A DNA stretch of 64,000 nucleotides from Chitinophagaceae bacterium (GTDB lineage Bacteria; Bacteroidota; Bacteroidia; Chitinophagales; Chitinophagaceae), in assembly GCA_022841365.1 (NCBI GenBank), contig JALHRP010000001.1, forward strand, positions 77,445 through 141,444, in the 5' to 3' direction. Shown here piece by piece: positions 1 to 64,000 of the stretch; the stretch's first letter is position 1; every line of letters starts with the position of its first letter. A program made the position numbers and the translations under genes. The notes under the pieces are model-generated. The model searched no databases. It was not told the DNA's origin and saw only the letters and a program-made list of their open reading frames with translations.

Positions 1-27
1 ATTTAATAGATGATTGAACGATGAAGC

Positions 28-57
28 CCGCCGTGGTTGTGTATCCCGACCAACCAC
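28..57. repeat. REP-like palindrome, copy 1
   Basis: Seven-base arms GTGGTTG (33-39) and CAACCAC (51-57) flank an 11-nt loop. The leading block CCGCCGTGGT is shared with the palindrome at 35414-35442, so this looks like a degenerate member of the same dispersed family. It lies downstream of the minus-strand methyltransferase gene and may act as its 3' hairpin; there is no clear T-tract. Confidence 0.4.
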
Positions 58-78
58 ATATGTGTTTGTTGTGGTGAG

Positions 79-921
79 TTATCTCACCCTCCACCAAAAA
101 GATCCCCCATGTCTCTCCACACCCGGCAACTCTTTCCACACCAGTTGCAAAATTTGTTTTAACTCTTCATCTTCACTTATATAAAAATTTGCTGCAAGAA
201 TTTCATAACGTTCAGGATTACTTAACAGCATTGTTGCCAGCATATATTGTTCTGCATAAAAACGATTGCACATATTTTGCGGATAATCGTAGGGCAGATA
301 AATATCATGCACCTGTACAATCACTCCTTTTTTCAAACGGGGAATTACTTCCATAAAAAACCATTGCACATCGCTGTTGGCATGTAAGAGGTGTGAGCCA
401 TCAAAGAAAAGAATATCATCTGCTTCTAATTGTTCAAACAAAGCAAGTGGTGCCTGCTGTAATGCAACGTTGAGCCATTCGTCTGCAACGGCTGCAATTT
501 CTTTGCGTGGTGATGGATCAATACATGTAATACTGCAATGAAGATGTTGTTCCCTTTTTGCTTTTGCAGCCATCTTGGTACTGGTACCACTGCCAATCTC
601 CAGATAACGTTTAGGTTTTACAACAGAAAGTATGCTGTAAAGCATCAGCATATCTAAACCGGGCAAAAACTGATTGTTAAAACCGGGTTCTGTTGCAGAT
701 GCAGTTGACTGATCATCTTTCATGCTCAGAAAAATAGATTTCAATTGCAATCCCTGTTGCAGCAACTGCACATAATTGTTTTTATGCTGTTCAATGAGCT
801 GTAATAATTTTTGATGCGGCTGCTCTTTTGTATAAACAGGAGCAGGCTGCACCGTATAATCTAACTGTGCCAGTCTGCCGGGTCTGAAAAAAGCATTGTA
901 TATTTTCCTGAGCTGCTGCAT
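79..921 (-). CDS. Class I SAM-dependent methyltransferase (Methyltransf_24 type)
   Basis: Predicted cytosolic methyltransferase of 280 residues. The SAM-binding motif I YLEIGSGTST is at 106-115, the acidic residue that would hold the ribose lies in CIDPSP (133-138), and FFDGSH (172-177) and VHDIYLP (204-210) are the later conserved strands of the Methyltransf_24 group, which often modifies sugars or small molecules. There is no signal peptide. The first Met is used; nothing upstream suggests an earlier start. It is divergent from the FkbM-type methyltransferase at 1019, and the two may share a role in glycan or lipid modification, but the substrate cannot be read from the sequence. Confidence 0.8.
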   Translation of the reverse strand: MQQLRKIYNAFFRPGRLAQLDYTVQPAPVYTKEQPHQKLLQLIEQHKNNYVQLLQQGLQLKSIFLSMKDDQSTASATEPGFNNQFLPGLDMLMLYSILSVVKPKRYLEIGSGTSTKMAAKAKREQHLHCSITCIDPSPRKEIAAVADEWLNVALQQAPLALFEQLEADDILFFDGSHLLHANSDVQWFFMEVIPRLKKGVIVQVHDIYLPYDYPQNMCNRFYAEQYMLATMLLSNPERYEILAANFYISEDEELKQILQLVWKELPGVERHGGSFWWRVR

Positions 922-1018
922 CTGTTCTGTTTAAATTATCCTCAAAGTAAATCTTTCTTTTAAAAAGGGTTTATCTTGCTACTCTGTATTGTTGAAAAGT
1001 AACCTGTAAAAATCATTC

Positions 1019-1780
1019 ATGACCCAGTTGTTCAATACCGGTATTTTATTGAATCTTAAACGCTTAATTAAGAAGCTGCCCATTGCTGTTACACGTAACC
1101 AGCAATACGATGTACAAACCAAACAGATTATACAGCAGGTTTGCAAGCCCGGCAGTAATACCATTGATGTAGGCACACATACGGGAGATATTCTTGATCT
1201 GCTCATCCAGCAATCGCCCAATGGTGTTCATTTTGGTTTTGAACCCATTCCTGTTTTATACAATGCTTTGCAGAAAAAATATACCGGCAATGATCATGTG
1301 CAATTGTTTGATGTGGCATTAACCAATGAAGCAGGCGAAACCAGTTTTAATTATGTAACCAGTAATCCATCGTACAGCGGCATCAAAAAAAGAAAGTACG
1401 ATCGAAGCAACGAAACGGATACCGTTATTACAGTGAAACAAAATCTGCTCGATGAACTCATTCTCCCTTTCAGTAAAAAAATTGATTTCATTAAAATTGA
1501 TGTAGAAGGTGGAGAGATGGCTGTATTAAAAGGAGCTGCTGCATTAATTCAACGGGATCGTCCGGTGATTGTATTTGAATGCGGACTTGGCGGAACAGAT
1601 GTATATGATACAACCCCTGAACAACTCTTTGATTTTTTTCAAGAGCAGGGTTACGGTATTTCTTTGATGAAAGATTTTCTGCAATCAAAAAACTTATTCA
1701 GCAAACAAGCCTTTGCAGAGCAGTATTACCAAAAGCTGAATTATTATTTTATATCCTCTCCTCAGGAAGAAAGGTCATAA
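1019..1780 (+). CDS. FkbM family methyltransferase
   Basis: A 253-residue SAM-dependent methyltransferase. IDVGTHTGD (49-57) is motif I, FGFEPIP (72-78) the second motif, and IDFIKIDVEGGE (155-166) followed by FECG (186-189) is the signature of the FkbM family, whose members mostly O-methylate sugars or polyketides. The N-terminus is basic (LKRLIKKL, 13-20) but not a signal peptide. It starts about 100 bp from the divergent methyltransferase at 79-921 and ends before a strong terminator hairpin at 1869. The family is secure; the substrate is unknown. Confidence 0.88.
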   Translation: MTQLFNTGILLNLKRLIKKLPIAVTRNQQYDVQTKQIIQQVCKPGSNTIDVGTHTGDILDLLIQQSPNGVHFGFEPIPVLYNALQKKYTGNDHVQLFDVALTNEAGETSFNYVTSNPSYSGIKKRKYDRSNETDTVITVKQNLLDELILPFSKKIDFIKIDVEGGEMAVLKGAAALIQRDRPVIVFECGLGGTDVYDTTPEQLFDFFQEQGYGISLMKDFLQSKNLFSKQAFAEQYYQKLNYYFISSPQEERS

Positions 1781-1868
1781 GTTCTTTCCAAAAAAAATCA
1801 TCGAGTTGATAAGTGCAAAGAACTGAAGCTGAGTTTACAGTAGCACAAAAATAAAATCAGGGAACAAT

Positions 1869-1907
1869 CCCGAAAACGGGCAGTAATCGTTTTCGGGCGG
1901 CTTTTTT
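1869..1907 (+). terminator. Rho-independent terminator after the FkbM gene
   Basis: Perfect 10-bp stem CCCGAAAACG (1869-1878) / CGTTTTCGGG (1888-1897) with a 9-nt loop, followed by CGG and CTTTTTT. A second A/T-rich inverted repeat follows at about 1909-1937 (GTTACTTTTTTT / AAAAAAAGTGAC) and may help terminate transcription from either side. Confidence 0.85.
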
Positions 1908-1988
1908 GGTTACTTTTTTTCCGCAAAAAAAGTGACAATAAAAAACTGGAAGTACAAATTGGGTATGTAAAATTATAGCTGATAAAAA

Positions 1989-2726
1989 CTACCGCTCCTT
2001 CCTCGCAATAAATCGTTTCGCCGTTTCCTGTATATATAAATACAGTTCAATATCCAGTATCTGTGTGAGCAAATCGTACTCAGGCCGGTACAGCTCCATG
2101 TATTCATCCAACAACGCACCTTCTTTTAATTTGGTTAAACGTTGCACAATGGTTTTATTGAAACGGTAGTTGATATAGCGGTCCTGTTCTTCTTTAATCA
2201 ACCGTTGCTGAAACAACGCCATGCTTTTGTTCTTTCTGAAACGGAACACATTGATCAAAGCATCCAGATCAATACCTGCACTGGTGCCTGCTTCAGCATT
2301 TGCTCCTGTAAAACGCAAACCGCTTCTGTCGTTGTTAAATACTTTGTCGTACTGCAAACGGTTTTCAATAGAATCCTGCCGTCTGTTTTTTCCATACACA
2401 ATAATTTCTTTCAGTTGTTTGTACCTGCCGGGTACATGTAAGCTGATGGAAATATCAAACGCAGAAAAATCACGGATGGCTGCAACAGCAAATTTTTGAG
2501 TGGGTTTGTTGCGAAAGAAAAAGAACACCGAATCTTTTTCGCCTACATAAATACTGTAGTTGCCTGCACTGTCGGTAAAGCTCATGGTACCACAAGTGCA
2601 AATGACCTGCACACCCATTACGAGGTTGCGTTTGGTACTGTCGTACACCGTTCCGTTTAACTGAATTTGTGCAGTGACGGTTTGGGTAAACAGAATGACT
2701 GTTATATAAAGGAGTAACTTTTTCAA
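1989..2726 (-). CDS. Exported protein with carboxypeptidase-regulatory-like domain
   Basis: A 245-residue protein with a signal peptide (MKKLLLYITVILFTQTVTAQ, cleavage after Q20). Residues about 21-100 read as a CarboxypepD_reg-like beta-sandwich (LNGTVYDS, then SFTDSAGNYSIYV), the domain that heads many TonB receptors in this phylum, but no beta-barrel follows. The rest (about 105-245) is charged and helical, rich in R, K and E, and matches no family I can name. A CTC pair (Cys43, Cys45) lies in the first domain. It is probably periplasmic and may be a cell-envelope accessory protein. Function unknown. Confidence 0.75.
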   Translation of the reverse strand: MKKLLLYITVILFTQTVTAQIQLNGTVYDSTKRNLVMGVQVICTCGTMSFTDSAGNYSIYVGEKDSVFFFFRNKPTQKFAVAAIRDFSAFDISISLHVPGRYKQLKEIIVYGKNRRQDSIENRLQYDKVFNNDRSGLRFTGANAEAGTSAGIDLDALINVFRFRKNKSMALFQQRLIKEEQDRYINYRFNKTIVQRLTKLKEGALLDEYMELYRPEYDLLTQILDIELYLYIQETAKRFIARKER

Positions 2727-2790
2727 AACTGTTGCAATGATAAACCCTTCAGTTGAAAAAACAGAGCATGCGGTTCATTTTAGGAAGCTT

Positions 2791-3357
2791 TTATAAAACA
2801 AGCAGTTTTTCAATTTCTGCAGCAAAATGTTTGTGCTCTAAAGTATGAATGCGTTGCGCCAGCGTTTCAGCTGTATCATCGGGCTTTACTTCGCATGTTG
2901 CCTGAAAGATGATTTTGCCGTGATCATACAATTCATCTACATAATGTATACTGATGCCGCTTTCGGTTTCTTTATGCTCAATCACTGCTTCATGTACAAA
3001 GCGGCCATACATTCCCTTGCCTCCATACTTGGGTAATAAAGCAGGGTGAATATTAATGATGTGCTGCGGATAAGCCCTGATCAATGCTACAGGGATCTTC
3101 CATAAAAAACCAGCCAATACAATTAAATCAATCTGTTGTTCTTTTAATTCATCTACATACGCATTGCCCCGAAAGAATTGTTCTTTTTCAATAAGCAGTG
3201 TGGGTATAGCAAATTCTTCAGCAATTTTTAAAACACCGGCCTGCGGTTTGTTGCAAACAATGAATGCAATGAGCACCAGTGGATGCTGATGAAAATGTTC
3301 AATGATTTTTTGTGCATTGCTGCCCGCCCCTGATGCAAAAATGGCTACTCGTGTCAT
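2791..3357 (-). CDS. purN: Phosphoribosylglycinamide formyltransferase (GART)
   Basis: PurN transfers a formyl group from 10-formyltetrahydrofolate to GAR, the third step of de novo purine synthesis, in the cytosol. The 188-residue length fits the short bacterial enzyme. Visible motifs are FASGAGSNAQ (7-16) for phosphate binding, LAGFLWKIP (81-89), the catalytic stretch NIHPALLPKYGGKGMYG with Asn102 and His104, and DELYDHG (141-147) where Asp145 aligns with the catalytic Asp of E. coli PurN. It is divergent from the TPR gene at 3467 and not in a visible pur operon. Identification is firm. Confidence 0.95.
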   Translation of the reverse strand: MTRVAIFASGAGSNAQKIIEHFHQHPLVLIAFIVCNKPQAGVLKIAEEFAIPTLLIEKEQFFRGNAYVDELKEQQIDLIVLAGFLWKIPVALIRAYPQHIINIHPALLPKYGGKGMYGRFVHEAVIEHKETESGISIHYVDELYDHGKIIFQATCEVKPDDTAETLAQRIHTLEHKHFAAEIEKLLVL

Positions 3358-3466
3358 CTGGTTTTTTTATGGTTCGTTTTGGCAGATGGAACCTCCACCT
3401 TTCATTTTTCTTTTTTTTGAAGTGAAGAAGCTCATTTCATTGCGTGCAAAATTGTAACTTTCTGCA

Positions 3467-4381
3467 ATGCTAAAACTATTTCTTTTTTGTACCCTGATGA
3501 TTATAGTTCATCAACTTCCTGCACAATACACAATCTGTAATGGCAAATCCTATGCTGCTCCATCTTTTTCTGCTTCAGCTTTACAACAACTGAACGATCA
3601 GTTGCAGCAGGCAAAAATAAAATACGACAAAGACAGTAGCAAGGGTGATCATATTATTTGGTATGGACGAAGGTTGGCTTATCTGGCCCGGTACGACGAA
3701 GCAATTGCTGTTTTCAGTAAAGGAATTGCACTTCACCCAACCGATGCAAGAATGTACCGGCACCGTGGGCATCGCTACCTTACTACCCGTTGTTACAATA
3801 AAGCCATTGCCGATTTTGAAAAAGCGGCTGAGTTAATCAAGGGCAGGGAAGATGAGATTGAGCCCGATGGCATACCCAATGAAAAAAATATTCCAACCAG
3901 TACGCTGCAGTCCAACATCTGGTATCATCTGGGACTGGCTTATTATCTGCAAAACAGTTTAGAGAAAGCAGAAGCAGCTTACAGGCAGTGTTTACTGGTT
4001 TCAAATAACCCGGATATGTATGTGGCAACAGCCAACTGGTTATATATTACGTTGTGGAAGCTGAATAAAGTAAAAGAGGCTGAAGCGGTACTTAAAAAGA
4101 TTAAGAAGAAAATGAACCTCATTGAAAACACCGATTACCATACCATCTTATTAATCTACAAAGGGCTGCAACGACCGGCTGAAATAAGAACAAAGTTTTT
4201 AGATGAAACCCATCCCATGTCGAATCCGGCAATTGGTTTTGCACTTGGTAATTATTATATCAGTATTGGTCATGCTGCAGAAGGAGTAGATCTGCTGGGC
4301 AGAGTAATAGCTGGCGGTCAATGGGGAAGCTTTGGTTATATGGCGGCTGAACTGTTGCTGGAAGAGTTAGGACAACGTTAG
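3467..4381 (+). CDS. Exported TPR-repeat protein
   Basis: A 304-residue protein with a signal peptide ending about LPAQ (residue 20). TPR-like helices are visible at about 70-120 (DEAIAVFSKGIALHPT, then YNKAIADFEKAAELI) and 150-185 (IWYHLGLAYY, LEKAEAAYRQCLL). TPR arrays bind partner proteins, so a periplasmic scaffold role is likely, but no partner is indicated by the neighbours. A promoter-like TAACTTTC sits at 3455-3462, so close to the start codon that the mRNA could be nearly leaderless; this is only a suggestion. Specific function unknown. Confidence 0.75.
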   Translation: MLKLFLFCTLMIIVHQLPAQYTICNGKSYAAPSFSASALQQLNDQLQQAKIKYDKDSSKGDHIIWYGRRLAYLARYDEAIAVFSKGIALHPTDARMYRHRGHRYLTTRCYNKAIADFEKAAELIKGREDEIEPDGIPNEKNIPTSTLQSNIWYHLGLAYYLQNSLEKAEAAYRQCLLVSNNPDMYVATANWLYITLWKLNKVKEAEAVLKKIKKKMNLIENTDYHTILLIYKGLQRPAEIRTKFLDETHPMSNPAIGFALGNYYISIGHAAEGVDLLGRVIAGGQWGSFGYMAAELLLEELGQR

Positions 4382-4457
4382 CAGCTTTCCTTCTATTTCC
4401 CCCACGTGTAAAGAACGGTGCAGTATAATATATCTAAACTTGTGCGATTACAAATTC

Positions 4458-4516
4458 AACACAAAGAACAAACTCTCCATTTTTTTAAAACTTATTAAAT
4501 AAGTTGGCTTTGTGTT
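4458..4516. terminator. Nested inverted repeats between convergent genes
   Basis: Outer arms AACACAAAG (4458-4466) and CTTTGTGTT (4508-4516) are perfectly complementary, and they enclose the inner palindrome ACTTATTAAATAAGT (4490-4504). The element lies between the convergent TPR gene and the small membrane-protein gene and could terminate transcription from both sides. There is no classical GC-rich stem. Confidence 0.4.
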
Positions 4517-4519
4517 ATG

Positions 4520-4550
4520 CAAAAGTCCCCCTTTGGGGGATTTAGGGGGC
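4520..4550. repeat. Short palindromic repeat, copy 1 (CCCCTAAATCCCCC family)
   Basis: Read on the minus strand this has the same core, GCCCCCTAAATCCCCC followed by AAAGGGGGACTT, as copies at 9548 and 11199. It holds a tight CCCCC-AAA-GGGGG hairpin. Here the repeat supplies the last codons and the TAA stop (4542-4544) of the adjacent minus-strand gene, so the repeat has shaped the C-terminus of a protein. Confidence 0.75.
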
Positions 4551-4832
4551 TTTCTTTACCAATCCCATTCGTTTACCCATTTTACGGAGATAGTTGCTGA
4601 AAAAACGAAACTGTCCAAACGGAAAACTAACCAGCATCACCATCATCGGCCATAACAAAGTAACCAGTAAAATGTACACCGGTACTGCAATCCAAGGGTT
4701 TTCAATTCCAAACAAAGGCATCAAACGCTTGCCTATATAGCCGGTTAAACTTCCACCAATGGCAAAGGTGCAGAGTATAAGGAGTAATTGCCAACCGCTT
4801 ACTTTCCATTTGTTGCGAAGCTTTTGAAACAT
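4542..4832 (-). CDS. Small two-TM membrane protein (DUF6787-like)
   Basis: A 96-residue protein with a basic N-terminus (KLRNKWKVSGWQ), two hydrophobic helices at about 14-33 (LLLILCTFAIGGSLTGYIG) and 48-68 (WIAVPVYILLVTLLWPMMVML), and a basic tail. It resembles the DUF6787 proteins of Bacteroidota, which have no assigned function. The stop codon lies inside a dispersed palindromic repeat, so the final residues (KKAP) probably derive from that element. Likely inner membrane. Confidence 0.7.
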   Translation of the reverse strand: MFQKLRNKWKVSGWQLLLILCTFAIGGSLTGYIGKRLMPLFGIENPWIAVPVYILLVTLLWPMMVMLVSFPFGQFRFFSNYLRKMGKRMGLVKKAP

Positions 4833-4986
4833 GCGTACAAAAATGGGCGAAAAACTTTGTTTAACGTTCTGCGGTTACAGAAAACTTTTAAAAGTGAATT
4901 TTTTTAATTGATTTTACATGTGATGATTGAAGAGGATGAAAATGTTCACTTTACAAGTCATAACTAAGTAAAAAATTTTTTCAATG

Positions 4987-5021
4987 TGTGGATATTATGT
5001 CAGTATCCTCCCCTAAATTTG
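4987..5021 (+). promoter_or_regulatory. Promoter of the act-cta respiratory operon
   Basis: TAAATTTG at 5014-5021 is an exact match to the Bacteroidota -7 box TAnnTTTG. A TGTG at 4987-4990 lies 23 bp upstream as a weak -33 box. Transcription would start near 5028, giving a leader of about 45 nt before the actA start codon. This is the only strong promoter box I found ahead of the operon. Confidence 0.6.
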
Positions 5022-5073
5022 CAGCCTGTACACACAGGATATTCTTCCTAATCACAATAGGTTCCAGAACGTT

Positions 5074-6312
5074 ATGAATCAACCAAAATTATTACTCCGC
5101 AGGTCGCTCACTTTTTGTTTGGTACTTGTTTCATTATTCATGGCCAATCAGGCTTTTGCGCAGGATGGCAAAGCATTGTTCCAGGCGAACTGTGCAAGCT
5201 GCCATGCGGTTGGAAAAAAATTAACCGGTCCTGCATTGGCCGGCTTAGAAGGAAGGGGCTCCTGGAGCGACCGTAAAAAATTATATGCCTGGATTCGTAA
5301 CCCGGCAGGTTTTGCAAAAACTGATGCATACGCCGCAGGGTTAATTAAGGAATATGGTGTATTGATGACTGCTTTCCCCGGTTTGAGCGATAAAGAAATT
5401 GATGCGGTTGTTACGCATGTTAATACAGAAGCGAATAAGAAGCCGGATGTGCCTACAGGCGATCCTGCCTTAGTTGAAGAAGAAGATAACTCTCTTCTCT
5501 ACGGTATACTTGCATTGGTACTCGCAGTCATTGCATTGATCTTATTACAGATTAACAGCAACCTCCGTAAGTTAACCGACGAAAAAGAAGGTGTAAACCG
5601 TCCTGAGCCGGTTGCTTTCTGGAAAAACAAAGCCTACATGGCTACATTAACCATTGTTCTCTTTATTGTTGCAGGATTTTTCCTTGCACAGGGTGCAATT
5701 GGTTTAGGCCGCCAGACAAATTATCAACCGGAACAACCCATTTACTATTCACATAAAGTACACGCAGGTGTAAACCAGGTAAACTGTTTATACTGTCATG
5801 GTGGTGCAATGGAAGGCAAGCATGCTAACATCCCAAGTGTAAATGTTTGTATGAACTGTCACATGGCCATCAACGAATACAAAGGACCAAAGATGGTTCG
5901 TGAAGATGGTACAGAAGTAAACGGTACTGCCGAAATTCAAAAATTATACAGCTACGCCGGCTGGGATCCTGCAACAAATAAATATACCAAACCGGGAAAA
6001 CCTATTGAGTGGATCAAGATTCACAACCTGCCCGATCATGTATATTTCAACCACTCACAACATACCAAAGCAGGTGGTGTACAATGCCAAACCTGTCATG
6101 GTGAAATCCAGAACATGGGCGAAGTGTACCAGTTCAGCAACCTGAGCATGGGCTGGTGTATTAACTGTCATCGTGAAACCAATGTTAAGTTTAAAGAGAA
6201 CGGGTTTTACAGCATGTACGAGAAGTTCCATAACGACATTAAGAATGGAAAAATGGACAGCGTAACCGTTGAGAAAATTGGCGGAACAGAGTGTCAGAAA
6301 TGTCACTATTAA
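5074..6312 (+). CDS. actA: Alternative complex III subunit ActA with N-terminal cytochrome c domain (six CXXCH)
   Basis: Multiheme c-type cytochrome of alternative complex III (ACIII), which oxidises menaquinol and passes electrons towards the terminal oxidase. The 412 residues begin with a signal peptide (cleavage near FAQ30). A single-heme domain follows (CASCH 40-44, likely axial Met99), then helices at about 141-162 and 187-208, then the pentaheme domain with CXXCH at 238, 259, 338, 362 and 407. Five hemes is what I know for ActA of Rhodothermus; the extra front domain, tethered by membrane helices, could hand electrons to the CuA site of the oxidase encoded downstream. It is the first gene of the operon. 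Confidence 0.93.
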   Translation: MNQPKLLLRRSLTFCLVLVSLFMANQAFAQDGKALFQANCASCHAVGKKLTGPALAGLEGRGSWSDRKKLYAWIRNPAGFAKTDAYAAGLIKEYGVLMTAFPGLSDKEIDAVVTHVNTEANKKPDVPTGDPALVEEEDNSLLYGILALVLAVIALILLQINSNLRKLTDEKEGVNRPEPVAFWKNKAYMATLTIVLFIVAGFFLAQGAIGLGRQTNYQPEQPIYYSHKVHAGVNQVNCLYCHGGAMEGKHANIPSVNVCMNCHMAINEYKGPKMVREDGTEVNGTAEIQKLYSYAGWDPATNKYTKPGKPIEWIKIHNLPDHVYFNHSQHTKAGGVQCQTCHGEIQNMGEVYQFSNLSMGWCINCHRETNVKFKENGFYSMYEKFHNDIKNGKMDSVTVEKIGGTECQKCHY

Positions 6313-6386
6313 TATATACCTGATTCTGATTTTAATCCGGTGTGGAGTCGAAGGACAAATTTTCAAATTAGCTATCAAGCAAGCAT

Positions 6387-9300
6387 ATGAGTAAAAAATA
6401 TTGGCAAAGTTTCGGAGAGCTGAACAATACAAAGGCATACAATGCAGATGCAGAGAATGAGTTTAAAGAAGATCTGCCTTTTGAAATGAACGACAGCGGT
6501 GCAAAAGCACCCCGCCGTGACTTTCTGAAATATCTTGGCTTCAGCACAGCAGCTGCTACATTGGCTGCCAGTTGCGAAATTCCGGTAAAAAAAGCCATTC
6601 CTTTTTTAAACAAACCCGCTGATATTGTACCGGGTGTTGCTAATTATTATGCCACCACGTTTGTGCAGGATGGTGATGTTGTTCCGGTGTTGGCGAAAGT
6701 GAGAGATGGCCGCCCCATTAAGCTCGAAGGAAATGAAATGGGCTTTACTAAAGGCGCTACATCTCAACGTGTACAGGCTTCTGTGTTGAGTTTATACGAT
6801 ACGGCACGTGTACGTTTCCCGATGGAAAAATCGGCCGATGGTTTTAAAGAAGCTCCTACTTACGAAGCAGTAGATAAAAAAATTGCTGCTGCATTAGCTG
6901 CTGCAGGCAGTAAGCAAATTGTATTATTAAGTTCTACTATCAACTCACCATCTGTAGCAGCAGTGATTGATGAGTTCAAAGCAAAATATCCCACTTTCAA
7001 ACATGTAACATACGATGCAGTTTCTTACAGCGGTATGTTGCAGGCCAACGAAGTTTCTTACGGCAGCCGGTTTATACCTTCATATCATTTCGATCAGGCA
7101 AAAGTGATTGTAAGCTTTGGTGCTGATTTCTTAGGAACATGGCTCAGCCCTGTTGAATTTGCAAAACAATTTGCAGCAGGAAGAAGAATTGATGAGAAAA
7201 ACCCAACCATGAACCGTCACTTTCAGTTCGAAAGTATGTACAGCATGACGGGTGCAAGTGCCGATGAACGTTATACACACAAACCAAGTGAGCTGGGTGC
7301 TGCTTTATTAGCACTCTATGCAAAAGTGGGTGGAGCAGTTACTGCGCCTGCCATTGCAGATAAGCGTTTGGCTGCAGGAATTGACGCTGCTGCAAAAGAA
7401 TTACTGGCAGCAGGCGGAAATGCACTTGTTGTTGGCGGAAGCAACGATGTAAACGCACAAATTTTAATTAACGCTATTAATGATAAGATCGGCGCCAATG
7501 GCAAAACGATCAACTTTGGTACAACTGTAAACTACCGTAAGGGAGTTGATGCTGACATGGAGCAACTGGTGAATGATATGAATACAGCTGATGTTGCAGT
7601 TTTGCTCGTACACGGCGCAAACCCTGTTTACACCTATCGTGACAGTAAGAAGTTTGCAGATGGTTTAAAGAAAGTTGGTTTATCGGTTTCTTTTAATGAA
7701 AGAGAAGATGAAACAACCGAACTCTGCAACTATGTATTGCCTGATCATCATTATCTTGAAAGCTGGGGCGATGCTGAAGCTAAAGCAGGTTACACTTCTT
7801 TTATTCAACCTACGATTCATCCTTTATTTAAAACAAGAGCATTTGCAACTTCATTGTTGAAGTGGAGTGGAAGTACAGTTCCTGATTACGAAACTTATTT
7901 CAAAAACTACTGGATTACTAAACTTGGCGGACAGCTTGCTTTTGATAAAGCATTACAGGATGGTATTATGGAACCCGCTGCTCCTGTTGTTGCAGGTGCT
8001 TCTTTCAACGGATCTGCATTAACAGATGCTGTTGCAAAACTGAGCGCTGTAAAAAAAGCAGGGAAGTACGAACTGGTGATTTATCAGAAAGTAAGTATTG
8101 GTGATGGTAAAATGGCCAACAACCCATGGTTGCAGGAAATGCCTGATCCTATTACAAGAGCTTGCTGGGATAACTATGCAATCATTTCTCCTGAAACAGC
8201 TAAGCAGTTTGGGTATGAAACATCATCTGAATTAGATGCATACGAAGTAGAACCGGCAAAGCGTGTAGTGAAAATAACTGCGGGAGGAAAATCAATTGAA
8301 CTTCCGTTGATCATTGTTCCCGGTACAAATAATCATACTGTTGCAATTGCAACAGGTTATGGCCGCAGCCAGAAAGTAGGAAGAGCAGCATTCGGCGCAG
8401 GTAAAAATATTTATCCAATGGTTGGCTTTAACGGCCAGACATATGAATACACTGTTAGCGATGTAACGGTTGAAAAAACAACTTTGGACGATTACCCAGT
8501 TGCGCAGATGCAGACACACAGTACTTATGGTAACCGTGTGGAAGTAGTGAAAGAAACCAGTCTGTCAGTACTCAAAAAAGATCCGAAACATTTCCTCAAC
8601 GAACGCTATGCTGAGTTGAAAGATTATGGCGGTGTGGATCTGGAAAAATTTGAAAAAGAAGGAACACTGTATCCTGTATTTGATAAGCCCGGCATTAAAT
8701 GGGGAATGAGCATTGATCTCAACACCTGTAATGGTTGCGGCGCCTGTGTGGTAGCATGTAGTGCAGAAAACAACGTTTCAGTTGTAGGTAAAAACCAGGT
8801 GGCGAAATTCCATGATATGCATTGGTTGCGTATTGACCGTTATTTCAGCGGCGATATGGAAAACCCGGATGTGGTGTTTCAACCTATGCTTTGCCAGCAC
8901 TGTGATAACGCTCCTTGTGAAAACGTTTGTCCGGTAGCAGCAACCAACCACAGCAGCGAAGGATTGAACCAGATGACGTATAACCGTTGTATCGGTACAA
9001 GATATTGTGCCAACAACTGTCCGTATAAAGTTCGTCGCTTTAACTGGCACGACTGGAATGGTGCAGACAGCTTTAAAGACAATCAGCAACCATTGGTTGA
9101 GTACGGAAGAATCAATGAAGTAACGCTTGACATGAACGAAGAACTTACACGCATGGTGTTGAATCCGGATGTAACTGTCCGCAGCCGTGGTGTAATTGAA
9201 AAATGTTCGTTCTGCGTACAGCGTTTGCAGGAAGCAAAACTCAATGCAAAGAAAGACAGCCGTCCGATGGTTGACAGCGATATTAAAACAGCTTGTCAGC

Positions 9301-9539
9301 AGGCTTGTCCTACCAGTGCAATTGTGTTTGGTAATATGAACGATAAAGAAAGTGCTATCCGTATTACACGTACAAAAGAAGCAGTGAACCGCACCTACTA
9401 TGTACTGGAGCAGTTACACGTATTGCCGAACGTAAGCTATATGGCAAAAGTGAGAAATACTGAACGTGTAGTTGGAAATCATGAAGAAGAAGGGCACGGT
9501 GAAGCACATTCAGAAACGAAAGAAGCGGCAGCACATTAA
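6387..9539 (+). CDS. actB: Alternative complex III subunit ActB (molybdopterin-oxidoreductase-like plus Fe-S domain)
   Basis: A 1050-residue periplasmic subunit. A twin-arginine motif RRDFLKYLGF (43-52) is followed by a hydrophobic stretch and ATLAASC63, which looks like a lipobox, so export by Tat and lipidation are both likely. Residues about 70-730 resemble the molybdopterin oxidoreductase fold; in characterised ACIII this part holds no Mo cofactor. From about 775 come the ferredoxin clusters: CNGCGACVVAC, CQHCDNAPCENVCP, CIGTRYCANNCP and CSFC...CQQACP, enough for four Fe-S clusters that wire electrons to the ActA hemes. The C-terminus is His/Glu rich. It follows actA by 74 bp and precedes actC after a 216-bp gap filled with REP-like repeats. 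Confidence 0.95.
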   Translation: MSKKYWQSFGELNNTKAYNADAENEFKEDLPFEMNDSGAKAPRRDFLKYLGFSTAAATLAASCEIPVKKAIPFLNKPADIVPGVANYYATTFVQDGDVVPVLAKVRDGRPIKLEGNEMGFTKGATSQRVQASVLSLYDTARVRFPMEKSADGFKEAPTYEAVDKKIAAALAAAGSKQIVLLSSTINSPSVAAVIDEFKAKYPTFKHVTYDAVSYSGMLQANEVSYGSRFIPSYHFDQAKVIVSFGADFLGTWLSPVEFAKQFAAGRRIDEKNPTMNRHFQFESMYSMTGASADERYTHKPSELGAALLALYAKVGGAVTAPAIADKRLAAGIDAAAKELLAAGGNALVVGGSNDVNAQILINAINDKIGANGKTINFGTTVNYRKGVDADMEQLVNDMNTADVAVLLVHGANPVYTYRDSKKFADGLKKVGLSVSFNEREDETTELCNYVLPDHHYLESWGDAEAKAGYTSFIQPTIHPLFKTRAFATSLLKWSGSTVPDYETYFKNYWITKLGGQLAFDKALQDGIMEPAAPVVAGASFNGSALTDAVAKLSAVKKAGKYELVIYQKVSIGDGKMANNPWLQEMPDPITRACWDNYAIISPETAKQFGYETSSELDAYEVEPAKRVVKITAGGKSIELPLIIVPGTNNHTVAIATGYGRSQKVGRAAFGAGKNIYPMVGFNGQTYEYTVSDVTVEKTTLDDYPVAQMQTHSTYGNRVEVVKETSLSVLKKDPKHFLNERYAELKDYGGVDLEKFEKEGTLYPVFDKPGIKWGMSIDLNTCNGCGACVVACSAENNVSVVGKNQVAKFHDMHWLRIDRYFSGDMENPDVVFQPMLCQHCDNAPCENVCPVAATNHSSEGLNQMTYNRCIGTRYCANNCPYKVRRFNWHDWNGADSFKDNQQPLVEYGRINEVTLDMNEELTRMVLNPDVTVRSRGVIEKCSFCVQRLQEAKLNAKKDSRPMVDSDIKTACQQACPTSAIVFGNMNDKESAIRITRTKEAVNRTYYVLEQLHVLPNVSYMAKVRNTERVVGNHEEEGHGEAHSETKEAAAH

Positions 9540-9547
9540 GGGAGCCA

Positions 9548-9578
9548 GCCCCCTAAATCCCCCAAAGGGGGACTTGCT
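9548..9578. repeat. Short palindromic repeat, copy 2 (CCCCTAAATCCCCC family)
   Basis: Core GCCCCCTAAATCCCCC then AAAGGGGGACTTGC, identical in the core to the copies at 4520 and 11199. It sits 8 bp after the actB stop inside the operon and forms a CCCCC/GGGGG hairpin with an AAA loop. No T-tract follows immediately, so an attenuator or RNA-processing role is possible but unproven. Confidence 0.75.
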
Positions 9579-9691
9579 ATGCACAAGGCTCGCTTTTTTG
9601 GAGATTTTGAAAATAGATTAAAAGGTCAATTAGTAAAGGTTCATTTGTCAACTGAACTTGATAGGTGAAAAACAAAAGTTGAAATAGTAAA

Positions 9692-9742
9692 CAAGGCCTG
9701 GCCTTCCTTCCCTTCGGGGAGGAAAAGAAGGTGGGGCTTTAA
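9692..9742. repeat. CT/GA-rich REP-like palindrome, copy 1
   Basis: GCCTGGCCTTCCTTCCC, TTCGGGG, then AGGAAAAGAAGGTGGGGC forms an imperfect hairpin with complementary CCTTCCTTCCC and GGGGAGGAAAAGAAGG arms. A related element lies at 18031-18075. It is just upstream of actC, and its purine-rich arm would be the leader of that gene. Confidence 0.6.
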
Positions 9743-9755
9743 AGAAACCAAGAAT

Positions 9756-11198
9756 ATGTCATTACTACGGTACGAATCACAGGTTAGGGAACCATTGGTT
9801 GATGGTCATAAAACCTACCACGACGTTACAGAAGATATTTGTAAACCGGTGGAAGCCGCCCCATCACGTTTGTGGTGGATCGGTTTTATTATCTCGGTTG
9901 CATTACTCCTGTTTGGTGTAGTGAGTTTGTATAAAGAAGTAGTGTATGGTACAGGTATGTGGAACCTGAACAAAACCATCGGCTGGGGTTGGGATATCAC
10001 CAACTTCGTATGGTGGGTGGGTATTGGTCACGCCGGTACATTGATCTCTGCCATCTTATTACTCTTCCGTCAGGGATGGAGAACAGGTGTAAACCGTGCG
10101 GCTGAAGCTATGACCATCTTTGCGGTTATTTGTGCGGGCCAGTTCCCCATCTGGCATATGGGTCGTGTGTGGATGGCGTTCTTTGTAATGCCTTACCCCA
10201 ATACACGTGGTCCATTGTGGGTGAACTTTAACTCACCATTGTTGTGGGACGTATTTGCGATCTCTACTTATTTTACTGTATCTCTTTTATTCTGGTACAG
10301 CGGTTTGTTACCTGATATGGCTACACTTCGTGACCGTGCAAAAAAGAAATGGGCAAAGGCATTTTATGGTGTTGCTTCTTTCGGATGGTCAGGTTCTACA
10401 AAGCACTGGCAGCGTCATGAAAGTTTATCGTTGGTGTTAGCAGGCTTGAGTACACCACTTGTATTATCTGTACACACCATCGTATCGTTCGACTTTGCTA
10501 CATCGGTTATTCCGGGTTGGCATACCACCATCTTCCCTCCATATTTCGTTGCGGGTGCCATCTTCTCCGGTTTTGCCATGGTGCAAACACTGATGTTGGT
10601 TACACGTAAAGTAATGAACCTGCAGGATTATATTACCATCAGCCACATTGAGAACATGAATAAGGTAATTGTATTAACCGGTTCTATTGTGGGTTGTGCA
10701 TACTTAACTGAGTTGTTCATGGCATGGTACAGTGCCGTGAAATATGAGCAGGATATTTTCTTTAAATACCGTATTGCCGGTCCTTACGGATGGAGCTACT
10801 GGTTGATGATGACCTGTAACGTAATCACACCGCAGTTGTTCTGGGTTAAGAAATTACGCCGCAACATTGCGTTTACATTCTTAATGAGTGTAGTGGTAAA
10901 CATCGGTATGTGGTTCGAACGTTTTGTGATCATCGTATCATCTCTGTATCGTGACTATCTTCCTTCTTCCTGGTCGGTGTATTATCGTCCAACAATCTGG
11001 GAAGTTGGTTTTTATCTCGGATCATTTGGTTTGTTCTTTACCTGCTATTTCCTGTTCTCGAAATACTTCCCTGTAATTGCTATTGCAGAGATCAAACATG
11101 TATTGAAAAAGAATGGTGAGAGCTATAAAGAACAAATGGATCCGATTGAAGCGCAAACAGTAGAAGAGTTTGCCAAGGAGCATGTACATGCACACTAG
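9756..11198 (+). CDS. actC: Alternative complex III subunit ActC (NrfD-like quinol-site membrane protein)
   Basis: A 480-residue polytopic inner-membrane protein of the NrfD/PsrC family with about ten hydrophobic helices; the first spans about 42-60 (WIGFIISVALLLFGVVSLY). In ACIII this subunit binds menaquinol next to the ActB Fe-S chain. Typical stretches are WWVGIGHAGTLISAILLL with its conserved His, AAEAMTIFAVICAGQFP, and NFNSPLLWDVFAISTYF. The C-terminal tail is soluble and ends HVHAH. The gene lies between actB and actD, with palindromic repeats on both sides. Confidence 0.93.
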   Translation: MSLLRYESQVREPLVDGHKTYHDVTEDICKPVEAAPSRLWWIGFIISVALLLFGVVSLYKEVVYGTGMWNLNKTIGWGWDITNFVWWVGIGHAGTLISAILLLFRQGWRTGVNRAAEAMTIFAVICAGQFPIWHMGRVWMAFFVMPYPNTRGPLWVNFNSPLLWDVFAISTYFTVSLLFWYSGLLPDMATLRDRAKKKWAKAFYGVASFGWSGSTKHWQRHESLSLVLAGLSTPLVLSVHTIVSFDFATSVIPGWHTTIFPPYFVAGAIFSGFAMVQTLMLVTRKVMNLQDYITISHIENMNKVIVLTGSIVGCAYLTELFMAWYSAVKYEQDIFFKYRIAGPYGWSYWLMMTCNVITPQLFWVKKLRRNIAFTFLMSVVVNIGMWFERFVIIVSSLYRDYLPSSWSVYYRPTIWEVGFYLGSFGLFFTCYFLFSKYFPVIAIAEIKHVLKKNGESYKEQMDPIEAQTVEEFAKEHVHAH

Positions 11199-11228
11199 GC
11201 CCCCTAAATCCCCCAAAGGGGGACTTGC
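11199..11228. repeat. Short palindromic repeat, copy 3 (CCCCTAAATCCCCC family)
   Basis: The same core as copies 1 and 2, starting directly after the actC stop codon (TAG at 11196-11198) with GCCCCCTAAATCCCCC and AAAGGGGGACTTGC. Two of three gene junctions actB/actC and actC/actD thus hold the same hairpin, which argues for insertion of a small mobile or amplified element rather than chance. Confidence 0.75.
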
Positions 11229-11357
11229 CAGACACAGGGCAAACTTATTTGAAGATGTTCATTAGGATTGAAGAGATTGAATATTATAAAGAAGAAAAGT
11301 TGAAATAATAGTTCACAAGCTCGCAGCTAACAGCTAACAGCCAAAAGCTAAAATAAT

Positions 11358-11951
11358 ATGTCTGTAAAAAAATTTGTAGTCGGTTGTTTTGATGATGAAA
11401 AAACGCTGTTCCCTGCGGTGAAAAACACACGCAAGGCAGGTTACAAGATTCATGATGTGTACACACCGTTTCCGATTCATGGTTTAGACCATGCAATGGG
11501 TCTGCGTGATACAAGTCTGCACACCGCCGGCTTTATCTACGGCATCACCGGTACAACAACCGCTCTTACTTTTATGAGCTGGGTGTTTACAAAAGACTGG
11601 CCGTTAAACATTGGTGGTAAACCGAATTTGCCTTTACCTGCTTTTATTCCCATTGTGTTTGAATTAACAGTATTGTGTGCAGCAGTGGGAATGGTACTTA
11701 CATTCTGTTATTTATGCCAGCTTGCTCCGTTTGTACGGAAAGATCATTTTCATTTAAGAGCTACAGATGATTTGTTTGTGATGCCGATAGAGATTACCGA
11801 TAAAACAAATGCAGAAGAAGTAAAAGCATTTTTTAAAAGTGCAGGTGCAGTAGAAGTGTTTGAAAAATCGGCTGAAACGGGCTGGTGGCTTGGGCGCTAC
11901 GACTCAACCAAAAAGGCATTTGAAAAAGAAGAAGAAATTGTTACAGCATAA
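11358..11951 (+). CDS. actD: Alternative complex III subunit ActD (DUF3341)
   Basis: A 197-residue membrane subunit of ACIII. The N-terminal ferredoxin-like part has the family signature DVYTPFPIHGLD (33-44). Two membrane helices follow at about 57-77 and 97-120, and a second soluble part (125-197) has the strand pattern VFEKSAETGWWLGRYD. The preceding 160 bp carry a palindromic repeat and a short CAGCTAACAGCTAACAGC direct repeat. It is followed after 10 bp by actE, so the two are translationally close. Confidence 0.9.
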   Translation: MSVKKFVVGCFDDEKTLFPAVKNTRKAGYKIHDVYTPFPIHGLDHAMGLRDTSLHTAGFIYGITGTTTALTFMSWVFTKDWPLNIGGKPNLPLPAFIPIVFELTVLCAAVGMVLTFCYLCQLAPFVRKDHFHLRATDDLFVMPIEITDKTNAEEVKAFFKSAGAVEVFEKSAETGWWLGRYDSTKKAFEKEEEIVTA

Positions 11952-11961
11952 AAAAACTGAC

Positions 11962-12615
11962 ATGCGTTCAACAAAGATTGTTACAGCAGGATTTATTACA
12001 GTATTGTTTGCAGCATCATCCTGCAACAACGGTGTGCGTCGTGATACAGGCCGTATTTATATGCCGGATATGGCTTACAGCCGTGCGGTGGAAACTTATG
12101 CCGATCACAGCAACCTTACAGAAGCCGGTATTTATTATGATGCTACTCCTGTTGCAGGTACAGTTAAACGTGGTGATGTAGCGTATTTCCCACTGGCAAT
12201 GGACAAAGCAGGCGATACGACCAATTATAACGCATCAAAACAAATACAGAATCCTGTTCCTGCTCTCAACGAAAAGGACATGGAAGAAGCAAAGCGTTTG
12301 TACAGTGTGAACTGCGGTATCTGTCACGGTGAAAAATTAAATGGTAATGGTCCTTTGTATAAAGAAGGTAATGGTCCATATCCTGCAAAGCCGGCAACAT
12401 TAGTTGGCGATGTAAAATATGAGACAATGCCAGCAGGACAAATGATGTATTCACTTACCTACGGTAAAAACCTGATGGGAAGTTATGCAGCACAATTAAG
12501 TACAAAGCAACGCTGGATGGTGATTCACTACATCAAGAGCATGCAGCCGGGCGGTAAAGCGGTGGCAACCGAAGCAGCAGCTCCTGCAGTTGATTCAACA
12601 AAAGCAACAAAATAA
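11962..12615 (+). CDS. actE: Alternative complex III subunit ActE (monoheme c lipoprotein)
   Basis: A 217-residue monoheme cytochrome c. The start at 11962 gives a lipoprotein signal peptide MRSTKIVTAGFITVLFAASS with Cys21 as the lipidated residue; a longer in-frame reading from 11860 would put a lysine-rich stretch in front of the signal and overlap actD by 92 bp, so it is rejected. The heme motif CGICH is at 118-122 and a likely axial Met lies in KNLMGSYAAQL near 172. In ACIII this heme is one of the exits of the electron chain. The tail (about 198-217) is Ala/Thr rich and probably disordered. Confidence 0.92.
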   Translation: MRSTKIVTAGFITVLFAASSCNNGVRRDTGRIYMPDMAYSRAVETYADHSNLTEAGIYYDATPVAGTVKRGDVAYFPLAMDKAGDTTNYNASKQIQNPVPALNEKDMEEAKRLYSVNCGICHGEKLNGNGPLYKEGNGPYPAKPATLVGDVKYETMPAGQMMYSLTYGKNLMGSYAAQLSTKQRWMVIHYIKSMQPGGKAVATEAAAPAVDSTKATK

Positions 12616-12659
12616 ATTAAGTACAACCAAAACGAATCTTCAACTATAAACGAACTTCA

Positions 12660-13934
12660 ATGGCACTGAAAGAGCAATTTGAAATACCGGGCGGACTTAA
12701 AAAATGGAGCTATGCATTGATGGGTGTGGGTGCATTAACACTCATACTCGGCATTGTATTCCTGCATCCTTTTTCCGGTGGTCATGGCGAAGCACACGGA
12801 GCAGAAGCCTACGGGGCAACAAAATTCTGGATGGCACTGATGCATAACAGCATCTTCTGGTTGCTGGTGGTAGCCTCAAGCTTTTTCTTTATTTGTGCAA
12901 CCACACTTGCACAGGGCGGATGGCCGCTTGCATTCCGTCGTGTACCCGAAGCAATTTCCGGTGGCATGAACGTGCTGGGTCCCGTTGCGCTGGTTGTATT
13001 ACTGGCCTATGTATGGATTTCTGATGATCATCATATCTACCATTGGAAAGATGCATCACACCTCGATGAAAAGTTAAAAGCAAAAAGCGGATTCCTGAAT
13101 CCAACTTTTTATACCGTATTATCAATCACTGCAGTTGGTTTATGGATGTGGTTCCGTAACTGGTTCCGCAAAAATTCTCTGGCAGAAGATCTGGCGGGTA
13201 AAGGCGATACATCGTTTTACTGGAAATCGTTAGCCATTGCTGCAGCATTTCTGGTAACATATGGTTTAACCGTGTTGAGTACATTACCATGGATGTGGTT
13301 AATGAGTATTGATGCACATTGGTACAGCACCATGTACAGCTGGTATACATTTGCCAGTTCATGGGTAGCAGGTATTTCGTTGATGATGTTGTTTGTGGTG
13401 TATCTGAAAAACCTCGGTTACCTAGAGTTTGTAAATGATGAACACATTCATGATATCGGAAAATTCATGTTTGCGTTTTCTATCTTCTGGACCTACCTGT
13501 GGTTCTCTCAGTTTATGTTGATCTGGTACAGTAACCAGCCTGAAGAAACAGAATACTTTATTGACAGAGTTGGTATACCCGGACAGCCCGGACCGTTTAA
13601 AGCAATTTTTATTCTCAACCTGCTCATCAACTTCCTTGCTCCGTTGTTAATACTGATGAAGCGTGGATCAAAACGTAACTACACGATTGTAACGTTGATG
13701 GCTGTTGTAATCATTTTCGGTCACTGGCTCGATTTTTATCAAATGGTTACACCCGGTCCGTTACAGGAATTAGGTCAGGAGTCAAATTCAATTTCACATT
13801 TCTTATACAGCCTTGGTATTGGTGCAGGATTTTTAGGACTGGTGATCTTTTTAACGGCAAAGTATCTTGCAAAAGCACCATTGCTGGCAAAAAATCATCC
13901 TTTAGTTAAAGAAAGTGTCATTCATCACACCTAA
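12660..13934 (+). CDS. actF: Alternative complex III subunit ActF (polytopic membrane protein)
   Basis: A 424-residue membrane protein, paralogous in fold to ActC, with about ten helices. Features include a first helix at about 18-35, a His-rich periplasmic loop GGHGEAHGAEAYG, and later YSWYTFASSWVAGISLMML. In characterised ACIII, ActF pairs with ActC and may form a proton path but lacks the quinol site. It lies 44 bp after actE and 54 bp before the oxidase genes, linking ACIII and the oxidase in one transcript. Confidence 0.92.
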   Translation: MALKEQFEIPGGLKKWSYALMGVGALTLILGIVFLHPFSGGHGEAHGAEAYGATKFWMALMHNSIFWLLVVASSFFFICATTLAQGGWPLAFRRVPEAISGGMNVLGPVALVVLLAYVWISDDHHIYHWKDASHLDEKLKAKSGFLNPTFYTVLSITAVGLWMWFRNWFRKNSLAEDLAGKGDTSFYWKSLAIAAAFLVTYGLTVLSTLPWMWLMSIDAHWYSTMYSWYTFASSWVAGISLMMLFVVYLKNLGYLEFVNDEHIHDIGKFMFAFSIFWTYLWFSQFMLIWYSNQPEETEYFIDRVGIPGQPGPFKAIFILNLLINFLAPLLILMKRGSKRNYTIVTLMAVVIIFGHWLDFYQMVTPGPLQELGQESNSISHFLYSLGIGAGFLGLVIFLTAKYLAKAPLLAKNHPLVKESVIHHT

Positions 13935-13988
13935 GGAGATTGAACAAACGAAAAAGAATTGACGAACTATAAATAATTTGCACAAGCT

Positions 13989-15083
13989 ATGAGTACTACA
14001 ACATATATGGTTATTGCAGCAGCAGTGCTGGTATTCATTGTAATCTTTCAGATTGCAAAAGCCAGTGAGTATGTAAGTGTGTTAAAAGGAGAAGATCATT
14101 CCCGTAAACAAAACAACCGCATCAACGGGTTTATGTTACTTGGTTTTATGATCCTTGGATTTATTGGTGTATGGTATTGCAACAAACTGTTGTATAAAAC
14201 AACCTTGTTTCCGCATGGATCTGCTTCAGTTGAAGGAGAAAAGATTGATGAGATGTTTATGATCACTACAGCGGTTACAGGTCTCATTTTTGTAATCACT
14301 CAATTCCTCCTGTTTTATTTCGCATGGAAATACCAGGAAAAAGAAGGTCAGAAAGCATTTTATTTTCCGCATAACAACAAGCTGGAATTAATCTGGACGG
14401 TTGTACCTGCCATATTCCTTACAGTACTTGTGGTGTTTGGTTTGAAATTCTGGTTCCGTATTACTTCCGATGCTCCCAAAGGTGCATTAGAAGTGGAGAT
14501 TGTAGGAAAACAGTTTGGATGGATTATGCGTTATCCCGGCAAGGATAAAAATTTCGGTCGCACATACTTCAGAGTTATCAGCGACGAAAACAATAATTCA
14601 CTCGGCCAGGTTTGGGAAAATAATGATTCATTAAAATTAACAGCCGATCCTGCGAACTACGATGATGTGGTAACAACAACAACCATGTATGTTGTAAAAA
14701 ACCGCCCTGTGAAATTGATCATCGGAAGCCGTGATGTGATTCATGATGTTGGTTTAAATCACTTCCGTTTGAAAATGGATGCGGTGCCCGGTATTCCAAC
14801 CACACTTTGGTTTACACCAAATGAAACAACAAAAGAAAGAAGAATCCGTACAGGTAATCCGGACTTTGTATATGAAATATCCTGCGATCAGATGTGCGGT
14901 AACGGACATTACTCCATGCGTGGAATTATTGAAGTGGTAACACAGGAAGAGTTTGATGTCTGGATGGCTAAACAAAAGCCAAACTATTATGTAGCCAAAC
15001 CGGAGAAAGATCCGTCAGCTGCACCTGCAGTTGCGGATACAACTGCAAAGCCGGCCGCAATTGCAGCCGTTGTAAACAAATAA
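13989..15083 (+). CDS. ctaC: Cytochrome c oxidase subunit II (CuA)
   Basis: A 364-residue CuA-bearing subunit that receives electrons from cytochrome c. The CuA ligands are His252 (DVIHDVGLNHF), Cys299, Cys303, His307 and Met310 in SCDQMCGNGHYSM; Gln301 replaces the usual Glu, whose role is through its backbone carbonyl, so the site should work. The usual two helices are at about 89-112 and 132-152, but two more hydrophobic segments lie in front (about 5-23 and 47-65). No heme c domain is fused, so this is an aa3-like subunit; ActA and ActE hemes could be its donors. The tail is Ala/Pro rich. Confidence 0.95.
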   Translation: MSTTTYMVIAAAVLVFIVIFQIAKASEYVSVLKGEDHSRKQNNRINGFMLLGFMILGFIGVWYCNKLLYKTTLFPHGSASVEGEKIDEMFMITTAVTGLIFVITQFLLFYFAWKYQEKEGQKAFYFPHNNKLELIWTVVPAIFLTVLVVFGLKFWFRITSDAPKGALEVEIVGKQFGWIMRYPGKDKNFGRTYFRVISDENNNSLGQVWENNDSLKLTADPANYDDVVTTTTMYVVKNRPVKLIIGSRDVIHDVGLNHFRLKMDAVPGIPTTLWFTPNETTKERRIRTGNPDFVYEISCDQMCGNGHYSMRGIIEVVTQEEFDVWMAKQKPNYYVAKPEKDPSAAPAVADTTAKPAAIAAVVNK

Positions 15084-15117
15084 TTTATTTTAAGCGAACT
15101 GAAAAAATAATAAGAGT

Positions 15118-16932
15118 ATGAGCAGCGAAGCGACACATGTACAGCAGCAAACACTTACTGTTCCTCATGAGACACACGTAGAAATTCATCATGGTCATCA
15201 TCATGAAACATTTCTCACCAAGTATGTCTTCAGTCAGGATCATAAAACCATTGCCAAGCAGTTTTTGATAACGGGGATGTTCTGGGCATTGATCGGTGGA
15301 TTGTTTTCTGTAATCTTCCGTTTGCAGTTAGGTTTTCCTGAAGCAAAATTTCCCTGGCTTGAAATGTTATTGGGCGAGTGGGCAAAAGGCGGACAGTTAC
15401 AAGCCGAAGCTTATTATGCATTAGTAACCATGCACGGAACCGTACTGGTATTCTTTGTATTAACAGCAGGTTTAAGCGGAACGTTTTCTAACTTTTTAAT
15501 TCCATTACAGGTAGGTGCAAGAGACATGGCATCTCCTTTTCTCAATATGCTTTCATACTGGTTCTTCTTTACTGCCAGTATTGTAATGTTGTCTTCTTTG
15601 TTTGTACAAACAGGTCCGTTTAGTGGTGGCTGGACGGCTTATCCGCCGTTAAGTGCATTGGGTGAAGCATCACCCGGTTCAAAAGTGGGAATGGATCTAT
15701 GGCTTGTTTCCATGGCACTGTTTGTGGTTTCATCTTTATTAGGTGGTTTAAATTATATTGCAACGGTGTTGAACATGCGTACAAAAGGTATGAGCATGAC
15801 ACGCCTGCCGTTAACCATCTGGGCATTCTTCTTTACAGCAGTATTGGGTGTATTATCATTCCCTGTATTGTTATCCGGTTTTATCTTATTGATTTTTGAC
15901 CGTCACTTTGGAACAAGTTTTTACCTGAGTGATATCTATATTAACGGACAGGCTTTACCAAATGAAGGTGGCAGTGCTATTCTTTATCAGCATCTGTTCT
16001 GGTTCCTTGGTCATCCGGAAGTATACATCATTCTGTTACCGGCCATGGGTATGGCATCAGAAATTCTATCCGTGAACAGCCGCAAACCAATCTTTGGTTA
16101 CATGGCCATGGTGGGCTCTTTGTTTGCAATCACTATTCTTGCATTCCTTGTATGGGCGCATCACATGTTTGTAACCGGATTAAATCCGTTCCTCGGTGCG
16201 TTCTTTGTACTGCTTACATTATTAATTGCTGTACCAAGTGCCATCAAAGTATTTAACTGGTTAACCACGTTGTGGAAAGGAAATATCCGTTTTACACCGG
16301 CCATGTTATTTGCAATGGGATTTGTAAGCTTGTTTATCTCGGGTGGTTTAACCGGTATCTTCCTTGGTAACTCCTCACTAGATATTCATTTGCACGACAC
16401 ATACTTTGTAATTGCACACTTCCATATTGTAATGGGTGTTGCTTCTATGTTTGGCATGTTTGCAGGTATTTATCACTGGTATCCGAAAATGTACAGTCGT
16501 TATCTGAACAATACATTGGGTTATATCCATTTCTGGGTAACCATGATCGGTGCGTACCTTATTTTCTGGCCTATGCACTACGAAGGTTTAGCAGGTATGC
16601 CACGCCGTTACTATAAGTTTGATATCTGGGAATCTTTCAAGCATTTTGGAACACTCAACCAGTTCATCAGTATTGTATCCATCATTGTATTCCTTGCGCA
16701 GATTCTGTTTTTAGTGAACTTCTTCTACAGTATCTGGAAGGGAAGAAAAGTAACCACACAGAATCCATGGGGTGCAAACACACTGGAGTGGACAACACCA
16801 ATCACTCCCGGTCATGGTAACTGGTCTGGTGAAATTCCTGAGGTGCATCGCTGGGCGTATGATTATGGAAAAGACGGAAAAGAATTTACTACGCAAACTA
16901 CACCTGTGAGTGCAGATGAGAGTAAACATTAA
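15118..16932 (+). CDS. ctaD: Cytochrome c oxidase subunit I (aa3 type)
   Basis: A 604-residue catalytic subunit of the proton-pumping oxidase. Ligands can all be placed: His106 and His436 for heme a, His434 for heme a3, His299, His348 and His349 for CuB, and Tyr303 for the His-Tyr cross-link in GHPEVY. Proton channels are of the A type: Asp136 (GARDM), Glu301 (GHPEVY) and Lys377 (SAIKVF). The N-terminal 30 residues are His rich (HHGHHHE). It follows ctaC by 34 bp. Confidence 0.97.
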   Translation: MSSEATHVQQQTLTVPHETHVEIHHGHHHETFLTKYVFSQDHKTIAKQFLITGMFWALIGGLFSVIFRLQLGFPEAKFPWLEMLLGEWAKGGQLQAEAYYALVTMHGTVLVFFVLTAGLSGTFSNFLIPLQVGARDMASPFLNMLSYWFFFTASIVMLSSLFVQTGPFSGGWTAYPPLSALGEASPGSKVGMDLWLVSMALFVVSSLLGGLNYIATVLNMRTKGMSMTRLPLTIWAFFFTAVLGVLSFPVLLSGFILLIFDRHFGTSFYLSDIYINGQALPNEGGSAILYQHLFWFLGHPEVYIILLPAMGMASEILSVNSRKPIFGYMAMVGSLFAITILAFLVWAHHMFVTGLNPFLGAFFVLLTLLIAVPSAIKVFNWLTTLWKGNIRFTPAMLFAMGFVSLFISGGLTGIFLGNSSLDIHLHDTYFVIAHFHIVMGVASMFGMFAGIYHWYPKMYSRYLNNTLGYIHFWVTMIGAYLIFWPMHYEGLAGMPRRYYKFDIWESFKHFGTLNQFISIVSIIVFLAQILFLVNFFYSIWKGRKVTTQNPWGANTLEWTTPITPGHGNWSGEIPEVHRWAYDYGKDGKEFTTQTTPVSADESKH

Positions 16933-16969
16933 TGAAGTAAAAAGATAACCGTTGTTATCATAAAATAAA

Positions 16970-17896
16970 TTGAGCAGTCAACCGGAAGATAAAAAACAAG
17001 TGAAGTCAGGTGTGATGGGCAAAATTGAAGACTATAAACAGCTCATCAAGTTTACGCTCAGTTTTACAGTTGTGTTCAGCAGTATCATTGCATACATGCT
17101 GGCCCCAAATGTGGTTGAATATGATTTGTTAAGTATTGTCTTGTTATTTGTTGGCGGCATGTTAGTTACAGGAAGTGCCAACGCCATTAATCAGATAACA
17201 GAAAAAGATACAGATGCAGTAATGAAACGTACAGGCAACCGACCCGTAGCAAGCGGACGGATGAGTGTACAGGAAGCAACGGCTTTCGCTTTTATTGCAG
17301 CAATTGTTGGCTCTTTGATTTTAGGTTTGTATTTCAGCTGGTATGCAGCAGGTATAGCATTGTTCAGTTTATTTCTTTACGGGTTTGTTTATACACCGTT
17401 GAAGAAAATTAATTCCATTGCTGTACTGGTAGGTGCAGTACCGGGGGCATTACCTTGTTTAATTGGTTGGGCCGCCGCCTACAATGAAAATGAATTTTCA
17501 TGGACGGGCGGATTGATTCTGTTTGCAATACAGTTCCTCTGGCAGTTCCCTCATTTTTGGGCAATAGCCTGGGTTGCGCATCAGGATTATTCAAAGGCAG
17601 GGTTTAAATTATTACCCTCTCAACAAGGACCAACTAAATTTACAGCCATTCAAACAGTTATTTATTCTTTGTTGATGATACCTGTAGGAATGTTGCCCTA
17701 TTTCTTTAACATGAGTGGTGTTGTGAGCATGTGGATTTTAGTTGCAGCCAATTTATATATGGTGATCCAGTGTGTAAGGTTGTATATAAATATGGATGTA
17801 AAGAGCGCAAGAAGAGTGATGTTCAGCAGTTATATTTATTTGCCGGTTGTGTTACTTGCATTGCTGGCAGATAAAATAGCAACCACAGTACCCTAA
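16970..17896 (+). CDS. ctaB: Protoheme IX farnesyltransferase (heme O synthase)
   Basis: CtaB/CyoE prenylates heme B to heme O, the first step towards heme A for the oxidase encoded next door. It is a UbiA-type enzyme of 308 residues with about nine helices. The prenyl-diphosphate binding region is NAINQITEKDTDAVMKRT followed by GNRPVASGRM, and the second Asp-containing loop is near HQDYSKAGFK. The start is TTG at 16970; the next ATG at 17015 would give a protein 15 residues shorter and is also possible. Confidence 0.93.
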   Translation: MSSQPEDKKQVKSGVMGKIEDYKQLIKFTLSFTVVFSSIIAYMLAPNVVEYDLLSIVLLFVGGMLVTGSANAINQITEKDTDAVMKRTGNRPVASGRMSVQEATAFAFIAAIVGSLILGLYFSWYAAGIALFSLFLYGFVYTPLKKINSIAVLVGAVPGALPCLIGWAAAYNENEFSWTGGLILFAIQFLWQFPHFWAIAWVAHQDYSKAGFKLLPSQQGPTKFTAIQTVIYSLLMIPVGMLPYFFNMSGVVSMWILVAANLYMVIQCVRLYINMDVKSARRVMFSSYIYLPVVLLALLADKIATTVP

Positions 17897-17947
17897 ATCC
17901 TCCGAAGCGAAAGGATTGCTCGGCCAGGGCTGGCTTTTCGGAGTCGT
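17892..17947. repeat. Diverged palindromic repeat after ctaB
   Basis: CCCTAAATCCTCCGAAGCG, then AAAGGATTGC, CGGCCAGGGCTGGC and TTTTCGGAG reads like a decayed CCCCTAAATC-family element joined to a small GCCAGGGCTGGC hairpin; the outer TCCGAAG/CTTTCGGAG-like arms also pair. It lies across the ctaB stop codon, inside the operon. Confidence 0.45.
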
Positions 17948-18030
17948 TGATGAAACAGGAAGCAGGTAATTAGTGATGAGTAAAGTTCTTTTGTTGATGT
18001 GGTAGAAAAAATAATTTATTAACGGTATAA

Positions 18031-18075
18031 AGCACCGCTCCTTCTCCTTCGGGGAAGGAGAAGGAGGAAGGGGCC
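18031..18075. repeat. CT/GA-rich REP-like palindrome, copy 2
   Basis: GCTCCTTCTCCTTC, GGGG, AAGGAGAAGGAGGAAGGGGC forms a long CCTTCTCCTT/AAGGAGAAGG hairpin with a TCGGGG-type loop. It belongs with the element at 9692. Its 3' arm contains AAGGAGG about 8 nt before the ATG at 18076, so the repeat provides an apparent Shine-Dalgarno sequence for the subunit III gene. Confidence 0.7.
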
Positions 18076-18645
18076 ATGGAAAAGGTTATGAGTAGTGAAA
18101 GCAGTAAAAAAATGCATCCGCATAAATTTACATTGTGGATTGCCATAGGAAGTATTACAATGATGTTTGCCGGTTTCACCAGCGCATACATCGTTAAAAG
18201 TAATCAGGCGGGATGGCAGCCTGTACAAATGCCCAAGATCTTTTTTTTATCAACAGTGCTTATTCTGGCGAGCAGTCTTACGATCTATCTTGCACAAAAA
18301 GCAATGAGTGCAAGAGAGATGGCGAAATACAGAACGCTGATTTCAACAACAGCAGTGCTGGGTCTTGCATTTGTTGTTACACAGTTTTTTGGTTTCTCGG
18401 AGTTGTGGCAACAGAAGATCACGTTTAAAGAAAGTGTAGCAGGTTCGTTTTTTTATATTATCACAGGAGTGCATGCATTACATGTGATTGGTGGAGTAAT
18501 TGCGTTAGCGGTTTTGTTCAGCAGAGCATACAGTTCTAAAACAAAATTTTACAGCAGCACACCTGTTGAAACAGCCGGTTTATACTGGCACTTTGTAGAT
18601 ATCCTTTGGGTTTACCTGTTTGTATTTTTCTTACTGGTATCCTGA
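18076..18645 (+). CDS. ctaE: Cytochrome c oxidase subunit III, first copy
   Basis: A 189-residue subunit III-like protein with five helices. Typical features are HPHKFTLW at the N-terminus, the helix GSFFYIITGVHALHVIGG with its conserved His pair, and the closing block GLYWHFVDILWVYLFVFFLL. It lacks the first two helices of the mitochondrial protein, as is common in bacteria. ATG 18076 is preceded by a repeat-borne AAGGAGG; ATG 18088 is an alternative start. A second subunit III gene follows after 31 bp. Confidence 0.88.
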   Translation: MEKVMSSESSKKMHPHKFTLWIAIGSITMMFAGFTSAYIVKSNQAGWQPVQMPKIFFLSTVLILASSLTIYLAQKAMSAREMAKYRTLISTTAVLGLAFVVTQFFGFSELWQQKITFKESVAGSFFYIITGVHALHVIGGVIALAVLFSRAYSSKTKFYSSTPVETAGLYWHFVDILWVYLFVFFLLVS

Positions 18646-18676
18646 TTCATTATTGAGAACAAATAAAAATTCATAA

Positions 18677-19351
18677 ATGGCACAAGCAGCAGCAGTTAAC
18701 ACAAAATGGTGGAGCGGAGGTAAAAGCCCCTTCAACGTGGAGTACGGGAAATTGATGATGTGGTATTTTTTAATGAGCGATGCATTTACATTCGGCGCTT
18801 TCCTGATCTCTTACGGAACGGTGCGGATGAGCAGCATCTCATGGCCCGATCCCAACAAAGTGTTTAACTCATTTCCATTAGCCGGGCATGCAAATTTGCC
18901 ATTGGTGTTTGTGAGTTTAATGACATTCATTCTCATTGTAAGTTCTGTAACAATGGTACTGGCTGTGCATGAAGGTCATCATGGAAACAGAAAAGGTGTA
19001 GTGAAGTGGATGATCTGGACCATTATCGGCGGTTTTGCTTTCTTAGGTTGCCAGGCATGGGAATGGCATCACCTCCACGATCAGGGTGCATGGTGGGGTC
19101 GCAATCCTTTTGCCAATGCAGATGGAACAGTTGCAGGAAGTAATTTTGCTAACTTCTTTTTTACCATCACAGGTTTTCACGGCTTTCACGTATTCTCCGG
19201 TGTAGTGATTAATATTATTGTAACCATCATGGCATGGAGAGGTGTGTTTGAAAGAAGAGGACATTATCTCATGATTGAGAAGATCGGTCTCTACTGGCAC
19301 TTTGTAGATCTGGTATGGGTATTTGTATTCCTGTTTTTTTATCTGGTATAA
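18677..19351 (+). CDS. ctaE: Cytochrome c oxidase subunit III, second copy
   Basis: A 224-residue paralogue of the preceding gene. It shares the closing block GLYWHFVDLVWVFVFLFFYL and the helix ITGFHGFHVFSGVV, and adds a longer periplasmic loop (WWGRNPFANADGTVAGSN). Five or six helices are visible. Tandem subunit III genes could give two positions in the complex or alternative forms; the sequence does not say which. It lies in the same transcript as ctaC and ctaD. Confidence 0.9.
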   Translation: MAQAAAVNTKWWSGGKSPFNVEYGKLMMWYFLMSDAFTFGAFLISYGTVRMSSISWPDPNKVFNSFPLAGHANLPLVFVSLMTFILIVSSVTMVLAVHEGHHGNRKGVVKWMIWTIIGGFAFLGCQAWEWHHLHDQGAWWGRNPFANADGTVAGSNFANFFFTITGFHGFHVFSGVVINIIVTIMAWRGVFERRGHYLMIEKIGLYWHFVDLVWVFVFLFFYLV

Positions 19352-19390
19352 CCAATTCATTCAATTTATTTTTTTGAAATAAAATTTATT

Positions 19391-19819
19391 ATGGAGCATC
19401 AAACATTTGGCGGCGAAGTAACCATGCCACACGAGGCACCCGGTGATGATTCGAAAAAGCGGATCTGGAGAACAACCTGGATTCTATCGGGTATAACTAT
19501 TCTTGAATTAGGGATTGGTTACCTGTTGTATCTCACTAATTTTTCTGAAGGACTTGATCTGGCATTTAAAGGTGCGGTAATTATCCTTTCTCTTGCCAAG
19601 GCATTTTACATTGTTTCCATCTTTATGCACCTGGGCGATGAAATCCGTAATCTGATTATGACCATCGTTGTTCCCTTGGTTTTATTTGTGTGGTTTATCA
19701 TTGCTTTTTTAGCGGATGGTGTTTCCTGGAAAAATCTCCGGAACGAATACAACCCCAAAGAACAGATTAAACAGGAACAGGAGCACACAGCTCCGGCAAA
19801 AGAAGGCGGATTGAAATAA
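19391..19819 (+). CDS. ctaF: Cytochrome c oxidase subunit IV
   Basis: A 142-residue small membrane subunit with three helices at about 29-48, 58-77 and 85-105 and a charged C-terminal tail. The pattern TTWILSGITILELGIGYLLY, AVIILSLAKAFYIVSIFMHL fits the bacterial COX4_pro/CtaF family, which stabilises the oxidase. It closes the structural genes; a hairpin follows at 19843. Confidence 0.88.
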   Translation: MEHQTFGGEVTMPHEAPGDDSKKRIWRTTWILSGITILELGIGYLLYLTNFSEGLDLAFKGAVIILSLAKAFYIVSIFMHLGDEIRNLIMTIVVPLVLFVWFIIAFLADGVSWKNLRNEYNPKEQIKQEQEHTAPAKEGGLK

Positions 19820-19842
19820 TTTAGTTTAATTTATAGTGAACC

Positions 19843-19880
19843 CGTCCCGGTTATTCCTGTTTTATAGGAAAATCGGGACG
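19843..19880 (+). terminator. Hairpin after the oxidase genes
   Basis: Arms CGTCCCG (19843-19849) and CGGGACG (19874-19880) enclose a second short stem (TTCCT/AGGAA), followed by TCTATTTT. The T-tract is broken, so termination may be partial and let some transcripts reach the SCO and DUF420 genes. Confidence 0.6.
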
Positions 19881-19909
19881 TCTATTTTAAAGCAGCGACT
19901 GATCCGTGT

Positions 19910-20608
19910 ATGAGTAAAAAAGCAATATTGGCATTGTTAATTGCCGTTGGTATTCCTGTTACTTCTTATCTTATTGTAAAGTATACAAGCGAAGATGCAG
20001 TAAACATGCCCCGCCGTTATTTTTTTGATTCTGTTACAGAGAAAACGGAAAGAGGTCAGTTAGTAAAAGATACGCTCTGGCACAAGATCAGCAATTTTAC
20101 ATTTACCAATCAACTGGGTAAAACCGTAAGTGCAGATTCTCTGAAAGGAAAAATTCTGGTTGTGGATTATTTTTTTACCCGCTGCCCCAATCCATGTCCT
20201 TTGCTTACACGTAACATGAAGAAAATGCAGGACGCATTTTTGAAAACAGATTCACTGGTTCATTTTATTTCTTTTTCAGTAGATCCGGCCAGAGACAGTG
20301 TGGAGGCATTGAAACAATATGCAGATAAATATAAAGTGCGACATAACAACTGGTGGTTTTTAACCGGAGATAAAAAAGCAATTTATGATCTGGCCTACAA
20401 TGAATTTAAATCGGCCACCATTGATGGTGGCGAAATTGATACAGCGTTTCTGCATACCAATAAATTTTTTCTGTTAGATAAAGACCGTGTCATCAGAGGC
20501 TGGTACAACGGTACCGATACTGTAGAGATGGCAAGAATGGCCCGTGATATTGGCCTGCTGTTCTTAGAGAAAGACAAGAAAAAGAAACGTAACCTTTTCA
20601 GAAAATAA
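19910..20608 (+). CDS. SCO1/SenC copper chaperone for CuA assembly
   Basis: A 232-residue membrane-anchored thioredoxin-fold protein. One N-terminal helix (about 4-23) holds it to the membrane. The copper ligands are Cys92 and Cys96 in TRCPNPCP and His182 in DTAFLHTNKFFLLD. SCO proteins load copper into the CuA site of subunit II, which matches its position just after the oxidase genes. A basic tail (KDKKKKRNLFRK) ends the protein. Confidence 0.93.
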   Translation: MSKKAILALLIAVGIPVTSYLIVKYTSEDAVNMPRRYFFDSVTEKTERGQLVKDTLWHKISNFTFTNQLGKTVSADSLKGKILVVDYFFTRCPNPCPLLTRNMKKMQDAFLKTDSLVHFISFSVDPARDSVEALKQYADKYKVRHNNWWFLTGDKKAIYDLAYNEFKSATIDGGEIDTAFLHTNKFFLLDKDRVIRGWYNGTDTVEMARMARDIGLLFLEKDKKKKRNLFRK

Positions 20609-20621
20609 AAGAAACCAAACG

Positions 20622-21197
20622 ATGTCTCACTCACGTGGTTATAAGAAAGGAATGCCTTTGCCTCCTTCAATTAAGAAAAATGACCGTCTTGCGTATGTGC
20701 TCATACTCACAGTAAGTGCTGTAGTGTTTGCCGCTGTGGTTATTTTAGGACGTGTTACCATTGATGTTAATCTGGGTTTTGATAAACATATTTTTGCAAG
20801 GCTGAATGCACTCATCAACACATTTGTAGCGTTACTGCTGTTGGGAGCTTTATTTGCAGTAAAAGACAAACGTTACCGTACACACAAAAAATTAATGTTG
20901 TGGGCAATCAGTTTCTCCGTTTTGTTTTTGCTGTCTTATATCTGTCATCATTTATTTACCGGCGATACAACTTATGGCGGATCAGGGTTGATAAAAATTG
21001 TGTACTACGCCATTTTGATTTCACATATTATTCTGGCCGGCTTAATTCTCCCATTCATTTTGTTTACTGCCTACCGTGGTTTAACAGGTGAATATCATAA
21101 ACATAAAAAACTTGCACGTATCACCTGGCCGCTCTGGTTTTACGTAGCAATAACAGGTGTTATTGTATTCTGGATGATCAGTCCTTATTACAACTGA
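20622..21197 (+). CDS. DUF420 membrane protein (YozB/CtaM-like)
   Basis: A 191-residue protein with about five helices and conserved histidines (RTHKKLM, YICHHLF, EYHKHKKLARITWPLW). DUF420 proteins occur beside oxidase genes; the relatives YozB and CtaM are linked to maturation of heme-copper oxidases. It starts 13 bp after the SCO gene, so the pair is an assembly module. The last clear member of the respiratory operon. Confidence 0.88.
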   Translation: MSHSRGYKKGMPLPPSIKKNDRLAYVLILTVSAVVFAAVVILGRVTIDVNLGFDKHIFARLNALINTFVALLLLGALFAVKDKRYRTHKKLMLWAISFSVLFLLSYICHHLFTGDTTYGGSGLIKIVYYAILISHIILAGLILPFILFTAYRGLTGEYHKHKKLARITWPLWFYVAITGVIVFWMISPYYN

Positions 21198-21371
21198 TAC
21201 CTTTTATATCTTGCAAATATCAATTTGCCGGGAACATATTTTCTTTTTTTGAATAGCTATTCAACTCATTACTATACACGGTCGTATTTTGTCTAAGTGT
21301 ATTCATTTAACCGTTGTAAATAAGTTATGGTATAACCACACAATCTTTAAGGGAAAATACTGTAACGCTTT

Positions 21372-21379
21372 TATTTTTG
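21372..21379 (+). promoter_or_regulatory. Possible -7 box of the type IX module
   Basis: TATTTTTG matches TAnnTTTG and lies 59 bp before the start codon of the repeat protein. The -33 region is weak (CTTTAA at 21345-21350). The rest of the 241-bp gap at 21198-21438 shows no other structure. Confidence 0.35.
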
Positions 21380-21438
21380 TTTTGTGTGTGTTAGATTTAC
21401 CCTTCATTCATCCAATAACCTGAACTAACAGCTTTAAA

Positions 21439-24400
21439 ATGTATTCTAAAAATCCAATTTCCTTAACAGGTTTTCTCCTGTTGTTTTTACTTTGTAGTTA
21501 TACGTCATCCAAAGCTCAAACCTTCGGAACATTTGCTTCTGCGGTTTGGTTAACCGATTGTAACCAAAGTAATTTTTTTAATACTTCAGGAAGTACCAGC
21601 AATCTGATAGGTCCCCCCGCAAATGTTTTCGACAATGCAAATCTTGGTGTTCATTCACAAAACTCTGCAACTTTAATTTTAAGAGGTGCTGAAGTAAAAA
21701 CGTTTAAGAACCCCGGTGTGGCAAATGTGTGCGGTGTACGTTTGTATTACAGAGTATATCTGCAATCATCATCGCCGGGCGCATTCAGCATTATTGATCT
21801 TCCTTTTCTGGATGATTGTGATGTACCCAATAGTCAGTTTCCATCGGGAGGCCCCTGCAGCGCAGGCGATCAAAAATGGCAACGGGTTATTCCAAACGGT
21901 ACAACTGTTCCTTATGCTCCTGTAAATCTTACAGCATATCCTGCAGGTAACTATATCCTGGAAGTTTATTATGATGTAACCGGATCTTTTACCAGCACAT
22001 CCGCCTGTAATGATGTTGTGCTGTTAAACAACGGTGGTGCAAATTATAAAGCAACATTTTCTATACAGGCACCAACATTAGCAAGCACAAACCCAACTAC
22101 CTGTAACGGTACGGAAGGCTCTGTTACCATTAACGGATTAGTACCCGGTACTACTTATACTGTAAATTATACAGATGATGGAGCACCGGTTGGTCCGTTA
22201 ACACTTACAGCAAATGCATCAGGACAAATTATTCTCAGTGGTTTAAATGCCGGTATTTATTCAAACTTTTCATTAACGGTTAATGGATGTACAACCAATC
22301 TGTTTACCGGTGTCATCTTATCGAACCCGTTGTTTATACCAACGTTTACCGCCATTCCTCCTTTTTGTGCAGGATCAACGGCGCCAACATTGCCTCCTAC
22401 ATCGAACAATGGTATTTCAGGAACCTGGAATCCGTCAGTAATTAACAATACAGCAACCGGCACGTATACATTTACTCCGAATGCGGGACAATGCGGATTA
22501 CCTGTTACTATAACCGTAACCGTTATTCCAAACGTTACACCAACATTCAGTTTTGGAACAGCATTAACCATTTGTTCAGGAGGAACTGTTCCAACATTAC
22601 CTAACACATCAACCAATGGCATCAACGGTACGTGGAGTCCGTCTGTAGTTAGTAACACAGCAAGCGGCACTTATACGTTTACGCCAAACGCCGGACAATG
22701 TGCAACCACAGCAACATTTACAGTAGCAGTCAACCCAAACATTACACCAACATTTAGTTTTGGAACTACGTTAACCATTTGTTCAGGGGGTTCTGTTCCA
22801 ACATTACCAACCACATCAACCAATGGTATTACAGGTACATGGAGTCCATCAGTTGTAAGTAATACTGCAAGTGGAACCTATACGTTTACACCAAACAGCG
22901 GACAGTGTGCAACCACCACAACATTTACAGTAACTGTTAATCCGAATATTACTCCAACATTCAGTTTCGGTAATTCATTAACCATTTGTTCAGGCGGCAC
23001 TGTTCCAACTTTACCAACTACATCTGATAATGGTATCACCGGTACATGGAATCCTGCAACAGTGAGCAACACAGCAAGCGGTACTTATGTATTTACTCCA
23101 ACAGCTGGTCTTTGTGCAACAACGTTTACATTCACTGTAACGGTGAATCCGAATATTACCCCAACATTTAGTTTCGGAACTACATTGACCATTTGTTCAG
23201 GGGGTACTGTTCCAACTTTACCAAACACATCAACCAATGGCATTACCGGTACATGGAATCCTGCTGTTGTAAGTAATACAGTTGGCGGAACCTATACGTT
23301 TACACCAAACGCCGGACAGTGTGCAACCACCACCACATTAACAGTAACTGTTAATCCGAATATTACACCAACATTCAGTTTCGGTAATTCATTAACGATC
23401 TGTTCAGGCGGAACCGTTCCCACATTACCGACAACTTCAACTAATGGTATTACCGGTACATGGAGCCCTGCAACAGTAAGTAACACTGCAAGCGGCACTT
23501 ATGTTTTTACACCAACAGCAGGTCTTTGTGCAACAACGTTTACATTCACTGTAACGGTGAATCCGAATATTACACCAACATTTAGTTTCGGAACTACATT
23601 GACCATTTGTTCAGGGGGTACTGTTCCAACATTACCAACCACATCAACCAATGGTATTACCGGTACATGGAACCCTGCAGTTGTAAGTAACACAGCAAGT
23701 GGAACGTATACATTTACTCCAACAGCCGGACAGTGTGCAACAACTGCAACATTTACTGTAACAGTAACACCTAACATTACACCAACGTTTAGTTTTGGAA
23801 CCACGTTGACGATTTGTTCAGGCGGAACTGTTCCTGTATTACCAACAACATCAACTAACGGCATTACCGGTACATGGAGCCCTGCGGTTGTAAGTAATAC
23901 TGTTGGCGGAACATATACATTTACGCCGAACAGCGGACAATGTGCAACCACTGCAACATTTACTGTAACCGTTAATCCCAACATCACACCAACGTTTAGT
24001 TTTGGAACAACATTGACGATTTGTTCAGGAGGAACTGTTCCAACGTTACCAACCACATCAACCAACGGTATTACAGGAACATGGAACCCTGCAGTTGTAA
24101 GTAACACTGCAAGCGGCACCTATACATTTACTCCAACAGCGGGTCAGTGTGCAACAACAACAACATTTACTGTAACTGTTAATCCGAATATTACACCAAC
24201 ATTCAGTTTCGGTAATTCATTAACGATCTGTTCAGGAGGCACTGTTCCAACGTTACCAACCACATCAACCAACGGTATTACAGGAACATGGAACCCTGCG
24301 GTTGTAAGTAATACAGCAAGCGGTACTTATATCTTTACACCAACAGCAGGACAGTGTGCAACCACGTTTACATTCACAGTAACAGTGAATCCAAACATCA

Positions 24401-25773
24401 CCCCAACGTTTAGTTTCGGAACCACGTTGACGATTTGTACCGGCGGAACTGTTCCAACATTACCAACCACATCAACTAACGGCATTACCGGAACATGGAA
24501 CCCCGCTGTTGTAAGTAATACAACAAGTGGAACGTATACCTTTACGCCTAACAGCGGACAATGTGCAACCACTGCAACATTTACTGTAACCGTCAATCCA
24601 ATTGTTACACCAACATTTAGTTTTGGAACAACGCTGACGATTTGTTCAGGAGGCACTGTTCCTGTATTACCAACCACATCAACCAACGGCATTACAGGAA
24701 CATGGAGTCCGGCTGTAGTAAGCAATACTGCAAGTGGCACATATATCTTTACGCCAACTGCAGGACAGTGTGCAACCAACACAACATTTACTGTAACGGT
24801 TACGCCTAACGTTACACCAACATTTAGTTTTGGAACAACGTTAACCATTTGTTCCGGTGGATCTGTTCCAACATTACCAACCACATCTGATAATGGAATC
24901 ACAGGTACATGGAGCCCGGCAGTTGTAAGTAACACAGCAAGCGGAACATATACCTTTACTCCAACATCAGGAATCTGTGCTACAACATTCACTTATACTG
25001 TAACAGTGAATCCGATTGTTACACCAACATTTGCATTTGGAACTTCAGCTTCTATTTGTATTGGTGCAACAGTACCGGTATTACCAACAACATCAGGTAA
25101 TAACATCACAGGAACATGGAGCCCTGCAGTTGTAAGTAATACTGCAAACGGCACGTATACATTTACTCCATCAGCAGGTGCATGTGCAACCACTGCAACA
25201 TTTACTGTGCAGGTGAATACAATCCCAACTGTAAATGCACAACAGAATATTGTTGTAAACGACGGAGCAATTATTCCTGTCAATAATATTGTTACAGTTC
25301 CTTCAACAGGTGTAACAGTTACCTGGACAAACTCTAATCCGGCAATTGGTTTAGCAGCATCCGGTACCGGAAATATTCCCGGCTTTACTGCAACAAACAC
25401 AGGCAATACAGATATTACTGCAACCATTACAATTACTCCACGTATTAATGGATGTATTGGAACAGCGGTTACTTATACAATTACAGTGAAGGCTTTAAAC
25501 AAAGATGTATTTGTACCGAATGTGTTTTCACCAAACGGTGATGGCAAGAATGATCAGTTGCTGGTGTTTGGAAATTACATTGATAAACTGGAGATGCGCA
25601 TCTTTAATCAATGGGGTCAGCAGGTGGCATTGATCAACAGCCGTACACAGGGATGGGATGGTACACAAAACGGAAAGCCGCAACCGGTGGGTGTGTATAT
25701 GTATGCACTAAGAGCCGTGATGAAAGACGGACGTACCATTGATCTCAAAGGATCCATCACCCTTGTAAGATGA
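21439..25773 (+). CDS. Giant repeat surface protein with type IX (type B/CHU_C) sorting domain
   Basis: A 1444-residue secreted protein. A signal peptide ends near SKAQ (residue 27). Residues about 28-295 are a unique region with several Cys. About 299-1258 is an array of 14 repeats of about 69 residues (207 bp); the consensus runs TPTFSFGTTLTICSGG, TVPTLPTTSTNGITGTW, SNTASGTYTFTP, QCATT. Each repeat has two Cys, in ICSGG and QCATT, that may form a disulfide. A PKD-like segment follows, then the gliding-motility-associated C-terminal domain (FVPNVFSPNGDGKND, then FNQWGQQV and GWDGTQNGKP), the type B signal for the type IX system. Likely an adhesin or SprB-like filament; the PorP/SprF gene next to it supports that. 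Confidence 0.9.
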   Translation: MYSKNPISLTGFLLLFLLCSYTSSKAQTFGTFASAVWLTDCNQSNFFNTSGSTSNLIGPPANVFDNANLGVHSQNSATLILRGAEVKTFKNPGVANVCGVRLYYRVYLQSSSPGAFSIIDLPFLDDCDVPNSQFPSGGPCSAGDQKWQRVIPNGTTVPYAPVNLTAYPAGNYILEVYYDVTGSFTSTSACNDVVLLNNGGANYKATFSIQAPTLASTNPTTCNGTEGSVTINGLVPGTTYTVNYTDDGAPVGPLTLTANASGQIILSGLNAGIYSNFSLTVNGCTTNLFTGVILSNPLFIPTFTAIPPFCAGSTAPTLPPTSNNGISGTWNPSVINNTATGTYTFTPNAGQCGLPVTITVTVIPNVTPTFSFGTALTICSGGTVPTLPNTSTNGINGTWSPSVVSNTASGTYTFTPNAGQCATTATFTVAVNPNITPTFSFGTTLTICSGGSVPTLPTTSTNGITGTWSPSVVSNTASGTYTFTPNSGQCATTTTFTVTVNPNITPTFSFGNSLTICSGGTVPTLPTTSDNGITGTWNPATVSNTASGTYVFTPTAGLCATTFTFTVTVNPNITPTFSFGTTLTICSGGTVPTLPNTSTNGITGTWNPAVVSNTVGGTYTFTPNAGQCATTTTLTVTVNPNITPTFSFGNSLTICSGGTVPTLPTTSTNGITGTWSPATVSNTASGTYVFTPTAGLCATTFTFTVTVNPNITPTFSFGTTLTICSGGTVPTLPTTSTNGITGTWNPAVVSNTASGTYTFTPTAGQCATTATFTVTVTPNITPTFSFGTTLTICSGGTVPVLPTTSTNGITGTWSPAVVSNTVGGTYTFTPNSGQCATTATFTVTVNPNITPTFSFGTTLTICSGGTVPTLPTTSTNGITGTWNPAVVSNTASGTYTFTPTAGQCATTTTFTVTVNPNITPTFSFGNSLTICSGGTVPTLPTTSTNGITGTWNPAVVSNTASGTYIFTPTAGQCATTFTFTVTVNPNITPTFSFGTTLTICTGGTVPTLPTTSTNGITGTWNPAVVSNTTSGTYTFTPNSGQCATTATFTVTVNPIVTPTFSFGTTLTICSGGTVPVLPTTSTNGITGTWSPAVVSNTASGTYIFTPTAGQCATNTTFTVTVTPNVTPTFSFGTTLTICSGGSVPTLPTTSDNGITGTWSPAVVSNTASGTYTFTPTSGICATTFTYTVTVNPIVTPTFAFGTSASICIGATVPVLPTTSGNNITGTWSPAVVSNTANGTYTFTPSAGACATTATFTVQVNTIPTVNAQQNIVVNDGAIIPVNNIVTVPSTGVTVTWTNSNPAIGLAASGTGNIPGFTATNTGNTDITATITITPRINGCIGTAVTYTITVKALNKDVFVPNVFSPNGDGKNDQLLVFGNYIDKLEMRIFNQWGQQVALINSRTQGWDGTQNGKPQPVGVYMYALRAVMKDGRTIDLKGSITLVR
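22334..25215 (+). repeat. Array of 14 tandem 207-bp coding repeats
   Basis: Fourteen in-frame units within the surface protein gene. The first and last units are diverged and the inner ones are near identical, with variants such as FGNSLTIC versus FGTTLTIC and TVGG versus TASG recurring at intervals (units 4, 6 and 10 share GNSLTIC). That mosaic suggests expansion by unequal recombination of multi-unit blocks. Length polymorphism between strains would be expected. Confidence 0.9.
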
Positions 25774-25818
25774 TTTGTAAACTGAATAAAATTTTAAAAT
25801 CCTATATCTCACAGTACA

Positions 25819-26844
25819 ATGAAAAATAAAGCAATCAAACAAACCGGTTTTTTAACAGCGTGTTTGCTGGTAGCTGCCGTGTTGCAAAGTGTTGGCCAAA
25901 CCGATCCGCACTTTACACAGAACTACAGCTATCCGATGTACATTAACCCGGCCATGACAGGCGGTAGCGATGGCGATTACAGAGTCTCATCTGTGTACCG
26001 CACACAATGGGGCAGTGTGAGCAATCCTTACCGCACCAGTGGTTTATCATTTGATACACGTACCAATAAAAATATTGCTGTAGGTGTAAATGTATTAAAC
26101 CAGTCTGCAGGTGATGGTGGGTTTAATTATTTTAATGCTTACGGCTCTGTTGCTTATACAGGTGTAAAATTCGGCGAAGAAAATAATCACCGTCTCGTAT
26201 TGGCATTGCAGGCTGGTTTGATCAACCGTCGTGTAGATCAAACAAAATTTAAGTGGGGCGATCAGTGGAATCCAATTACAGGATACAATTCATCCAATGC
26301 AACATCAGAAACCTTTGCTGCAACAGGCGCTACTGCATTTGATGCAGGAGCAGGTGCATTGTATTATGATGCAACACCCGAAAAGAAGACGAATGTATTT
26401 GCAGGTTTTTCTGTTTTTCATTTAACAAGACCAAAAGATCCCATCATTTCATCACAAAGTACAACACTCAACACTATTCCGATGCGTTATGCATTGCATG
26501 GCGGGGTAAGCTATAATCTTTCAGAACGTTCAAGTATTGTTCCGCATATACTGTACATGCAACAGGGAACCGCAAGAGAAATTTCACTGGGGACCTACGT
26601 ACAGTTGAATGTAAATAATGAAACTGATTTTATGTTTGGCGGATACTATCGTTTTAAAGATGCCATTGCACCGTTTGTGGGTGTTGACTGGCGCAATTTT
26701 ATTGTGGGATTGAGTTATGATGTAAACACATCGAAACTGGGTGCCATGACAAGAAATGTAAACAGTTTTGAATTAAGTCTAACGTATGTTAAACGCAGCG
26801 GAACAAGAAGCATATTTGACTTTATCCGTTGTGCCAGATTATAA
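25819..26844 (+). CDS. PorP/SprF family type IX secretion membrane protein
   Basis: A 341-residue outer-membrane beta-barrel protein with a signal peptide ending near VGQ (27). The mature start TDPHFTQNYSYPMYINPA is the family signature, and the rest is strand-rich with GG/aromatic alternation. Family members partner with type B cargo: SprF is needed for SprB surface display in Flavobacterium johnsoniae. It lies 45 bp after the CHU_C-domain gene, so a dedicated cargo-partner pair is likely. Confidence 0.92.
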   Translation: MKNKAIKQTGFLTACLLVAAVLQSVGQTDPHFTQNYSYPMYINPAMTGGSDGDYRVSSVYRTQWGSVSNPYRTSGLSFDTRTNKNIAVGVNVLNQSAGDGGFNYFNAYGSVAYTGVKFGEENNHRLVLALQAGLINRRVDQTKFKWGDQWNPITGYNSSNATSETFAATGATAFDAGAGALYYDATPEKKTNVFAGFSVFHLTRPKDPIISSQSTTLNTIPMRYALHGGVSYNLSERSSIVPHILYMQQGTAREISLGTYVQLNVNNETDFMFGGYYRFKDAIAPFVGVDWRNFIVGLSYDVNTSKLGAMTRNVNSFELSLTYVKRSGTRSIFDFIRCARL

Positions 26845-26916
26845 CCTGAATGAAGTTGAATGATTAACCCAATGAACATGACTACCAATATCTCTCTTCA
26901 AAAAAACGTACTAACA

Positions 26917-28941
26917 ATGCACGCTGAATATAAAACAGGCAGACGGATTCTGCTGTCGCTGTTCACCATTACTGTTCTGTTACAAACGCAGGCACAGGAC
27001 AAACGTCTTGTACAGGCCGAACAATATTATGCAAGCGGTGATTACTACACTGCTGCAAAACTGTACGAGCAGTATTTAAAACCCGATGCAAAAGAAAAAT
27101 CAAAAGCAGAATTTCCGCTTAATTCCAAACGTAACCGGCAGGCAAGCGGTATGGGTAAAGGTGTTACAAAAAATGCTTTGCTGTACCGGCAGGCACAAAG
27201 TTTTCGCTTAGCCAATTATTTTACTGAAGCAGCAGAACGTTACAAAGCCGTTGCAGAAATGGATGCAGCAAATTATAATGATGCATGGTACTGGTATGCA
27301 GTTTGTGAACGCAGTCTCGGCAAGTACGATGTGGCCGAAGAAAGCATCAATAAGTTTTTAAGTAACGTAACAGCAAACAATCCATTGAAAGAAGCTGCAG
27401 AAAAAGAATTGCAGACCTTGAAATATATCAAAGCACAGTTGAGCCGTCCGGATACTGCAATGTATGCATTACAGCCAACCACACTTTCACCAGGTGCTGA
27501 TAAAGGTTTGTATGCTCCAGTACACATGGGCGGCAATCGTTTTCTTGTTACAAGTACCGAAACAGATACAGCAAAACAGGAAGGCGTTAATCCAAATCAC
27601 AGCCGTTTGTTTACAACTACATTGTCGAACAATGTATTTTCTGTTGATGAAACAGTGAGTCTTACAACTGCAGACGCAACGGCCAATCAGGGAGCAGCAA
27701 GCATCAGTGCCGATGGCAATCATTTATATTTTACAGAATGGAAGCAGGTGAACGGAATAAAAACTTCTAAAATTTATCATGCTGTAAAAAATGGAAATAC
27801 ATGGACTACTGTTACCGAACTTTCTTCTTTAAATGTGAACGGTTACAGCAGCCAGCAACCATCCTGCACATCTGATGGAAAATATATCTTCTTTGCTTCC
27901 AATCGTCCCGGAGGATCTGGTGCATTTGATATATGGTATGCGCCGCTCAATGCAGATGGAACAACAGGTGAAGCAGTGAATGCAGGAACAGCCATCAACA
28001 CTGCAGCCGATGAACTCTCTCCATTTTATCATAACACAAGTAACACACTTGTTTTTGCAAGTAACGGAAGACAGGGCATGGGCGGTTATGATTTGTTTAT
28101 GGCCAAGGGTTGGGAAACTGCCTGGAAGAATGTTGAGAACATGGGTCATCCCGTTAACTCAACAAGAGACGATCTTTATTTCTTTGCACCCGAAAAATCT
28201 CCTTTATTAAAACAAGCGGTGTTCAGTTCAGATCGTGGATCATCCTGCTGTCTTGAAACCTATCTGGTATCAAAAGCGCCCAAGAAAAAAATCATGAAAG
28301 GAATGGTGCGTGATGGAAAAGATAACCAACCTGTAGCCAATGCAACATTGGTTTGGAAAGATGCTGCCGGTAAAACAGGAACTGTTGTTACAGATGCAAA
28401 CGGCGTATACAGTTTTGAAACCGATGGAACAGTTGAAAACATCACTGTTACCAAACAACGTTATAAAGAAAAAACAACGGCAGTAACCATTACCGGAACA
28501 GACGAATCAGATTGGTCTACTGACAAATTCACCAACAAGGATATTGTATTGGAACGTAAAATCATTTTAACGCCTGAAACAGTTGTAACGGTGTACTTTG
28601 ATTTTGATAAAAGCAACCTGAAACCGGATGCCACAGCCAAGCTTGATTCCATTTATGATATTCTTCTTTCCAACCCGGGTGCTGCTGTACAGATCAGCGG
28701 TTATACCGATGGTAAGGGAACGGTTGAATACAATAAAGTTTTATCTGATAAACGTGCCAAAGCCTGTGCCGAATACCTGATGGCAAAGGGACTTGATACT
28801 GCACGCATCAGCTTTGAATCATTTGGTGAATGTTGCCCGCTGGAGATGGAGATCATTAACGGAAGAGATAATGAAAGCGGCCGGGCAAAGAACAGAAGAG
28901 GATTGATCAATATCAGCTATCCGCCAAAAGAAGAAGAGTAA
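26917..28941 (+). CDS. OmpA-family protein with TPR, PD40 propeller and regulatory domain (PorE-like)
   Basis: About 674 residues from the start at 26917, which places MHAEYKTGRRILLSLFTITV at the front as a signal peptide; an upstream ATG at 26860 adds 19 residues with no signal character. Counting from 26917, TPR-like helices lie at about 20-155, a PD40/WD40-type propeller at about 190-410 (ISADGNHLYFTEW, YIFFASNRPGGSGAFD), a carboxypeptidase-regulatory domain at about 459-540, and an OmpA peptidoglycan-binding domain from about 559 (VYFDFDKSNLKPDA; SDKRAKACAEYL). This order is that of PorE-like proteins that tie the type IX apparatus to peptidoglycan. It is the third gene of the module and ends at a terminator. 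Confidence 0.9.
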   Translation: MHAEYKTGRRILLSLFTITVLLQTQAQDKRLVQAEQYYASGDYYTAAKLYEQYLKPDAKEKSKAEFPLNSKRNRQASGMGKGVTKNALLYRQAQSFRLANYFTEAAERYKAVAEMDAANYNDAWYWYAVCERSLGKYDVAEESINKFLSNVTANNPLKEAAEKELQTLKYIKAQLSRPDTAMYALQPTTLSPGADKGLYAPVHMGGNRFLVTSTETDTAKQEGVNPNHSRLFTTTLSNNVFSVDETVSLTTADATANQGAASISADGNHLYFTEWKQVNGIKTSKIYHAVKNGNTWTTVTELSSLNVNGYSSQQPSCTSDGKYIFFASNRPGGSGAFDIWYAPLNADGTTGEAVNAGTAINTAADELSPFYHNTSNTLVFASNGRQGMGGYDLFMAKGWETAWKNVENMGHPVNSTRDDLYFFAPEKSPLLKQAVFSSDRGSSCCLETYLVSKAPKKKIMKGMVRDGKDNQPVANATLVWKDAAGKTGTVVTDANGVYSFETDGTVENITVTKQRYKEKTTAVTITGTDESDWSTDKFTNKDIVLERKIILTPETVVTVYFDFDKSNLKPDATAKLDSIYDILLSNPGAAVQISGYTDGKGTVEYNKVLSDKRAKACAEYLMAKGLDTARISFESFGECCPLEMEIINGRDNESGRAKNRRGLINISYPPKEEE

Positions 28942-28959
28942 GAATAATTATTGTAATAA

Positions 28960-28988
28960 AAAGCCACATTGAAAAATGTGGCTTTTTT
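28960..28988 (+). terminator. Rho-independent terminator of the type IX module
   Basis: Stem AAGCCACATT (28961-28970) / AATGTGGCTT with a GAAA loop, followed by a T-run. It sits 20 bp after the OmpA-family gene. Confidence 0.85.
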
Positions 28989-29045
28989 CATTTGTTAGCA
29001 AGATTGAGGTATAAATATTCTTACATTTAGATGCGAATTATCATA

Positions 29046-30269
29046 ATGAAACTACACCATTTCTTACTTTCCTGCTTATTAATTGGCACTACACAATCAT
29101 TTTCTCAGTTTAAATTTATTGATTCATGCGTACAGTTTACGGTTAATCTGAAAATCAACAATCCTTATTCGGATACTATTTCATACCTGTATTTCGACTG
29201 TGAGAAAAATCAAGGTTACAGAGAACGGGTTGTGTTGCAAGAAGGTAAGTTTCATTTATCAGGAACAATAAACCGTGCGGCAGAGATCATTTTTATTTGT
29301 AAACCCAGAGCTTTGTTCGAAGACTCCAGTTATTACCGGTTAATTGTTGAAGCAGGAATCACTAATGTAGAGTTAACCATGGCAGATTCCAATATTGTAA
29401 AGGATATTGTGACAGGGTCTCCTGCTCAATCAGAAAAACGTAACTGGGAAAAACAAAATCGAATTTTACTGCAGAAGAATGAAAAATATTTAAACGAAAT
29501 CGGGGAAATACACAGGGATAAAAACGCTGATCATACAACCGAAAGAGAAAAACTCATACGGGACTTAGAAAGCAGGCTCAGCTTATTACGGGAGCTAAGA
29601 GCTGCTATTGCATTGGAGCAAATTAAAGCGAATCCCGATTCATATTTTTCTTCCAATTTGCTATTTAAATATCAAAGGCTGTACTCTCCTGATACAGTCA
29701 TGTATTATTTTAATATATTCTCGTTAAGAGTACAGCAAAGCAGTTTTGGGAAATATATTTTGAACGATGCTTTTGCACGAAGCGATAACTGGGAACTTTT
29801 CTCCAGCTATCTAGATAGTTCTACGTTTAAAAAAGTAAAGACGATGCGATCACTTTATGATATTTCGTTTCCTACAGTAAAGGGCGATACGGTTTCACTT
29901 TCAACATTCAAGGGTAAAATAATACTGATTGATTTTTGGGCAAGTTGGTGTGGTCCATGTATTAAAAGTATTCCTGCCTTAAACCGTTTAATGGATGAAG
30001 TGAGGGATTTACCCATTGTTATTCTTCCTGTTTCAGTTGATAAAAATGAACAGAACTGGCGAAATGCAATAGCAAAGAATAAATATGAGGGGATACAGCT
30101 GTTAGACAAACAAAGTCTGTTGGCAGCTTACTACAAAGTTTTGGGATATCCGACTTATGTTATAATTGATCAGGATGGAAAGCTGATAGATGGGAATGCT
30201 CCAAATCCAGATGATGGTGAGACCTTGCGTACGAAACTTCTGGAGCTGGTTAAGAAAATCAATCAGTAA
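29046..30269 (+). CDS. Exported TlpA-like thioredoxin with DUF4369-type N-terminal domain
   Basis: About 407 residues from ATG 29046; ATG 29031 would add five residues in front of the signal peptide MKLHHFLLSCLLIG. The N-terminal part (about 25-120) is strand rich like DUF4369, a charged helical linker follows (about 130-200), and the C-terminal thioredoxin domain carries DFWASWCGPC with the CGPC pair at about 302-305. Such proteins reduce disulfides in the periplasm. The next gene is a paralogue with the same fold. Substrate unknown. Confidence 0.85.
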   Translation: MKLHHFLLSCLLIGTTQSFSQFKFIDSCVQFTVNLKINNPYSDTISYLYFDCEKNQGYRERVVLQEGKFHLSGTINRAAEIIFICKPRALFEDSSYYRLIVEAGITNVELTMADSNIVKDIVTGSPAQSEKRNWEKQNRILLQKNEKYLNEIGEIHRDKNADHTTEREKLIRDLESRLSLLRELRAAIALEQIKANPDSYFSSNLLFKYQRLYSPDTVMYYFNIFSLRVQQSSFGKYILNDAFARSDNWELFSSYLDSSTFKKVKTMRSLYDISFPTVKGDTVSLSTFKGKIILIDFWASWCGPCIKSIPALNRLMDEVRDLPIVILPVSVDKNEQNWRNAIAKNKYEGIQLLDKQSLLAAYYKVLGYPTYVIIDQDGKLIDGNAPNPDDGETLRTKLLELVKKINQ

Positions 30270-30299
30270 AATTCATTTATTCAAATTCATACATTTACT

Positions 30300-31586
30300 A
30301 TGCGATCTGTTTTCTTACAACTCCAATTTGTATTCTTTTGTTTTTGTACAAATGCTCAAAGCAGCGAAACCTATTACACGGTTATTACAGAGAAAGATAC
30401 ACCGGTCAAAAGCGGACTTGGCGGAACAATGGAGCCATTACGTATCGTATCAATCAACAAAGAAGAAAATTCACAAATTGTAAGCTATAGTTTTGATATG
30501 CGTCATCAACTGTTTGCAGCGTATAAAAAAAAGCAACTTTCCGCCGACAGCCTTCAGCTTTTTCATCAACAATATTTACTGGATACGGTTCATCTTAAAA
30601 AATGGGAAAAGGAAAATGAGATGCTGGTATATCTGCAGTTACTGAAAGGAAAATGGAAAATTATCTTTGACACAAATCACTCCGGTATTTTTACGGATGA
30701 TCCTGTTTATTTCAAGGATACTTCCTTCTTTGCAAACCGACGCACATTTGCTATACCGCACAAACTAAATTTCTGGCATCAACAGCCCTACACAAAAGAA
30801 CTTACTTTTCAAATATTGCCTGATGGGCAGCTTCCGAAAAAATATCCTGATGCGTTATTTAATACTTGGGGAGGAGCACGAAAGTTAAGACAAGGAAGAT
30901 TACATGTTGGGGTAGATAGCTTTTTAATTAAACTGTATGTGGTCAATAAACATTTAGCGTACAGTTTATACAGCAGCATCTATTCTGTTTCTAATGCAAA
31001 TGAAAATGAATTTCAGTTGTTCAGTACGTCGTATCCACAATATTCAAGAAAAGATAGTTTGTATATCGGTAATGAAATTCTGATGCTGGATAAGGTTAGC
31101 ATTATGGGCGATACAATGGTATTCCGAAAAGTGGGTGAAAATGAAGCTATGAAAGGCTTACAGCCAGGCGCAATATTGAAATCGGTATTCGGAGCTCATT
31201 TGAATACCGGAGTGTATGAAGATATTTATTTTAAACGCCGTGATTCAAAATATACGCTGCTTCATTTTTGGGGTTCGTGGTGTGGCCCCTGTATTGCTAA
31301 TTTACCTAAACTGAAAACCTTTATTACAGACAACGAAGCAAAACTGGAAATCATCAGTTTCCCTTATGAACAGCAAAAAGATACTATCAAAACAAAAAAA
31401 CTCGTTGAGCAGTATGAATTAAACTGGAAACAGATCATTCAATTACGTGACCATCCTTTTCAAAAGCCAGATGTGGTGAAGCAGTTGAGGATCGAACATT
31501 TTCCAACTTATTTATTAATTGATAGTTCAGGTAAAATTCTTGTACGTACTTCAAAACTGGAAGAGGTTACAGATATATTTCGATAA
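30300..31586 (+). CDS. Exported TlpA-like thioredoxin, second gene
   Basis: A 428-residue protein with a signal peptide (MRSVFLQLQFVFFCFCTNAQ). The N-terminal 290 residues match no family I recognise and contain many aromatic and charged residues. The C-terminal thioredoxin domain has HFWGSWCGPC with CGPC at 328-331 and a cis-Pro region IEHFPTYLLID. It lies 30 bp after the other TlpA-like gene, so the two are one transcript. A bidirectional terminator follows. Confidence 0.85.
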   Translation: MRSVFLQLQFVFFCFCTNAQSSETYYTVITEKDTPVKSGLGGTMEPLRIVSINKEENSQIVSYSFDMRHQLFAAYKKKQLSADSLQLFHQQYLLDTVHLKKWEKENEMLVYLQLLKGKWKIIFDTNHSGIFTDDPVYFKDTSFFANRRTFAIPHKLNFWHQQPYTKELTFQILPDGQLPKKYPDALFNTWGGARKLRQGRLHVGVDSFLIKLYVVNKHLAYSLYSSIYSVSNANENEFQLFSTSYPQYSRKDSLYIGNEILMLDKVSIMGDTMVFRKVGENEAMKGLQPGAILKSVFGAHLNTGVYEDIYFKRRDSKYTLLHFWGSWCGPCIANLPKLKTFITDNEAKLEIISFPYEQQKDTIKTKKLVEQYELNWKQIIQLRDHPFQKPDVVKQLRIEHFPTYLLIDSSGKILVRTSKLEEVTDIFR

Positions 31587-31589
31587 AGA

Positions 31590-31619
31590 AAAAGCTCCAT
31601 CATAATTGATGGAGCTTTT
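31590..31619. terminator. Bidirectional terminator between convergent genes
   Basis: Perfect 13-bp stem AAAAGCTCCATCA (31590-31602) / TGATGGAGCTTTT (31607-31619) with a TAAT loop. A-run and T-run flank it on both strands, so it can stop the thioredoxin transcript and the opposing amidohydrolase transcript. Confidence 0.88.
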
Positions 31620-31637
31620 GAATAAAGGATCTAAAAA

Positions 31638-34600
31638 TTACTGCTTCACTTCCGTCGTCACCTTCGGTACTTCTTTCGTCCATGACCCAACATCCATCTT
31701 TCGTGGCGTTGGATAAATTTCATCGAGTGTATTACCATCATACAATCGTCCGTTTTTTACAACATAACGGATGGTATTAGTATTACGGATATTCACCAAT
31801 GGATTGCCATCCATAATTACAATATCTGCAAGCTTGCCGGGTTCTACACTGCCGAGTTCTTTATCTAACCCTAATGCAGTTGCACCAAGAATAGTTGAAG
31901 AACGCAACATAATGATCGGCGACATACCACTGCTGGCAACGCTCCACATTTCCCAATGATAACCGAGACCCTGCAACTGACCATGACTGCCAACACCTGC
32001 AATACCACCTTGCGTTACAACACTGTTTACACTTTGTGCATGTTTAGGAAACACATGATCTTCCGGTGCAAACCATCCACCCAAACCACCTGCCCGGCGG
32101 CGGGCTTTTGAATTCAACTCTTCATACGGTGTAAAGCGGTTGAGCTTGGGATCTTTTAACGGACTTTCTGTTGTGTAATAAAAATTCTCTGCCCATGGTC
32201 CGCCATACGCAACCAATAAAGTTGGCGTGTATGCCATTTTACTTTCTGCAATGGTGCTCGTTAAATCTTTATACAACGGAAAAACAGGAATGGCATGTTC
32301 ATGACCGGGATAACCATCAAACAATTGTGTCATGTTCAATTTAAAATCCAAACCACCTTCTGTTGTTGGCATCAGCTTTTGTTCTTTTGCTGCCATGATC
32401 ACCCACTGACGCATTTGCCTGTTACCAACGAGATACATTTTAATATACTGTGTGTTGTAATACTTGCTGTATTGTTTCAACACATTGCGTGTTTGATCGA
32501 GATCTTTTAAATTATACATCCAGAAACCAACACCGGGTCCTGTACTGTAAATACGTGGACCGGGCAATTGTCCTGCTTCAACCATATCGCCCCATGTTAA
32601 TACATCGGTAGTTGCTGTTTGCGGATCTCTGGTAGTCGTAACACCATATGCAAGGTTCGCTGCATAAATCCACGATGTGTTTTTATGTAAACCCCAATAG
32701 GTCCACATATGCGAATGCGTATCAACAAAACCGGGTGTAATTGTTTTACCCGTGCAATCAACTTCTTTTGTTCCTGCAGGTACAGTGAGTGTTCCCGTTT
32801 TACCGACTGCTTTTATTCGATTGTTTACAATGAGTACATCTCCGTTTTCAATCACCTCCTCTCCTTTCATGGTAATGATGCGTGCATTTTTTAATAAGAT
32901 GCTGCCAATAGGTAAGTCTTTCTGGAAATAAACTTTCACCTGTGTTTCAGCAGGCAAATACTTTTCTGCTTTCTTCTTTGCTTCTGCCGCCAGCTTTTCT
33001 CTGTTAGCTCTTGCTGTATCAACTTTTAAAATAGCAGCGAGCGAGTCAGCACTTTTCTTTGCAAGTGAATCAGCAATACGTTTTGCTTCAGGTCCTAAAG
33101 CAATCAATGCTTTTACACTATCAGCCATTCTTTTTGCTTCGATCTTTTTTGCAGCTTTTACAGAGTCTTCTACAAACTTTGCACGCTCTGTATCATATAC
33201 CCAATGACCATTGCCTAAACTCCAGTGAATTTTTTTACCGTTTGCTTCCCATGCAGGAAACTCACCACCAATTTCTGTTAACTGTCTTGCAGGGAATGCA
33301 CTGAACGCAGGATCAGCTACATTGATGTTGGGCACTTTACCTGCATCAGGAATTGTAACTACATACACATTGTTGTTTACCTGTGCGATGGCCTGGTTGC
33401 CTACAGGCGACATTAAAATAGTACCTGCAGGTGTTGGTAAATTCTGCGGCTCACGGTTACCCGTACTCTCCGGCAGCATGCAATGGTTTACAGGATCAGT
33501 ATTCATGATTGGTTTGCCCATTACATACTTTACAGTATTTGCAACTTGATTGCCATTGGTTGTTTGATGATTGTCTCCATCTTCTGCTGTACCATATGTT
33601 GTGATACCGGTGATACGTGCATGTGTTTTTAAATCGGTTCCATCCCAACGCACAGAAACCAATGCACCACCTCCTGTATTGAGATAAATACGATTGGTAT
33701 CTTTTGTGAAATGAATATTGCCGTAGTTGGCTGCAAACAGATCAACCTTGGTTACATTGCTGCCGTTTGGATTCATCCAAACCAATTCTGCTTCATTACC
33801 ACTGTAAAAAGGATCTTCTGCATCTTTAAACAAACGTTTTGGCCCACGGAAAAAAGCAATGCGGTTATTGTAACTCCATACCGGCTGCATATAAAACGCA
33901 GCTTCGTTAGTGAGTTTAGTGATTGCAGGTTTGGGTGAAAGCACGGCTTTATAAATATTACCGCCATCAGTTTCGCTCCATGTAACAAAGACCAATTGAT
34001 TTCCATCCGGGCTCCATGATGGCATCGCTTCTGTAAAATTAAAATTGGTTACACGTTTTGCTGTTCCGTTTGGATAATCCATTACATACAATCTGTTCAA
34101 CACAGTAAATGCTAATTTTTTTCCATCGGGACTTGGAACACCGTCACGAATCTGAGTAGCCAATGCAGCACTCGTATCTTTTACTGCATAGTTGAAATAC
34201 AATCTTGGACCAAACTCTAATGCAACATCAGCATCAAAAACAATTTCTGTTGCTTTGCTTCCATCAACAGGAAGTTTCCAAAGCTTACCGCCATAACTGG
34301 CAATTAAAAATTTACTGTCGGGTGTAAAACTCATGCCCGGCAATACACCTTGCGGTGCAATACTTTCCTGTTCGTCTCTTTGTACGGGATAGGCCAGCCA
34401 TTTTTCATCACCGGTTTTCATGTTGCGTAAGATGAGGCCGGTTTTATCTTCATGCCTGCTGCCATAAGCCATCCATTGCCCGTCTTTGCTGAGCGTTGGT
34501 GTAAAGGATGAACCATATCTGCTTGCAATCACATTCACTGTTCCTTTTTCACGATCGTATGTTCCTATTTGATATTGCGGTAACAATGCATTGTAATTCC

Positions 34601-35234
34601 ATGAGCCAATGCGTTGACTGAAGTAAACGGTTCTTCCATCTGCACTTACAAACGGATCAATCATTTTTAATGTGGGAGGAAGTTCACCTAATTGAATACC
34701 ACCACCACCATCTTTGTGATACATCCACAGCTTTGCAATACGACGGCCCTTGCTTGCTACAATATAATTTCCGTCGGGTGTCCATACCGCTGCAGGAAAA
34801 TCTTCTGTGCGGTCTTTTGTTAATTGAATGGTGTCTTGCTTTTCCATATCAATGTACCAGATATTATCACTGCCGCTTCGGTCGCTGGTGAAAAGAATCT
34901 TTTTTCCATCGGGACTGAAACGTGGATGTGTTTCATATGCCATACCTTTTGTGATTTGTGTGGCTTTACCACCTGCAACGGGAATGGTATAAATATCTCC
35001 CATGAGGTCAAATGCAATAGTGCTGCCGTCGGGGCTAACATCCACACTCATCCAGGTACCTTCTTTGGTGTTGAACTTTACTTCCCGTTCAGGTTTTAAA
35101 GGAAGATTGGCAAACTTGGTGTACGCCATCGTGTCTTTTTTCACACTGTCGGCTTGTATTGAAATCTGGTTTTGTTGCGCCATTGCCGGCACTACAAAAG
35201 CAGCAGCCAATACTGTAAACATGTATTTTCTCAT
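31638..35234 (-). CDS. Exported amidohydrolase fused to a TolB-like PD40 propeller
   Basis: A 1198-residue protein with a signal peptide (MRKYMFTVLAAAFVVPAMAQ). Residues about 45-690 are a TolB/PD40-type beta-propeller (repeated FSPDGKKILFTSDRSG-like blades). A Lys/Ala/Asp-rich coiled stretch (about 695-770) links it to an amidohydrolase domain at about 775-1180, whose metal-binding HxH is His840-x-His842 in FVDTHSHMW and whose end carries LGSVEPGKLADIVIMDGNPL. The metal and domain suggest hydrolysis of an amide or peptide in the periplasm. It is monocistronic or co-transcribed with nothing visible. Confidence 0.87.
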   Translation of the reverse strand: MRKYMFTVLAAAFVVPAMAQQNQISIQADSVKKDTMAYTKFANLPLKPEREVKFNTKEGTWMSVDVSPDGSTIAFDLMGDIYTIPVAGGKATQITKGMAYETHPRFSPDGKKILFTSDRSGSDNIWYIDMEKQDTIQLTKDRTEDFPAAVWTPDGNYIVASKGRRIAKLWMYHKDGGGGIQLGELPPTLKMIDPFVSADGRTVYFSQRIGSWNYNALLPQYQIGTYDREKGTVNVIASRYGSSFTPTLSKDGQWMAYGSRHEDKTGLILRNMKTGDEKWLAYPVQRDEQESIAPQGVLPGMSFTPDSKFLIASYGGKLWKLPVDGSKATEIVFDADVALEFGPRLYFNYAVKDTSAALATQIRDGVPSPDGKKLAFTVLNRLYVMDYPNGTAKRVTNFNFTEAMPSWSPDGNQLVFVTWSETDGGNIYKAVLSPKPAITKLTNEAAFYMQPVWSYNNRIAFFRGPKRLFKDAEDPFYSGNEAELVWMNPNGSNVTKVDLFAANYGNIHFTKDTNRIYLNTGGGALVSVRWDGTDLKTHARITGITTYGTAEDGDNHQTTNGNQVANTVKYVMGKPIMNTDPVNHCMLPESTGNREPQNLPTPAGTILMSPVGNQAIAQVNNNVYVVTIPDAGKVPNINVADPAFSAFPARQLTEIGGEFPAWEANGKKIHWSLGNGHWVYDTERAKFVEDSVKAAKKIEAKRMADSVKALIALGPEAKRIADSLAKKSADSLAAILKVDTARANREKLAAEAKKKAEKYLPAETQVKVYFQKDLPIGSILLKNARIITMKGEEVIENGDVLIVNNRIKAVGKTGTLTVPAGTKEVDCTGKTITPGFVDTHSHMWTYWGLHKNTSWIYAANLAYGVTTTRDPQTATTDVLTWGDMVEAGQLPGPRIYSTGPGVGFWMYNLKDLDQTRNVLKQYSKYYNTQYIKMYLVGNRQMRQWVIMAAKEQKLMPTTEGGLDFKLNMTQLFDGYPGHEHAIPVFPLYKDLTSTIAESKMAYTPTLLVAYGGPWAENFYYTTESPLKDPKLNRFTPYEELNSKARRRAGGLGGWFAPEDHVFPKHAQSVNSVVTQGGIAGVGSHGQLQGLGYHWEMWSVASSGMSPIIMLRSSTILGATALGLDKELGSVEPGKLADIVIMDGNPLVNIRNTNTIRYVVKNGRLYDGNTLDEIYPTPRKMDVGSWTKEVPKVTTEVKQ

Positions 35235-35328
35235 ACTATTCAGTTTTGCAGAAAATTACTGGATAGAATTGAATTTCGGAAGGAAATTGTTTGAATGGTT
35301 GAAGCTGTATAAAATCGATCAGGAATTC

Positions 35329-35395
35329 AGAGATTTCTCATCCCGCCGTAACAAATTGACAAGTTGATATACCTATGGCGGGATTCGAAATGACG
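35329..35395. repeat. Palindromic REP-like element (CCCGCC/GGCGGG)
   Basis: AGAGATTTCTCATCCCGCC then, 29 nt on, GGCGGGATTCGAAATGACGG. CCCGCC (35342-35347) pairs with GGCGGG (35377-35382). The flanks (GATTTCTC, TCGAAATGACGG) look like a dispersed intergenic repeat type seen in this phylum. It sits in the 281-bp gap between two minus-strand amidohydrolase genes. Confidence 0.5.
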
Positions 35396-35413
35396 GCAGA
35401 TTGAGTAATTTTT

Positions 35414-35442
35414 CCGCCGTGGTCGGTGGGGACACCGACCAC
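35414..35442. repeat. REP-like palindrome, copy 2
   Basis: Perfect 10-bp arms GTGGTCGGTG (35419-35428) and CACCGACCAC (35433-35442) around GGGA, preceded by CCGCC. It shares CCGCCGTGGT with the window-start copy. With the element at 35329 it fills most of the gap before the next gene; no promoter or gene is evident there. Confidence 0.75.
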
Positions 35443-35515
35443 TGTTAGCCTTGCAAGAAATTTGCAGAAGTATTTTCAGATTGCTTCTTATAAGGAAAAG
35501 AAAAATCAACAAAAC

Positions 35516-37084
35516 CTAGTGATTAGAAAATGCAGGACCAAACAACGCCTTACCACTCCTGGTGCCATTATGTTTTCCTGCATCAATCACCAACCGACCA
35601 TTTACTAAAATGTATTTAAACCCTGCAGAAAACCGGTGCGGATTTTCAAAGGTTGCTTTATCTGTTACTTCAGCTTCGTTAAACAGTACAATATCTGCTG
35701 CCATTCCTTCTTTGATCAACCCACGATCTTTCAATTGAAACTTTTGTGCAGGTAAGGAAGTCATTCTTCTTACCGCTTCTTCCAAAGAAATAATCTGCTT
35801 TTCTCGTACATACCTGCCCAGCACTCTTGCATTGGTTCCATAAGTACGGGGATGCGGCATGCCTTTACCTGTTGCTACACCTGCATCTGCACCAATCATG
35901 TTATACGGGTACTTCATAAAAAACTGTACATCTTTTTCACTCATGCTGTGATACACCATTTGTGCACCACCTGCCAGCATCAACTCTAAGATAGTTTCTG
36001 CTTCTTCTCTTGGTTTGCTTTTTCTTCCTTTCAGTTGATTGATCTCTGTAATACTTTTTCCATTCAATGTACTGTCGGCTGCATGATTGGCCACTACTGC
36101 AAAACTGTAATTTTTGTATTTGTATCGTTTTAACTGCTGCAGCATTTCATCAATCATCTGTTTGTGAATGACAGGATCATTGATTCTTTTTTTGAGTGAA
36201 TCAGTTCCACCTGCCAATGCCCAATCGGGTAAACGTACACCAAGATTGGTACTGCTGGCTGTATAAGGGTATTGATCAATGGTTACATCGTATCCTTCTT
36301 TTCGTGCTGTTTCAATGAGTGATAATGTTTCTGCTGATCGTCCCCAGTTGGCAGGACCGCTTAATTTAAAATGAGAGATCTGCACAGGAATATTGGCAGC
36401 TCGGCCAATATTGATCGCTTCATTAATGGCATCAACTACTCCGTTTTCTTCATTACGGATATGCGAAGCATAAACACCAGAATATTTTGCGGTTGCTTTT
36501 GCCAAACCAATTACTTCATCGGTATTGCTATACATACCAGGTAAATAAATCAATCCCGTTGACATACCCACTGCACCATCCTTCATGGCTTTTGCAATCA
36601 CCGCTTCCATTTGTTGCTGTTCTTGTGGAGTTGCCAGACGGTTGTTTAATCCCATTGCCATACGGCGCACATTGTTATGCCCCATGAGCGATGCAATATT
36701 GATAGAAGTGTGCATGCTGTCGATCCGAAAAAAGAATTGTTGCAGATCATCAGCCGAGCCGCCACAGTTACCGGTGATGACAGTTGTTACACCGTCATAA
36801 ATATAATTATCGGCAGTAGGCCGTTCAAAAATGCTTCCTTCAATATGCCCGTGTACATCAATAAAACCCGGGGCAACAATCAATCCTTTTGCATCAATAA
36901 TCTTTGTAGCAGAAGCAGTGATTTGTTTTTGAATCAAAGCAATCTTTCCGTCTTTTACAGCAACATCTGCATAATACCAGCTGTTGCCGGTGCCATCAAT
37001 GATTTTTCCGTTGCGGATGATGACATCATAGGTCTGTTGTGAAAAACTAATGCAGGGGATCAATAATAAAAGCAGCAGTTTCAT
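35516..37084 (-). CDS. Exported N-acyl-D-amino-acid deacylase family amidohydrolase
   Basis: A 522-residue protein with a signal peptide (MKLLLLLLIPCISFSQ). It fits the D-aminoacylase/dihydroorotase-like amidohydrolases that cut N-acyl-D-amino acids. The zinc-binding HxH is His78/His80 (DVHGH), the bridging Cys is Cys107 (TGNCGGS), later His lie in ASHIRNEE and VQISHFKLSG, and the catalytic Asp is in MIGADAGV. The end AADIVLFNEAEV is the returning beta-sandwich. A periplasmic role in recycling D-amino acid compounds is an inference. Confidence 0.9.
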   Translation of the reverse strand: MKLLLLLLIPCISFSQQTYDVIIRNGKIIDGTGNSWYYADVAVKDGKIALIQKQITASATKIIDAKGLIVAPGFIDVHGHIEGSIFERPTADNYIYDGVTTVITGNCGGSADDLQQFFFRIDSMHTSINIASLMGHNNVRRMAMGLNNRLATPQEQQQMEAVIAKAMKDGAVGMSTGLIYLPGMYSNTDEVIGLAKATAKYSGVYASHIRNEENGVVDAINEAINIGRAANIPVQISHFKLSGPANWGRSAETLSLIETARKEGYDVTIDQYPYTASSTNLGVRLPDWALAGGTDSLKKRINDPVIHKQMIDEMLQQLKRYKYKNYSFAVVANHAADSTLNGKSITEINQLKGRKSKPREEAETILELMLAGGAQMVYHSMSEKDVQFFMKYPYNMIGADAGVATGKGMPHPRTYGTNARVLGRYVREKQIISLEEAVRRMTSLPAQKFQLKDRGLIKEGMAADIVLFNEAEVTDKATFENPHRFSAGFKYILVNGRLVIDAGKHNGTRSGKALFGPAFSNH

Positions 37085-37121
37085 TTGCTAATTGATTTAA
37101 AGACAAACAATAGTTTATAAT

Positions 37122-37220
37122 TTCTTTGTGTTCTTTGTGATCAACTCTGTGTACTTAGTGCCATAGAATAGAATTTAAAAGAAAGATAAGTAACACAAAG
37201 GAAACAAAGGAAGCACAAAG
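37122..37220. repeat. CTTTGTG/CACAAAG inverted clusters
   Basis: Two CTTTGTG units (37124-37139) face three CACAAAG-like units (37194-37220), so the 157-bp gap between two minus-strand genes can fold as an imperfect long hairpin. It may be the 3' end of the alkyltransferase-like gene transcript. A similar CACAAAG/CTTTGTG pair lies at 4458-4516. No gene is visible here. Confidence 0.4.
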
Positions 37221-37241
37221 GGTACAAAAGAGTTTATTTAT

Positions 37242-37652
37242 TTAACCCAACTCAACAGCAGGGTCCCAGAAACATTTTTCAAAATCAACAACGGTATCGT
37301 CTTTTACTTTCACCCCATCCTTCTTCAGTAATTCTTCCATTTGTGTGGGTGAACCAAAATGCGCTTTACCACTCAGCATGCCGTTTCGGTTTACAACCCG
37401 TTGAGCCGGAACTTTTGGTTGTACATTGTGGGCACCGTTCATGGCCCAGCCCACCATGCGTGCAGATAGTTTTGTACCAAGATATGCAGCAATGGCACCA
37501 TAAGATGTAACACGGCCTTTGGGAATTTGCCGCACCACATCATATACATCATCAAAAAACGAATATTCTTTTGCCGGTCCTGTTGTTACCGGTTTTGAAA
37601 TGGATCTTTTTTTAGCGGTCGAAGAGTTGGGAGGAGTTTTCTTTGCTTTCAT
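37242..37652 (-). CDS. Alkyltransferase-like (ATL/MGMT family) protein without the acceptor Cys
   Basis: A 136-residue protein with the MGMT DNA-binding fold: VYDVVRQIPKGRVTSYGAIA (helix-turn-helix) and the Arg-finger region SARMVGWAMN with Arg65. In MGMT the active site reads PCHR; here it is PAQR (82-85), so both the acceptor Cys and the next His are lost. ATL proteins of this kind bind O6-alkylguanine without repairing it and flag it to nucleotide-excision repair. The start overlaps the upstream DUF5522 gene by 41 bp. The first 25 residues are basic and probably disordered. Confidence 0.88.
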   Translation of the reverse strand: MKAKKTPPNSSTAKKRSISKPVTTGPAKEYSFFDDVYDVVRQIPKGRVTSYGAIAAYLGTKLSARMVGWAMNGAHNVQPKVPAQRVVNRNGMLSGKAHFGSPTQMEELLKKDGVKVKDDTVVDFEKCFWDPAVELG

Positions 37653-37830
37653 TTTTGCTTCCTTTCAGCAACAAGGTACGACGGGGTTCGGGAACATTAT
37701 CATAATCATAAGGACAATGCCGGCATCCATGTCCGCAACAATAGCCTCTGTCTTCATGGTAGGTTGCTGTAAGAACCATGTTGCCATGTGCATCGTAATA
37801 AAAATCTGTTCCTTCAGTCAGTTGTTTCAT
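37612..37830 (-). CDS. Small Cys-rich protein (DUF5522-like)
   Basis: A 72-residue protein with the block GYCCGHGCRHCPYDYDNVPEPR in its middle; the four Cys (CC, C, C) plus His residues suggest a metal site. It resembles DUF5522 proteins, common in Bacteroidota and of unknown function. It overlaps the ATL gene by 41 bp in another frame and is upstream of it, so both are translated from one mRNA. The small length and overlap are typical of a real gene because the Cys cluster is unlikely by chance. Confidence 0.75.
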   Translation of the reverse strand: MKQLTEGTDFYYDAHGNMVLTATYHEDRGYCCGHGCRHCPYDYDNVPEPRRTLLLKGSKNESKENSSQLFDR

Positions 37831-37905
37831 GATACTGTTCCTGTTTGATGCGGGTTAAAACTATGTAACCCCCAAAAGCCGTTTTTGTTGAAAGAAAATG
37901 AAAAA

Positions 37906-38613
37906 TTATTCTTTTTCCTGCTCAAACACCCATTGTTTCAATGCCGCATCGGTTTCAACAGCGAGCGGTTGAGCAGGGAGTGAAAAAGAAAGATAATGGA
38001 TGCGGTTGCTTTGTGCAATATCTAAACCCTCATAATGCGTTTTTATTTTCAGCTCATTACTTACTTCTTTTTGTTGATACAGATCATCTATATCTGTATG
38101 CAGTTGTAAACCGTACATTTCAATCACCTGTTTAGTGAAACGATATAAAACGGGCGAATCTGTTTTTAAATGAATGAACCCTCCCGGTTTCAGAAACTGT
38201 TGATACAAACGCAGAAACTTAGGATGTGTCAATCGTTTTTTATGTTTGGATGAACGGAGCTGCGGATCAGGAAAAGTGATCCATATTTCATCTACTTCAT
38301 CTTTAGAAAAATATTCAGCTACACGATCTATCTGGCTGCGGAGAAATGAAACATTGTTCAGGTTTTCTTTCAAGGCTGTTTTGGCGCCCACCCATATGCG
38401 GTTGCCTTTCAAATCAACCCCTAAAAAATTACGCTGCGGATACAAACGGCCAAGCCCAACCGCATATTCACCTTTACCACAGGCAAGCTCTAACGTTAGC
38501 GGATGATTATTTTTAAAATGCAGATGCCAGTTGCCCGGCATATTGGCCGGGTATTGCAACACATTGCTGAATGATTCAATCTCAGAAAAACGGATCAGTT
38601 TCTTTTGCCCCAT
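37906..38613 (-). CDS. trmB: tRNA (guanine-N7-)-methyltransferase
   Basis: TrmB methylates G46 in the variable loop of tRNA using SAM. The 235-residue protein has LELACGKGEY as motif I, FLGVDLKGNRIW with the ribose-binding Asp, and the family block ITFPDPQLRSSKHKKRL followed by HLKTDSPVLY. It is monocistronic or paired with the small genes downstream; 75 bp separates it from the Cys-rich protein gene. Confidence 0.94.
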   Translation of the reverse strand: MGQKKLIRFSEIESFSNVLQYPANMPGNWHLHFKNNHPLTLELACGKGEYAVGLGRLYPQRNFLGVDLKGNRIWVGAKTALKENLNNVSFLRSQIDRVAEYFSKDEVDEIWITFPDPQLRSSKHKKRLTHPKFLRLYQQFLKPGGFIHLKTDSPVLYRFTKQVIEMYGLQLHTDIDDLYQQKEVSNELKIKTHYEGLDIAQSNRIHYLSFSLPAQPLAVETDAALKQWVFEQEKE

Positions 38614-38812
38614 AAGGCCGCAAAGGTAAAGGCTCTGCTATTTCAAGCCATTAGCCAAAGCACAAACTATTTTATTATTGTTCAGAAAATAAAATGCAGG
38701 CTTTTTAATGCAGTAAAAAAAAGCTACATTTAAATCTCCTTCCCTTTCAAAACCTTTTAGCCTTGCTTTCGCCTTTAACTCAACTTTCTTAACTGTTAAA
38801 ACCAACCATTTT

Positions 38813-40525
38813 ATGCCCAAAGTGATTATACTTGGCGGCGGTGTAGCGGGAATGAGTGCAGCCCATGAATTAGTTGAACGTGGATTTGAAGTGGAAGTGT
38901 ACGATCGTCATAAACTCTACGCAGGTGGCAAAGCACGAAGTGTACACATTAAAGTACCGGGCGAAGAAAAAGAACAGCCATTACCGGGTGAGCATGGATT
39001 TCGTTTTTTCCCCGGCTTTTACAAACATGTAACGGATACCATGAAACGGATTCCGTTTACAAATAAAGACGGATCAGTGGCTACCGTCTTTGATAATCTT
39101 ACTTCAACTGAACGGGTAATGCTGGCTAGAAAAGGAAAAGCGCCCATTACTACAATCGTTAATTTTCCCCGGTCGCTGAATGATTTGAAAGCGGCCGTTG
39201 ATACACTGCATGCCAATACAGGTTTAACTGAAGAAGAGAAAACATTTTTTGCCGGAAAGGTTTGGCAACTGATGACTTCCTGTTACGACCGCAGGGCCAA
39301 CGACTATGAAAAACTCAGCTGGTGGGATTATTTAGAAGCCGATCGTTTTTCAGATACTTATCGTGCATTGCTGGTGCAGGGATTAACCCGTACACTGGTT
39401 GCAGCCAACGCAAAATTTGCAAGCACCAAAACAGGCGGTGATATTTTTTTACAACTCATTTTTAATATTGCCAGCCCCGGCACACATACAGATCGTGTAT
39501 TAAACGGACCAACAACTGAAGTATGGATTAATCCATGGTACGATTATCTAACTCAAAAAGGAGTGAAGTATTTTAAAAACCATGAAGTAACTGCTCTTGA
39601 AATGAACAATGGGAAAATTGCAGGAGCCGTTATCTTAAATAAAAACACACAACACACAAGTACTGTTACCGGAGATTATTATTTACTTGCTGTGCCCGTT
39701 GAACGTGCTGCATCCTTATTATCTGAGCAAATTATTAATGCTGATGAAACTTTGCAAGGAATTATAAAACTGGCCCCCAGCGTTGCATGGATGAACGGTG
39801 TTCAATATTATTTACCTGAAGAAACAAAGCTCGTAGACGGTCATTGTATTTATTCTGATTCGCCCTGGGCCGTAACTTCCATTTCACAATTACAATTCTG
39901 GAAGGATTATGATATCAGGTCAAAAGGTGACGGAACAATTAAAACCATTTTATCGGTTGATGTATCGGATTGGGAAGAAAAAGGATCCAATGGGTTGGCA
40001 GCTAAAGAATGCACACATGAGCAGATAAAAGATGAGATCTGGAAACAAATCACCGACAGTTTAAATGTAAATGGTCAACAGGTATTGCCGGCAAAAACAC
40101 CTGCTATCTGGCATATTGATGGAGATATTAAAGCAATACCCGGAGACAGAGTAAGAGAAAAAGACGAAGAACCCTTGTTGGTAAACACCGTTAACTCATG
40201 GGATTTACGTCCGGATGCTTATACAGCTATTCCCAATTTTTTTCTGGCGGCAGATTATGTAAAAACATTTACAGACCTGGCTACAATGGAAGGAGCAAAT
40301 GAAGCAGCACGCAGAGCAGTGAATGCCATTATTGATCGTTCAGGTGTAAAAGCACCATTATGCGAAATATGGAATTTGCATGAACCGGATTTACTGGCTC
40401 CATTCAGAAATCATGATGAGCAACGTTATAATAAAGGGCTTCCATGGAAGTTGTATGAACCATGGTGGCTCAAACTTATCATCGCTGTAATCAATTTCTT
40501 TAGAAAACTTTTTCGCAAAAAATAA
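38813..40525 (+). CDS. FAD-dependent oxidoreductase (phytoene-desaturase/amine-oxidase type)
   Basis: A 570-residue flavoprotein. The Rossmann dinucleotide motif IILGGGVAGMSAAHELVERG is at 5-24 with the ribose-binding acidic residue at YDR. GEHGFRFFPGFY follows, and the C-terminal FAD loop FFLAADYVKTFTDLATMEGA (about 480-500) closes the site. The last helix (WLKLIIAVINFFRKLFRKK) is amphipathic and very basic and could anchor it to the membrane. The family desaturates or dehydroxylates isoprenoids such as phytoene or hydroxysqualene, but amine oxidases share the fold. Its partner 11 bp downstream is a candidate terpene cyclase. Confidence 0.82.
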   Translation: MPKVIILGGGVAGMSAAHELVERGFEVEVYDRHKLYAGGKARSVHIKVPGEEKEQPLPGEHGFRFFPGFYKHVTDTMKRIPFTNKDGSVATVFDNLTSTERVMLARKGKAPITTIVNFPRSLNDLKAAVDTLHANTGLTEEEKTFFAGKVWQLMTSCYDRRANDYEKLSWWDYLEADRFSDTYRALLVQGLTRTLVAANAKFASTKTGGDIFLQLIFNIASPGTHTDRVLNGPTTEVWINPWYDYLTQKGVKYFKNHEVTALEMNNGKIAGAVILNKNTQHTSTVTGDYYLLAVPVERAASLLSEQIINADETLQGIIKLAPSVAWMNGVQYYLPEETKLVDGHCIYSDSPWAVTSISQLQFWKDYDIRSKGDGTIKTILSVDVSDWEEKGSNGLAAKECTHEQIKDEIWKQITDSLNVNGQQVLPAKTPAIWHIDGDIKAIPGDRVREKDEEPLLVNTVNSWDLRPDAYTAIPNFFLAADYVKTFTDLATMEGANEAARRAVNAIIDRSGVKAPLCEIWNLHEPDLLAPFRNHDEQRYNKGLPWKLYEPWWLKLIIAVINFFRKLFRKK

Positions 40526-40536
40526 AAACCCAAACC

Positions 40537-41211
40537 ATGTTCGACAAACTTTTTAACACCGCAAAATATTCTGATTTTGTATTGATTACTTTCTTAGCCG
40601 GCTGTTTGTTATGGGCCGTTGTATATGTTTTTGTTATCCGTGATATCATCAAACGAAAAGATGTGGGTATTCCCATTATTGCTGTTGCCGGCAATTTTGC
40701 CTGGGAGTTTTACTGGGGGCTCAGCATTTTTATGAAAACAGATATGGGTTTAGCATTTCAGTGGGCTTATTTCATCTGGTTTTTTCTGGATTGTTTTATT
40801 GTATACTCCACATTTAAATATGGCTGGAAGCAGGATGTGGATGCTTCTGAAAAAAGAAATCATGTATTTGTAACCGCACTCTGTATTTTAGTGTGGGGAG
40901 CACTGTTGTATTTCTTTATTCCGCAGTTTGATGATCATATCGGTGCATTTACAGGTTGGATAGTGAATGTAAACATGAGTCTTGCATTTGTACTGCAAAA
41001 AGTAAAACAACCGGAGTTTGGAACCAATAGACTGGTTGCTGTTTTAAAATTAATGGGTACCGGTCTTTGCACAACGGTTGTATATTATAACCTGAGAGAG
41101 AACACAACACTGGTTGCCCTCTGTTATATTTTTGCCATACTTGATCTGATTTATATTTACATGGTATTCACTGGCCCTAAACATCTGGTTCCAAAAGTGG
41201 CAGGTAAATAA
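40537..41211 (+). CDS. Seven-TM protein resembling Pyr4/PaxB-type terpene cyclases
   Basis: A 224-residue protein with seven helices at about 15-33, 44-62, 73-91, 110-128, 136-153, 166-184 and 191-211. Pyr4-family cyclases are also about 240 residues with seven helices and rely on two acidic residues (Glu63 and Asp218 in Pyr4). Here Glu57 lies in GNFAWEFYW, Asp85 in WFFLDCFIVY and Asp203 in AILDLIYIYM, at matching places. It is sandwiched between an isoprenoid-type flavoprotein and the kinase-cyclase gene (13 bp spacing). Sequence similarity of membrane proteins can mislead; the assignment is a candidate, and a plain DUF is the alternative. Confidence 0.5.
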   Translation: MFDKLFNTAKYSDFVLITFLAGCLLWAVVYVFVIRDIIKRKDVGIPIIAVAGNFAWEFYWGLSIFMKTDMGLAFQWAYFIWFFLDCFIVYSTFKYGWKQDVDASEKRNHVFVTALCILVWGALLYFFIPQFDDHIGAFTGWIVNVNMSLAFVLQKVKQPEFGTNRLVAVLKLMGTGLCTTVVYYNLRENTTLVALCYIFAILDLIYIYMVFTGPKHLVPKVAGK

Positions 41212-41224
41212 ATTTTATACGTAC

Positions 41225-44200
41225 ATGACAACGGGTAATTTGATATATGAAGGTCCGGAATTTCTGATCTATAAAGAAACACTTGATGACTTTCCTGTGC
41301 CCGTTGTTATTAAACAAATAAAAAGTAAAGACGCCTCTACGGAGTTATTGCTGCAATTAAAAAACGAGTTTGAGCAAACACATGAACTCACGTTGAGTGG
41401 TGTAAGAAAAGCAATCCGGCTTCAACAGATCAATGGTGCACCCTCCCTGTTGCTGGAGTATGTAGATGGAATTACTTTAAAGGAAGCTTTTTTATTAAGA
41501 GACCGGAGCGTGGCCGAATTTTTAAAAGTAGCGATACAGATTGCACGCTATACCGGAGAAATTCATCAGCACCAGATCATACATAAAGACTTAAACAGTA
41601 AAAACATACTGGTAAGTAATGATCTAAGTAAAGTAACGCTGATAGACTTTGGTATTTCAACAAAATTCAACCTCAAGTCCGATTACTCCATTAACCCCGA
41701 ACGGTTAGAAGGATCACTTGCCTACATGTCGCCCGAACAAACAGGCCGCATGAACAGGGCCATTGATTCAAGAAGTGATTTGTATTCGCTGGGCATTATT
41801 TTTTATGAACTGGCAACCGGCCGCCTTCCGTTTGAAGCATCTGACCCTATTGAATATATTCATTGTCATATTGCACGTAAGCCCATACCGCCATCACAGA
41901 TTGATTCGGGCATACCGGAAGTGTTGTCGAATCTCATTATGAAACTGCTGGAGAAAAATGCAGAAAACAGATACCAATCGGGCTTTGGTATTAAGCATGA
42001 TCTTGAAATAATTCTGAAACAGCTGGAAACAACCGGCAAAACAGAAACATTTCAACTGGCACAAAATGATTTTACCGGCAGGTTTATCATTTCACAAAAA
42101 TTATATGGGAGAGAAAAGGAGTTTGAATTTTTACTGGAAACTTTTCGCAAATCAATAAAAGGAGAATTGCAAACGGCCATTGTGTGCGGTTATTCAGGTG
42201 TAGGAAAATCTTCAATCATACATGAAATGCACCGGCCTGTAACAGAAGCACAGGGCTATTTTCTCGAAGGCAAATTCGGTCAGTATCAACGCAACATACC
42301 GTATCAGGCATTTATACAGGCCTTTACTTCTTTTGTAAAACACTTTTTAACAAAAGATAATTATCAGCTCATTGAATGGAAACATAATCTGAAACAAACG
42401 TTGGGCGAAAATTTATCACTGTTACTTTCGCTCATCCCCGATCTTGGGTTGTTACTTGGTGAAGAACAGCCACAGCAAACCAGCCACTCATTTGAATCGC
42501 AAAGCCGGTTTAATTACAGTATCATTCAGTTTATAAAAGTGATTGCAGCAAAAGAAACCCCTGTTGTTCTTTTTCTGGATGATATGCAATGGTCTGATCT
42601 GGCTTCGCTTGATTTACTGAAAGAAATATTAACCGACAGCTCCATCAAATACGTAACCATTGTGCTTGCTTACAGAGACAATGAAGTTACTTCTGAACAT
42701 CCGCTGAGTGTTACACTCAATGAAGTAAAAGAATACAATTCCCATATCAGGCAAATAAGACTAAAGGGATTAACTGTACCCGATGTATCAATGCTGTTAA
42801 GTGATACATTAAATGAACCGGAGCAAAAGATTCAACGACTTGCAGATGTTGTATTTAAAAAAACGGATGGTAATCCGTTTTTTATGAATGAGTTTTTGAA
42901 GTCGTTGAATGCAAAAGACCTGATCTGGTGGGATGCAGCTTCAAGTAAATGGCTGTGGCACGAGGAGCAAATTGAGGAAATGAGTGTTACGGAAAATGTG
43001 ATTCACTTTCTTACTCAAAAAGTTCGCCGCTTCCCTGCAAATACCTTGAAAATTCTGCAGTATGCATCCTGTATAGGAATGAAATTTTCCGTACAAACGC
43101 TGGCTGGAGTTATGCATTTAAACGGAGAAGAGATTGTAAGCATTCTTTATCAGGCAATAAAAGAAGGATATATTATTCCTTCTTCCATCGTAAAAAAAGA
43201 TGTGGCAGAAGATAAGGAACGGGTACTTTTTTTCAGTGAGGCAAAATTTGCACATGACCGTTTTCTGCAGGCTGTTTATTCCATGTTGAGCGAAGAAGAG
43301 CGCAACCGCATTCATTATACCATTGGACTATGGATGCTGAATACAAATGAAAAAGAGTCTGATGTATTTGAGCTGGTGAATCATCTCAATGAGGGCCGGA
43401 CATTGATTTCTACTGCACAGGAAAAAAAACAATTGTGTGAGTTAAATTTTGATGCCGGTAAAAAAGCTAAGAAAGCCAGTGCATATGAATCGGCTTTACA
43501 CTATTATCAGAAAGCAGCTTCGTTACTGCCTACGGATGCATGGGAAAACAATTTTGAATTTGCTTTTCAGTTATCCTTATCCCGTGCAGAAGCAGAGTAT
43601 CTCAATCTCCATGCAAATGAAGCCGATCAGTTGTTTGATGGTTTGCTGGTAAAGGCCCGCAATAAAATGGAAAAAGGGTTGGTGTACGAACGAAAATTAT
43701 CGCTGGCAGTTGCTTTGGGAAAATATACAGAAGCGCTTGAACTGGCGCACACTGCATTAAACCTGTTTAATATCAGGCTGCCTAAAACAAAAGCAGGGAA
43801 AATTTTATCCATCTTAAAGAATGTGATGTTAATGAAATGGCGGTTCAGAAATATTGAACCAGGTGATTTACTGAACCTGCCCGAAATTAAAAATGAAAAA
43901 GAACAGCTTGTTACAAGGATATTCAGTCTTGCTATTTCTCCCGTTTATTTCTCTAACGATTTTGAAGCATACTTCGCCACTTTTCTTTCATTGGTGAATT
44001 ATACAATTAAACGGGGTAACTCCATTGCATCGCCACACATTTTTGTAACCTATGCAATCATTGAGAATGTTTTCTTTCAGCATTATCAACGTGCCTTTGC
44101 AATAGGTAAAGTTTGTCTTGAACTGAACCAACGTAATTTTTCACCGCAGGTTCGTGGGCAGTTGACATCCAATCTGGCCGGCGGTATTTATCATTGGGTG

Positions 44201-46375
44201 ATGCCTTTGCGTGAAACCTTTCATGAATTTTATACGGGCTATAAGTATTCATTAGAAGCAGGTGATTATAATTATCTCGCCATTAATATCAATCAGCATA
44301 TTGCTACACAGATAAGATCCGGCAGAAATCTCAAACTCATTCTCGATGAGTTTGGCGGATACCGAACCTGGGTTGAAAAACCAAATGATCCGAAAATGGT
44401 TTGGGAGTTTAATCTCTATACGTTTTGTATGAGAGAACTCATGGGAAAAACAGAACAGGCAGAAGTGGATGTTTTTGAAGAAGCTTTTGTAAAAGAAAAT
44501 CAACCCATAAAATTTAACCTCGGGTATTTTTATACTGCAAGAAGCAAGTTCTATCTGTTTATGAATGAACCTGCAAAGGCGCTGAAGATGGCAGAAGAAG
44601 CCCTATCCGTACTTCGGTTTTTGCAGGCAACTCCAAGCCATGCCGATGCTGTTTTTTATTACTGTATGGCAGGTATTTCCAACTTCACTTCCTTTTCGCC
44701 CATTAAAAAACGATTGTTCAAACGTAAGTTGAATAATCATTTGAAGCAGTTTGAACGATGGGAAAAATTATGTCCGCAGAATTTTTCGGCCCAGCGTCTG
44801 TTGATCTGTGCAGGTATTGCAAAAACAGAATCAGATATCACAGCTGCAATTGATTTTTGTCAGAAAGCGGTACAATCTGCAAGAGACAATCAGTTTACAC
44901 AATTAGAAGCGTATGGAAATGAACTGCTTGGAGCAATTTGTTCAGACAATAATCTGAAGAACGATGCAGATCAGTATCTGCAAAAAGCAATTGTATTATA
45001 TGCAAGATGGGGCGCAACAGCTAAAGTAGCACAGCTAAAAAAACAAAATCCTGCGTTAAAAGATATTGAAGTTAAAGATACTGTATCTATGACGTTTAGC
45101 GGTGAAATAACCATTCAGGATTCGGTGAACATCAACAGTCAGAATATAGATCTGGCCTCAATAATGAAAGCATCAACCGCCATTGCAGGCGAAGTGAAGT
45201 TTGATCAGCTGTTGAATAAAATGATGAAGATTCTTGTTGAAAACGCCGGTGCTCAGGAGGGATATGTGTTGCTTGAAAAAGACGATCAGATATTATATAA
45301 ACCGCCTCAAAATCAAAATGACAATGAAGTAAAACTCATCATTGGTATCCCCGATGAAGAGAATGAACTGTTGCCTGTTTCTGTTGTGCAATATGTGTAC
45401 AGAACAAAAGAAGAGGTGGTGCTGGAGGAAGCATATAATGATGTTCGCTTTGCTAAAGATGCGTATATGCAGAAAAAGAAACCACTATCGGTTTTATGTA
45501 TGCCCATCCTGCACCAGGGAAATTTTACAGGAATACTTTATCTGGAAAACAATGTAGCTGTGGGTGTATTTAATCAGCAACGTTTAAATCTTCTGCGGTT
45601 GCTATCGGGGCAAATTGCTGTTTCAATTAACAACTCACTGCTGTATGAAAACCTGGAACAAAAAGTAATTGACAGAACTGAACAGGTGGTACAACAAAAA
45701 AATGTAATTGAACAGGAAAAACTTGTTTCAGAAAAACTGCTGCTTAATATTCTGCCGGCTGAAACAGCGTTTGAATTAAAACAAACAGGTAAGGCACAAC
45801 CAAAGCGCTACGAACATGTAACTGTGATGTTTACCGACTTTGTTGAGTTTACTAAAATAAGCAACATCACTCCTGCCGATGAACTGGTGAATGATATTGA
45901 TTATTACTTCCGTGAGTTTGATGAAATTATCAGCAAATACAAGATTGAAAAAATAAAAACCATCGGCGACAGTTATATGTGTGTGTCCGGTTTGCCCGTC
46001 ACCAATCAATCACATGCGGTTGATATGATTGAAGCGGCCTTGCAGATCATTGCATTTATTAATCGAACAAAGGTTGAAAGGATACAACAGCGTAAATCGT
46101 ATTTCGATATCCGCATTGGTATTAATACAGGGCCCGTAGTTGCAGGAGTGGTAGGGTCAAAGAAATTTGCTTATGATATATGGGGCGATACAGTAAATAT
46201 TGCAGCACGTTTACAGCAAACATCTGAACCCGGCCGGATTAATATTTCTCCATCTACTTATGAACAGGCGAAGGAAAAATTCAGGTTTACGGCACGTGGA
46301 AAAATCAGCATAAAAAATAAAGGTGAACTGGATATGTATTTTGCAGATTCTTTGAATGCAACAGAGACTGCCTGA
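41225..46375 (+). CDS. Protein kinase - AAA ATPase - TPR - GAF - adenylate cyclase
   Basis: A 1716-residue signalling protein. The kinase domain (about 5-275) has Lys30 (VVIK), His120-Lys-Asp122 in HKDLNSKN, and Asp141 in DFG, followed by GSLAYMSPEQ, so it should be active. An AAA_16-type ATPase has Walker A GYSGVGKS (322-329) and Walker B FLDDMQWSD. A long helical TPR-like region runs to about 1290, then a GAF domain (about 1313-1465), a coiled linker and a class III cyclase domain (from about 1530). Metal-binding Asp1538 and Asp1582, Lys1578 and Asp1651 (the pair that selects ATP) and Asn1658/Arg1662 point to cAMP, not cGMP. It starts 13 bp after the putative terpene cyclase gene. Confidence 0.92.
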   Translation: MTTGNLIYEGPEFLIYKETLDDFPVPVVIKQIKSKDASTELLLQLKNEFEQTHELTLSGVRKAIRLQQINGAPSLLLEYVDGITLKEAFLLRDRSVAEFLKVAIQIARYTGEIHQHQIIHKDLNSKNILVSNDLSKVTLIDFGISTKFNLKSDYSINPERLEGSLAYMSPEQTGRMNRAIDSRSDLYSLGIIFYELATGRLPFEASDPIEYIHCHIARKPIPPSQIDSGIPEVLSNLIMKLLEKNAENRYQSGFGIKHDLEIILKQLETTGKTETFQLAQNDFTGRFIISQKLYGREKEFEFLLETFRKSIKGELQTAIVCGYSGVGKSSIIHEMHRPVTEAQGYFLEGKFGQYQRNIPYQAFIQAFTSFVKHFLTKDNYQLIEWKHNLKQTLGENLSLLLSLIPDLGLLLGEEQPQQTSHSFESQSRFNYSIIQFIKVIAAKETPVVLFLDDMQWSDLASLDLLKEILTDSSIKYVTIVLAYRDNEVTSEHPLSVTLNEVKEYNSHIRQIRLKGLTVPDVSMLLSDTLNEPEQKIQRLADVVFKKTDGNPFFMNEFLKSLNAKDLIWWDAASSKWLWHEEQIEEMSVTENVIHFLTQKVRRFPANTLKILQYASCIGMKFSVQTLAGVMHLNGEEIVSILYQAIKEGYIIPSSIVKKDVAEDKERVLFFSEAKFAHDRFLQAVYSMLSEEERNRIHYTIGLWMLNTNEKESDVFELVNHLNEGRTLISTAQEKKQLCELNFDAGKKAKKASAYESALHYYQKAASLLPTDAWENNFEFAFQLSLSRAEAEYLNLHANEADQLFDGLLVKARNKMEKGLVYERKLSLAVALGKYTEALELAHTALNLFNIRLPKTKAGKILSILKNVMLMKWRFRNIEPGDLLNLPEIKNEKEQLVTRIFSLAISPVYFSNDFEAYFATFLSLVNYTIKRGNSIASPHIFVTYAIIENVFFQHYQRAFAIGKVCLELNQRNFSPQVRGQLTSNLAGGIYHWVMPLRETFHEFYTGYKYSLEAGDYNYLAININQHIATQIRSGRNLKLILDEFGGYRTWVEKPNDPKMVWEFNLYTFCMRELMGKTEQAEVDVFEEAFVKENQPIKFNLGYFYTARSKFYLFMNEPAKALKMAEEALSVLRFLQATPSHADAVFYYCMAGISNFTSFSPIKKRLFKRKLNNHLKQFERWEKLCPQNFSAQRLLICAGIAKTESDITAAIDFCQKAVQSARDNQFTQLEAYGNELLGAICSDNNLKNDADQYLQKAIVLYARWGATAKVAQLKKQNPALKDIEVKDTVSMTFSGEITIQDSVNINSQNIDLASIMKASTAIAGEVKFDQLLNKMMKILVENAGAQEGYVLLEKDDQILYKPPQNQNDNEVKLIIGIPDEENELLPVSVVQYVYRTKEEVVLEEAYNDVRFAKDAYMQKKKPLSVLCMPILHQGNFTGILYLENNVAVGVFNQQRLNLLRLLSGQIAVSINNSLLYENLEQKVIDRTEQVVQQKNVIEQEKLVSEKLLLNILPAETAFELKQTGKAQPKRYEHVTVMFTDFVEFTKISNITPADELVNDIDYYFREFDEIISKYKIEKIKTIGDSYMCVSGLPVTNQSHAVDMIEAALQIIAFINRTKVERIQQRKSYFDIRIGINTGPVVAGVVGSKKFAYDIWGDTVNIAARLQQTSEPGRINISPSTYEQAKEKFRFTARGKISIKNKGELDMYFADSLNATETA

Positions 46376-46408
46376 AAAAAAGGGGCCCTTTGTAAAAAAC
46401 AAAAGGCC
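46375..46408 (-). terminator. Rho-independent terminator of the minus-strand tRNA-like unit
   Basis: On the minus strand GGCCTTTTGT (46408-46399) pairs with ACAAAGGGCC (46393-46384), one G-U only, and is followed by CC and seven T (46381-46375). The plus strand has no T-tract here, so the terminator serves the minus strand. Its T-run overlaps the last base of the kinase-cyclase stop codon. Confidence 0.85.
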
Positions 46409-46429
46409 AGTAGAAAAGCATGAGAAAAG

Positions 46430-46601
46430 CTGTAGGGGGAGGGATCGAACCTCCACGGAGCAGTTAGTTGCAGCACAAAGTTCGGTGGTCGACCCCGGTC
46501 GAGTGGTTATTGCTAACCAAACGGCTCTATGCTGTATTTATCCTGTTATCTCCACCCCCGAGACGAGAGGGCATGTCTGCCTAAAATTTCATCACCCCAC
46601 A
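46430..46601 (-). ncRNA. tRNA-like RNA with giant variable arm, copy A
   Basis: A 172-nt RNA with all arms of a type II tRNA. Acceptor TGTGGGG pairs over 7 bp with CCCTACA and a G discriminator follows. The D arm is ATG/CAT with a Leu-like loop AAATTTTAGGCAGA, the anticodon-like arm is CCCTC, TCGTCTC, GGGGG, and the T arm is GGAGG, TTCGATC, CCTCC (T54T55C56 pattern). Between anticodon and T arms is a 97-nt variable arm (46553-46457) closed by GGAG/CTCC, with inner stems CAGCA/TGCTG, GGTTA-GCAA-TAACC and CGAC-CGGG-GTCG. CCA is not encoded. Loop position 33 is C, so a normal decoding role is doubtful. A promoter-like TATTCTTTT lies just upstream. Confidence 0.7.
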
Positions 46602-46696
46602 GTGTAAAAGAATAAAACACAAAATCCATTGTCCAAAATCCAATAACCAAAAACATTACTTGTATTTTGATTATTGTGATTTGGTTTTTATTTGAG

Positions 46697-46867
46697 CTGT
46701 AGAGGGAGGGATCGAACCTCCACGGAGCAGTTAGTTGCAGCACAAAGTTCGGTGGTCGACCCCGGTCGAGTGATTATTGCTAACCAATCGGCTCTATGCT
46801 GTATTTATCCTGTTATCTCCACCCCCGAGACGAGAGGGCATGTCTGCCAAGATTTCATCACTCCACA
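46697..46867 (-). ncRNA. tRNA-like RNA with giant variable arm, copy B
   Basis: A 171-nt near-copy of the RNA at 46430-46601. The acceptor is TGTGGAG / CTCTACA: the A-U pair here replaces a G-C pair in copy A, so both strands of the stem changed together. The D-loop is one base shorter (AAATCTTGGCAGA), and a variable-arm hairpin changes GGTTA/TAACC to GGTTA/TAATC, keeping pairing as G-U. The anticodon-like, T-arm and 97-nt variable-arm sequences are otherwise the same. The gene is upstream of copy A on the minus strand and has its own promoter-like boxes. Total differences are only about seven bases. Confidence 0.7.
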
Positions 46868-46877
46868 GTATGTTGTT

Positions 46878-46910
46878 CAAAGAACATGTACAGTGCAATA
46901 TTAAGACAAA
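46878..46910 (-). promoter_or_regulatory. Possible promoter of tRNA-like copy B
   Basis: On the minus strand TTTG (46910-46907) and GTTCTTTG (46885-46878) are spaced 21 bp apart, like the -33 TTTG and -7 TAnnTTTG boxes, although the leading TA is not kept. Transcription would start about 6-8 nt later, a few bases before the acceptor stem at 46867. Copy A has TATTCTTTT at the equivalent place. Confidence 0.4.
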
Positions 46911-47012
46911 CAACCTGTTTGTTGTATAATTTTCAATAAAAATTTATAAAATTTCGAATTATTCTAAAAATAATTACTTAATATTGAAAAATAACAAAAA
47001 ACCGTTTAGTAA

Positions 47013-47489
47013 ATGGCTGTAAAATTAAATCTTGACAAACTGGATCTTCAGATCATTTCTGAAATGATGGAAGACGCACAGATTTCTTATGCCGATCTGG
47101 GTAAAAAACTCTTTGTATCGGGCGGTACCATTCATGTGCGCATTAAAAAATTACAGGAGCATGGTATTGTGATTGGCACCAGACTAAATGTAGATTTAAA
47201 AACATTGGGTTACGACATTACAGCTTTTGTTGGAATTTATCTGGAAAAAAGTTCGTTGTACGATACAGTGGCAAAGGATCTGCGCAAGATTCCTGAAATT
47301 GTGCGTTTAAATTATACAACCGGAAACTACAGTATGTTTATAGAAGTGGTATGTAAAGACATTAACCAGCTTCGGTATGTATTACATGATGCGCTTCAGA
47401 AAATTAAAGGCATTGAACGTACAGAAACGTTTATTTCATTAGATGAAAGTTTTAACCGCAATGTGCAGGTTGTACAAAACCCTGCTTAA
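47013..47489 (+). CDS. Lrp/AsnC family transcriptional regulator
   Basis: A 158-residue regulator. The helix-turn-helix (about 8-55) reads LDLQIISEMMEDAQISYADL, then SGGTIHVRIKKLQEHGIV; the RAM ligand-binding domain (about 65-150) contains DITAFVGIYLEK and GIERTETFISL. Lrp/AsnC proteins bind DNA as oligomers of dimers and respond to amino acids. The AT-rich stretch before the gene (46940-47000) and the palindrome after it are candidate autoregulatory sites. Ligand unknown. Confidence 0.9.
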   Translation: MAVKLNLDKLDLQIISEMMEDAQISYADLGKKLFVSGGTIHVRIKKLQEHGIVIGTRLNVDLKTLGYDITAFVGIYLEKSSLYDTVAKDLRKIPEIVRLNYTTGNYSMFIEVVCKDINQLRYVLHDALQKIKGIERTETFISLDESFNRNVQVVQNPA

Positions 47490-47505
47490 TGCTGATGCAT
47501 CAGCA
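47490..47505. repeat. Perfect 16-bp palindrome after the Lrp/AsnC gene
   Basis: TGCTGATGCATCAGCA begins one base after the TAA stop. It has full dyad symmetry but no T-tract, so it could be a protein-binding site or a short hairpin ahead of the Wzz-like gene. Confidence 0.5.
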
Positions 47506-47550
47506 AATAAAACAGTTGTATTTTAGCCACCACAGTTTATCCCGTTTATT

Positions 47551-48393
47551 ATGAATTTAGATATTGTTTTTGAAGTTATCCGGCAGCGTTGGAAACAATC
47601 AGTAATGATTGTATTGCTCGCAACAATCAGCACAGCTGCTGTTTTACTGTTGCAGAAACCCTATTTCAGAAGCTCAGCCATTTTTACGGCAGCAAACCCC
47701 AACCTCGGCGACCGTTCTAATATTTACCGCACAGAATTCTGGGAACAATATTTTTATTACGGAGGAGAATTTGATAACGACCGGTTAATGGCCATTGCAC
47801 GTTCAGAAGAAATGTGCCGCTTTATGGTAGATAGTTTTGATCTTATTAAACATTACAAGATCAATGCAACCGGTGAGCGGGCGAAGTATCTGGCTGATGT
47901 TGAGTATAAAGAAAATGTACGGGTCCATAAAAATGAATTCGGGCATATTAAGGTGAATGTGTGGGATACGGATAAGCAACTGGCAGCGGCTATTGCCAAT
48001 ACCATTGTAAAAAGAGTAAACGAAAAAAGTGTTGTTGCTGTTAATTCCATGAAAGTTGAAATACTGCAAAAACTGCAGAGAGATTTTAACGCACAAAAAG
48101 ATTCATTAAGTGAAACCGAAACCGCCCTTCAAACTTCTTCGGGCAGTTTTCTTACAGCACGCAGAGAGGGTCTTATTCAGCAATTAAACGAAAAAGAAAA
48201 ACTGATCGAGCAGTTTAACACCAGTGTGAACAATGTAAGTGCATTGTTTACCATTGAAGAAGCACTGCCTGCATTTAAAAAAGATAAACCCAAAGTACTG
48301 GCAGGTATTCTCATGGCTGCAGTTGTATCATTTGTTTTTTCTGTATTCCTTTTGTTACTGATGGAGTGGAGATCACACAATAAAAACAGCTGA
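47551..48393 (+). CDS. Wzz-like chain-length/polysaccharide co-polymerase protein
   Basis: A 280-residue inner-membrane protein with two helices at about 17-35 and 248-268 and a large periplasmic coiled domain between them, the layout of Wzz chain-length regulators. The first helix is followed by PYFRSSAIFTA, as in the family, and NEKEKLIEQFNTSVNNVSAL is coiled. No tyrosine-kinase domain is fused. The next gene starts one base after the stop and is an O-antigen ligase-like protein, which supports a polysaccharide role. Confidence 0.8.
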   Translation: MNLDIVFEVIRQRWKQSVMIVLLATISTAAVLLLQKPYFRSSAIFTAANPNLGDRSNIYRTEFWEQYFYYGGEFDNDRLMAIARSEEMCRFMVDSFDLIKHYKINATGERAKYLADVEYKENVRVHKNEFGHIKVNVWDTDKQLAAAIANTIVKRVNEKSVVAVNSMKVEILQKLQRDFNAQKDSLSETETALQTSSGSFLTARREGLIQQLNEKEKLIEQFNTSVNNVSALFTIEEALPAFKKDKPKVLAGILMAAVVSFVFSVFLLLLMEWRSHNKNS

Positions 48394-48394
48394 T

Positions 48395-49834
48395 ATGCTG
48401 CAATTATTTTCAAGGCAGCAGGTTGTTCAATGGTGGTTGCCATCTCTGGCAGCAGTTGGTTTATTTGTTAGCGGTATTGTATTACAGCAACCGTTGCTGC
48501 TCGTGATTCCGTTCTGCATACTCGCTGTTGTTGTATTCAGCAGCAATCTCCGTTTGCTGTTTTTTGCATTGTTATTTGCAATTCCGCTATCCACTGAATT
48601 TGCTGTTACATCTTCCCTGTCAACTGATTTACCCGATGAACCAATGATGCTGCTCCTGTCTGCTTCATTGATTGCTGTATTTCTGCTAAGGCCATCATTG
48701 TTTCCTGTAGAAATAAAAAAAAGCAGTTTGTTTGTTCTTGTATTACTGCAGCTCATATGGGTATTAGTAACTGTACTGTTTTCTTACGAAACGGCGTTGA
48801 GTATAAAATACATGCTTGCCAAACTCTGGTTTCTGATGGCATTTGTGTTGGGGGTGTTATTGTTTTTAAAAACCAAAGAGGATGTTGTACTGGCATCAAA
48901 GATGTTGATCTTTTCCATGCTTATTCCGGTTGTGGTAAGTTTAGCAAGACATGCATGTAACGGATTTTCGTTTGAATCAATCAACGATACATTGAATCCT
49001 TTTTTCCGGAATCATGTGAACTATTCGGCTTTGCTGGTTTGTTTACTTCCTGTTCTGTTTGTATGGTATCGTTTTACAACAGGTACAGCCAGAAAGTGGG
49101 TGGTTGTTTGTATGGTACTTTTTCTGCTTGCATTATTTTTTGCTTATTCAAGAGGTGCATGGCTTTGTTTATTATCGGGTGCTATTACCTGGTTGGCCAT
49201 CCGTAAAAAGTTTATGTTGTCTTTATTGCTTGCTGCAGCTATCATAACTGTAACGGCTTTGTTTTGGCTTATACAGAATGACAACTATTTAAAGTTTGCG
49301 CCCGACTTTAACAGCACTACACAACATACAGATTTTGGTGAGCATATTGAAGCAACCTATACCTTAAAGGATATGTCAACCATGGAACGTTTTTACCGCT
49401 GGATTGCCGGTATGCGTATGGTGAATGAAGAGTTGTTGAAAGGGTATGGTCCCAATACATTTAGTCTGCATTACAAAGAATACACTGTTGCAGCGTTTAA
49501 AACATGGGTCAGTAATAACGAAGAAAAATCATCGGTACACAATTATTTTCTGTTGGTAGCAATTGAACAGGGTATTCCGGGTCTTATCATTCTGTGCATA
49601 TTACTGCTCAGTATGTTTCGTGTGGCAATAAAAGGGTATCATTATTTTACTGATCCGTTTTACAGGGCACTGTCAATGTTATATGGAGTTGTGTTAAGTA
49701 TGGTTGTTACATTAAATCTGCTGAGTGATTTAATTGAAACAGATAAAATAGGAAGTATCTTTTTTATTCTCCTTGGTTTGCTCATTCAACTGCAGATAAA
49801 AATGGCAACAGATAAAAAGGAAGTGAGCTTATAA
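48395..49834 (+). CDS. O-antigen ligase/polymerase-like membrane protein (Wzy_C)
   Basis: A 479-residue polytopic protein with about 11 helices. The conserved Wzy_C core around FFAYSRGAWLCLLSGAITW and the periplasmic loop with GYGPNTFSLHYKEYT and SSVHNYFLLVAIEQGIPG are typical of O-antigen ligases and polymerases, which join or extend glycans on a lipid carrier. It starts one base after the Wzz-like gene and overlaps the end of the convergent LacI gene by 6 bp. Ligase versus polymerase cannot be settled here. Confidence 0.85.
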   Translation: MLQLFSRQQVVQWWLPSLAAVGLFVSGIVLQQPLLLVIPFCILAVVVFSSNLRLLFFALLFAIPLSTEFAVTSSLSTDLPDEPMMLLLSASLIAVFLLRPSLFPVEIKKSSLFVLVLLQLIWVLVTVLFSYETALSIKYMLAKLWFLMAFVLGVLLFLKTKEDVVLASKMLIFSMLIPVVVSLARHACNGFSFESINDTLNPFFRNHVNYSALLVCLLPVLFVWYRFTTGTARKWVVVCMVLFLLALFFAYSRGAWLCLLSGAITWLAIRKKFMLSLLLAAAIITVTALFWLIQNDNYLKFAPDFNSTTQHTDFGEHIEATYTLKDMSTMERFYRWIAGMRMVNEELLKGYGPNTFSLHYKEYTVAAFKTWVSNNEEKSSVHNYFLLVAIEQGIPGLIILCILLLSMFRVAIKGYHYFTDPFYRALSMLYGVVLSMVVTLNLLSDLIETDKIGSIFFILLGLLIQLQIKMATDKKEVSL

Positions 49835-50818
49835 AGACCCACCTGCAACGTAACGTGAGGTAATAAATAATTCTTTGGGTTCTGTATTGCCCATGATGTA
49901 ATCCATCATCCGTTCAAATGCAAGTTTGCCCAGTTTATAACCGCTGGTTTCAATGTATGTAATTTCCGGATAGTAAAGTTTAGGAAAGGATCCATCACTC
50001 AGCGCAATAATACCCGTATCAACAGGCAACTTCATGTTCATCTTTTGCATACTCTTCATTACACCTGTGAGTATTTCATCGCTCATACAAAACACAGCAT
50101 CCGGTTTTTGTTTTGGTTGAAAATGATGTTCTGTTTTTTCTTCGGCCTGTTGGCTGTTATTTGCATGCTCAATGATTAATTTAACCTGTTTATCTTCTTT
50201 TATACATCCGCAAAATGCAGCCAGCCGGCGTTTGGTGATGGAGAGTTGATTGTTTCCAAAAATGGCCAAAATGTTTTTTTTGCCTTTCTCCAGTAATGTT
50301 TCTGCAGCAAGCACGGCAGCATCTTTATCTGCCAGACAGATTTTATCAAACGTATCATCATCAGGTACCTTATCAAAAAATACAATAGGTATCTCGGCCT
50401 CTTTCATTTTATAAAAAGGAGCCATATTAATTGTTTCCTGTGATATACAGGCAAACAAACCACTCACTCTGTTTTGACGGTATATTTTTAAATTCTCAAT
50501 TTCAGCCTCTGGATTATCCCCGCTCTGCAGTATCATTAATGAATAACCGCTTTTTCTGGCCTCTTCTTCCACAGCAGCAATAAACGAATCATAAAAGTTA
50601 TTGGTTATGGAAGGAATCATTACCCCAAACACTTTTGTGTTTTTACTCCGCAGGTTAACTGCCATGGCATTGGGCTCATACTCCAGTGTTTGCGCCAGTT
50701 CCATTACCTTTTGTTTGGTAGAAACAGAGATATCCGGATGATTCTTTAGTGCACGGGATACAGTTGAGATACTGATATCTAAAACTTTTGCAATTTTTTT
50801 AAGCGTCGTATTTGACAT
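49829..50818 (-). CDS. LacI family transcriptional regulator
   Basis: A 329-residue repressor. The HTH is LKKIAKVLDISISTVSRALKNH (6-27) with the hinge helix near PNAMAVNLRSK, and residues about 60-329 are the periplasmic-binding-protein-like sugar domain (VFGVMIPSITNNFYDSF). It is divergent from SusC with a palindromic operator in between, so it probably senses the sugar released by this locus. Overlaps the convergent ligase-like gene by 6 bp. Confidence 0.92.
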   Translation of the reverse strand: MSNTTLKKIAKVLDISISTVSRALKNHPDISVSTKQKVMELAQTLEYEPNAMAVNLRSKNTKVFGVMIPSITNNFYDSFIAAVEEEARKSGYSLMILQSGDNPEAEIENLKIYRQNRVSGLFACISQETINMAPFYKMKEAEIPIVFFDKVPDDDTFDKICLADKDAAVLAAETLLEKGKKNILAIFGNNQLSITKRRLAAFCGCIKEDKQVKLIIEHANNSQQAEEKTEHHFQPKQKPDAVFCMSDEILTGVMKSMQKMNMKLPVDTGIIALSDGSFPKLYYPEITYIETSGYKLGKLAFERMMDYIMGNTEPKELFITSRYVAGGSL

Positions 50819-50856
50819 AATAAAATAAAAGATTCAATTTTTCCACCGCAATTATT

Positions 50857-50874
50857 TTCGCAATCGTTTGCGAA
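50857..50874. promoter_or_regulatory. LacI-family operator
   Basis: TTCGCAATCGTTTGCGAA is an 18-bp near-perfect palindrome (arms TTCGCAA and TTGCGAA) with the central CG common in LacI-family sites. It lies 39 bp from the LacI start and 204 bp from SusC. Its TTTG (50867-50870) could double as a -33 box with ATGATTTG at 50894-50901, so bound repressor would block susC transcription. The remainder of the 260-bp gap shows no other clear element. Confidence 0.65.
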
Positions 50875-51078
50875 TATGAATTCCAAACTTAGGATGATTT
50901 GATGAATTTTTATACTAAAAACTTCAGTTAAATTCACAGTAATTTAACAGCCCGACGATTGCATAATTGCCTGTAAGTAAGGATTCTTTAGAAGACGATA
51001 TTCTGAAAAGCCCTCTCACACTGGTATTCTGCAGGAAATCTGGCTGAAAAACCCTCAACAATTTAAAAACTACTGATT

Positions 51079-54000
51079 ATGACCTTGACGAAACTTGCAA
51101 GAGGAGTTCTCGCTGTGTTCAGTTTATTGCTGGTGACCAATGTGGCACTGGCGCAAACAAGAACCATTACAGGAAAGGTAACTGACTCAAAAGGAGATGC
51201 AGTTCCTTCAGCTACTGTAACAGCAAAGGGATCCAAAAATTCAACTACAACAGCATCTGATGGATCTTTCAGACTGTCTGTTCCAACCGGTGCTACAACT
51301 CTGGTTATTTCTTCTGTTGGTTTTGCAACACAGGAAGTAAGTATTTCCGGAAAAGATGATGTATCCGTATCTCTCGAAACAAACAATGCTGCTTTGAATG
51401 AAGTAGTGGTAATTGGTTACGGTACCCGTAAAGTAAAAGACTTAACAGGTTCTGTTGCCAACATTACACCCAAGGATTTTAACAAGGGCCAGATCAGTAC
51501 TCCTGATCAATTATTACAAGGCCGCACTCCAGGTGTGTTGATCACTCCTTCAAGCGGTCAGCCCGGTGCTGCTGCAACCATCAACATCCGTGGTACTGCA
51601 TCTATTCGTGGTAACCAGGAGCCGCTGTATGTAATTGATGGTGTTCCTATCTCAAACGGTGGTACAGTTGGTAGTGCAAGCGGTGTGGAAGGTAGTTCTA
51701 CTCCATTGAACCCGTTGATGTTTATCAACCCCAACGACATTGAAAGCATGGTTGTTTTAAAAGACGCATCGGCTGCAGCTATTTATGGTGCAAGAGGTGC
51801 AAATGGTGTTATCCTTATCACTACCAAATCAGGTAAGGGTGGTAAAAAAGGACAGTTTACATTTGGTGCCAATACAAGTATTGCAACTACAGCTAAAAGA
51901 TATGATCTGTTAGGACCAAGTGAATTTTTGGCTGCAGCAAGACAGGCAAATATTGATGGCGGTTCCGATCCGGCTGCTGCTGCTATTGCTGTTCAGGCTT
52001 TAGATGGCGGAGCAAATACAGATTGGCAGGATGAGATTTTCAGAACTGCTTTTTCTCAAAACTTCAACCTTGGTTATGGTTTCAATACCAAAACAACCAA
52101 TGTTCGCTTGAGCGGTTCTTACGATAACCAGGAAGGTATTGTTCGTAACAGCAGTTTAAAGCGTGCAACCATCCGTGCAAATGCTTCTCAGAAATTTTTG
52201 AATGATAAGTTGAAATTTGATCTGGCTACTACTTTCTCAAACTCCCGTAATGAATATCCGCCGTTAAGTAACAACGCAGGTTTCCAGGGAAGTTTGCTGG
52301 GTGCAGCTCTTCAATTTAACCCTACCTACCCGGTAAAAAATCCCAATGGATCTTTCTTCCAGCCGGGAGATCAGCGTAATCCTTCACAGATGCTTGCTTA
52401 TTTTGAAGATAAGGATAACATCAACCGTTTCCTTACCAGTTTAACAGGCACCTACCAGATCACCAAAGGATTATCCTATAAAGTGGTGTTTGGATATGAC
52501 ATGTTAAATACTGAGCGTACTGCATTCTCAGATCCACGTTTGGGCGCAAATGCCTATGGTGGAACTGTTTTTTATTCAGTGCCTAACGGACCTTCAGAAA
52601 ATCTGAACAACCCCATTTTTGGAAATGGCAGAACAACCCGCCAGAACAACGAATTACGTTCAACTTTATTAGAGCAATATGTTACTTGGGACAGAGACTT
52701 CCAGAAGCATTCATTTAATATAGTGGGTGGTTATTCTTATCAAAGCTTCCAGAATGAGTACAAGCAAAAAGTTGGCTGGGGCTTAAACACACCTGTTGTA
52801 AATCCAGGTGATGTATTTATCAAGAACTTCGACAACTTTAAAAACTACAGAGACCTGTTTCCCGGCTTTGATAGAAATGAATTACAGTCATTTTTTGGTC
52901 GTGTAAACTATAGTTTTGACAACAAATACTACCTTACTGCAACAGTAAGGGTGGATGGTTCATCTAAATTCGGTGCCAATAACAGATATGGTACATTCCC
53001 TGCCTTTGCTGCTAAATGGAAACTCAGCAATGAAAAATTTGCTGAAAGAAGCATTGCTAAATGGTTCAATGAGTTCAGCTTAAGAGCTAACTATGGTATC
53101 ATTGGTAGCCAGGATGGTCTTGCATCTTATGGTGCCGTTCGTTTAGGATTTGCATATCCTGCGTTTGGTACAAACCCTGCAGGTAACGCTTTCCAGCAGG
53201 ACGAGAACAAAGATCTTAAATGGGAGCAGGCAGCTACTACAGGCGTAGGTCTCGACTTCACAACAAAGAACAGTCGTTTATCAGGTACAATTGATTATTT
53301 CTACACTGAGCGTAAAAACCTGTTGGTACTTGATTATGTACCGGGCGGATTTTCTGCAACAGCACGTTTATTTGCAAACTTGCCCGGCATCGTGGTTAAC
53401 AAAGGCTGGGAGTTTAGTTTAAATTATAAAATCCTTCAAGGAAGGAAATTTAACTGGGAAATAAGCGGTAACCTTACAAAGATCTCAAATGAATACAGAG
53501 ACTTACCAAACCCAATCATTACAGGTGCTGTAAGCGGACAAGGTTTAACAGGTGCGTATGCACAAACATTTGTTGCAGGTCAGCCATTGTTTACATGGTC
53601 TATGCCGGTGTTCCAGGGCTTTGACGGTAATGGTAATGCACGTTATGAAAAAGGTGCAGCTAACCAATTAGCAGGAACAGCTTTACCTAACATGTTTGCA
53701 GGTTTAACCAACAACTTTAGTTTGGGTAACTGGAATCTGAGCGTATTTCTTAATGCAGTTACAGGGTTTAAAGTGTATGACAATACATCGAATGCCTTGT
53801 TCTTAAAAGGTAGTTTGAGAAACGGCCGTAACGTTACCACTTCAGTAGCAAACAGCAATGAGAATCCATTTAACCCCGGAAGTGTTTCTACAAGATTCCT
53901 GCATAATGGAGACTTTATTCGTCTTGCGAACGTTAACTTAAGCTATACATTTAATCTGGAGAGCAAAGTCATTCGTTCGCTTTCCGTGTTTGCATCTGGC

Positions 54001-54150
54001 CAGAACCTTGCGTTATTTACCAAGTATCCGGGTTTAGATCCTGAGGTGAACGTTGATAAACAAATTGCCGGTGTTCCTTCACGTGGTTTTGATTACACAC
54101 AATATCCAAGACCAAGAGTAGTTACAGTTGGAGTGAACCTTGCATTTTAA
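51079..54150 (+). CDS. SusC/RagA family TonB-dependent outer-membrane transporter
   Basis: A 1023-residue glycan importer. The signal peptide ends at LAQ (about 29), a carboxypeptidase-regulatory domain follows (about 30-110, TITGKVTDSKGDAVPSATV), then the SusC signature NEVVVIGYGTRKVKDLTGSV, the plug (LYVIDGVPIS, SAAAIYGARGANGVILI) and a beta-barrel ending in aromatic Phe (GVNLAF). It pairs with the SusD lipoprotein 28 bp downstream to form the bipartite transporter, and it is under the LacI operator. Confidence 0.95.
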   Translation: MTLTKLARGVLAVFSLLLVTNVALAQTRTITGKVTDSKGDAVPSATVTAKGSKNSTTTASDGSFRLSVPTGATTLVISSVGFATQEVSISGKDDVSVSLETNNAALNEVVVIGYGTRKVKDLTGSVANITPKDFNKGQISTPDQLLQGRTPGVLITPSSGQPGAAATINIRGTASIRGNQEPLYVIDGVPISNGGTVGSASGVEGSSTPLNPLMFINPNDIESMVVLKDASAAAIYGARGANGVILITTKSGKGGKKGQFTFGANTSIATTAKRYDLLGPSEFLAAARQANIDGGSDPAAAAIAVQALDGGANTDWQDEIFRTAFSQNFNLGYGFNTKTTNVRLSGSYDNQEGIVRNSSLKRATIRANASQKFLNDKLKFDLATTFSNSRNEYPPLSNNAGFQGSLLGAALQFNPTYPVKNPNGSFFQPGDQRNPSQMLAYFEDKDNINRFLTSLTGTYQITKGLSYKVVFGYDMLNTERTAFSDPRLGANAYGGTVFYSVPNGPSENLNNPIFGNGRTTRQNNELRSTLLEQYVTWDRDFQKHSFNIVGGYSYQSFQNEYKQKVGWGLNTPVVNPGDVFIKNFDNFKNYRDLFPGFDRNELQSFFGRVNYSFDNKYYLTATVRVDGSSKFGANNRYGTFPAFAAKWKLSNEKFAERSIAKWFNEFSLRANYGIIGSQDGLASYGAVRLGFAYPAFGTNPAGNAFQQDENKDLKWEQAATTGVGLDFTTKNSRLSGTIDYFYTERKNLLVLDYVPGGFSATARLFANLPGIVVNKGWEFSLNYKILQGRKFNWEISGNLTKISNEYRDLPNPIITGAVSGQGLTGAYAQTFVAGQPLFTWSMPVFQGFDGNGNARYEKGAANQLAGTALPNMFAGLTNNFSLGNWNLSVFLNAVTGFKVYDNTSNALFLKGSLRNGRNVTTSVANSNENPFNPGSVSTRFLHNGDFIRLANVNLSYTFNLESKVIRSLSVFASGQNLALFTKYPGLDPEVNVDKQIAGVPSRGFDYTQYPRPRVVTVGVNLAF

Positions 54151-54178
54151 AATTTGTTAAATAAATAAATTGTCTATA

Positions 54179-55747
54179 ATGAAAACATTTTCCAAAATTT
54201 TTACAGTAAGCACTCTGTTCAGCTCTATGCTGCTTGCGGCTTCTTGTAATATTGATCCTGAATTGGGCGCCAATAATGTGGTGCTTCCTCCTCCAACAGA
54301 GGGTGCACCTGCTGCGCCATCCATCGGAGCGGTTTATTCTCAATTAAATAATCTGGTGGGCCAGTATGGATACCAGGCCTTGCAGGAGCACTCAACGGAT
54401 GAGTTGCTCGGACCAACACGTGGTACAGACTGGGACGACTTTGGTACATGGCGTCGTCTGCACCTGCACACATGGGGCCCCGATCACAACCAGATCAACG
54501 ATGTATGGAGCCAGGTAAACGGTGCTCTTTTCCAAACAACACTTGCAGCTGAGTTATTAACCGGTCAGGCGAAGGCAGAAGGCCAATTCCTCCGTTCATA
54601 CTTCAGAATGATTTCTGCTGATCTGTTTGGTGTAGTTCAGTCAAGACCTGCTACTGCCCCATCAAGAGGAATTCCGGATGTATTACCACGGGCTGCTGCT
54701 ATTGATGTTATTATTACCGAATTAGAATCTGCTGTTGCCGGCTTGCCTGCATTTAACGGTACTAACAGAAGTGTAGCTACCAAAGAAGCTGCATGGGCTT
54801 TACTTGCAAAATGTTATTTAAACAAAGCGGTATACAAAGCAAGTCCTACCACTCCTGCAGGTCCTTATACGTTTGCTGCAGCAGATATGAACAAGGTGAT
54901 TCAGTATTGCGATTTAATTGATGCAAATCCGTTACTGGAAATTGATGCCAACTACTGGGATAACTTTAAATGGGATAACGGAACCGCTTCTTCAGAAAAC
55001 ATTTTCGTAAGAAAAAACAGTGATGGTATCAACGTGGTATGGGCTACTAACATGGGTGGCCACTACAACCAAACGCCAAGCGGATGGAATGGTTTTACTA
55101 CTCTTTCAAACTTCTATGATAGTTTCGAAGACGGTGATACAAGAAAAGGTATTGTTCTGCCCGGTTACACTTCTCAAACAGGTATCAAAACAGGTTTTCA
55201 AATTGGTCAGGTAAGAGGCCCTCAGGGTCAGCGAATTGGTAATCCAATTGTTGATTTACAAGACAGAAGTGGTAACCCGCTTATTTTTACCAGAAATGTT
55301 AGCCCTTTCTTCAACAGTGAAGTAACAGGTATTCGTACAAATAAATTTCCTCTTGATCCATCAACCATTAATGACGGTGGCTGGGGTAGTGCGAATGATT
55401 TTCCTTTCTTCCGTTTTGCTGATGTTCGCTTAATGAAAGCTGAAGCTATCTTAAGAGGTGGTACTGCTACAGGCGGTGAAACTGTTTTAAGTATTGTTAA
55501 CAGTATTCGTTTAATACGTGGTGCAGCATTAATGGGAGCAACTCCTACAGCACCTCAATTACTTGCAGAGCGTGGTCGTGAAATTTATCTGGAAGGATGG
55601 AGAAGAAATGATTTGATCCGTTTCGGAGCATTTAACAATCCTACACAGGGTCGTTCAGCTGCTTCTGAAGGATACAAAGTTGTTTATCCAATCCCAACAA
55701 TTGCACTTTCATCGAACCCGAATCTGAAACAAAACTTCGGTTATTAG
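54179..55747 (+). CDS. SusD/RagB family substrate-binding lipoprotein
   Basis: About 522 residues from ATG 54179; the frame extends back to a TTG at 54170, but the ATG gives a clean lipoprotein signal MKTFSKIFTVSTLFSSMLLA followed by Cys in AASCN. SusD proteins sit on SusC and capture oligosaccharides. Visible signatures are the N-terminal helical region and the C-terminal FPFFRFADVRLMKAEAIL and ERGREIYLEGWRRNDLIRF. It ends at a terminator hairpin. Confidence 0.94.
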   Translation: MKTFSKIFTVSTLFSSMLLAASCNIDPELGANNVVLPPPTEGAPAAPSIGAVYSQLNNLVGQYGYQALQEHSTDELLGPTRGTDWDDFGTWRRLHLHTWGPDHNQINDVWSQVNGALFQTTLAAELLTGQAKAEGQFLRSYFRMISADLFGVVQSRPATAPSRGIPDVLPRAAAIDVIITELESAVAGLPAFNGTNRSVATKEAAWALLAKCYLNKAVYKASPTTPAGPYTFAAADMNKVIQYCDLIDANPLLEIDANYWDNFKWDNGTASSENIFVRKNSDGINVVWATNMGGHYNQTPSGWNGFTTLSNFYDSFEDGDTRKGIVLPGYTSQTGIKTGFQIGQVRGPQGQRIGNPIVDLQDRSGNPLIFTRNVSPFFNSEVTGIRTNKFPLDPSTINDGGWGSANDFPFFRFADVRLMKAEAILRGGTATGGETVLSIVNSIRLIRGAALMGATPTAPQLLAERGREIYLEGWRRNDLIRFGAFNNPTQGRSAASEGYKVVYPIPTIALSSNPNLKQNFGY

Positions 55748-55769
55748 TTTTTATCATAATCAATAGGGA

Positions 55770-55802
55770 AGAGGTCGCTATTTTTAGCGGCCTCCTTTTT
55801 TA
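55770..55802 (+). terminator. Terminator after SusD
   Basis: GAGGTCGCTA (55771-55780) pairs with TAGCGGCCTC (55785-55794) around a short T loop, followed by CTTTTTTT. It separates the SusCD pair from the VCBS genes, although read-through is possible. The next 180 bp (55803-55995) show only a weak TGTATTTG near 55938 as a possible promoter box. Confidence 0.85.
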
Positions 55803-55995
55803 TGTTGTTATTTTTTTGGCATTCTTTATAACAATCATTTATCCTGAAGACGAATACAAAAGACAGTTCTGTTGAAATGTTCAAGCAGCAAATCATCATA
55901 ACATATCTGTCATAAAATAACAGTACTTAAAGAGATGCCATTGTATTTGTATGGCGCTTTTCATTTAACTTGAGCAGCCGATGATTTTATTAAAC

Positions 55996-58900
55996 ATGAA
56001 ACATAAGTCTTCTCTTTTCTTGCTGTTCATTTGCAGCCTGGTGTCATGTAATCAAACAAAAAAAGACCGGTTGTTTGAACAGGAAAAAAACTCCGGTATT
56101 GTATTTACAAACAACATTGAATCTTCTGATGCGAATAATGTATTCAAGTACCGGAATTTTTATAACGGTGGCGGCGTAGCTGCAGGCGATTTAAACAACG
56201 ATGGTTTGCCCGAAGTTTTTTTTACTGCCAACAATGGTGATAACAAACTCTTTTTAAACAAAAGCAATTTTAAATTTGAAGACATTACTGCCAAAGCAGG
56301 CTTGAATAATAAAGGAAGGTGGAGCACAGGTATTGTGTTTGCAGATATTAATGCAGACGGATGGCTCGATATTTATGTATGCAACGCAGGGAATATGATG
56401 GAGCCTGCATTAAGAAAAAACCAGCTTTACATCAACAACAAGAACCTAACTTTTACGGAGCAGGCAGCTGCATATGGTTTGGATAATGATGGGTATTCTA
56501 CACACGCCTCTTTTTTTGATTATGATCTGGATGGCGATCTTGATTGTTTTCTGGTGAATAACAGTCCAATGCCGGTAAACAGTTTTAATTATGCCAACAT
56601 GCGTGATTTGCCTGCAAACGAATGGCAGGTAAAAGATTTTTTAAAAGGAGGAGGCGATCATTTTTATAAAAATGAAAACGGAAAATTTACGGAGGTAACA
56701 AAGCAGGTGGGGCTGCATGGTAGTTTAATCAGCTTGGGATTGGGAGTAACTGTGGGTGATGTTAATGGGGATCATTATCCGGATGTGTATGTAAGCAACG
56801 ATTTTTTTGAAAGGGATTATCTCTACATCAATCAGCAAAACGGAACGTTTAAAGACGAATTTGAAACCTGGATACAGCACAGCAGTTTATCATCTATGGG
56901 GGCAGACATGGGCGACATCAACAACGATGGCTTTCCCGATATTTTTACAACAGATATGCTGCCCGATGATGATTACCGCTTAAAAGCAAATTCATCTTTT
57001 GAAGGCTACGAGGTGTTTCAGCAAAAACTAAATCTTGGATTTTATTATCAGTTTACACAAAATGCATTGCAGGTAAATAACCGCAACGGACAATTTCTTG
57101 AAACAGGTTTTTACAGCGGTGTTGCTGCCAGCGACTGGAGCTGGGGCGCTTTAATGTTTGATGCAGACAATGATGGGCTAACTGATATTTATGTGTGCAA
57201 CGGCATTTATCATGATGTAACTGATCAGGATTTTATTGATTTTTTTGCCGATGAAGTGATGCAGCAAATGGCATTACGTGGTAAGAAAGAAGACGTAAAT
57301 AATATCATTAAACGAATGCCATCGAACCCGATACCCAATAACCTGTTTCATAACAAAGGCAACCTTCGTTTCGAAAACACAGCAACTGAATGGGGACTCA
57401 ATCAGCCTTCTTTTTCTAACGGTGCTGTTTATGCGGATGTAGATAATGACGGCGATCTGGATTTGCTGGTGAACAATGTAAACATGGATGCATTTGTGTA
57501 CCGGAATACCAGCCGTGAAAAAAATCAAAATAATTACATCAGCATCCGGCTGAAAGATAAAGCACCCAACAGCTTTGCTGTAGGAAGCAGTATTAAAGCA
57601 TACACAGGTAACAAGATTATTTCAAGAGAAGTGATTCCTGCAAGAGGGTTTCAGTCAAGTGTAGATTATGTACAAACCATCGGGCTTGGAAAAAGCAATG
57701 CCGATTCATTGGTTATTACATGGCCCGACAGAACAGTTACCGTAATACAACAACCTGCCATCAATCAATTGCATGTAATTGAAAAAGGATTGGCAGCCAA
57801 ACAACAGATCCAAACCGTAAACATTGCAACTGCATTATTTGCAAAAAAAGATTCATCTTTTGAATCGCATAAAGAAGATGACTATGTTGATTTTTTTATT
57901 GAACGCAATATTCCGTTCATGCTTTCAAAACAGGGTCCTAAAGCTGCTGTTGGAGATGTAAACGCCGATGGGTTAGATGATCTGTTTATTGGCGGAGCAA
58001 AAGGACAGGCTTCGCAACTCTATCTGCAAACAGCAAACGGGTTTATAAAAAAAGAAATTCCTGATTTTAAAACCTATACGTTTAACGATATTACAGCCAC
58101 GCTCTTCTTCGATTGTGATAAAGATGGCGATCTTGATTTGTTTGCAGGCGGTGGTGGCAATTTTGCAAACGCATCATCAGGAGTGTTTCAAAACTTTTTG
58201 TACATCAACGATGGTAAAGGGTTGTTTACACTTAAACGTGGTGCTATTCCTCCATCATTAACCAACTGTGGTTCTGTAACAGCACTTGATTTCAACGAAG
58301 ATGGGTTGCAGGATCTATTTGTGGGCAGCAGAAGTGAACCGCAATCTTACGGACAAACACCCCGTAGTTTTTTATTAAAAAATAAAGGCGATGGAAGTTT
58401 TGAAGATGTAACTGCTGAGATAGCACCGGTATTAGAAACGCCCGGTATGATTACAGCATCAGCAGTTGCCGATGTAAATGGCGATGGCAAACCTGAGTTG
58501 ATTGTTACCGGCGACTGGATGCACACAAAGATTTACAGTATCAGCAAAACAAAAATTGAAGAGCTTACATCAACCGGGCTTGAACAGTATGCAGGTTGGT
58601 GGCAGTCACTTAAAATTGCCGATGTTGATAAAGACGGGGACATGGATTTGATTCTTGCAAACATGGGCGAAAACTTTTACCTGCAGGCAAATGCACAACA
58701 CCCGGCCGGTTTGTATGTGTACGATTTTGATCAGAACGGTATGCAGGAAAAAGTACTGAGCAGAACGGTGAATACGAGAGAGGTGCCTGTATTTATGCGA
58801 AGAGAGATGGCCGATCAGATTCCATCACTTAAAAAGCAAAATCTGAAACACAGCGATTATGCAAAACAAACAGTGCAGGATTTGTTTGGCAATAATTTAT

Positions 58901-59304
58901 CTAAGGCAAAGAAATTAACGGTTAATTATACGGCCACTTCTATTGCGTACAACAATGGTAAGGCATCGTTTACAGTTAAACCATTACCGGTAGAGGTGCA
59001 GCTTTCCAGTGTACATGCTGTTGAAGTAACAGATATCAACAAGGATGGCTATCCAGATTTACTCATGGCAGGAAACTTCTTTGATCTGCAACCGCAACTT
59101 TGCCGGCTCGATGCAAGCTATGGGCATGTACTCATCAATGATCAGAAGGGAGGGTATACTGTAATGCCGATGAAGTCAACAGGCATACGATTACCCGGGC
59201 AAACAAGAGATATTATTTCCTTTCGCTTCAGCAATCAAACAAACTATTTATTTCTGGTGAATAACAGCACACCTGTTTGGTATCAATTAAAGAATGTAAA
59301 GTAA
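55996..59304 (+). CDS. VCBS/ASPIC-repeat lipoprotein, first gene
   Basis: About 1102 residues from ATG 55996; an ATG at 55981 adds five residues before the signal. The start MKHKSSLFLLFICSLVSC gives a lipobox at SC. Several FG-GAP/VCBS calcium motifs of the DxNxDGxxD kind appear (DLNNDGLPEVF, DINADGWLDIYV, DYDLDGDLDCF), forming a propeller, and the ASPIC/UnbV block (IPARGFQSSVDYVQTIGLG) lies in the middle (about 535-565). Such proteins sit on the cell surface next to SusCD pairs; their task in glycan use is unknown. The next gene overlaps by one base (TAATG). Confidence 0.88.
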   Translation: MKHKSSLFLLFICSLVSCNQTKKDRLFEQEKNSGIVFTNNIESSDANNVFKYRNFYNGGGVAAGDLNNDGLPEVFFTANNGDNKLFLNKSNFKFEDITAKAGLNNKGRWSTGIVFADINADGWLDIYVCNAGNMMEPALRKNQLYINNKNLTFTEQAAAYGLDNDGYSTHASFFDYDLDGDLDCFLVNNSPMPVNSFNYANMRDLPANEWQVKDFLKGGGDHFYKNENGKFTEVTKQVGLHGSLISLGLGVTVGDVNGDHYPDVYVSNDFFERDYLYINQQNGTFKDEFETWIQHSSLSSMGADMGDINNDGFPDIFTTDMLPDDDYRLKANSSFEGYEVFQQKLNLGFYYQFTQNALQVNNRNGQFLETGFYSGVAASDWSWGALMFDADNDGLTDIYVCNGIYHDVTDQDFIDFFADEVMQQMALRGKKEDVNNIIKRMPSNPIPNNLFHNKGNLRFENTATEWGLNQPSFSNGAVYADVDNDGDLDLLVNNVNMDAFVYRNTSREKNQNNYISIRLKDKAPNSFAVGSSIKAYTGNKIISREVIPARGFQSSVDYVQTIGLGKSNADSLVITWPDRTVTVIQQPAINQLHVIEKGLAAKQQIQTVNIATALFAKKDSSFESHKEDDYVDFFIERNIPFMLSKQGPKAAVGDVNADGLDDLFIGGAKGQASQLYLQTANGFIKKEIPDFKTYTFNDITATLFFDCDKDGDLDLFAGGGGNFANASSGVFQNFLYINDGKGLFTLKRGAIPPSLTNCGSVTALDFNEDGLQDLFVGSRSEPQSYGQTPRSFLLKNKGDGSFEDVTAEIAPVLETPGMITASAVADVNGDGKPELIVTGDWMHTKIYSISKTKIEELTSTGLEQYAGWWQSLKIADVDKDGDMDLILANMGENFYLQANAQHPAGLYVYDFDQNGMQEKVLSRTVNTREVPVFMRREMADQIPSLKKQNLKHSDYAKQTVQDLFGNNLSKAKKLTVNYTATSIAYNNGKASFTVKPLPVEVQLSSVHAVEVTDINKDGYPDLLMAGNFFDLQPQLCRLDASYGHVLINDQKGGYTVMPMKSTGIRLPGQTRDIISFRFSNQTNYLFLVNNSTPVWYQLKNVK

Positions 59305-62300
59305 TGCAGAAGGCAGCGCACATGATATTTTCCGCACTGATGCTCATGCTGGTCTGTGGATGCAGGCAGAAAAAATCTGCTTTATTTGAAGTGCTGAATA
59401 CTTCTGAAACAGGGATTACATTCAGCAATGAGCTGAAGCCAACTCCGCAGTTTAATTTGTTTTCTTACATGTACTATTACAATGGTGCAGGAGCCGGTGC
59501 AGGTGATTTTAATAATGACGGGTTGATTGATTTATTTTTTGCCGCCAATCAATCGCAAAATAAACTTTTCATCAACAAGGGAAATCTAAGGTTTCAGGAT
59601 ATAACATCAGAAGCAGCGATACCTGCAGACAGTGCATGGAGCACAGGTGTTTCAATTGTTGATATTAATAACGACGGACTGCTGGATATTTATGTATGTC
59701 GTGTTGGTAATTTTAAAATACTGAAGGGTAAAAATCAGTTACTTGTTTGCAAGGGAATAAATAAAGGGGGAGTTCCTTTTTACAAAGATGAAGCTGCTGA
59801 TTATGGTCTTGATTTTTCAGGTTTCAGTACACAGGCAGCTTTTTTTGATTATGATCTGGATGGTGATCTGGATGTTTTTTTATTAAACCATTCGGTAAAT
59901 CATGATGGCAACTATGCGCCACGAATCAACTTTGTAAATACATACGACTCACTTGCCGGACAAAAATTTTACAGAAACGACCGGGTAATTAAAAACGGGC
60001 AACAGAAAACTTACTTTACAGATGTTACGAAAGAAACGGGAATTAATGGCAGCAGAATTGGATATGGACTGGGCGTAGTGGTGAGCGATGTGAACATGGA
60101 CGGATGGCCTGATTTTTATGTAGGAAATGATTTTCACGAAAATGATTATCTCTATATCAATCAAAAAAACGGAACATTCAAAGATGAAGGAACCGAACAG
60201 TTGATGCATACCAGTCAGTTCAGCATGGGGGTAGATGCAGCTGATATAACTAATGATGGATTGCCCGATCTTATTTCGATGGATATGCTGCCGTATGATC
60301 CATACATGATACGGCGCTCACTGGCAGAGGATGATTATATCTACTTCAACGAAAAAAGAAAATACGGTTATCATTATCAGTATGCACGCAATAATCTGCA
60401 ATGGAACAGAGGTAACGGCAAGTTTACCGAAGCAGGTCAGTATGCCAATGTATATGCAACTGACTGGAGCTGGGCAGCATTATGGATGGATTTTGATAAT
60501 GACGGTTTGAAAGATTTATTTGTAAGCAATGGCATTCCCAAACGAATGAACGACATTGACTATGTCAACTTTGTTTCAAACGACGACTTGCAGCAAAAAC
60601 TCCGCAGCAATACACTCGAGGAAAAAGATATGAAGCTGGTGGAGAAATTTCCCGAGATAAAAGTGCCCAATCATTTTTTCAGAAACAACGGCAATCTCTC
60701 CTTTTCAAATTTAACTGACAGTATACCTAATCAGCCCCCCACTTTTTCAAACGGAACAGTGTATGCCGATTTAGATAATGACGGCGATCTGGATCTGGTG
60801 GTAAACAATATTAATGATGAAGCAGTTGTGTATAAAAACAAATCAAATGATGCGAAGCAACAATCATTTGCATCAGTGGTATTAACGGGCGACAGCAGTA
60901 ACCGAAATGCTGTGGGTGCAAAAATAGTTTTGTTTACAGGAAATGAAATCCGCTCGTTTGAAAACAACCCGGTACATGGTTTTCTCAGCAGCATGCAGGT
61001 ACCAGTGCACATTGGATTGGCGGCAACAACCATTGATTCTGCTTTTGTTGTTTGGCCCGATAACAGTTTTCAGAAAGTTGAACTTGTAAAAGATACCATT
61101 AACCGCTTTTCATACAGAAAGGGACTACCTGTGTTTGATTACTCCATCATTACATCATGGAATAGAAAACAAATCGCTGTTCAGGACATTAGTTTACAAA
61201 TAAAGTTCAGTTATCAGCATACAGAAAATCAGTTCAACGAATTTGACCGTGAGCCTTTGATGCCACATATGGTTTCAACAGAAGGTCCTGCTTTGGCTGT
61301 TGCAGATATTAATCACGACGGATTGCAGGATGTGTTCATTGGTTCATCAAAAGGAAATCACCCTTCAGTGATGTTGCAAACTGCGAACGGAACGTTCACA
61401 GAGTTAAAACAAACACAATTACTACAGGATAGTATGTGGGAGCATGTTGATGCAGTATGGGCCGATGTAAACAATGATACACATGTTGATCTGTTAATAG
61501 CAACAGGTGGCAATGAATACTATGGAGCCGATGAACATTTACTGCCGCTCTTATATTTGAACAACGGGAAAGGAAATCTTACACGCAAAACAGATGCATT
61601 TACAGGAATTGATGTAACACAATCAACCATTATTCCGTTTGATATAAACAAAGATGGGTTTACAGATCTGTTCATTGCCGGAAGAGCTGTTCCGTGGGAG
61701 TATGGTACAACACCCGGATCGTATTTATTGCAGAACGATGGAACAGGAAAGTTTACTGATGTTACAAAACGTTATGCTGAAGAATTGCTGAACCCAGGTA
61801 TGGTAACAGATGCAAAGCTGATTGATGTAAATAAAGATGGAGCAGAAGATTTACTCCTCAGTTATGAATGGGGTGGTATTGATGTATTCTTACGCAGAGA
61901 AAACAAATTTGTGAAACAGTCGGTTACAAATACTAGTGGTTGGTGGGGCAGCCTGCTTCCTTTTGATGCAGATGGAGATGGTGATATAGATGTGCTGGCA
62001 ACCAATTATGGTCTTAACACAAAATTGAAAACAACCGAACAGCAACCAGTTAAATTATACCATCATGATTTTGACGGTAACGGAAGAAAGGAACAACTGC
62101 TCACATACTATTTACAAAACAAAGAAATTCCTTTTGCCACAAAAATGGATCTGGAAAAACAAGTGCCCGCTCTGAAGAAGCAATTTTTATATGCAGAAGA
62201 CTTTGCAAATGCTACACTCAATGATTTGTTTGGTACAGAGAAGTTGAAACAGGCAAAGCTCCTAACCGTTACACAGTTTGCACATACATTATTCATCAAT

Positions 62301-62633
62301 AACAATGGAACATTCGAAGCACAAGAGTTGCCCTGGCAAACACAGCTCAACAACTATCGAACATCGCTCAGCATAAATGCAAACAATGATGCTTTACCTG
62401 ATCTGTTGATGCTGGGAAATTATTATGATAATCATGTGCAAACCGGAAGACAGGATGGCGATTTCGGAACCATTCTCATCAACAAAGGCAATGGACAGTT
62501 TGAGTACAACAGCTTTAAGGGCTTTACTGATTTAAAACAGGTGCGAAAGATCAAATCAATAGAGATCAATCAACAAACAGCGTACATTCTGGCAAGAAAC
62601 AATGCTTCTGTTGCGATTGTACAGATCAAATAA
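59304..62633 (+). CDS. VCBS/ASPIC-repeat lipoprotein, second gene
   Basis: A 1109-residue paralogue of the gene before it. ATG 59304 overlaps the upstream stop (TAATG), typical of translational coupling; an upstream frame start at 59277 lies inside the previous gene and is rejected. The signal MQKAAHMIFSALMLMLVCGC has a lipobox Cys. Propeller motifs recur (DFNNDGLIDLFFAA, DINNDGLLDIYV, DYDLDGDLDVFLL), with the ASPIC block near VHGFLSSMQVPVHIGLA. Adjacent paralogues of this size look like a duplication that then diverged. Confidence 0.88.
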   Translation: MQKAAHMIFSALMLMLVCGCRQKKSALFEVLNTSETGITFSNELKPTPQFNLFSYMYYYNGAGAGAGDFNNDGLIDLFFAANQSQNKLFINKGNLRFQDITSEAAIPADSAWSTGVSIVDINNDGLLDIYVCRVGNFKILKGKNQLLVCKGINKGGVPFYKDEAADYGLDFSGFSTQAAFFDYDLDGDLDVFLLNHSVNHDGNYAPRINFVNTYDSLAGQKFYRNDRVIKNGQQKTYFTDVTKETGINGSRIGYGLGVVVSDVNMDGWPDFYVGNDFHENDYLYINQKNGTFKDEGTEQLMHTSQFSMGVDAADITNDGLPDLISMDMLPYDPYMIRRSLAEDDYIYFNEKRKYGYHYQYARNNLQWNRGNGKFTEAGQYANVYATDWSWAALWMDFDNDGLKDLFVSNGIPKRMNDIDYVNFVSNDDLQQKLRSNTLEEKDMKLVEKFPEIKVPNHFFRNNGNLSFSNLTDSIPNQPPTFSNGTVYADLDNDGDLDLVVNNINDEAVVYKNKSNDAKQQSFASVVLTGDSSNRNAVGAKIVLFTGNEIRSFENNPVHGFLSSMQVPVHIGLAATTIDSAFVVWPDNSFQKVELVKDTINRFSYRKGLPVFDYSIITSWNRKQIAVQDISLQIKFSYQHTENQFNEFDREPLMPHMVSTEGPALAVADINHDGLQDVFIGSSKGNHPSVMLQTANGTFTELKQTQLLQDSMWEHVDAVWADVNNDTHVDLLIATGGNEYYGADEHLLPLLYLNNGKGNLTRKTDAFTGIDVTQSTIIPFDINKDGFTDLFIAGRAVPWEYGTTPGSYLLQNDGTGKFTDVTKRYAEELLNPGMVTDAKLIDVNKDGAEDLLLSYEWGGIDVFLRRENKFVKQSVTNTSGWWGSLLPFDADGDGDIDVLATNYGLNTKLKTTEQQPVKLYHHDFDGNGRKEQLLTYYLQNKEIPFATKMDLEKQVPALKKQFLYAEDFANATLNDLFGTEKLKQAKLLTVTQFAHTLFINNNGTFEAQELPWQTQLNNYRTSLSINANNDALPDLLMLGNYYDNHVQTGRQDGDFGTILINKGNGQFEYNSFKGFTDLKQVRKIKSIEINQQTAYILARNNASVAIVQIK

Positions 62634-62654
62634 CCACAGTTGAGTTCTGTTTGT

Positions 62655-63590
62655 TTAATACATCACCGGATAATACAATCTTGTTTTCCACTTGCTCGTA
62701 TCAGTTTCAGTACGTCGGTCGGTTAACAGCATTTGAAACGGAATAGCCGGAGAAGATTTCTGATGATCCATCACGTATTGTTTCATGGCAGCTTCGCCTT
62801 TTTGTATAGCAGCAGTTCCTCCTGTTACTTCACTCACTAAAATATATCCATTGGCCAGCATTCGTTTTTGTAAAAACGTTTCGTTGCCGGGAATAATGGT
62901 TTTGGTTGGTACAGCTACCATCACCAGAAATTGACCGGGCCCTTCTTCATACACATGCAGCATGGGCGGGTTTGATACTGTGCCGCCGTTGGCAGCAATG
63001 TAGGTATGAATGGCATCAACCATATTGTAAACCTCCGTTACAGTTGGATAGTGATTGAGTAAAGTACGTGTTGAAATCATAGCAGAATCAGTAACACGGT
63101 TCATTTCAATTTTCAATCCGTAAACCAATTCTTCACCATCAAATTTCTTTTTCAGTGATTTCAGCAAAGCATCAACCTGTTGTTGTAATTGTTTAAGAGC
63201 AACATATTGTTTGATGCGTTGAATTGGATTAGAAGGAAGTATAACAGCGGTTTGAATGATAAACCGGCTGGAGTCTGGAGTGGTTTCTTCTACAAGCAGT
63301 TGCGCAGGGTATTTTTTTTCAGCATACGAAATAGACAATGGGTTTGAATTAATGAGCGCAGCGCCGGTAGTATATTCTAATTGTTCAAAACGGTAACTGC
63401 TGTCGTTCAATCGTTCACCCGGCCAAACCTGTTTGTTATTGCCTGGAGTTGAAAGCATGCGAAGAGCCCCATCGTTGGTACAGGCAACAAGAGCAGATTT
63501 TGCAAACGATTGCTGTGATGAAATACCGATGTATAAAATACCTGTTGAAACGGCGATGAGTAAAACAAAAATTACAAGTACTCTTTTCAT
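62655..63590 (-). CDS. Membrane-anchored GyrI-like domain protein
   Basis: About 311 residues from ATG 63590, where MKRVLVIFVLLIAVSTGILYIGI is a signal anchor; an upstream ATG at 63620 adds ten residues. Residues about 110-311 are consistent with GyrI/SRPBCC-like small-molecule binding (MLHVYEEGPGQFLVMVAVPT; YILVSEVTGGTAAIQKGEA). It is convergent with the VCBS genes and divergent from the GH65 gene. Ligand and role are not known; the family call is moderate. Confidence 0.65.
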   Translation of the reverse strand: MKRVLVIFVLLIAVSTGILYIGISSQQSFAKSALVACTNDGALRMLSTPGNNKQVWPGERLNDSSYRFEQLEYTTGAALINSNPLSISYAEKKYPAQLLVEETTPDSSRFIIQTAVILPSNPIQRIKQYVALKQLQQQVDALLKSLKKKFDGEELVYGLKIEMNRVTDSAMISTRTLLNHYPTVTEVYNMVDAIHTYIAANGGTVSNPPMLHVYEEGPGQFLVMVAVPTKTIIPGNETFLQKRMLANGYILVSEVTGGTAAIQKGEAAMKQYVMDHQKSSPAIPFQMLLTDRRTETDTSKWKTRLYYPVMY

Positions 63591-63640
63591 AAAAAATATT
63601 TCTAATTCAATTATATTCACTTTCTAAAATACATGCAAAT

Positions 63641-64000
63641 ATGCGACGCCTTCTCTTAACTTTCATCATATGTTTAGTAACAAATGTTTTGATTGGTCAA
63701 ACAGCCGATCAATGGAAAATTTCTGCAACCAAATTCGATCCATCCAATTATTACGGCATTACCGTTGCTAATGGAATGATTGGTGTGGTATCATCACCTG
63801 AACCTTTTAAAGTAAAAGAAGTGGTGTTGGCCGGTGCTTATGATTTGTATGGAAGGGGAAGGGTGAGCAACTTTTTAAAAAGTTTCAATCTGCTCAATAT
63901 GTATTTGGAGATCGATGGTAGACGAATTGATGCAAAATCGGCTTCTAACATGAAACAGGAACTGGATATGCAGCGGGCCAGCTTTACCACAACATTTGAT
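63641..64000 (+). CDS. Glycoside hydrolase family 65 protein, 5' part only
   Basis: Starts at ATG 63641 and runs off the window end, giving 120 residues. A signal peptide MRRLLLTFIICLVTNVLIGQ is followed by the GH65 N-terminal domain (TVANGMIGVVSSPEPF, VVLAGAYDLYGRGRVSNF). GH65 contains trehalase, kojibiose and maltose phosphorylases and related enzymes; export suggests a periplasmic hydrolase acting on an alpha-glucoside. It fits the LacI/SusCD locus. The catalytic domain is outside the window. Confidence 0.78.
   Translation, partial: MRRLLLTFIICLVTNVLIGQTADQWKISATKFDPSNYYGITVANGMIGVVSSPEPFKVKEVVLAGAYDLYGRGRVSNFLKSFNLLNMYLEIDGRRIDAKSASNMKQELDMQRASFTTTFD

Follow-up and report, generated by a model that had tools for sequence, protein, structure and literature searches.

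A large family of tRNA-shaped RNAs has been overlooked in many Bacteroidota and in some viruses; it has no match in Rfam 15, and no paper describing it by title or abstract was found in the open-licence literature. Judged by its conserved bases, the family keeps the AspRS determinant set while G1-C72 gives way to U1-A72, the pair required by GatCAB. It is considered moderately probable that tRNA-dependent asparagine synthesis uses this RNA as a dedicated carrier that does not decode, on which aspartate would be loaded and then amidated. This proposal is supported by a covarying structure, near-invariant determinants, linkage to an AsnC homologue and co-occurrence with GatB in genomes that have AsnRS and mostly GlnRS.

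The window, that is, the whole stretch of 64,000 nucleotides that was analyzed, comes from a Chitinophagaceae bacterium. A sequence-only reading of it had noticed a near-identical tandem pair of tRNA-like units on the minus strand; the pair is borne out, with 96% identity over 161 nt and a spacing of 267 nt. The features of the region are as follows.

46384..46408, minus strand: intrinsic terminator-like site 3' of copy 2 (10-bp stem, then a T run)
46429..46602, minus strand: tRNA-like RNA copy 2, from position -1 to C74 (sequence reading and covariance model match)
46560..46566, minus strand: anticodon-like loop UCGUCUC of copy 2, with GUC at 46564-46562
46696..46868, minus strand: tRNA-like RNA copy 1, from position -1 to C74 (sequence reading and covariance model match)
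46705..46721, minus strand: T arm of copy 1, loop TTCGATC
46722..46821, minus strand: long variable arm of copy 1, about 100 nt, with covarying stems
46827..46833, minus strand: anticodon-like loop UCGUCUC (positions 32-38) of copy 1, with GUC at 46831-46829
46869..47012, no strand: divergent intergenic region between the RNA and the AsnC-type gene
47013..47489, plus strand: AsnC-type regulator of the Lrp/AsnC kind, divergent from the RNA (best solved structure E. coli AsnC, 2cg4, E 3.1e-32)

In copy 1, U1 lies at 46867, G73 at 46697 and C74 at 46696, and the 7-bp acceptor pairs 46867-46861 with 46704-46698; in copy 2, U1 is at 46601 and G73 at 46430. Each unit has a tRNA-Leu-like D arm, a 5-bp anticodon arm (CCCTC/GGGGG) with the 7-nt loop UCGUCUC, and a T arm directly abutting the acceptor, all as first described and confirmed on reading the sequence. 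The oversized variable arm, earlier given as 97 nt, was found again at about 100 nt. Six terminator-like sites were counted on both strands of the region against 0.6 expected in shuffles, and the site at 46384..46408 is the only one of them on the minus strand. An open reading frame of 1716 amino acids (41225-46375) ends at this site and by eye reads like a fusion of protein kinase, ATPase and adenylate cyclase.

Standard tRNA models miss the class, as had been suspected. ARAGORN reported no tRNA and no tmRNA across the window, Rfam 15 gave no match within it at the gathering threshold, and a scan of the region at E<=10 listed no tRNA family. Among full-length members, ARAGORN found 0 of 133; with the variable arm swapped for a short loop, it called 106 of the 133 tRNA-Asp(gtc) and one tRNA-Glu(ctc), and left 26 without a call. 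Two known classes were rejected: tmRNA by the empty ARAGORN result for the window, and tRNA-Sec by the triplet, which is GUC and not UCA. The minimum-energy fold of one copy forms local hairpins instead of the D stem, and its z-score of -2.09 is weak, 10 of 200 shuffles folding equally well. Comparison across genomes was therefore needed.

The sequence-only reading had proposed a covariance-model search of Bacteroidota; this was run, and homologues with covarying stems do exist in other genomes. The model was built from 27 sequences, namely the two copies of the window and 25 relatives. In the main covariation alignment, which was fitted to the structure and holds 133 members (132 distinct), 97.1% of 4682 cells are paired. 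Double changes occupy 697 cells, where shuffles give 182 and slid controls 60-95, and none of 500 shuffles reaches 697; they are seen in 32 of 44 pairs, and the D-stem pair 10-25 has changed on both sides in 48 of the 132. An earlier alignment of 27 sequences, made without structure, was 99.6% paired, with 61 double-change cells against 18. The weak spots are the third anticodon-stem pair, unpaired in 27/132, and the distal stems, which are gapped in many members. The RNA is thus a cloverleaf with acceptor, D, anticodon and T arms, and its tRNA register rests on covariation and not on folding energy. An 8-bp acceptor with a -1:73 pair was rejected, since this pairing is impossible in 20/132. 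The variable arm is the most variable part and is dispensable for the class: matches range from 112 to 203 nt, and a probable relative has no long arm. It is accessory; its role may be to prevent ribosome binding or to contact a partner.

Within the same family of bacteria, a DNA search found relatives, some of them partial, in 135 of 195 genomes. Of the 149 genomes of the order, 69 contain members scoring at least 77 bits, as do 31 of the 296 in a phylum sample. Matches of 25-59 bits, mostly 75-90 nt long, had been dropped from these counts as ordinary tRNAs; 12 further genomes of the order and 61 of the phylum sample had no other kind of match. Since the number of candidates that the search scored in each genome was capped, calls of absence are soft, and in one genome scored negative (G126) a copy is cut by the contig end. 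A second model was run on 34 GatB-positive genomes scored without the RNA and on six GatB-negative controls; among the matches listed there were only hits of 80-90 nt. The best of those listed is an 80-nt relative in genome G392 (L270 1503-1579, minus strand), which is armless, 77-80 nt long, and has the loop CUAUCUC, U1-A72 and G73; a terminator-like hairpin and a T run follow it, its triplet is AUC, and ARAGORN calls it tRNA-Asp.

Two to four copies per genome are common, often in tandem. At one locus, a larger duplicated segment contains, next to an intact copy, two degenerate repeats of the half that carries the variable arm (L049 978-1045 and 1296-1363, minus strand); these arm-only matches were rejected as members, being degenerate duplicates. 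A scan with a sequence pattern gave at least 80 named loci, and among the matches listed are Chitinophaga, Mucilaginibacter, Pedobacter, Dyadobacter, Algoriphagus, Cyclobacterium, Fulvivirga and Neolewinella, as well as one MAG named Ignavibacteriales. The same scan gave at least 19 viral contigs, and the covariance model matched a member in each of 19. By ARAGORN, 17 of these 19 viral stretches hold other tRNA genes and 13 hold three or more, the maximum being 21 other tRNAs and a tmRNA call; tRNA-Asp(gtc) is also present in five of the 19 viral loci listed. The plasmids searched for the family gave no match, and the annotated phage records gave one, in a 636-kb uncultured phage.

Other tRNA-like elements were met in the course of these searches. 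A second family occurs in viral contigs, within tRNA clusters where these were looked at, in at least 120 stretches (loci L315-L394; L203 7680-7831, L206 4906-5052, L212 3169-3301, L213 5267-5413 and L214 7476-7600). Its near-fixed frame consists of the acceptor TAGTCAG, a Leu-like D arm, a T arm and CTGACTAC, and a hypervariable insert of 40-70 nt, of which 86 were read, replaces the anticodon arm. Seven of ten places checked reach the Rfam tRNA gathering score (38.1-40.4 bits), and the family gives the impression of a tRNA scaffold whose cargo changes. At another locus (L267, G000:C3:79094-79552), three tRNA-like repeats, which have T arms but changed 5' halves, come after a tRNA-Met gene, with an intervening run of N.

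The conserved bases of the long-armed family are concentrated at few sites. Three acceptor pairs are near-invariant, U1-A72 in 131/132, G2-C71 in 132/132 and U3-A70 in 130/132, while pairs 4-7 covary; G73 and C74 are found in all 132. The sequence pattern behind part of the members fixed G34, U35, C36 and C38, and these positions were therefore counted on 64 distinct members from other searches. In this pattern-free set, G34 is present in 63 members and U35, C36 and C38 in all 64, with U1 and A72 likewise in 64/64 and G73 and C74 again invariant. Position 34 is C in one member (L077) and A in the armless relative (L270); in the genus shared by G480 and G392, two genomes without GlnRS, this base is C or A and not G. 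The 12 commonest D loops listed read GGCAG(A/C), which leaves no base 20a by the tRNA-Leu-aligned numbering used here (G18 G19 C20 A21).

These sites can be compared with what is described for aspartate. A review names G73, G34, U35, C36 and C38 as strong aspartate determinants, states that bacterial tRNA-Asp conserves G1-C72 and G2-C71, and reports that U1-A72 is required for Asp-tRNAAsn to be amidated, a reaction that G1-C72 and U20a block (PMC9976931). In the genome of the window, among 37 tRNA genes called by ARAGORN, only tRNA-Asn and tRNA-Gln share U1-A72 with the RNA, and tRNA-Asp has G1-C72; 34 of the 37 lack an encoded CCA and end in N73-C74 as the RNA does. The pair G1-C72 helps E. 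coli AspRS to position the acceptor end, so charging by AspRS may be weaker with U1-A72 in its place. The sequence-only reading had named an aminoacyl donor for a non-ribosomal reaction among its options, and had remarked that G73 and the long arm would suit seryl charging. An aminoacyl carrier is kept as possible; seryl charging is unsupported, as the conserved set consists of the aspartate determinants plus U1-A72 and the neighbor is an AsnC homologue. Both seryl and leucyl identities were ruled out because the anticodon loop is conserved as in tRNA-Asp and base 73 is G.

The same reading had doubted normal decoding, and the RNA is indeed unlikely to decode, since positions 33 and 37 break the decoding rules. 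Position 37 is U in 118, C in 10 and G in 4 of 132, never A. Position 33 is U in 47, C in 10, A in 6 and G in 1 of the 64 pattern-free members; the C33 remarked on earlier is thus true of the window's copies and is no rule of the family. The family as a whole does not keep the canonical elongator features, U33 and a purine at 37.

An AsnC homologue stands divergent from the RNA in 83 of 127 cellular loci, where the 126 loci besides the window correspond to 121 distinct first RNAs and some loci are counted twice via two routes. None of the 83 has the other orientation, and the aligned AsnC segment lies 121-261 bp from the RNA. The homologue was not seen in 44/127 loci, six of which have less than 250 bp of upstream sequence; sequence clusters and inspection by eye gave no obvious common neighbor for the AsnC-less loci except within one family. 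Against the NCBIfam AsnC model the window's neighbor scores 160 bits (next model 66), which is below the 227-bit cut-off of that model, and a second neighbor scores 163 (next 75); per-model scores were seen for these two only of 19 aligned neighbors. All 19 match the AsnC model and keep the YTTGxYS segment of the E. coli protein, but at E<=1e-5 six general Lrp-type models match them as well.

In E. coli, AsnC tunes asnA to the asparagine level, and the two genes, asnC and asnA, point away from each other across a gap of 151 bp. Four of the ten AsnA loci were inspected (L249-L252, about 1.5 kb on each side), and in none of these four was AsnC found beside AsnA. Of 75 distinct intergenic regions, 20 contain the palindrome TTGAAATATTTGCAA with no more than one mismatch, where a shuffled set gives 0.05, although it was chosen after viewing the same regions, many of which come from related species. 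The intergenic region of the window (46869..47012) holds only a weak match to it, with four mismatches, at 46922-46936.

GatB accompanies the RNA closely. It was matched in 67 of 69 genomes of the order with the RNA and in 49 of 80 without (Fisher 2.9e-8, a value that overstates independence because the genomes are related); by genus the figures are 42/43 and 23/39. Five matches lie below the family cut-off, one in a genome with the RNA (G297) and four in genomes without, and over the cut-off alone the counts are 66 and 45. In the phylum sample, up to the same class, GatB is present in 29/29 genomes with the RNA, and four GatB-positive genomes are without it; among the matches listed, 20/20 GatB-negative genomes of the class lack the RNA, 23 further GatB-negative ones being left out of this count. 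Beyond this class, genomes that have GatB but not the RNA are common.

AsnRS was found in all 44 genomes tested and GlnRS in 36, including 30 of 35 with the RNA; GatCAB is therefore dispensable in these genomes for Asn-tRNA and, in most of them, for Gln-tRNA, and needs another substrate. The 49 genomes of the order that have GatB without the RNA lie outside the GlnRS test set, and three GatB-positive genomes without the RNA from outside the order (G362, G392 and G328) lack GlnRS. By its table and text, an earlier survey gave 12 of 14 Bacteroidetes GlnRS and no gatCAB (PMC3927822), and another account (PMC4206432) counts Bacteroidetes with the genera that have AsnRS, GlnRS and GatCAB yet lack an Asn synthetase. 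In the order, AsnB over its cut-off is present in 56/69 genomes with the RNA and 68/80 without (p 0.66; 124/149 overall), and AsnA in four with and six without (p 0.75; 10/149 overall). With no anticorrelation, the RNA as a plain substitute for the Asn synthetases was rejected; as neither enzyme is depleted and the window's genome has AsnB, the RNA is not the only route to asparagine. E. coli, too, keeps asnB besides asnA.

A scheme can be proposed from these observations. The RNA would be processed like a tRNA and receive CCA, after which AspRS would load aspartate through G34-U35-C36-C38 and G73. GatCAB would then amidate Asp-RNA to Asn-RNA, a step suggested by U1-A72 and the missing base 20a. 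Asn-RNA would be kept out of translation, since the family does not retain U33 and a purine at 37 and most members also have the long arm; its asparagine would be hydrolyzed off or handed on. Through the divergent AsnC homologue, the RNA may be tuned to the asparagine level, as asnA is by AsnC in E. coli. More tentatively, it is put forward that a bacterial lineage and viruses use a non-decoding RNA cofactor for the conversion of Asp to Asn, under AsnC control in cells, with an RNA standing where asparagine synthetase A would be.

The alternative that survives best, although it is rather unlikely, is an uncharged decoy, an AsnC-tuned sponge that binds and holds back AspRS, GatCAB, both, or another reader of tRNA-Asp. 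The same conserved contact sites could serve binding alone, two to four copies, several in tandem, suit titration, and the AsnC linkage suits regulation; yet the fully conserved G73 and C74, with 3' ends like those of tRNA genes, point to an acceptor end that is used, and a sponge for AspRS only would neither need U1-A72 nor predict the near-constant presence of GatB. Less likely still is a donor of Asp or Asn for a non-ribosomal transfer, such as lipid, envelope or peptide modification, comparable to the glycine tRNAs that staphylococci keep outside protein synthesis. A loop that does not decode beside retained acceptor determinants would fit such a donor, and GatCAB could make the donated residue, but sequence clusters and inspection by eye recognized no transferase as a recurring neighbor: AsnC stands at 82 loci in this first clustering, and the next families at 14 or fewer. 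That a structured small RNA merely resembles a tRNA, for stability or as an antisense scaffold, would agree with the large, variable arm and the terminator-like site of its own; it is quite improbable, given that invariance is centered on the AspRS and GatCAB contact sites while the stems covary, and that the arm varies most and can be absent. Least credible is a tRNA decoding Asp codons under unusual conditions, for despite the GUC anticodon and the U33 of most members, the bases at 37 and the four different bases at 33 speak against it, a normal tRNA-Asp(gtc) exists in the window's genome and in the five viral loci, and U1-A72 with GatCAB would put Asn at Asp codons.

The proposed asparagine carrier can be set beside known systems. 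It shares with tRNA-Asp(GUC) the cloverleaf, G34, U35, C36, C38, G73 and G2-C71, and differs in U1-A72 instead of G1-C72, in a base 37 other than A, in the long variable arm and in the Leu-like D arm. Like tRNA-Asn and tRNA-Gln, the GatCAB substrates of the two-step routes to Asn-tRNA and Gln-tRNA, it has U1-A72 and no 20a, co-occurs with GatB and carries the G73 of this genome's tRNA-Asn, but its anticodon is that of Asp, in a non-decoding loop; a discriminating AspRS could therefore charge it. As tRNA-Asn here has U1-A72, a non-discriminating AspRS could supply GatCAB even where the RNA is lacking. In the tRNA-dependent asparagine route of Bdellovibrio, Deinococcus and Thermus, GatCAB is likewise kept beside AsnRS and GlnRS, but a non-discriminating AspRS charges tRNA-Asn, whereas a dedicated RNA is proposed here (PMC4206432). 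As in the asnC-asnA pair of E. coli, AsnC is divergent at about 150 bp; its partner, however, is an RNA gene and not asparagine synthetase A. The non-proteogenic tRNA-Gly of staphylococci is tRNA-shaped, charged, and decodes weakly or not at all; the present RNA differs in its amino acid, its type II arm and its linkage to AsnC and GatCAB.

If the proposal is true, it would describe a new route of amino-acid synthesis that runs on an RNA of its own, and would explain why GatCAB is kept by many Bacteroidota that own AsnRS and GlnRS. The family occurs in cultured genera (Chitinophaga, Pedobacter, Mucilaginibacter, Dyadobacter and Algoriphagus) and is thus directly testable. An RNA gene would join amino-acid biosynthesis, and the tRNA fold would have been freed from decoding for use in metabolism.
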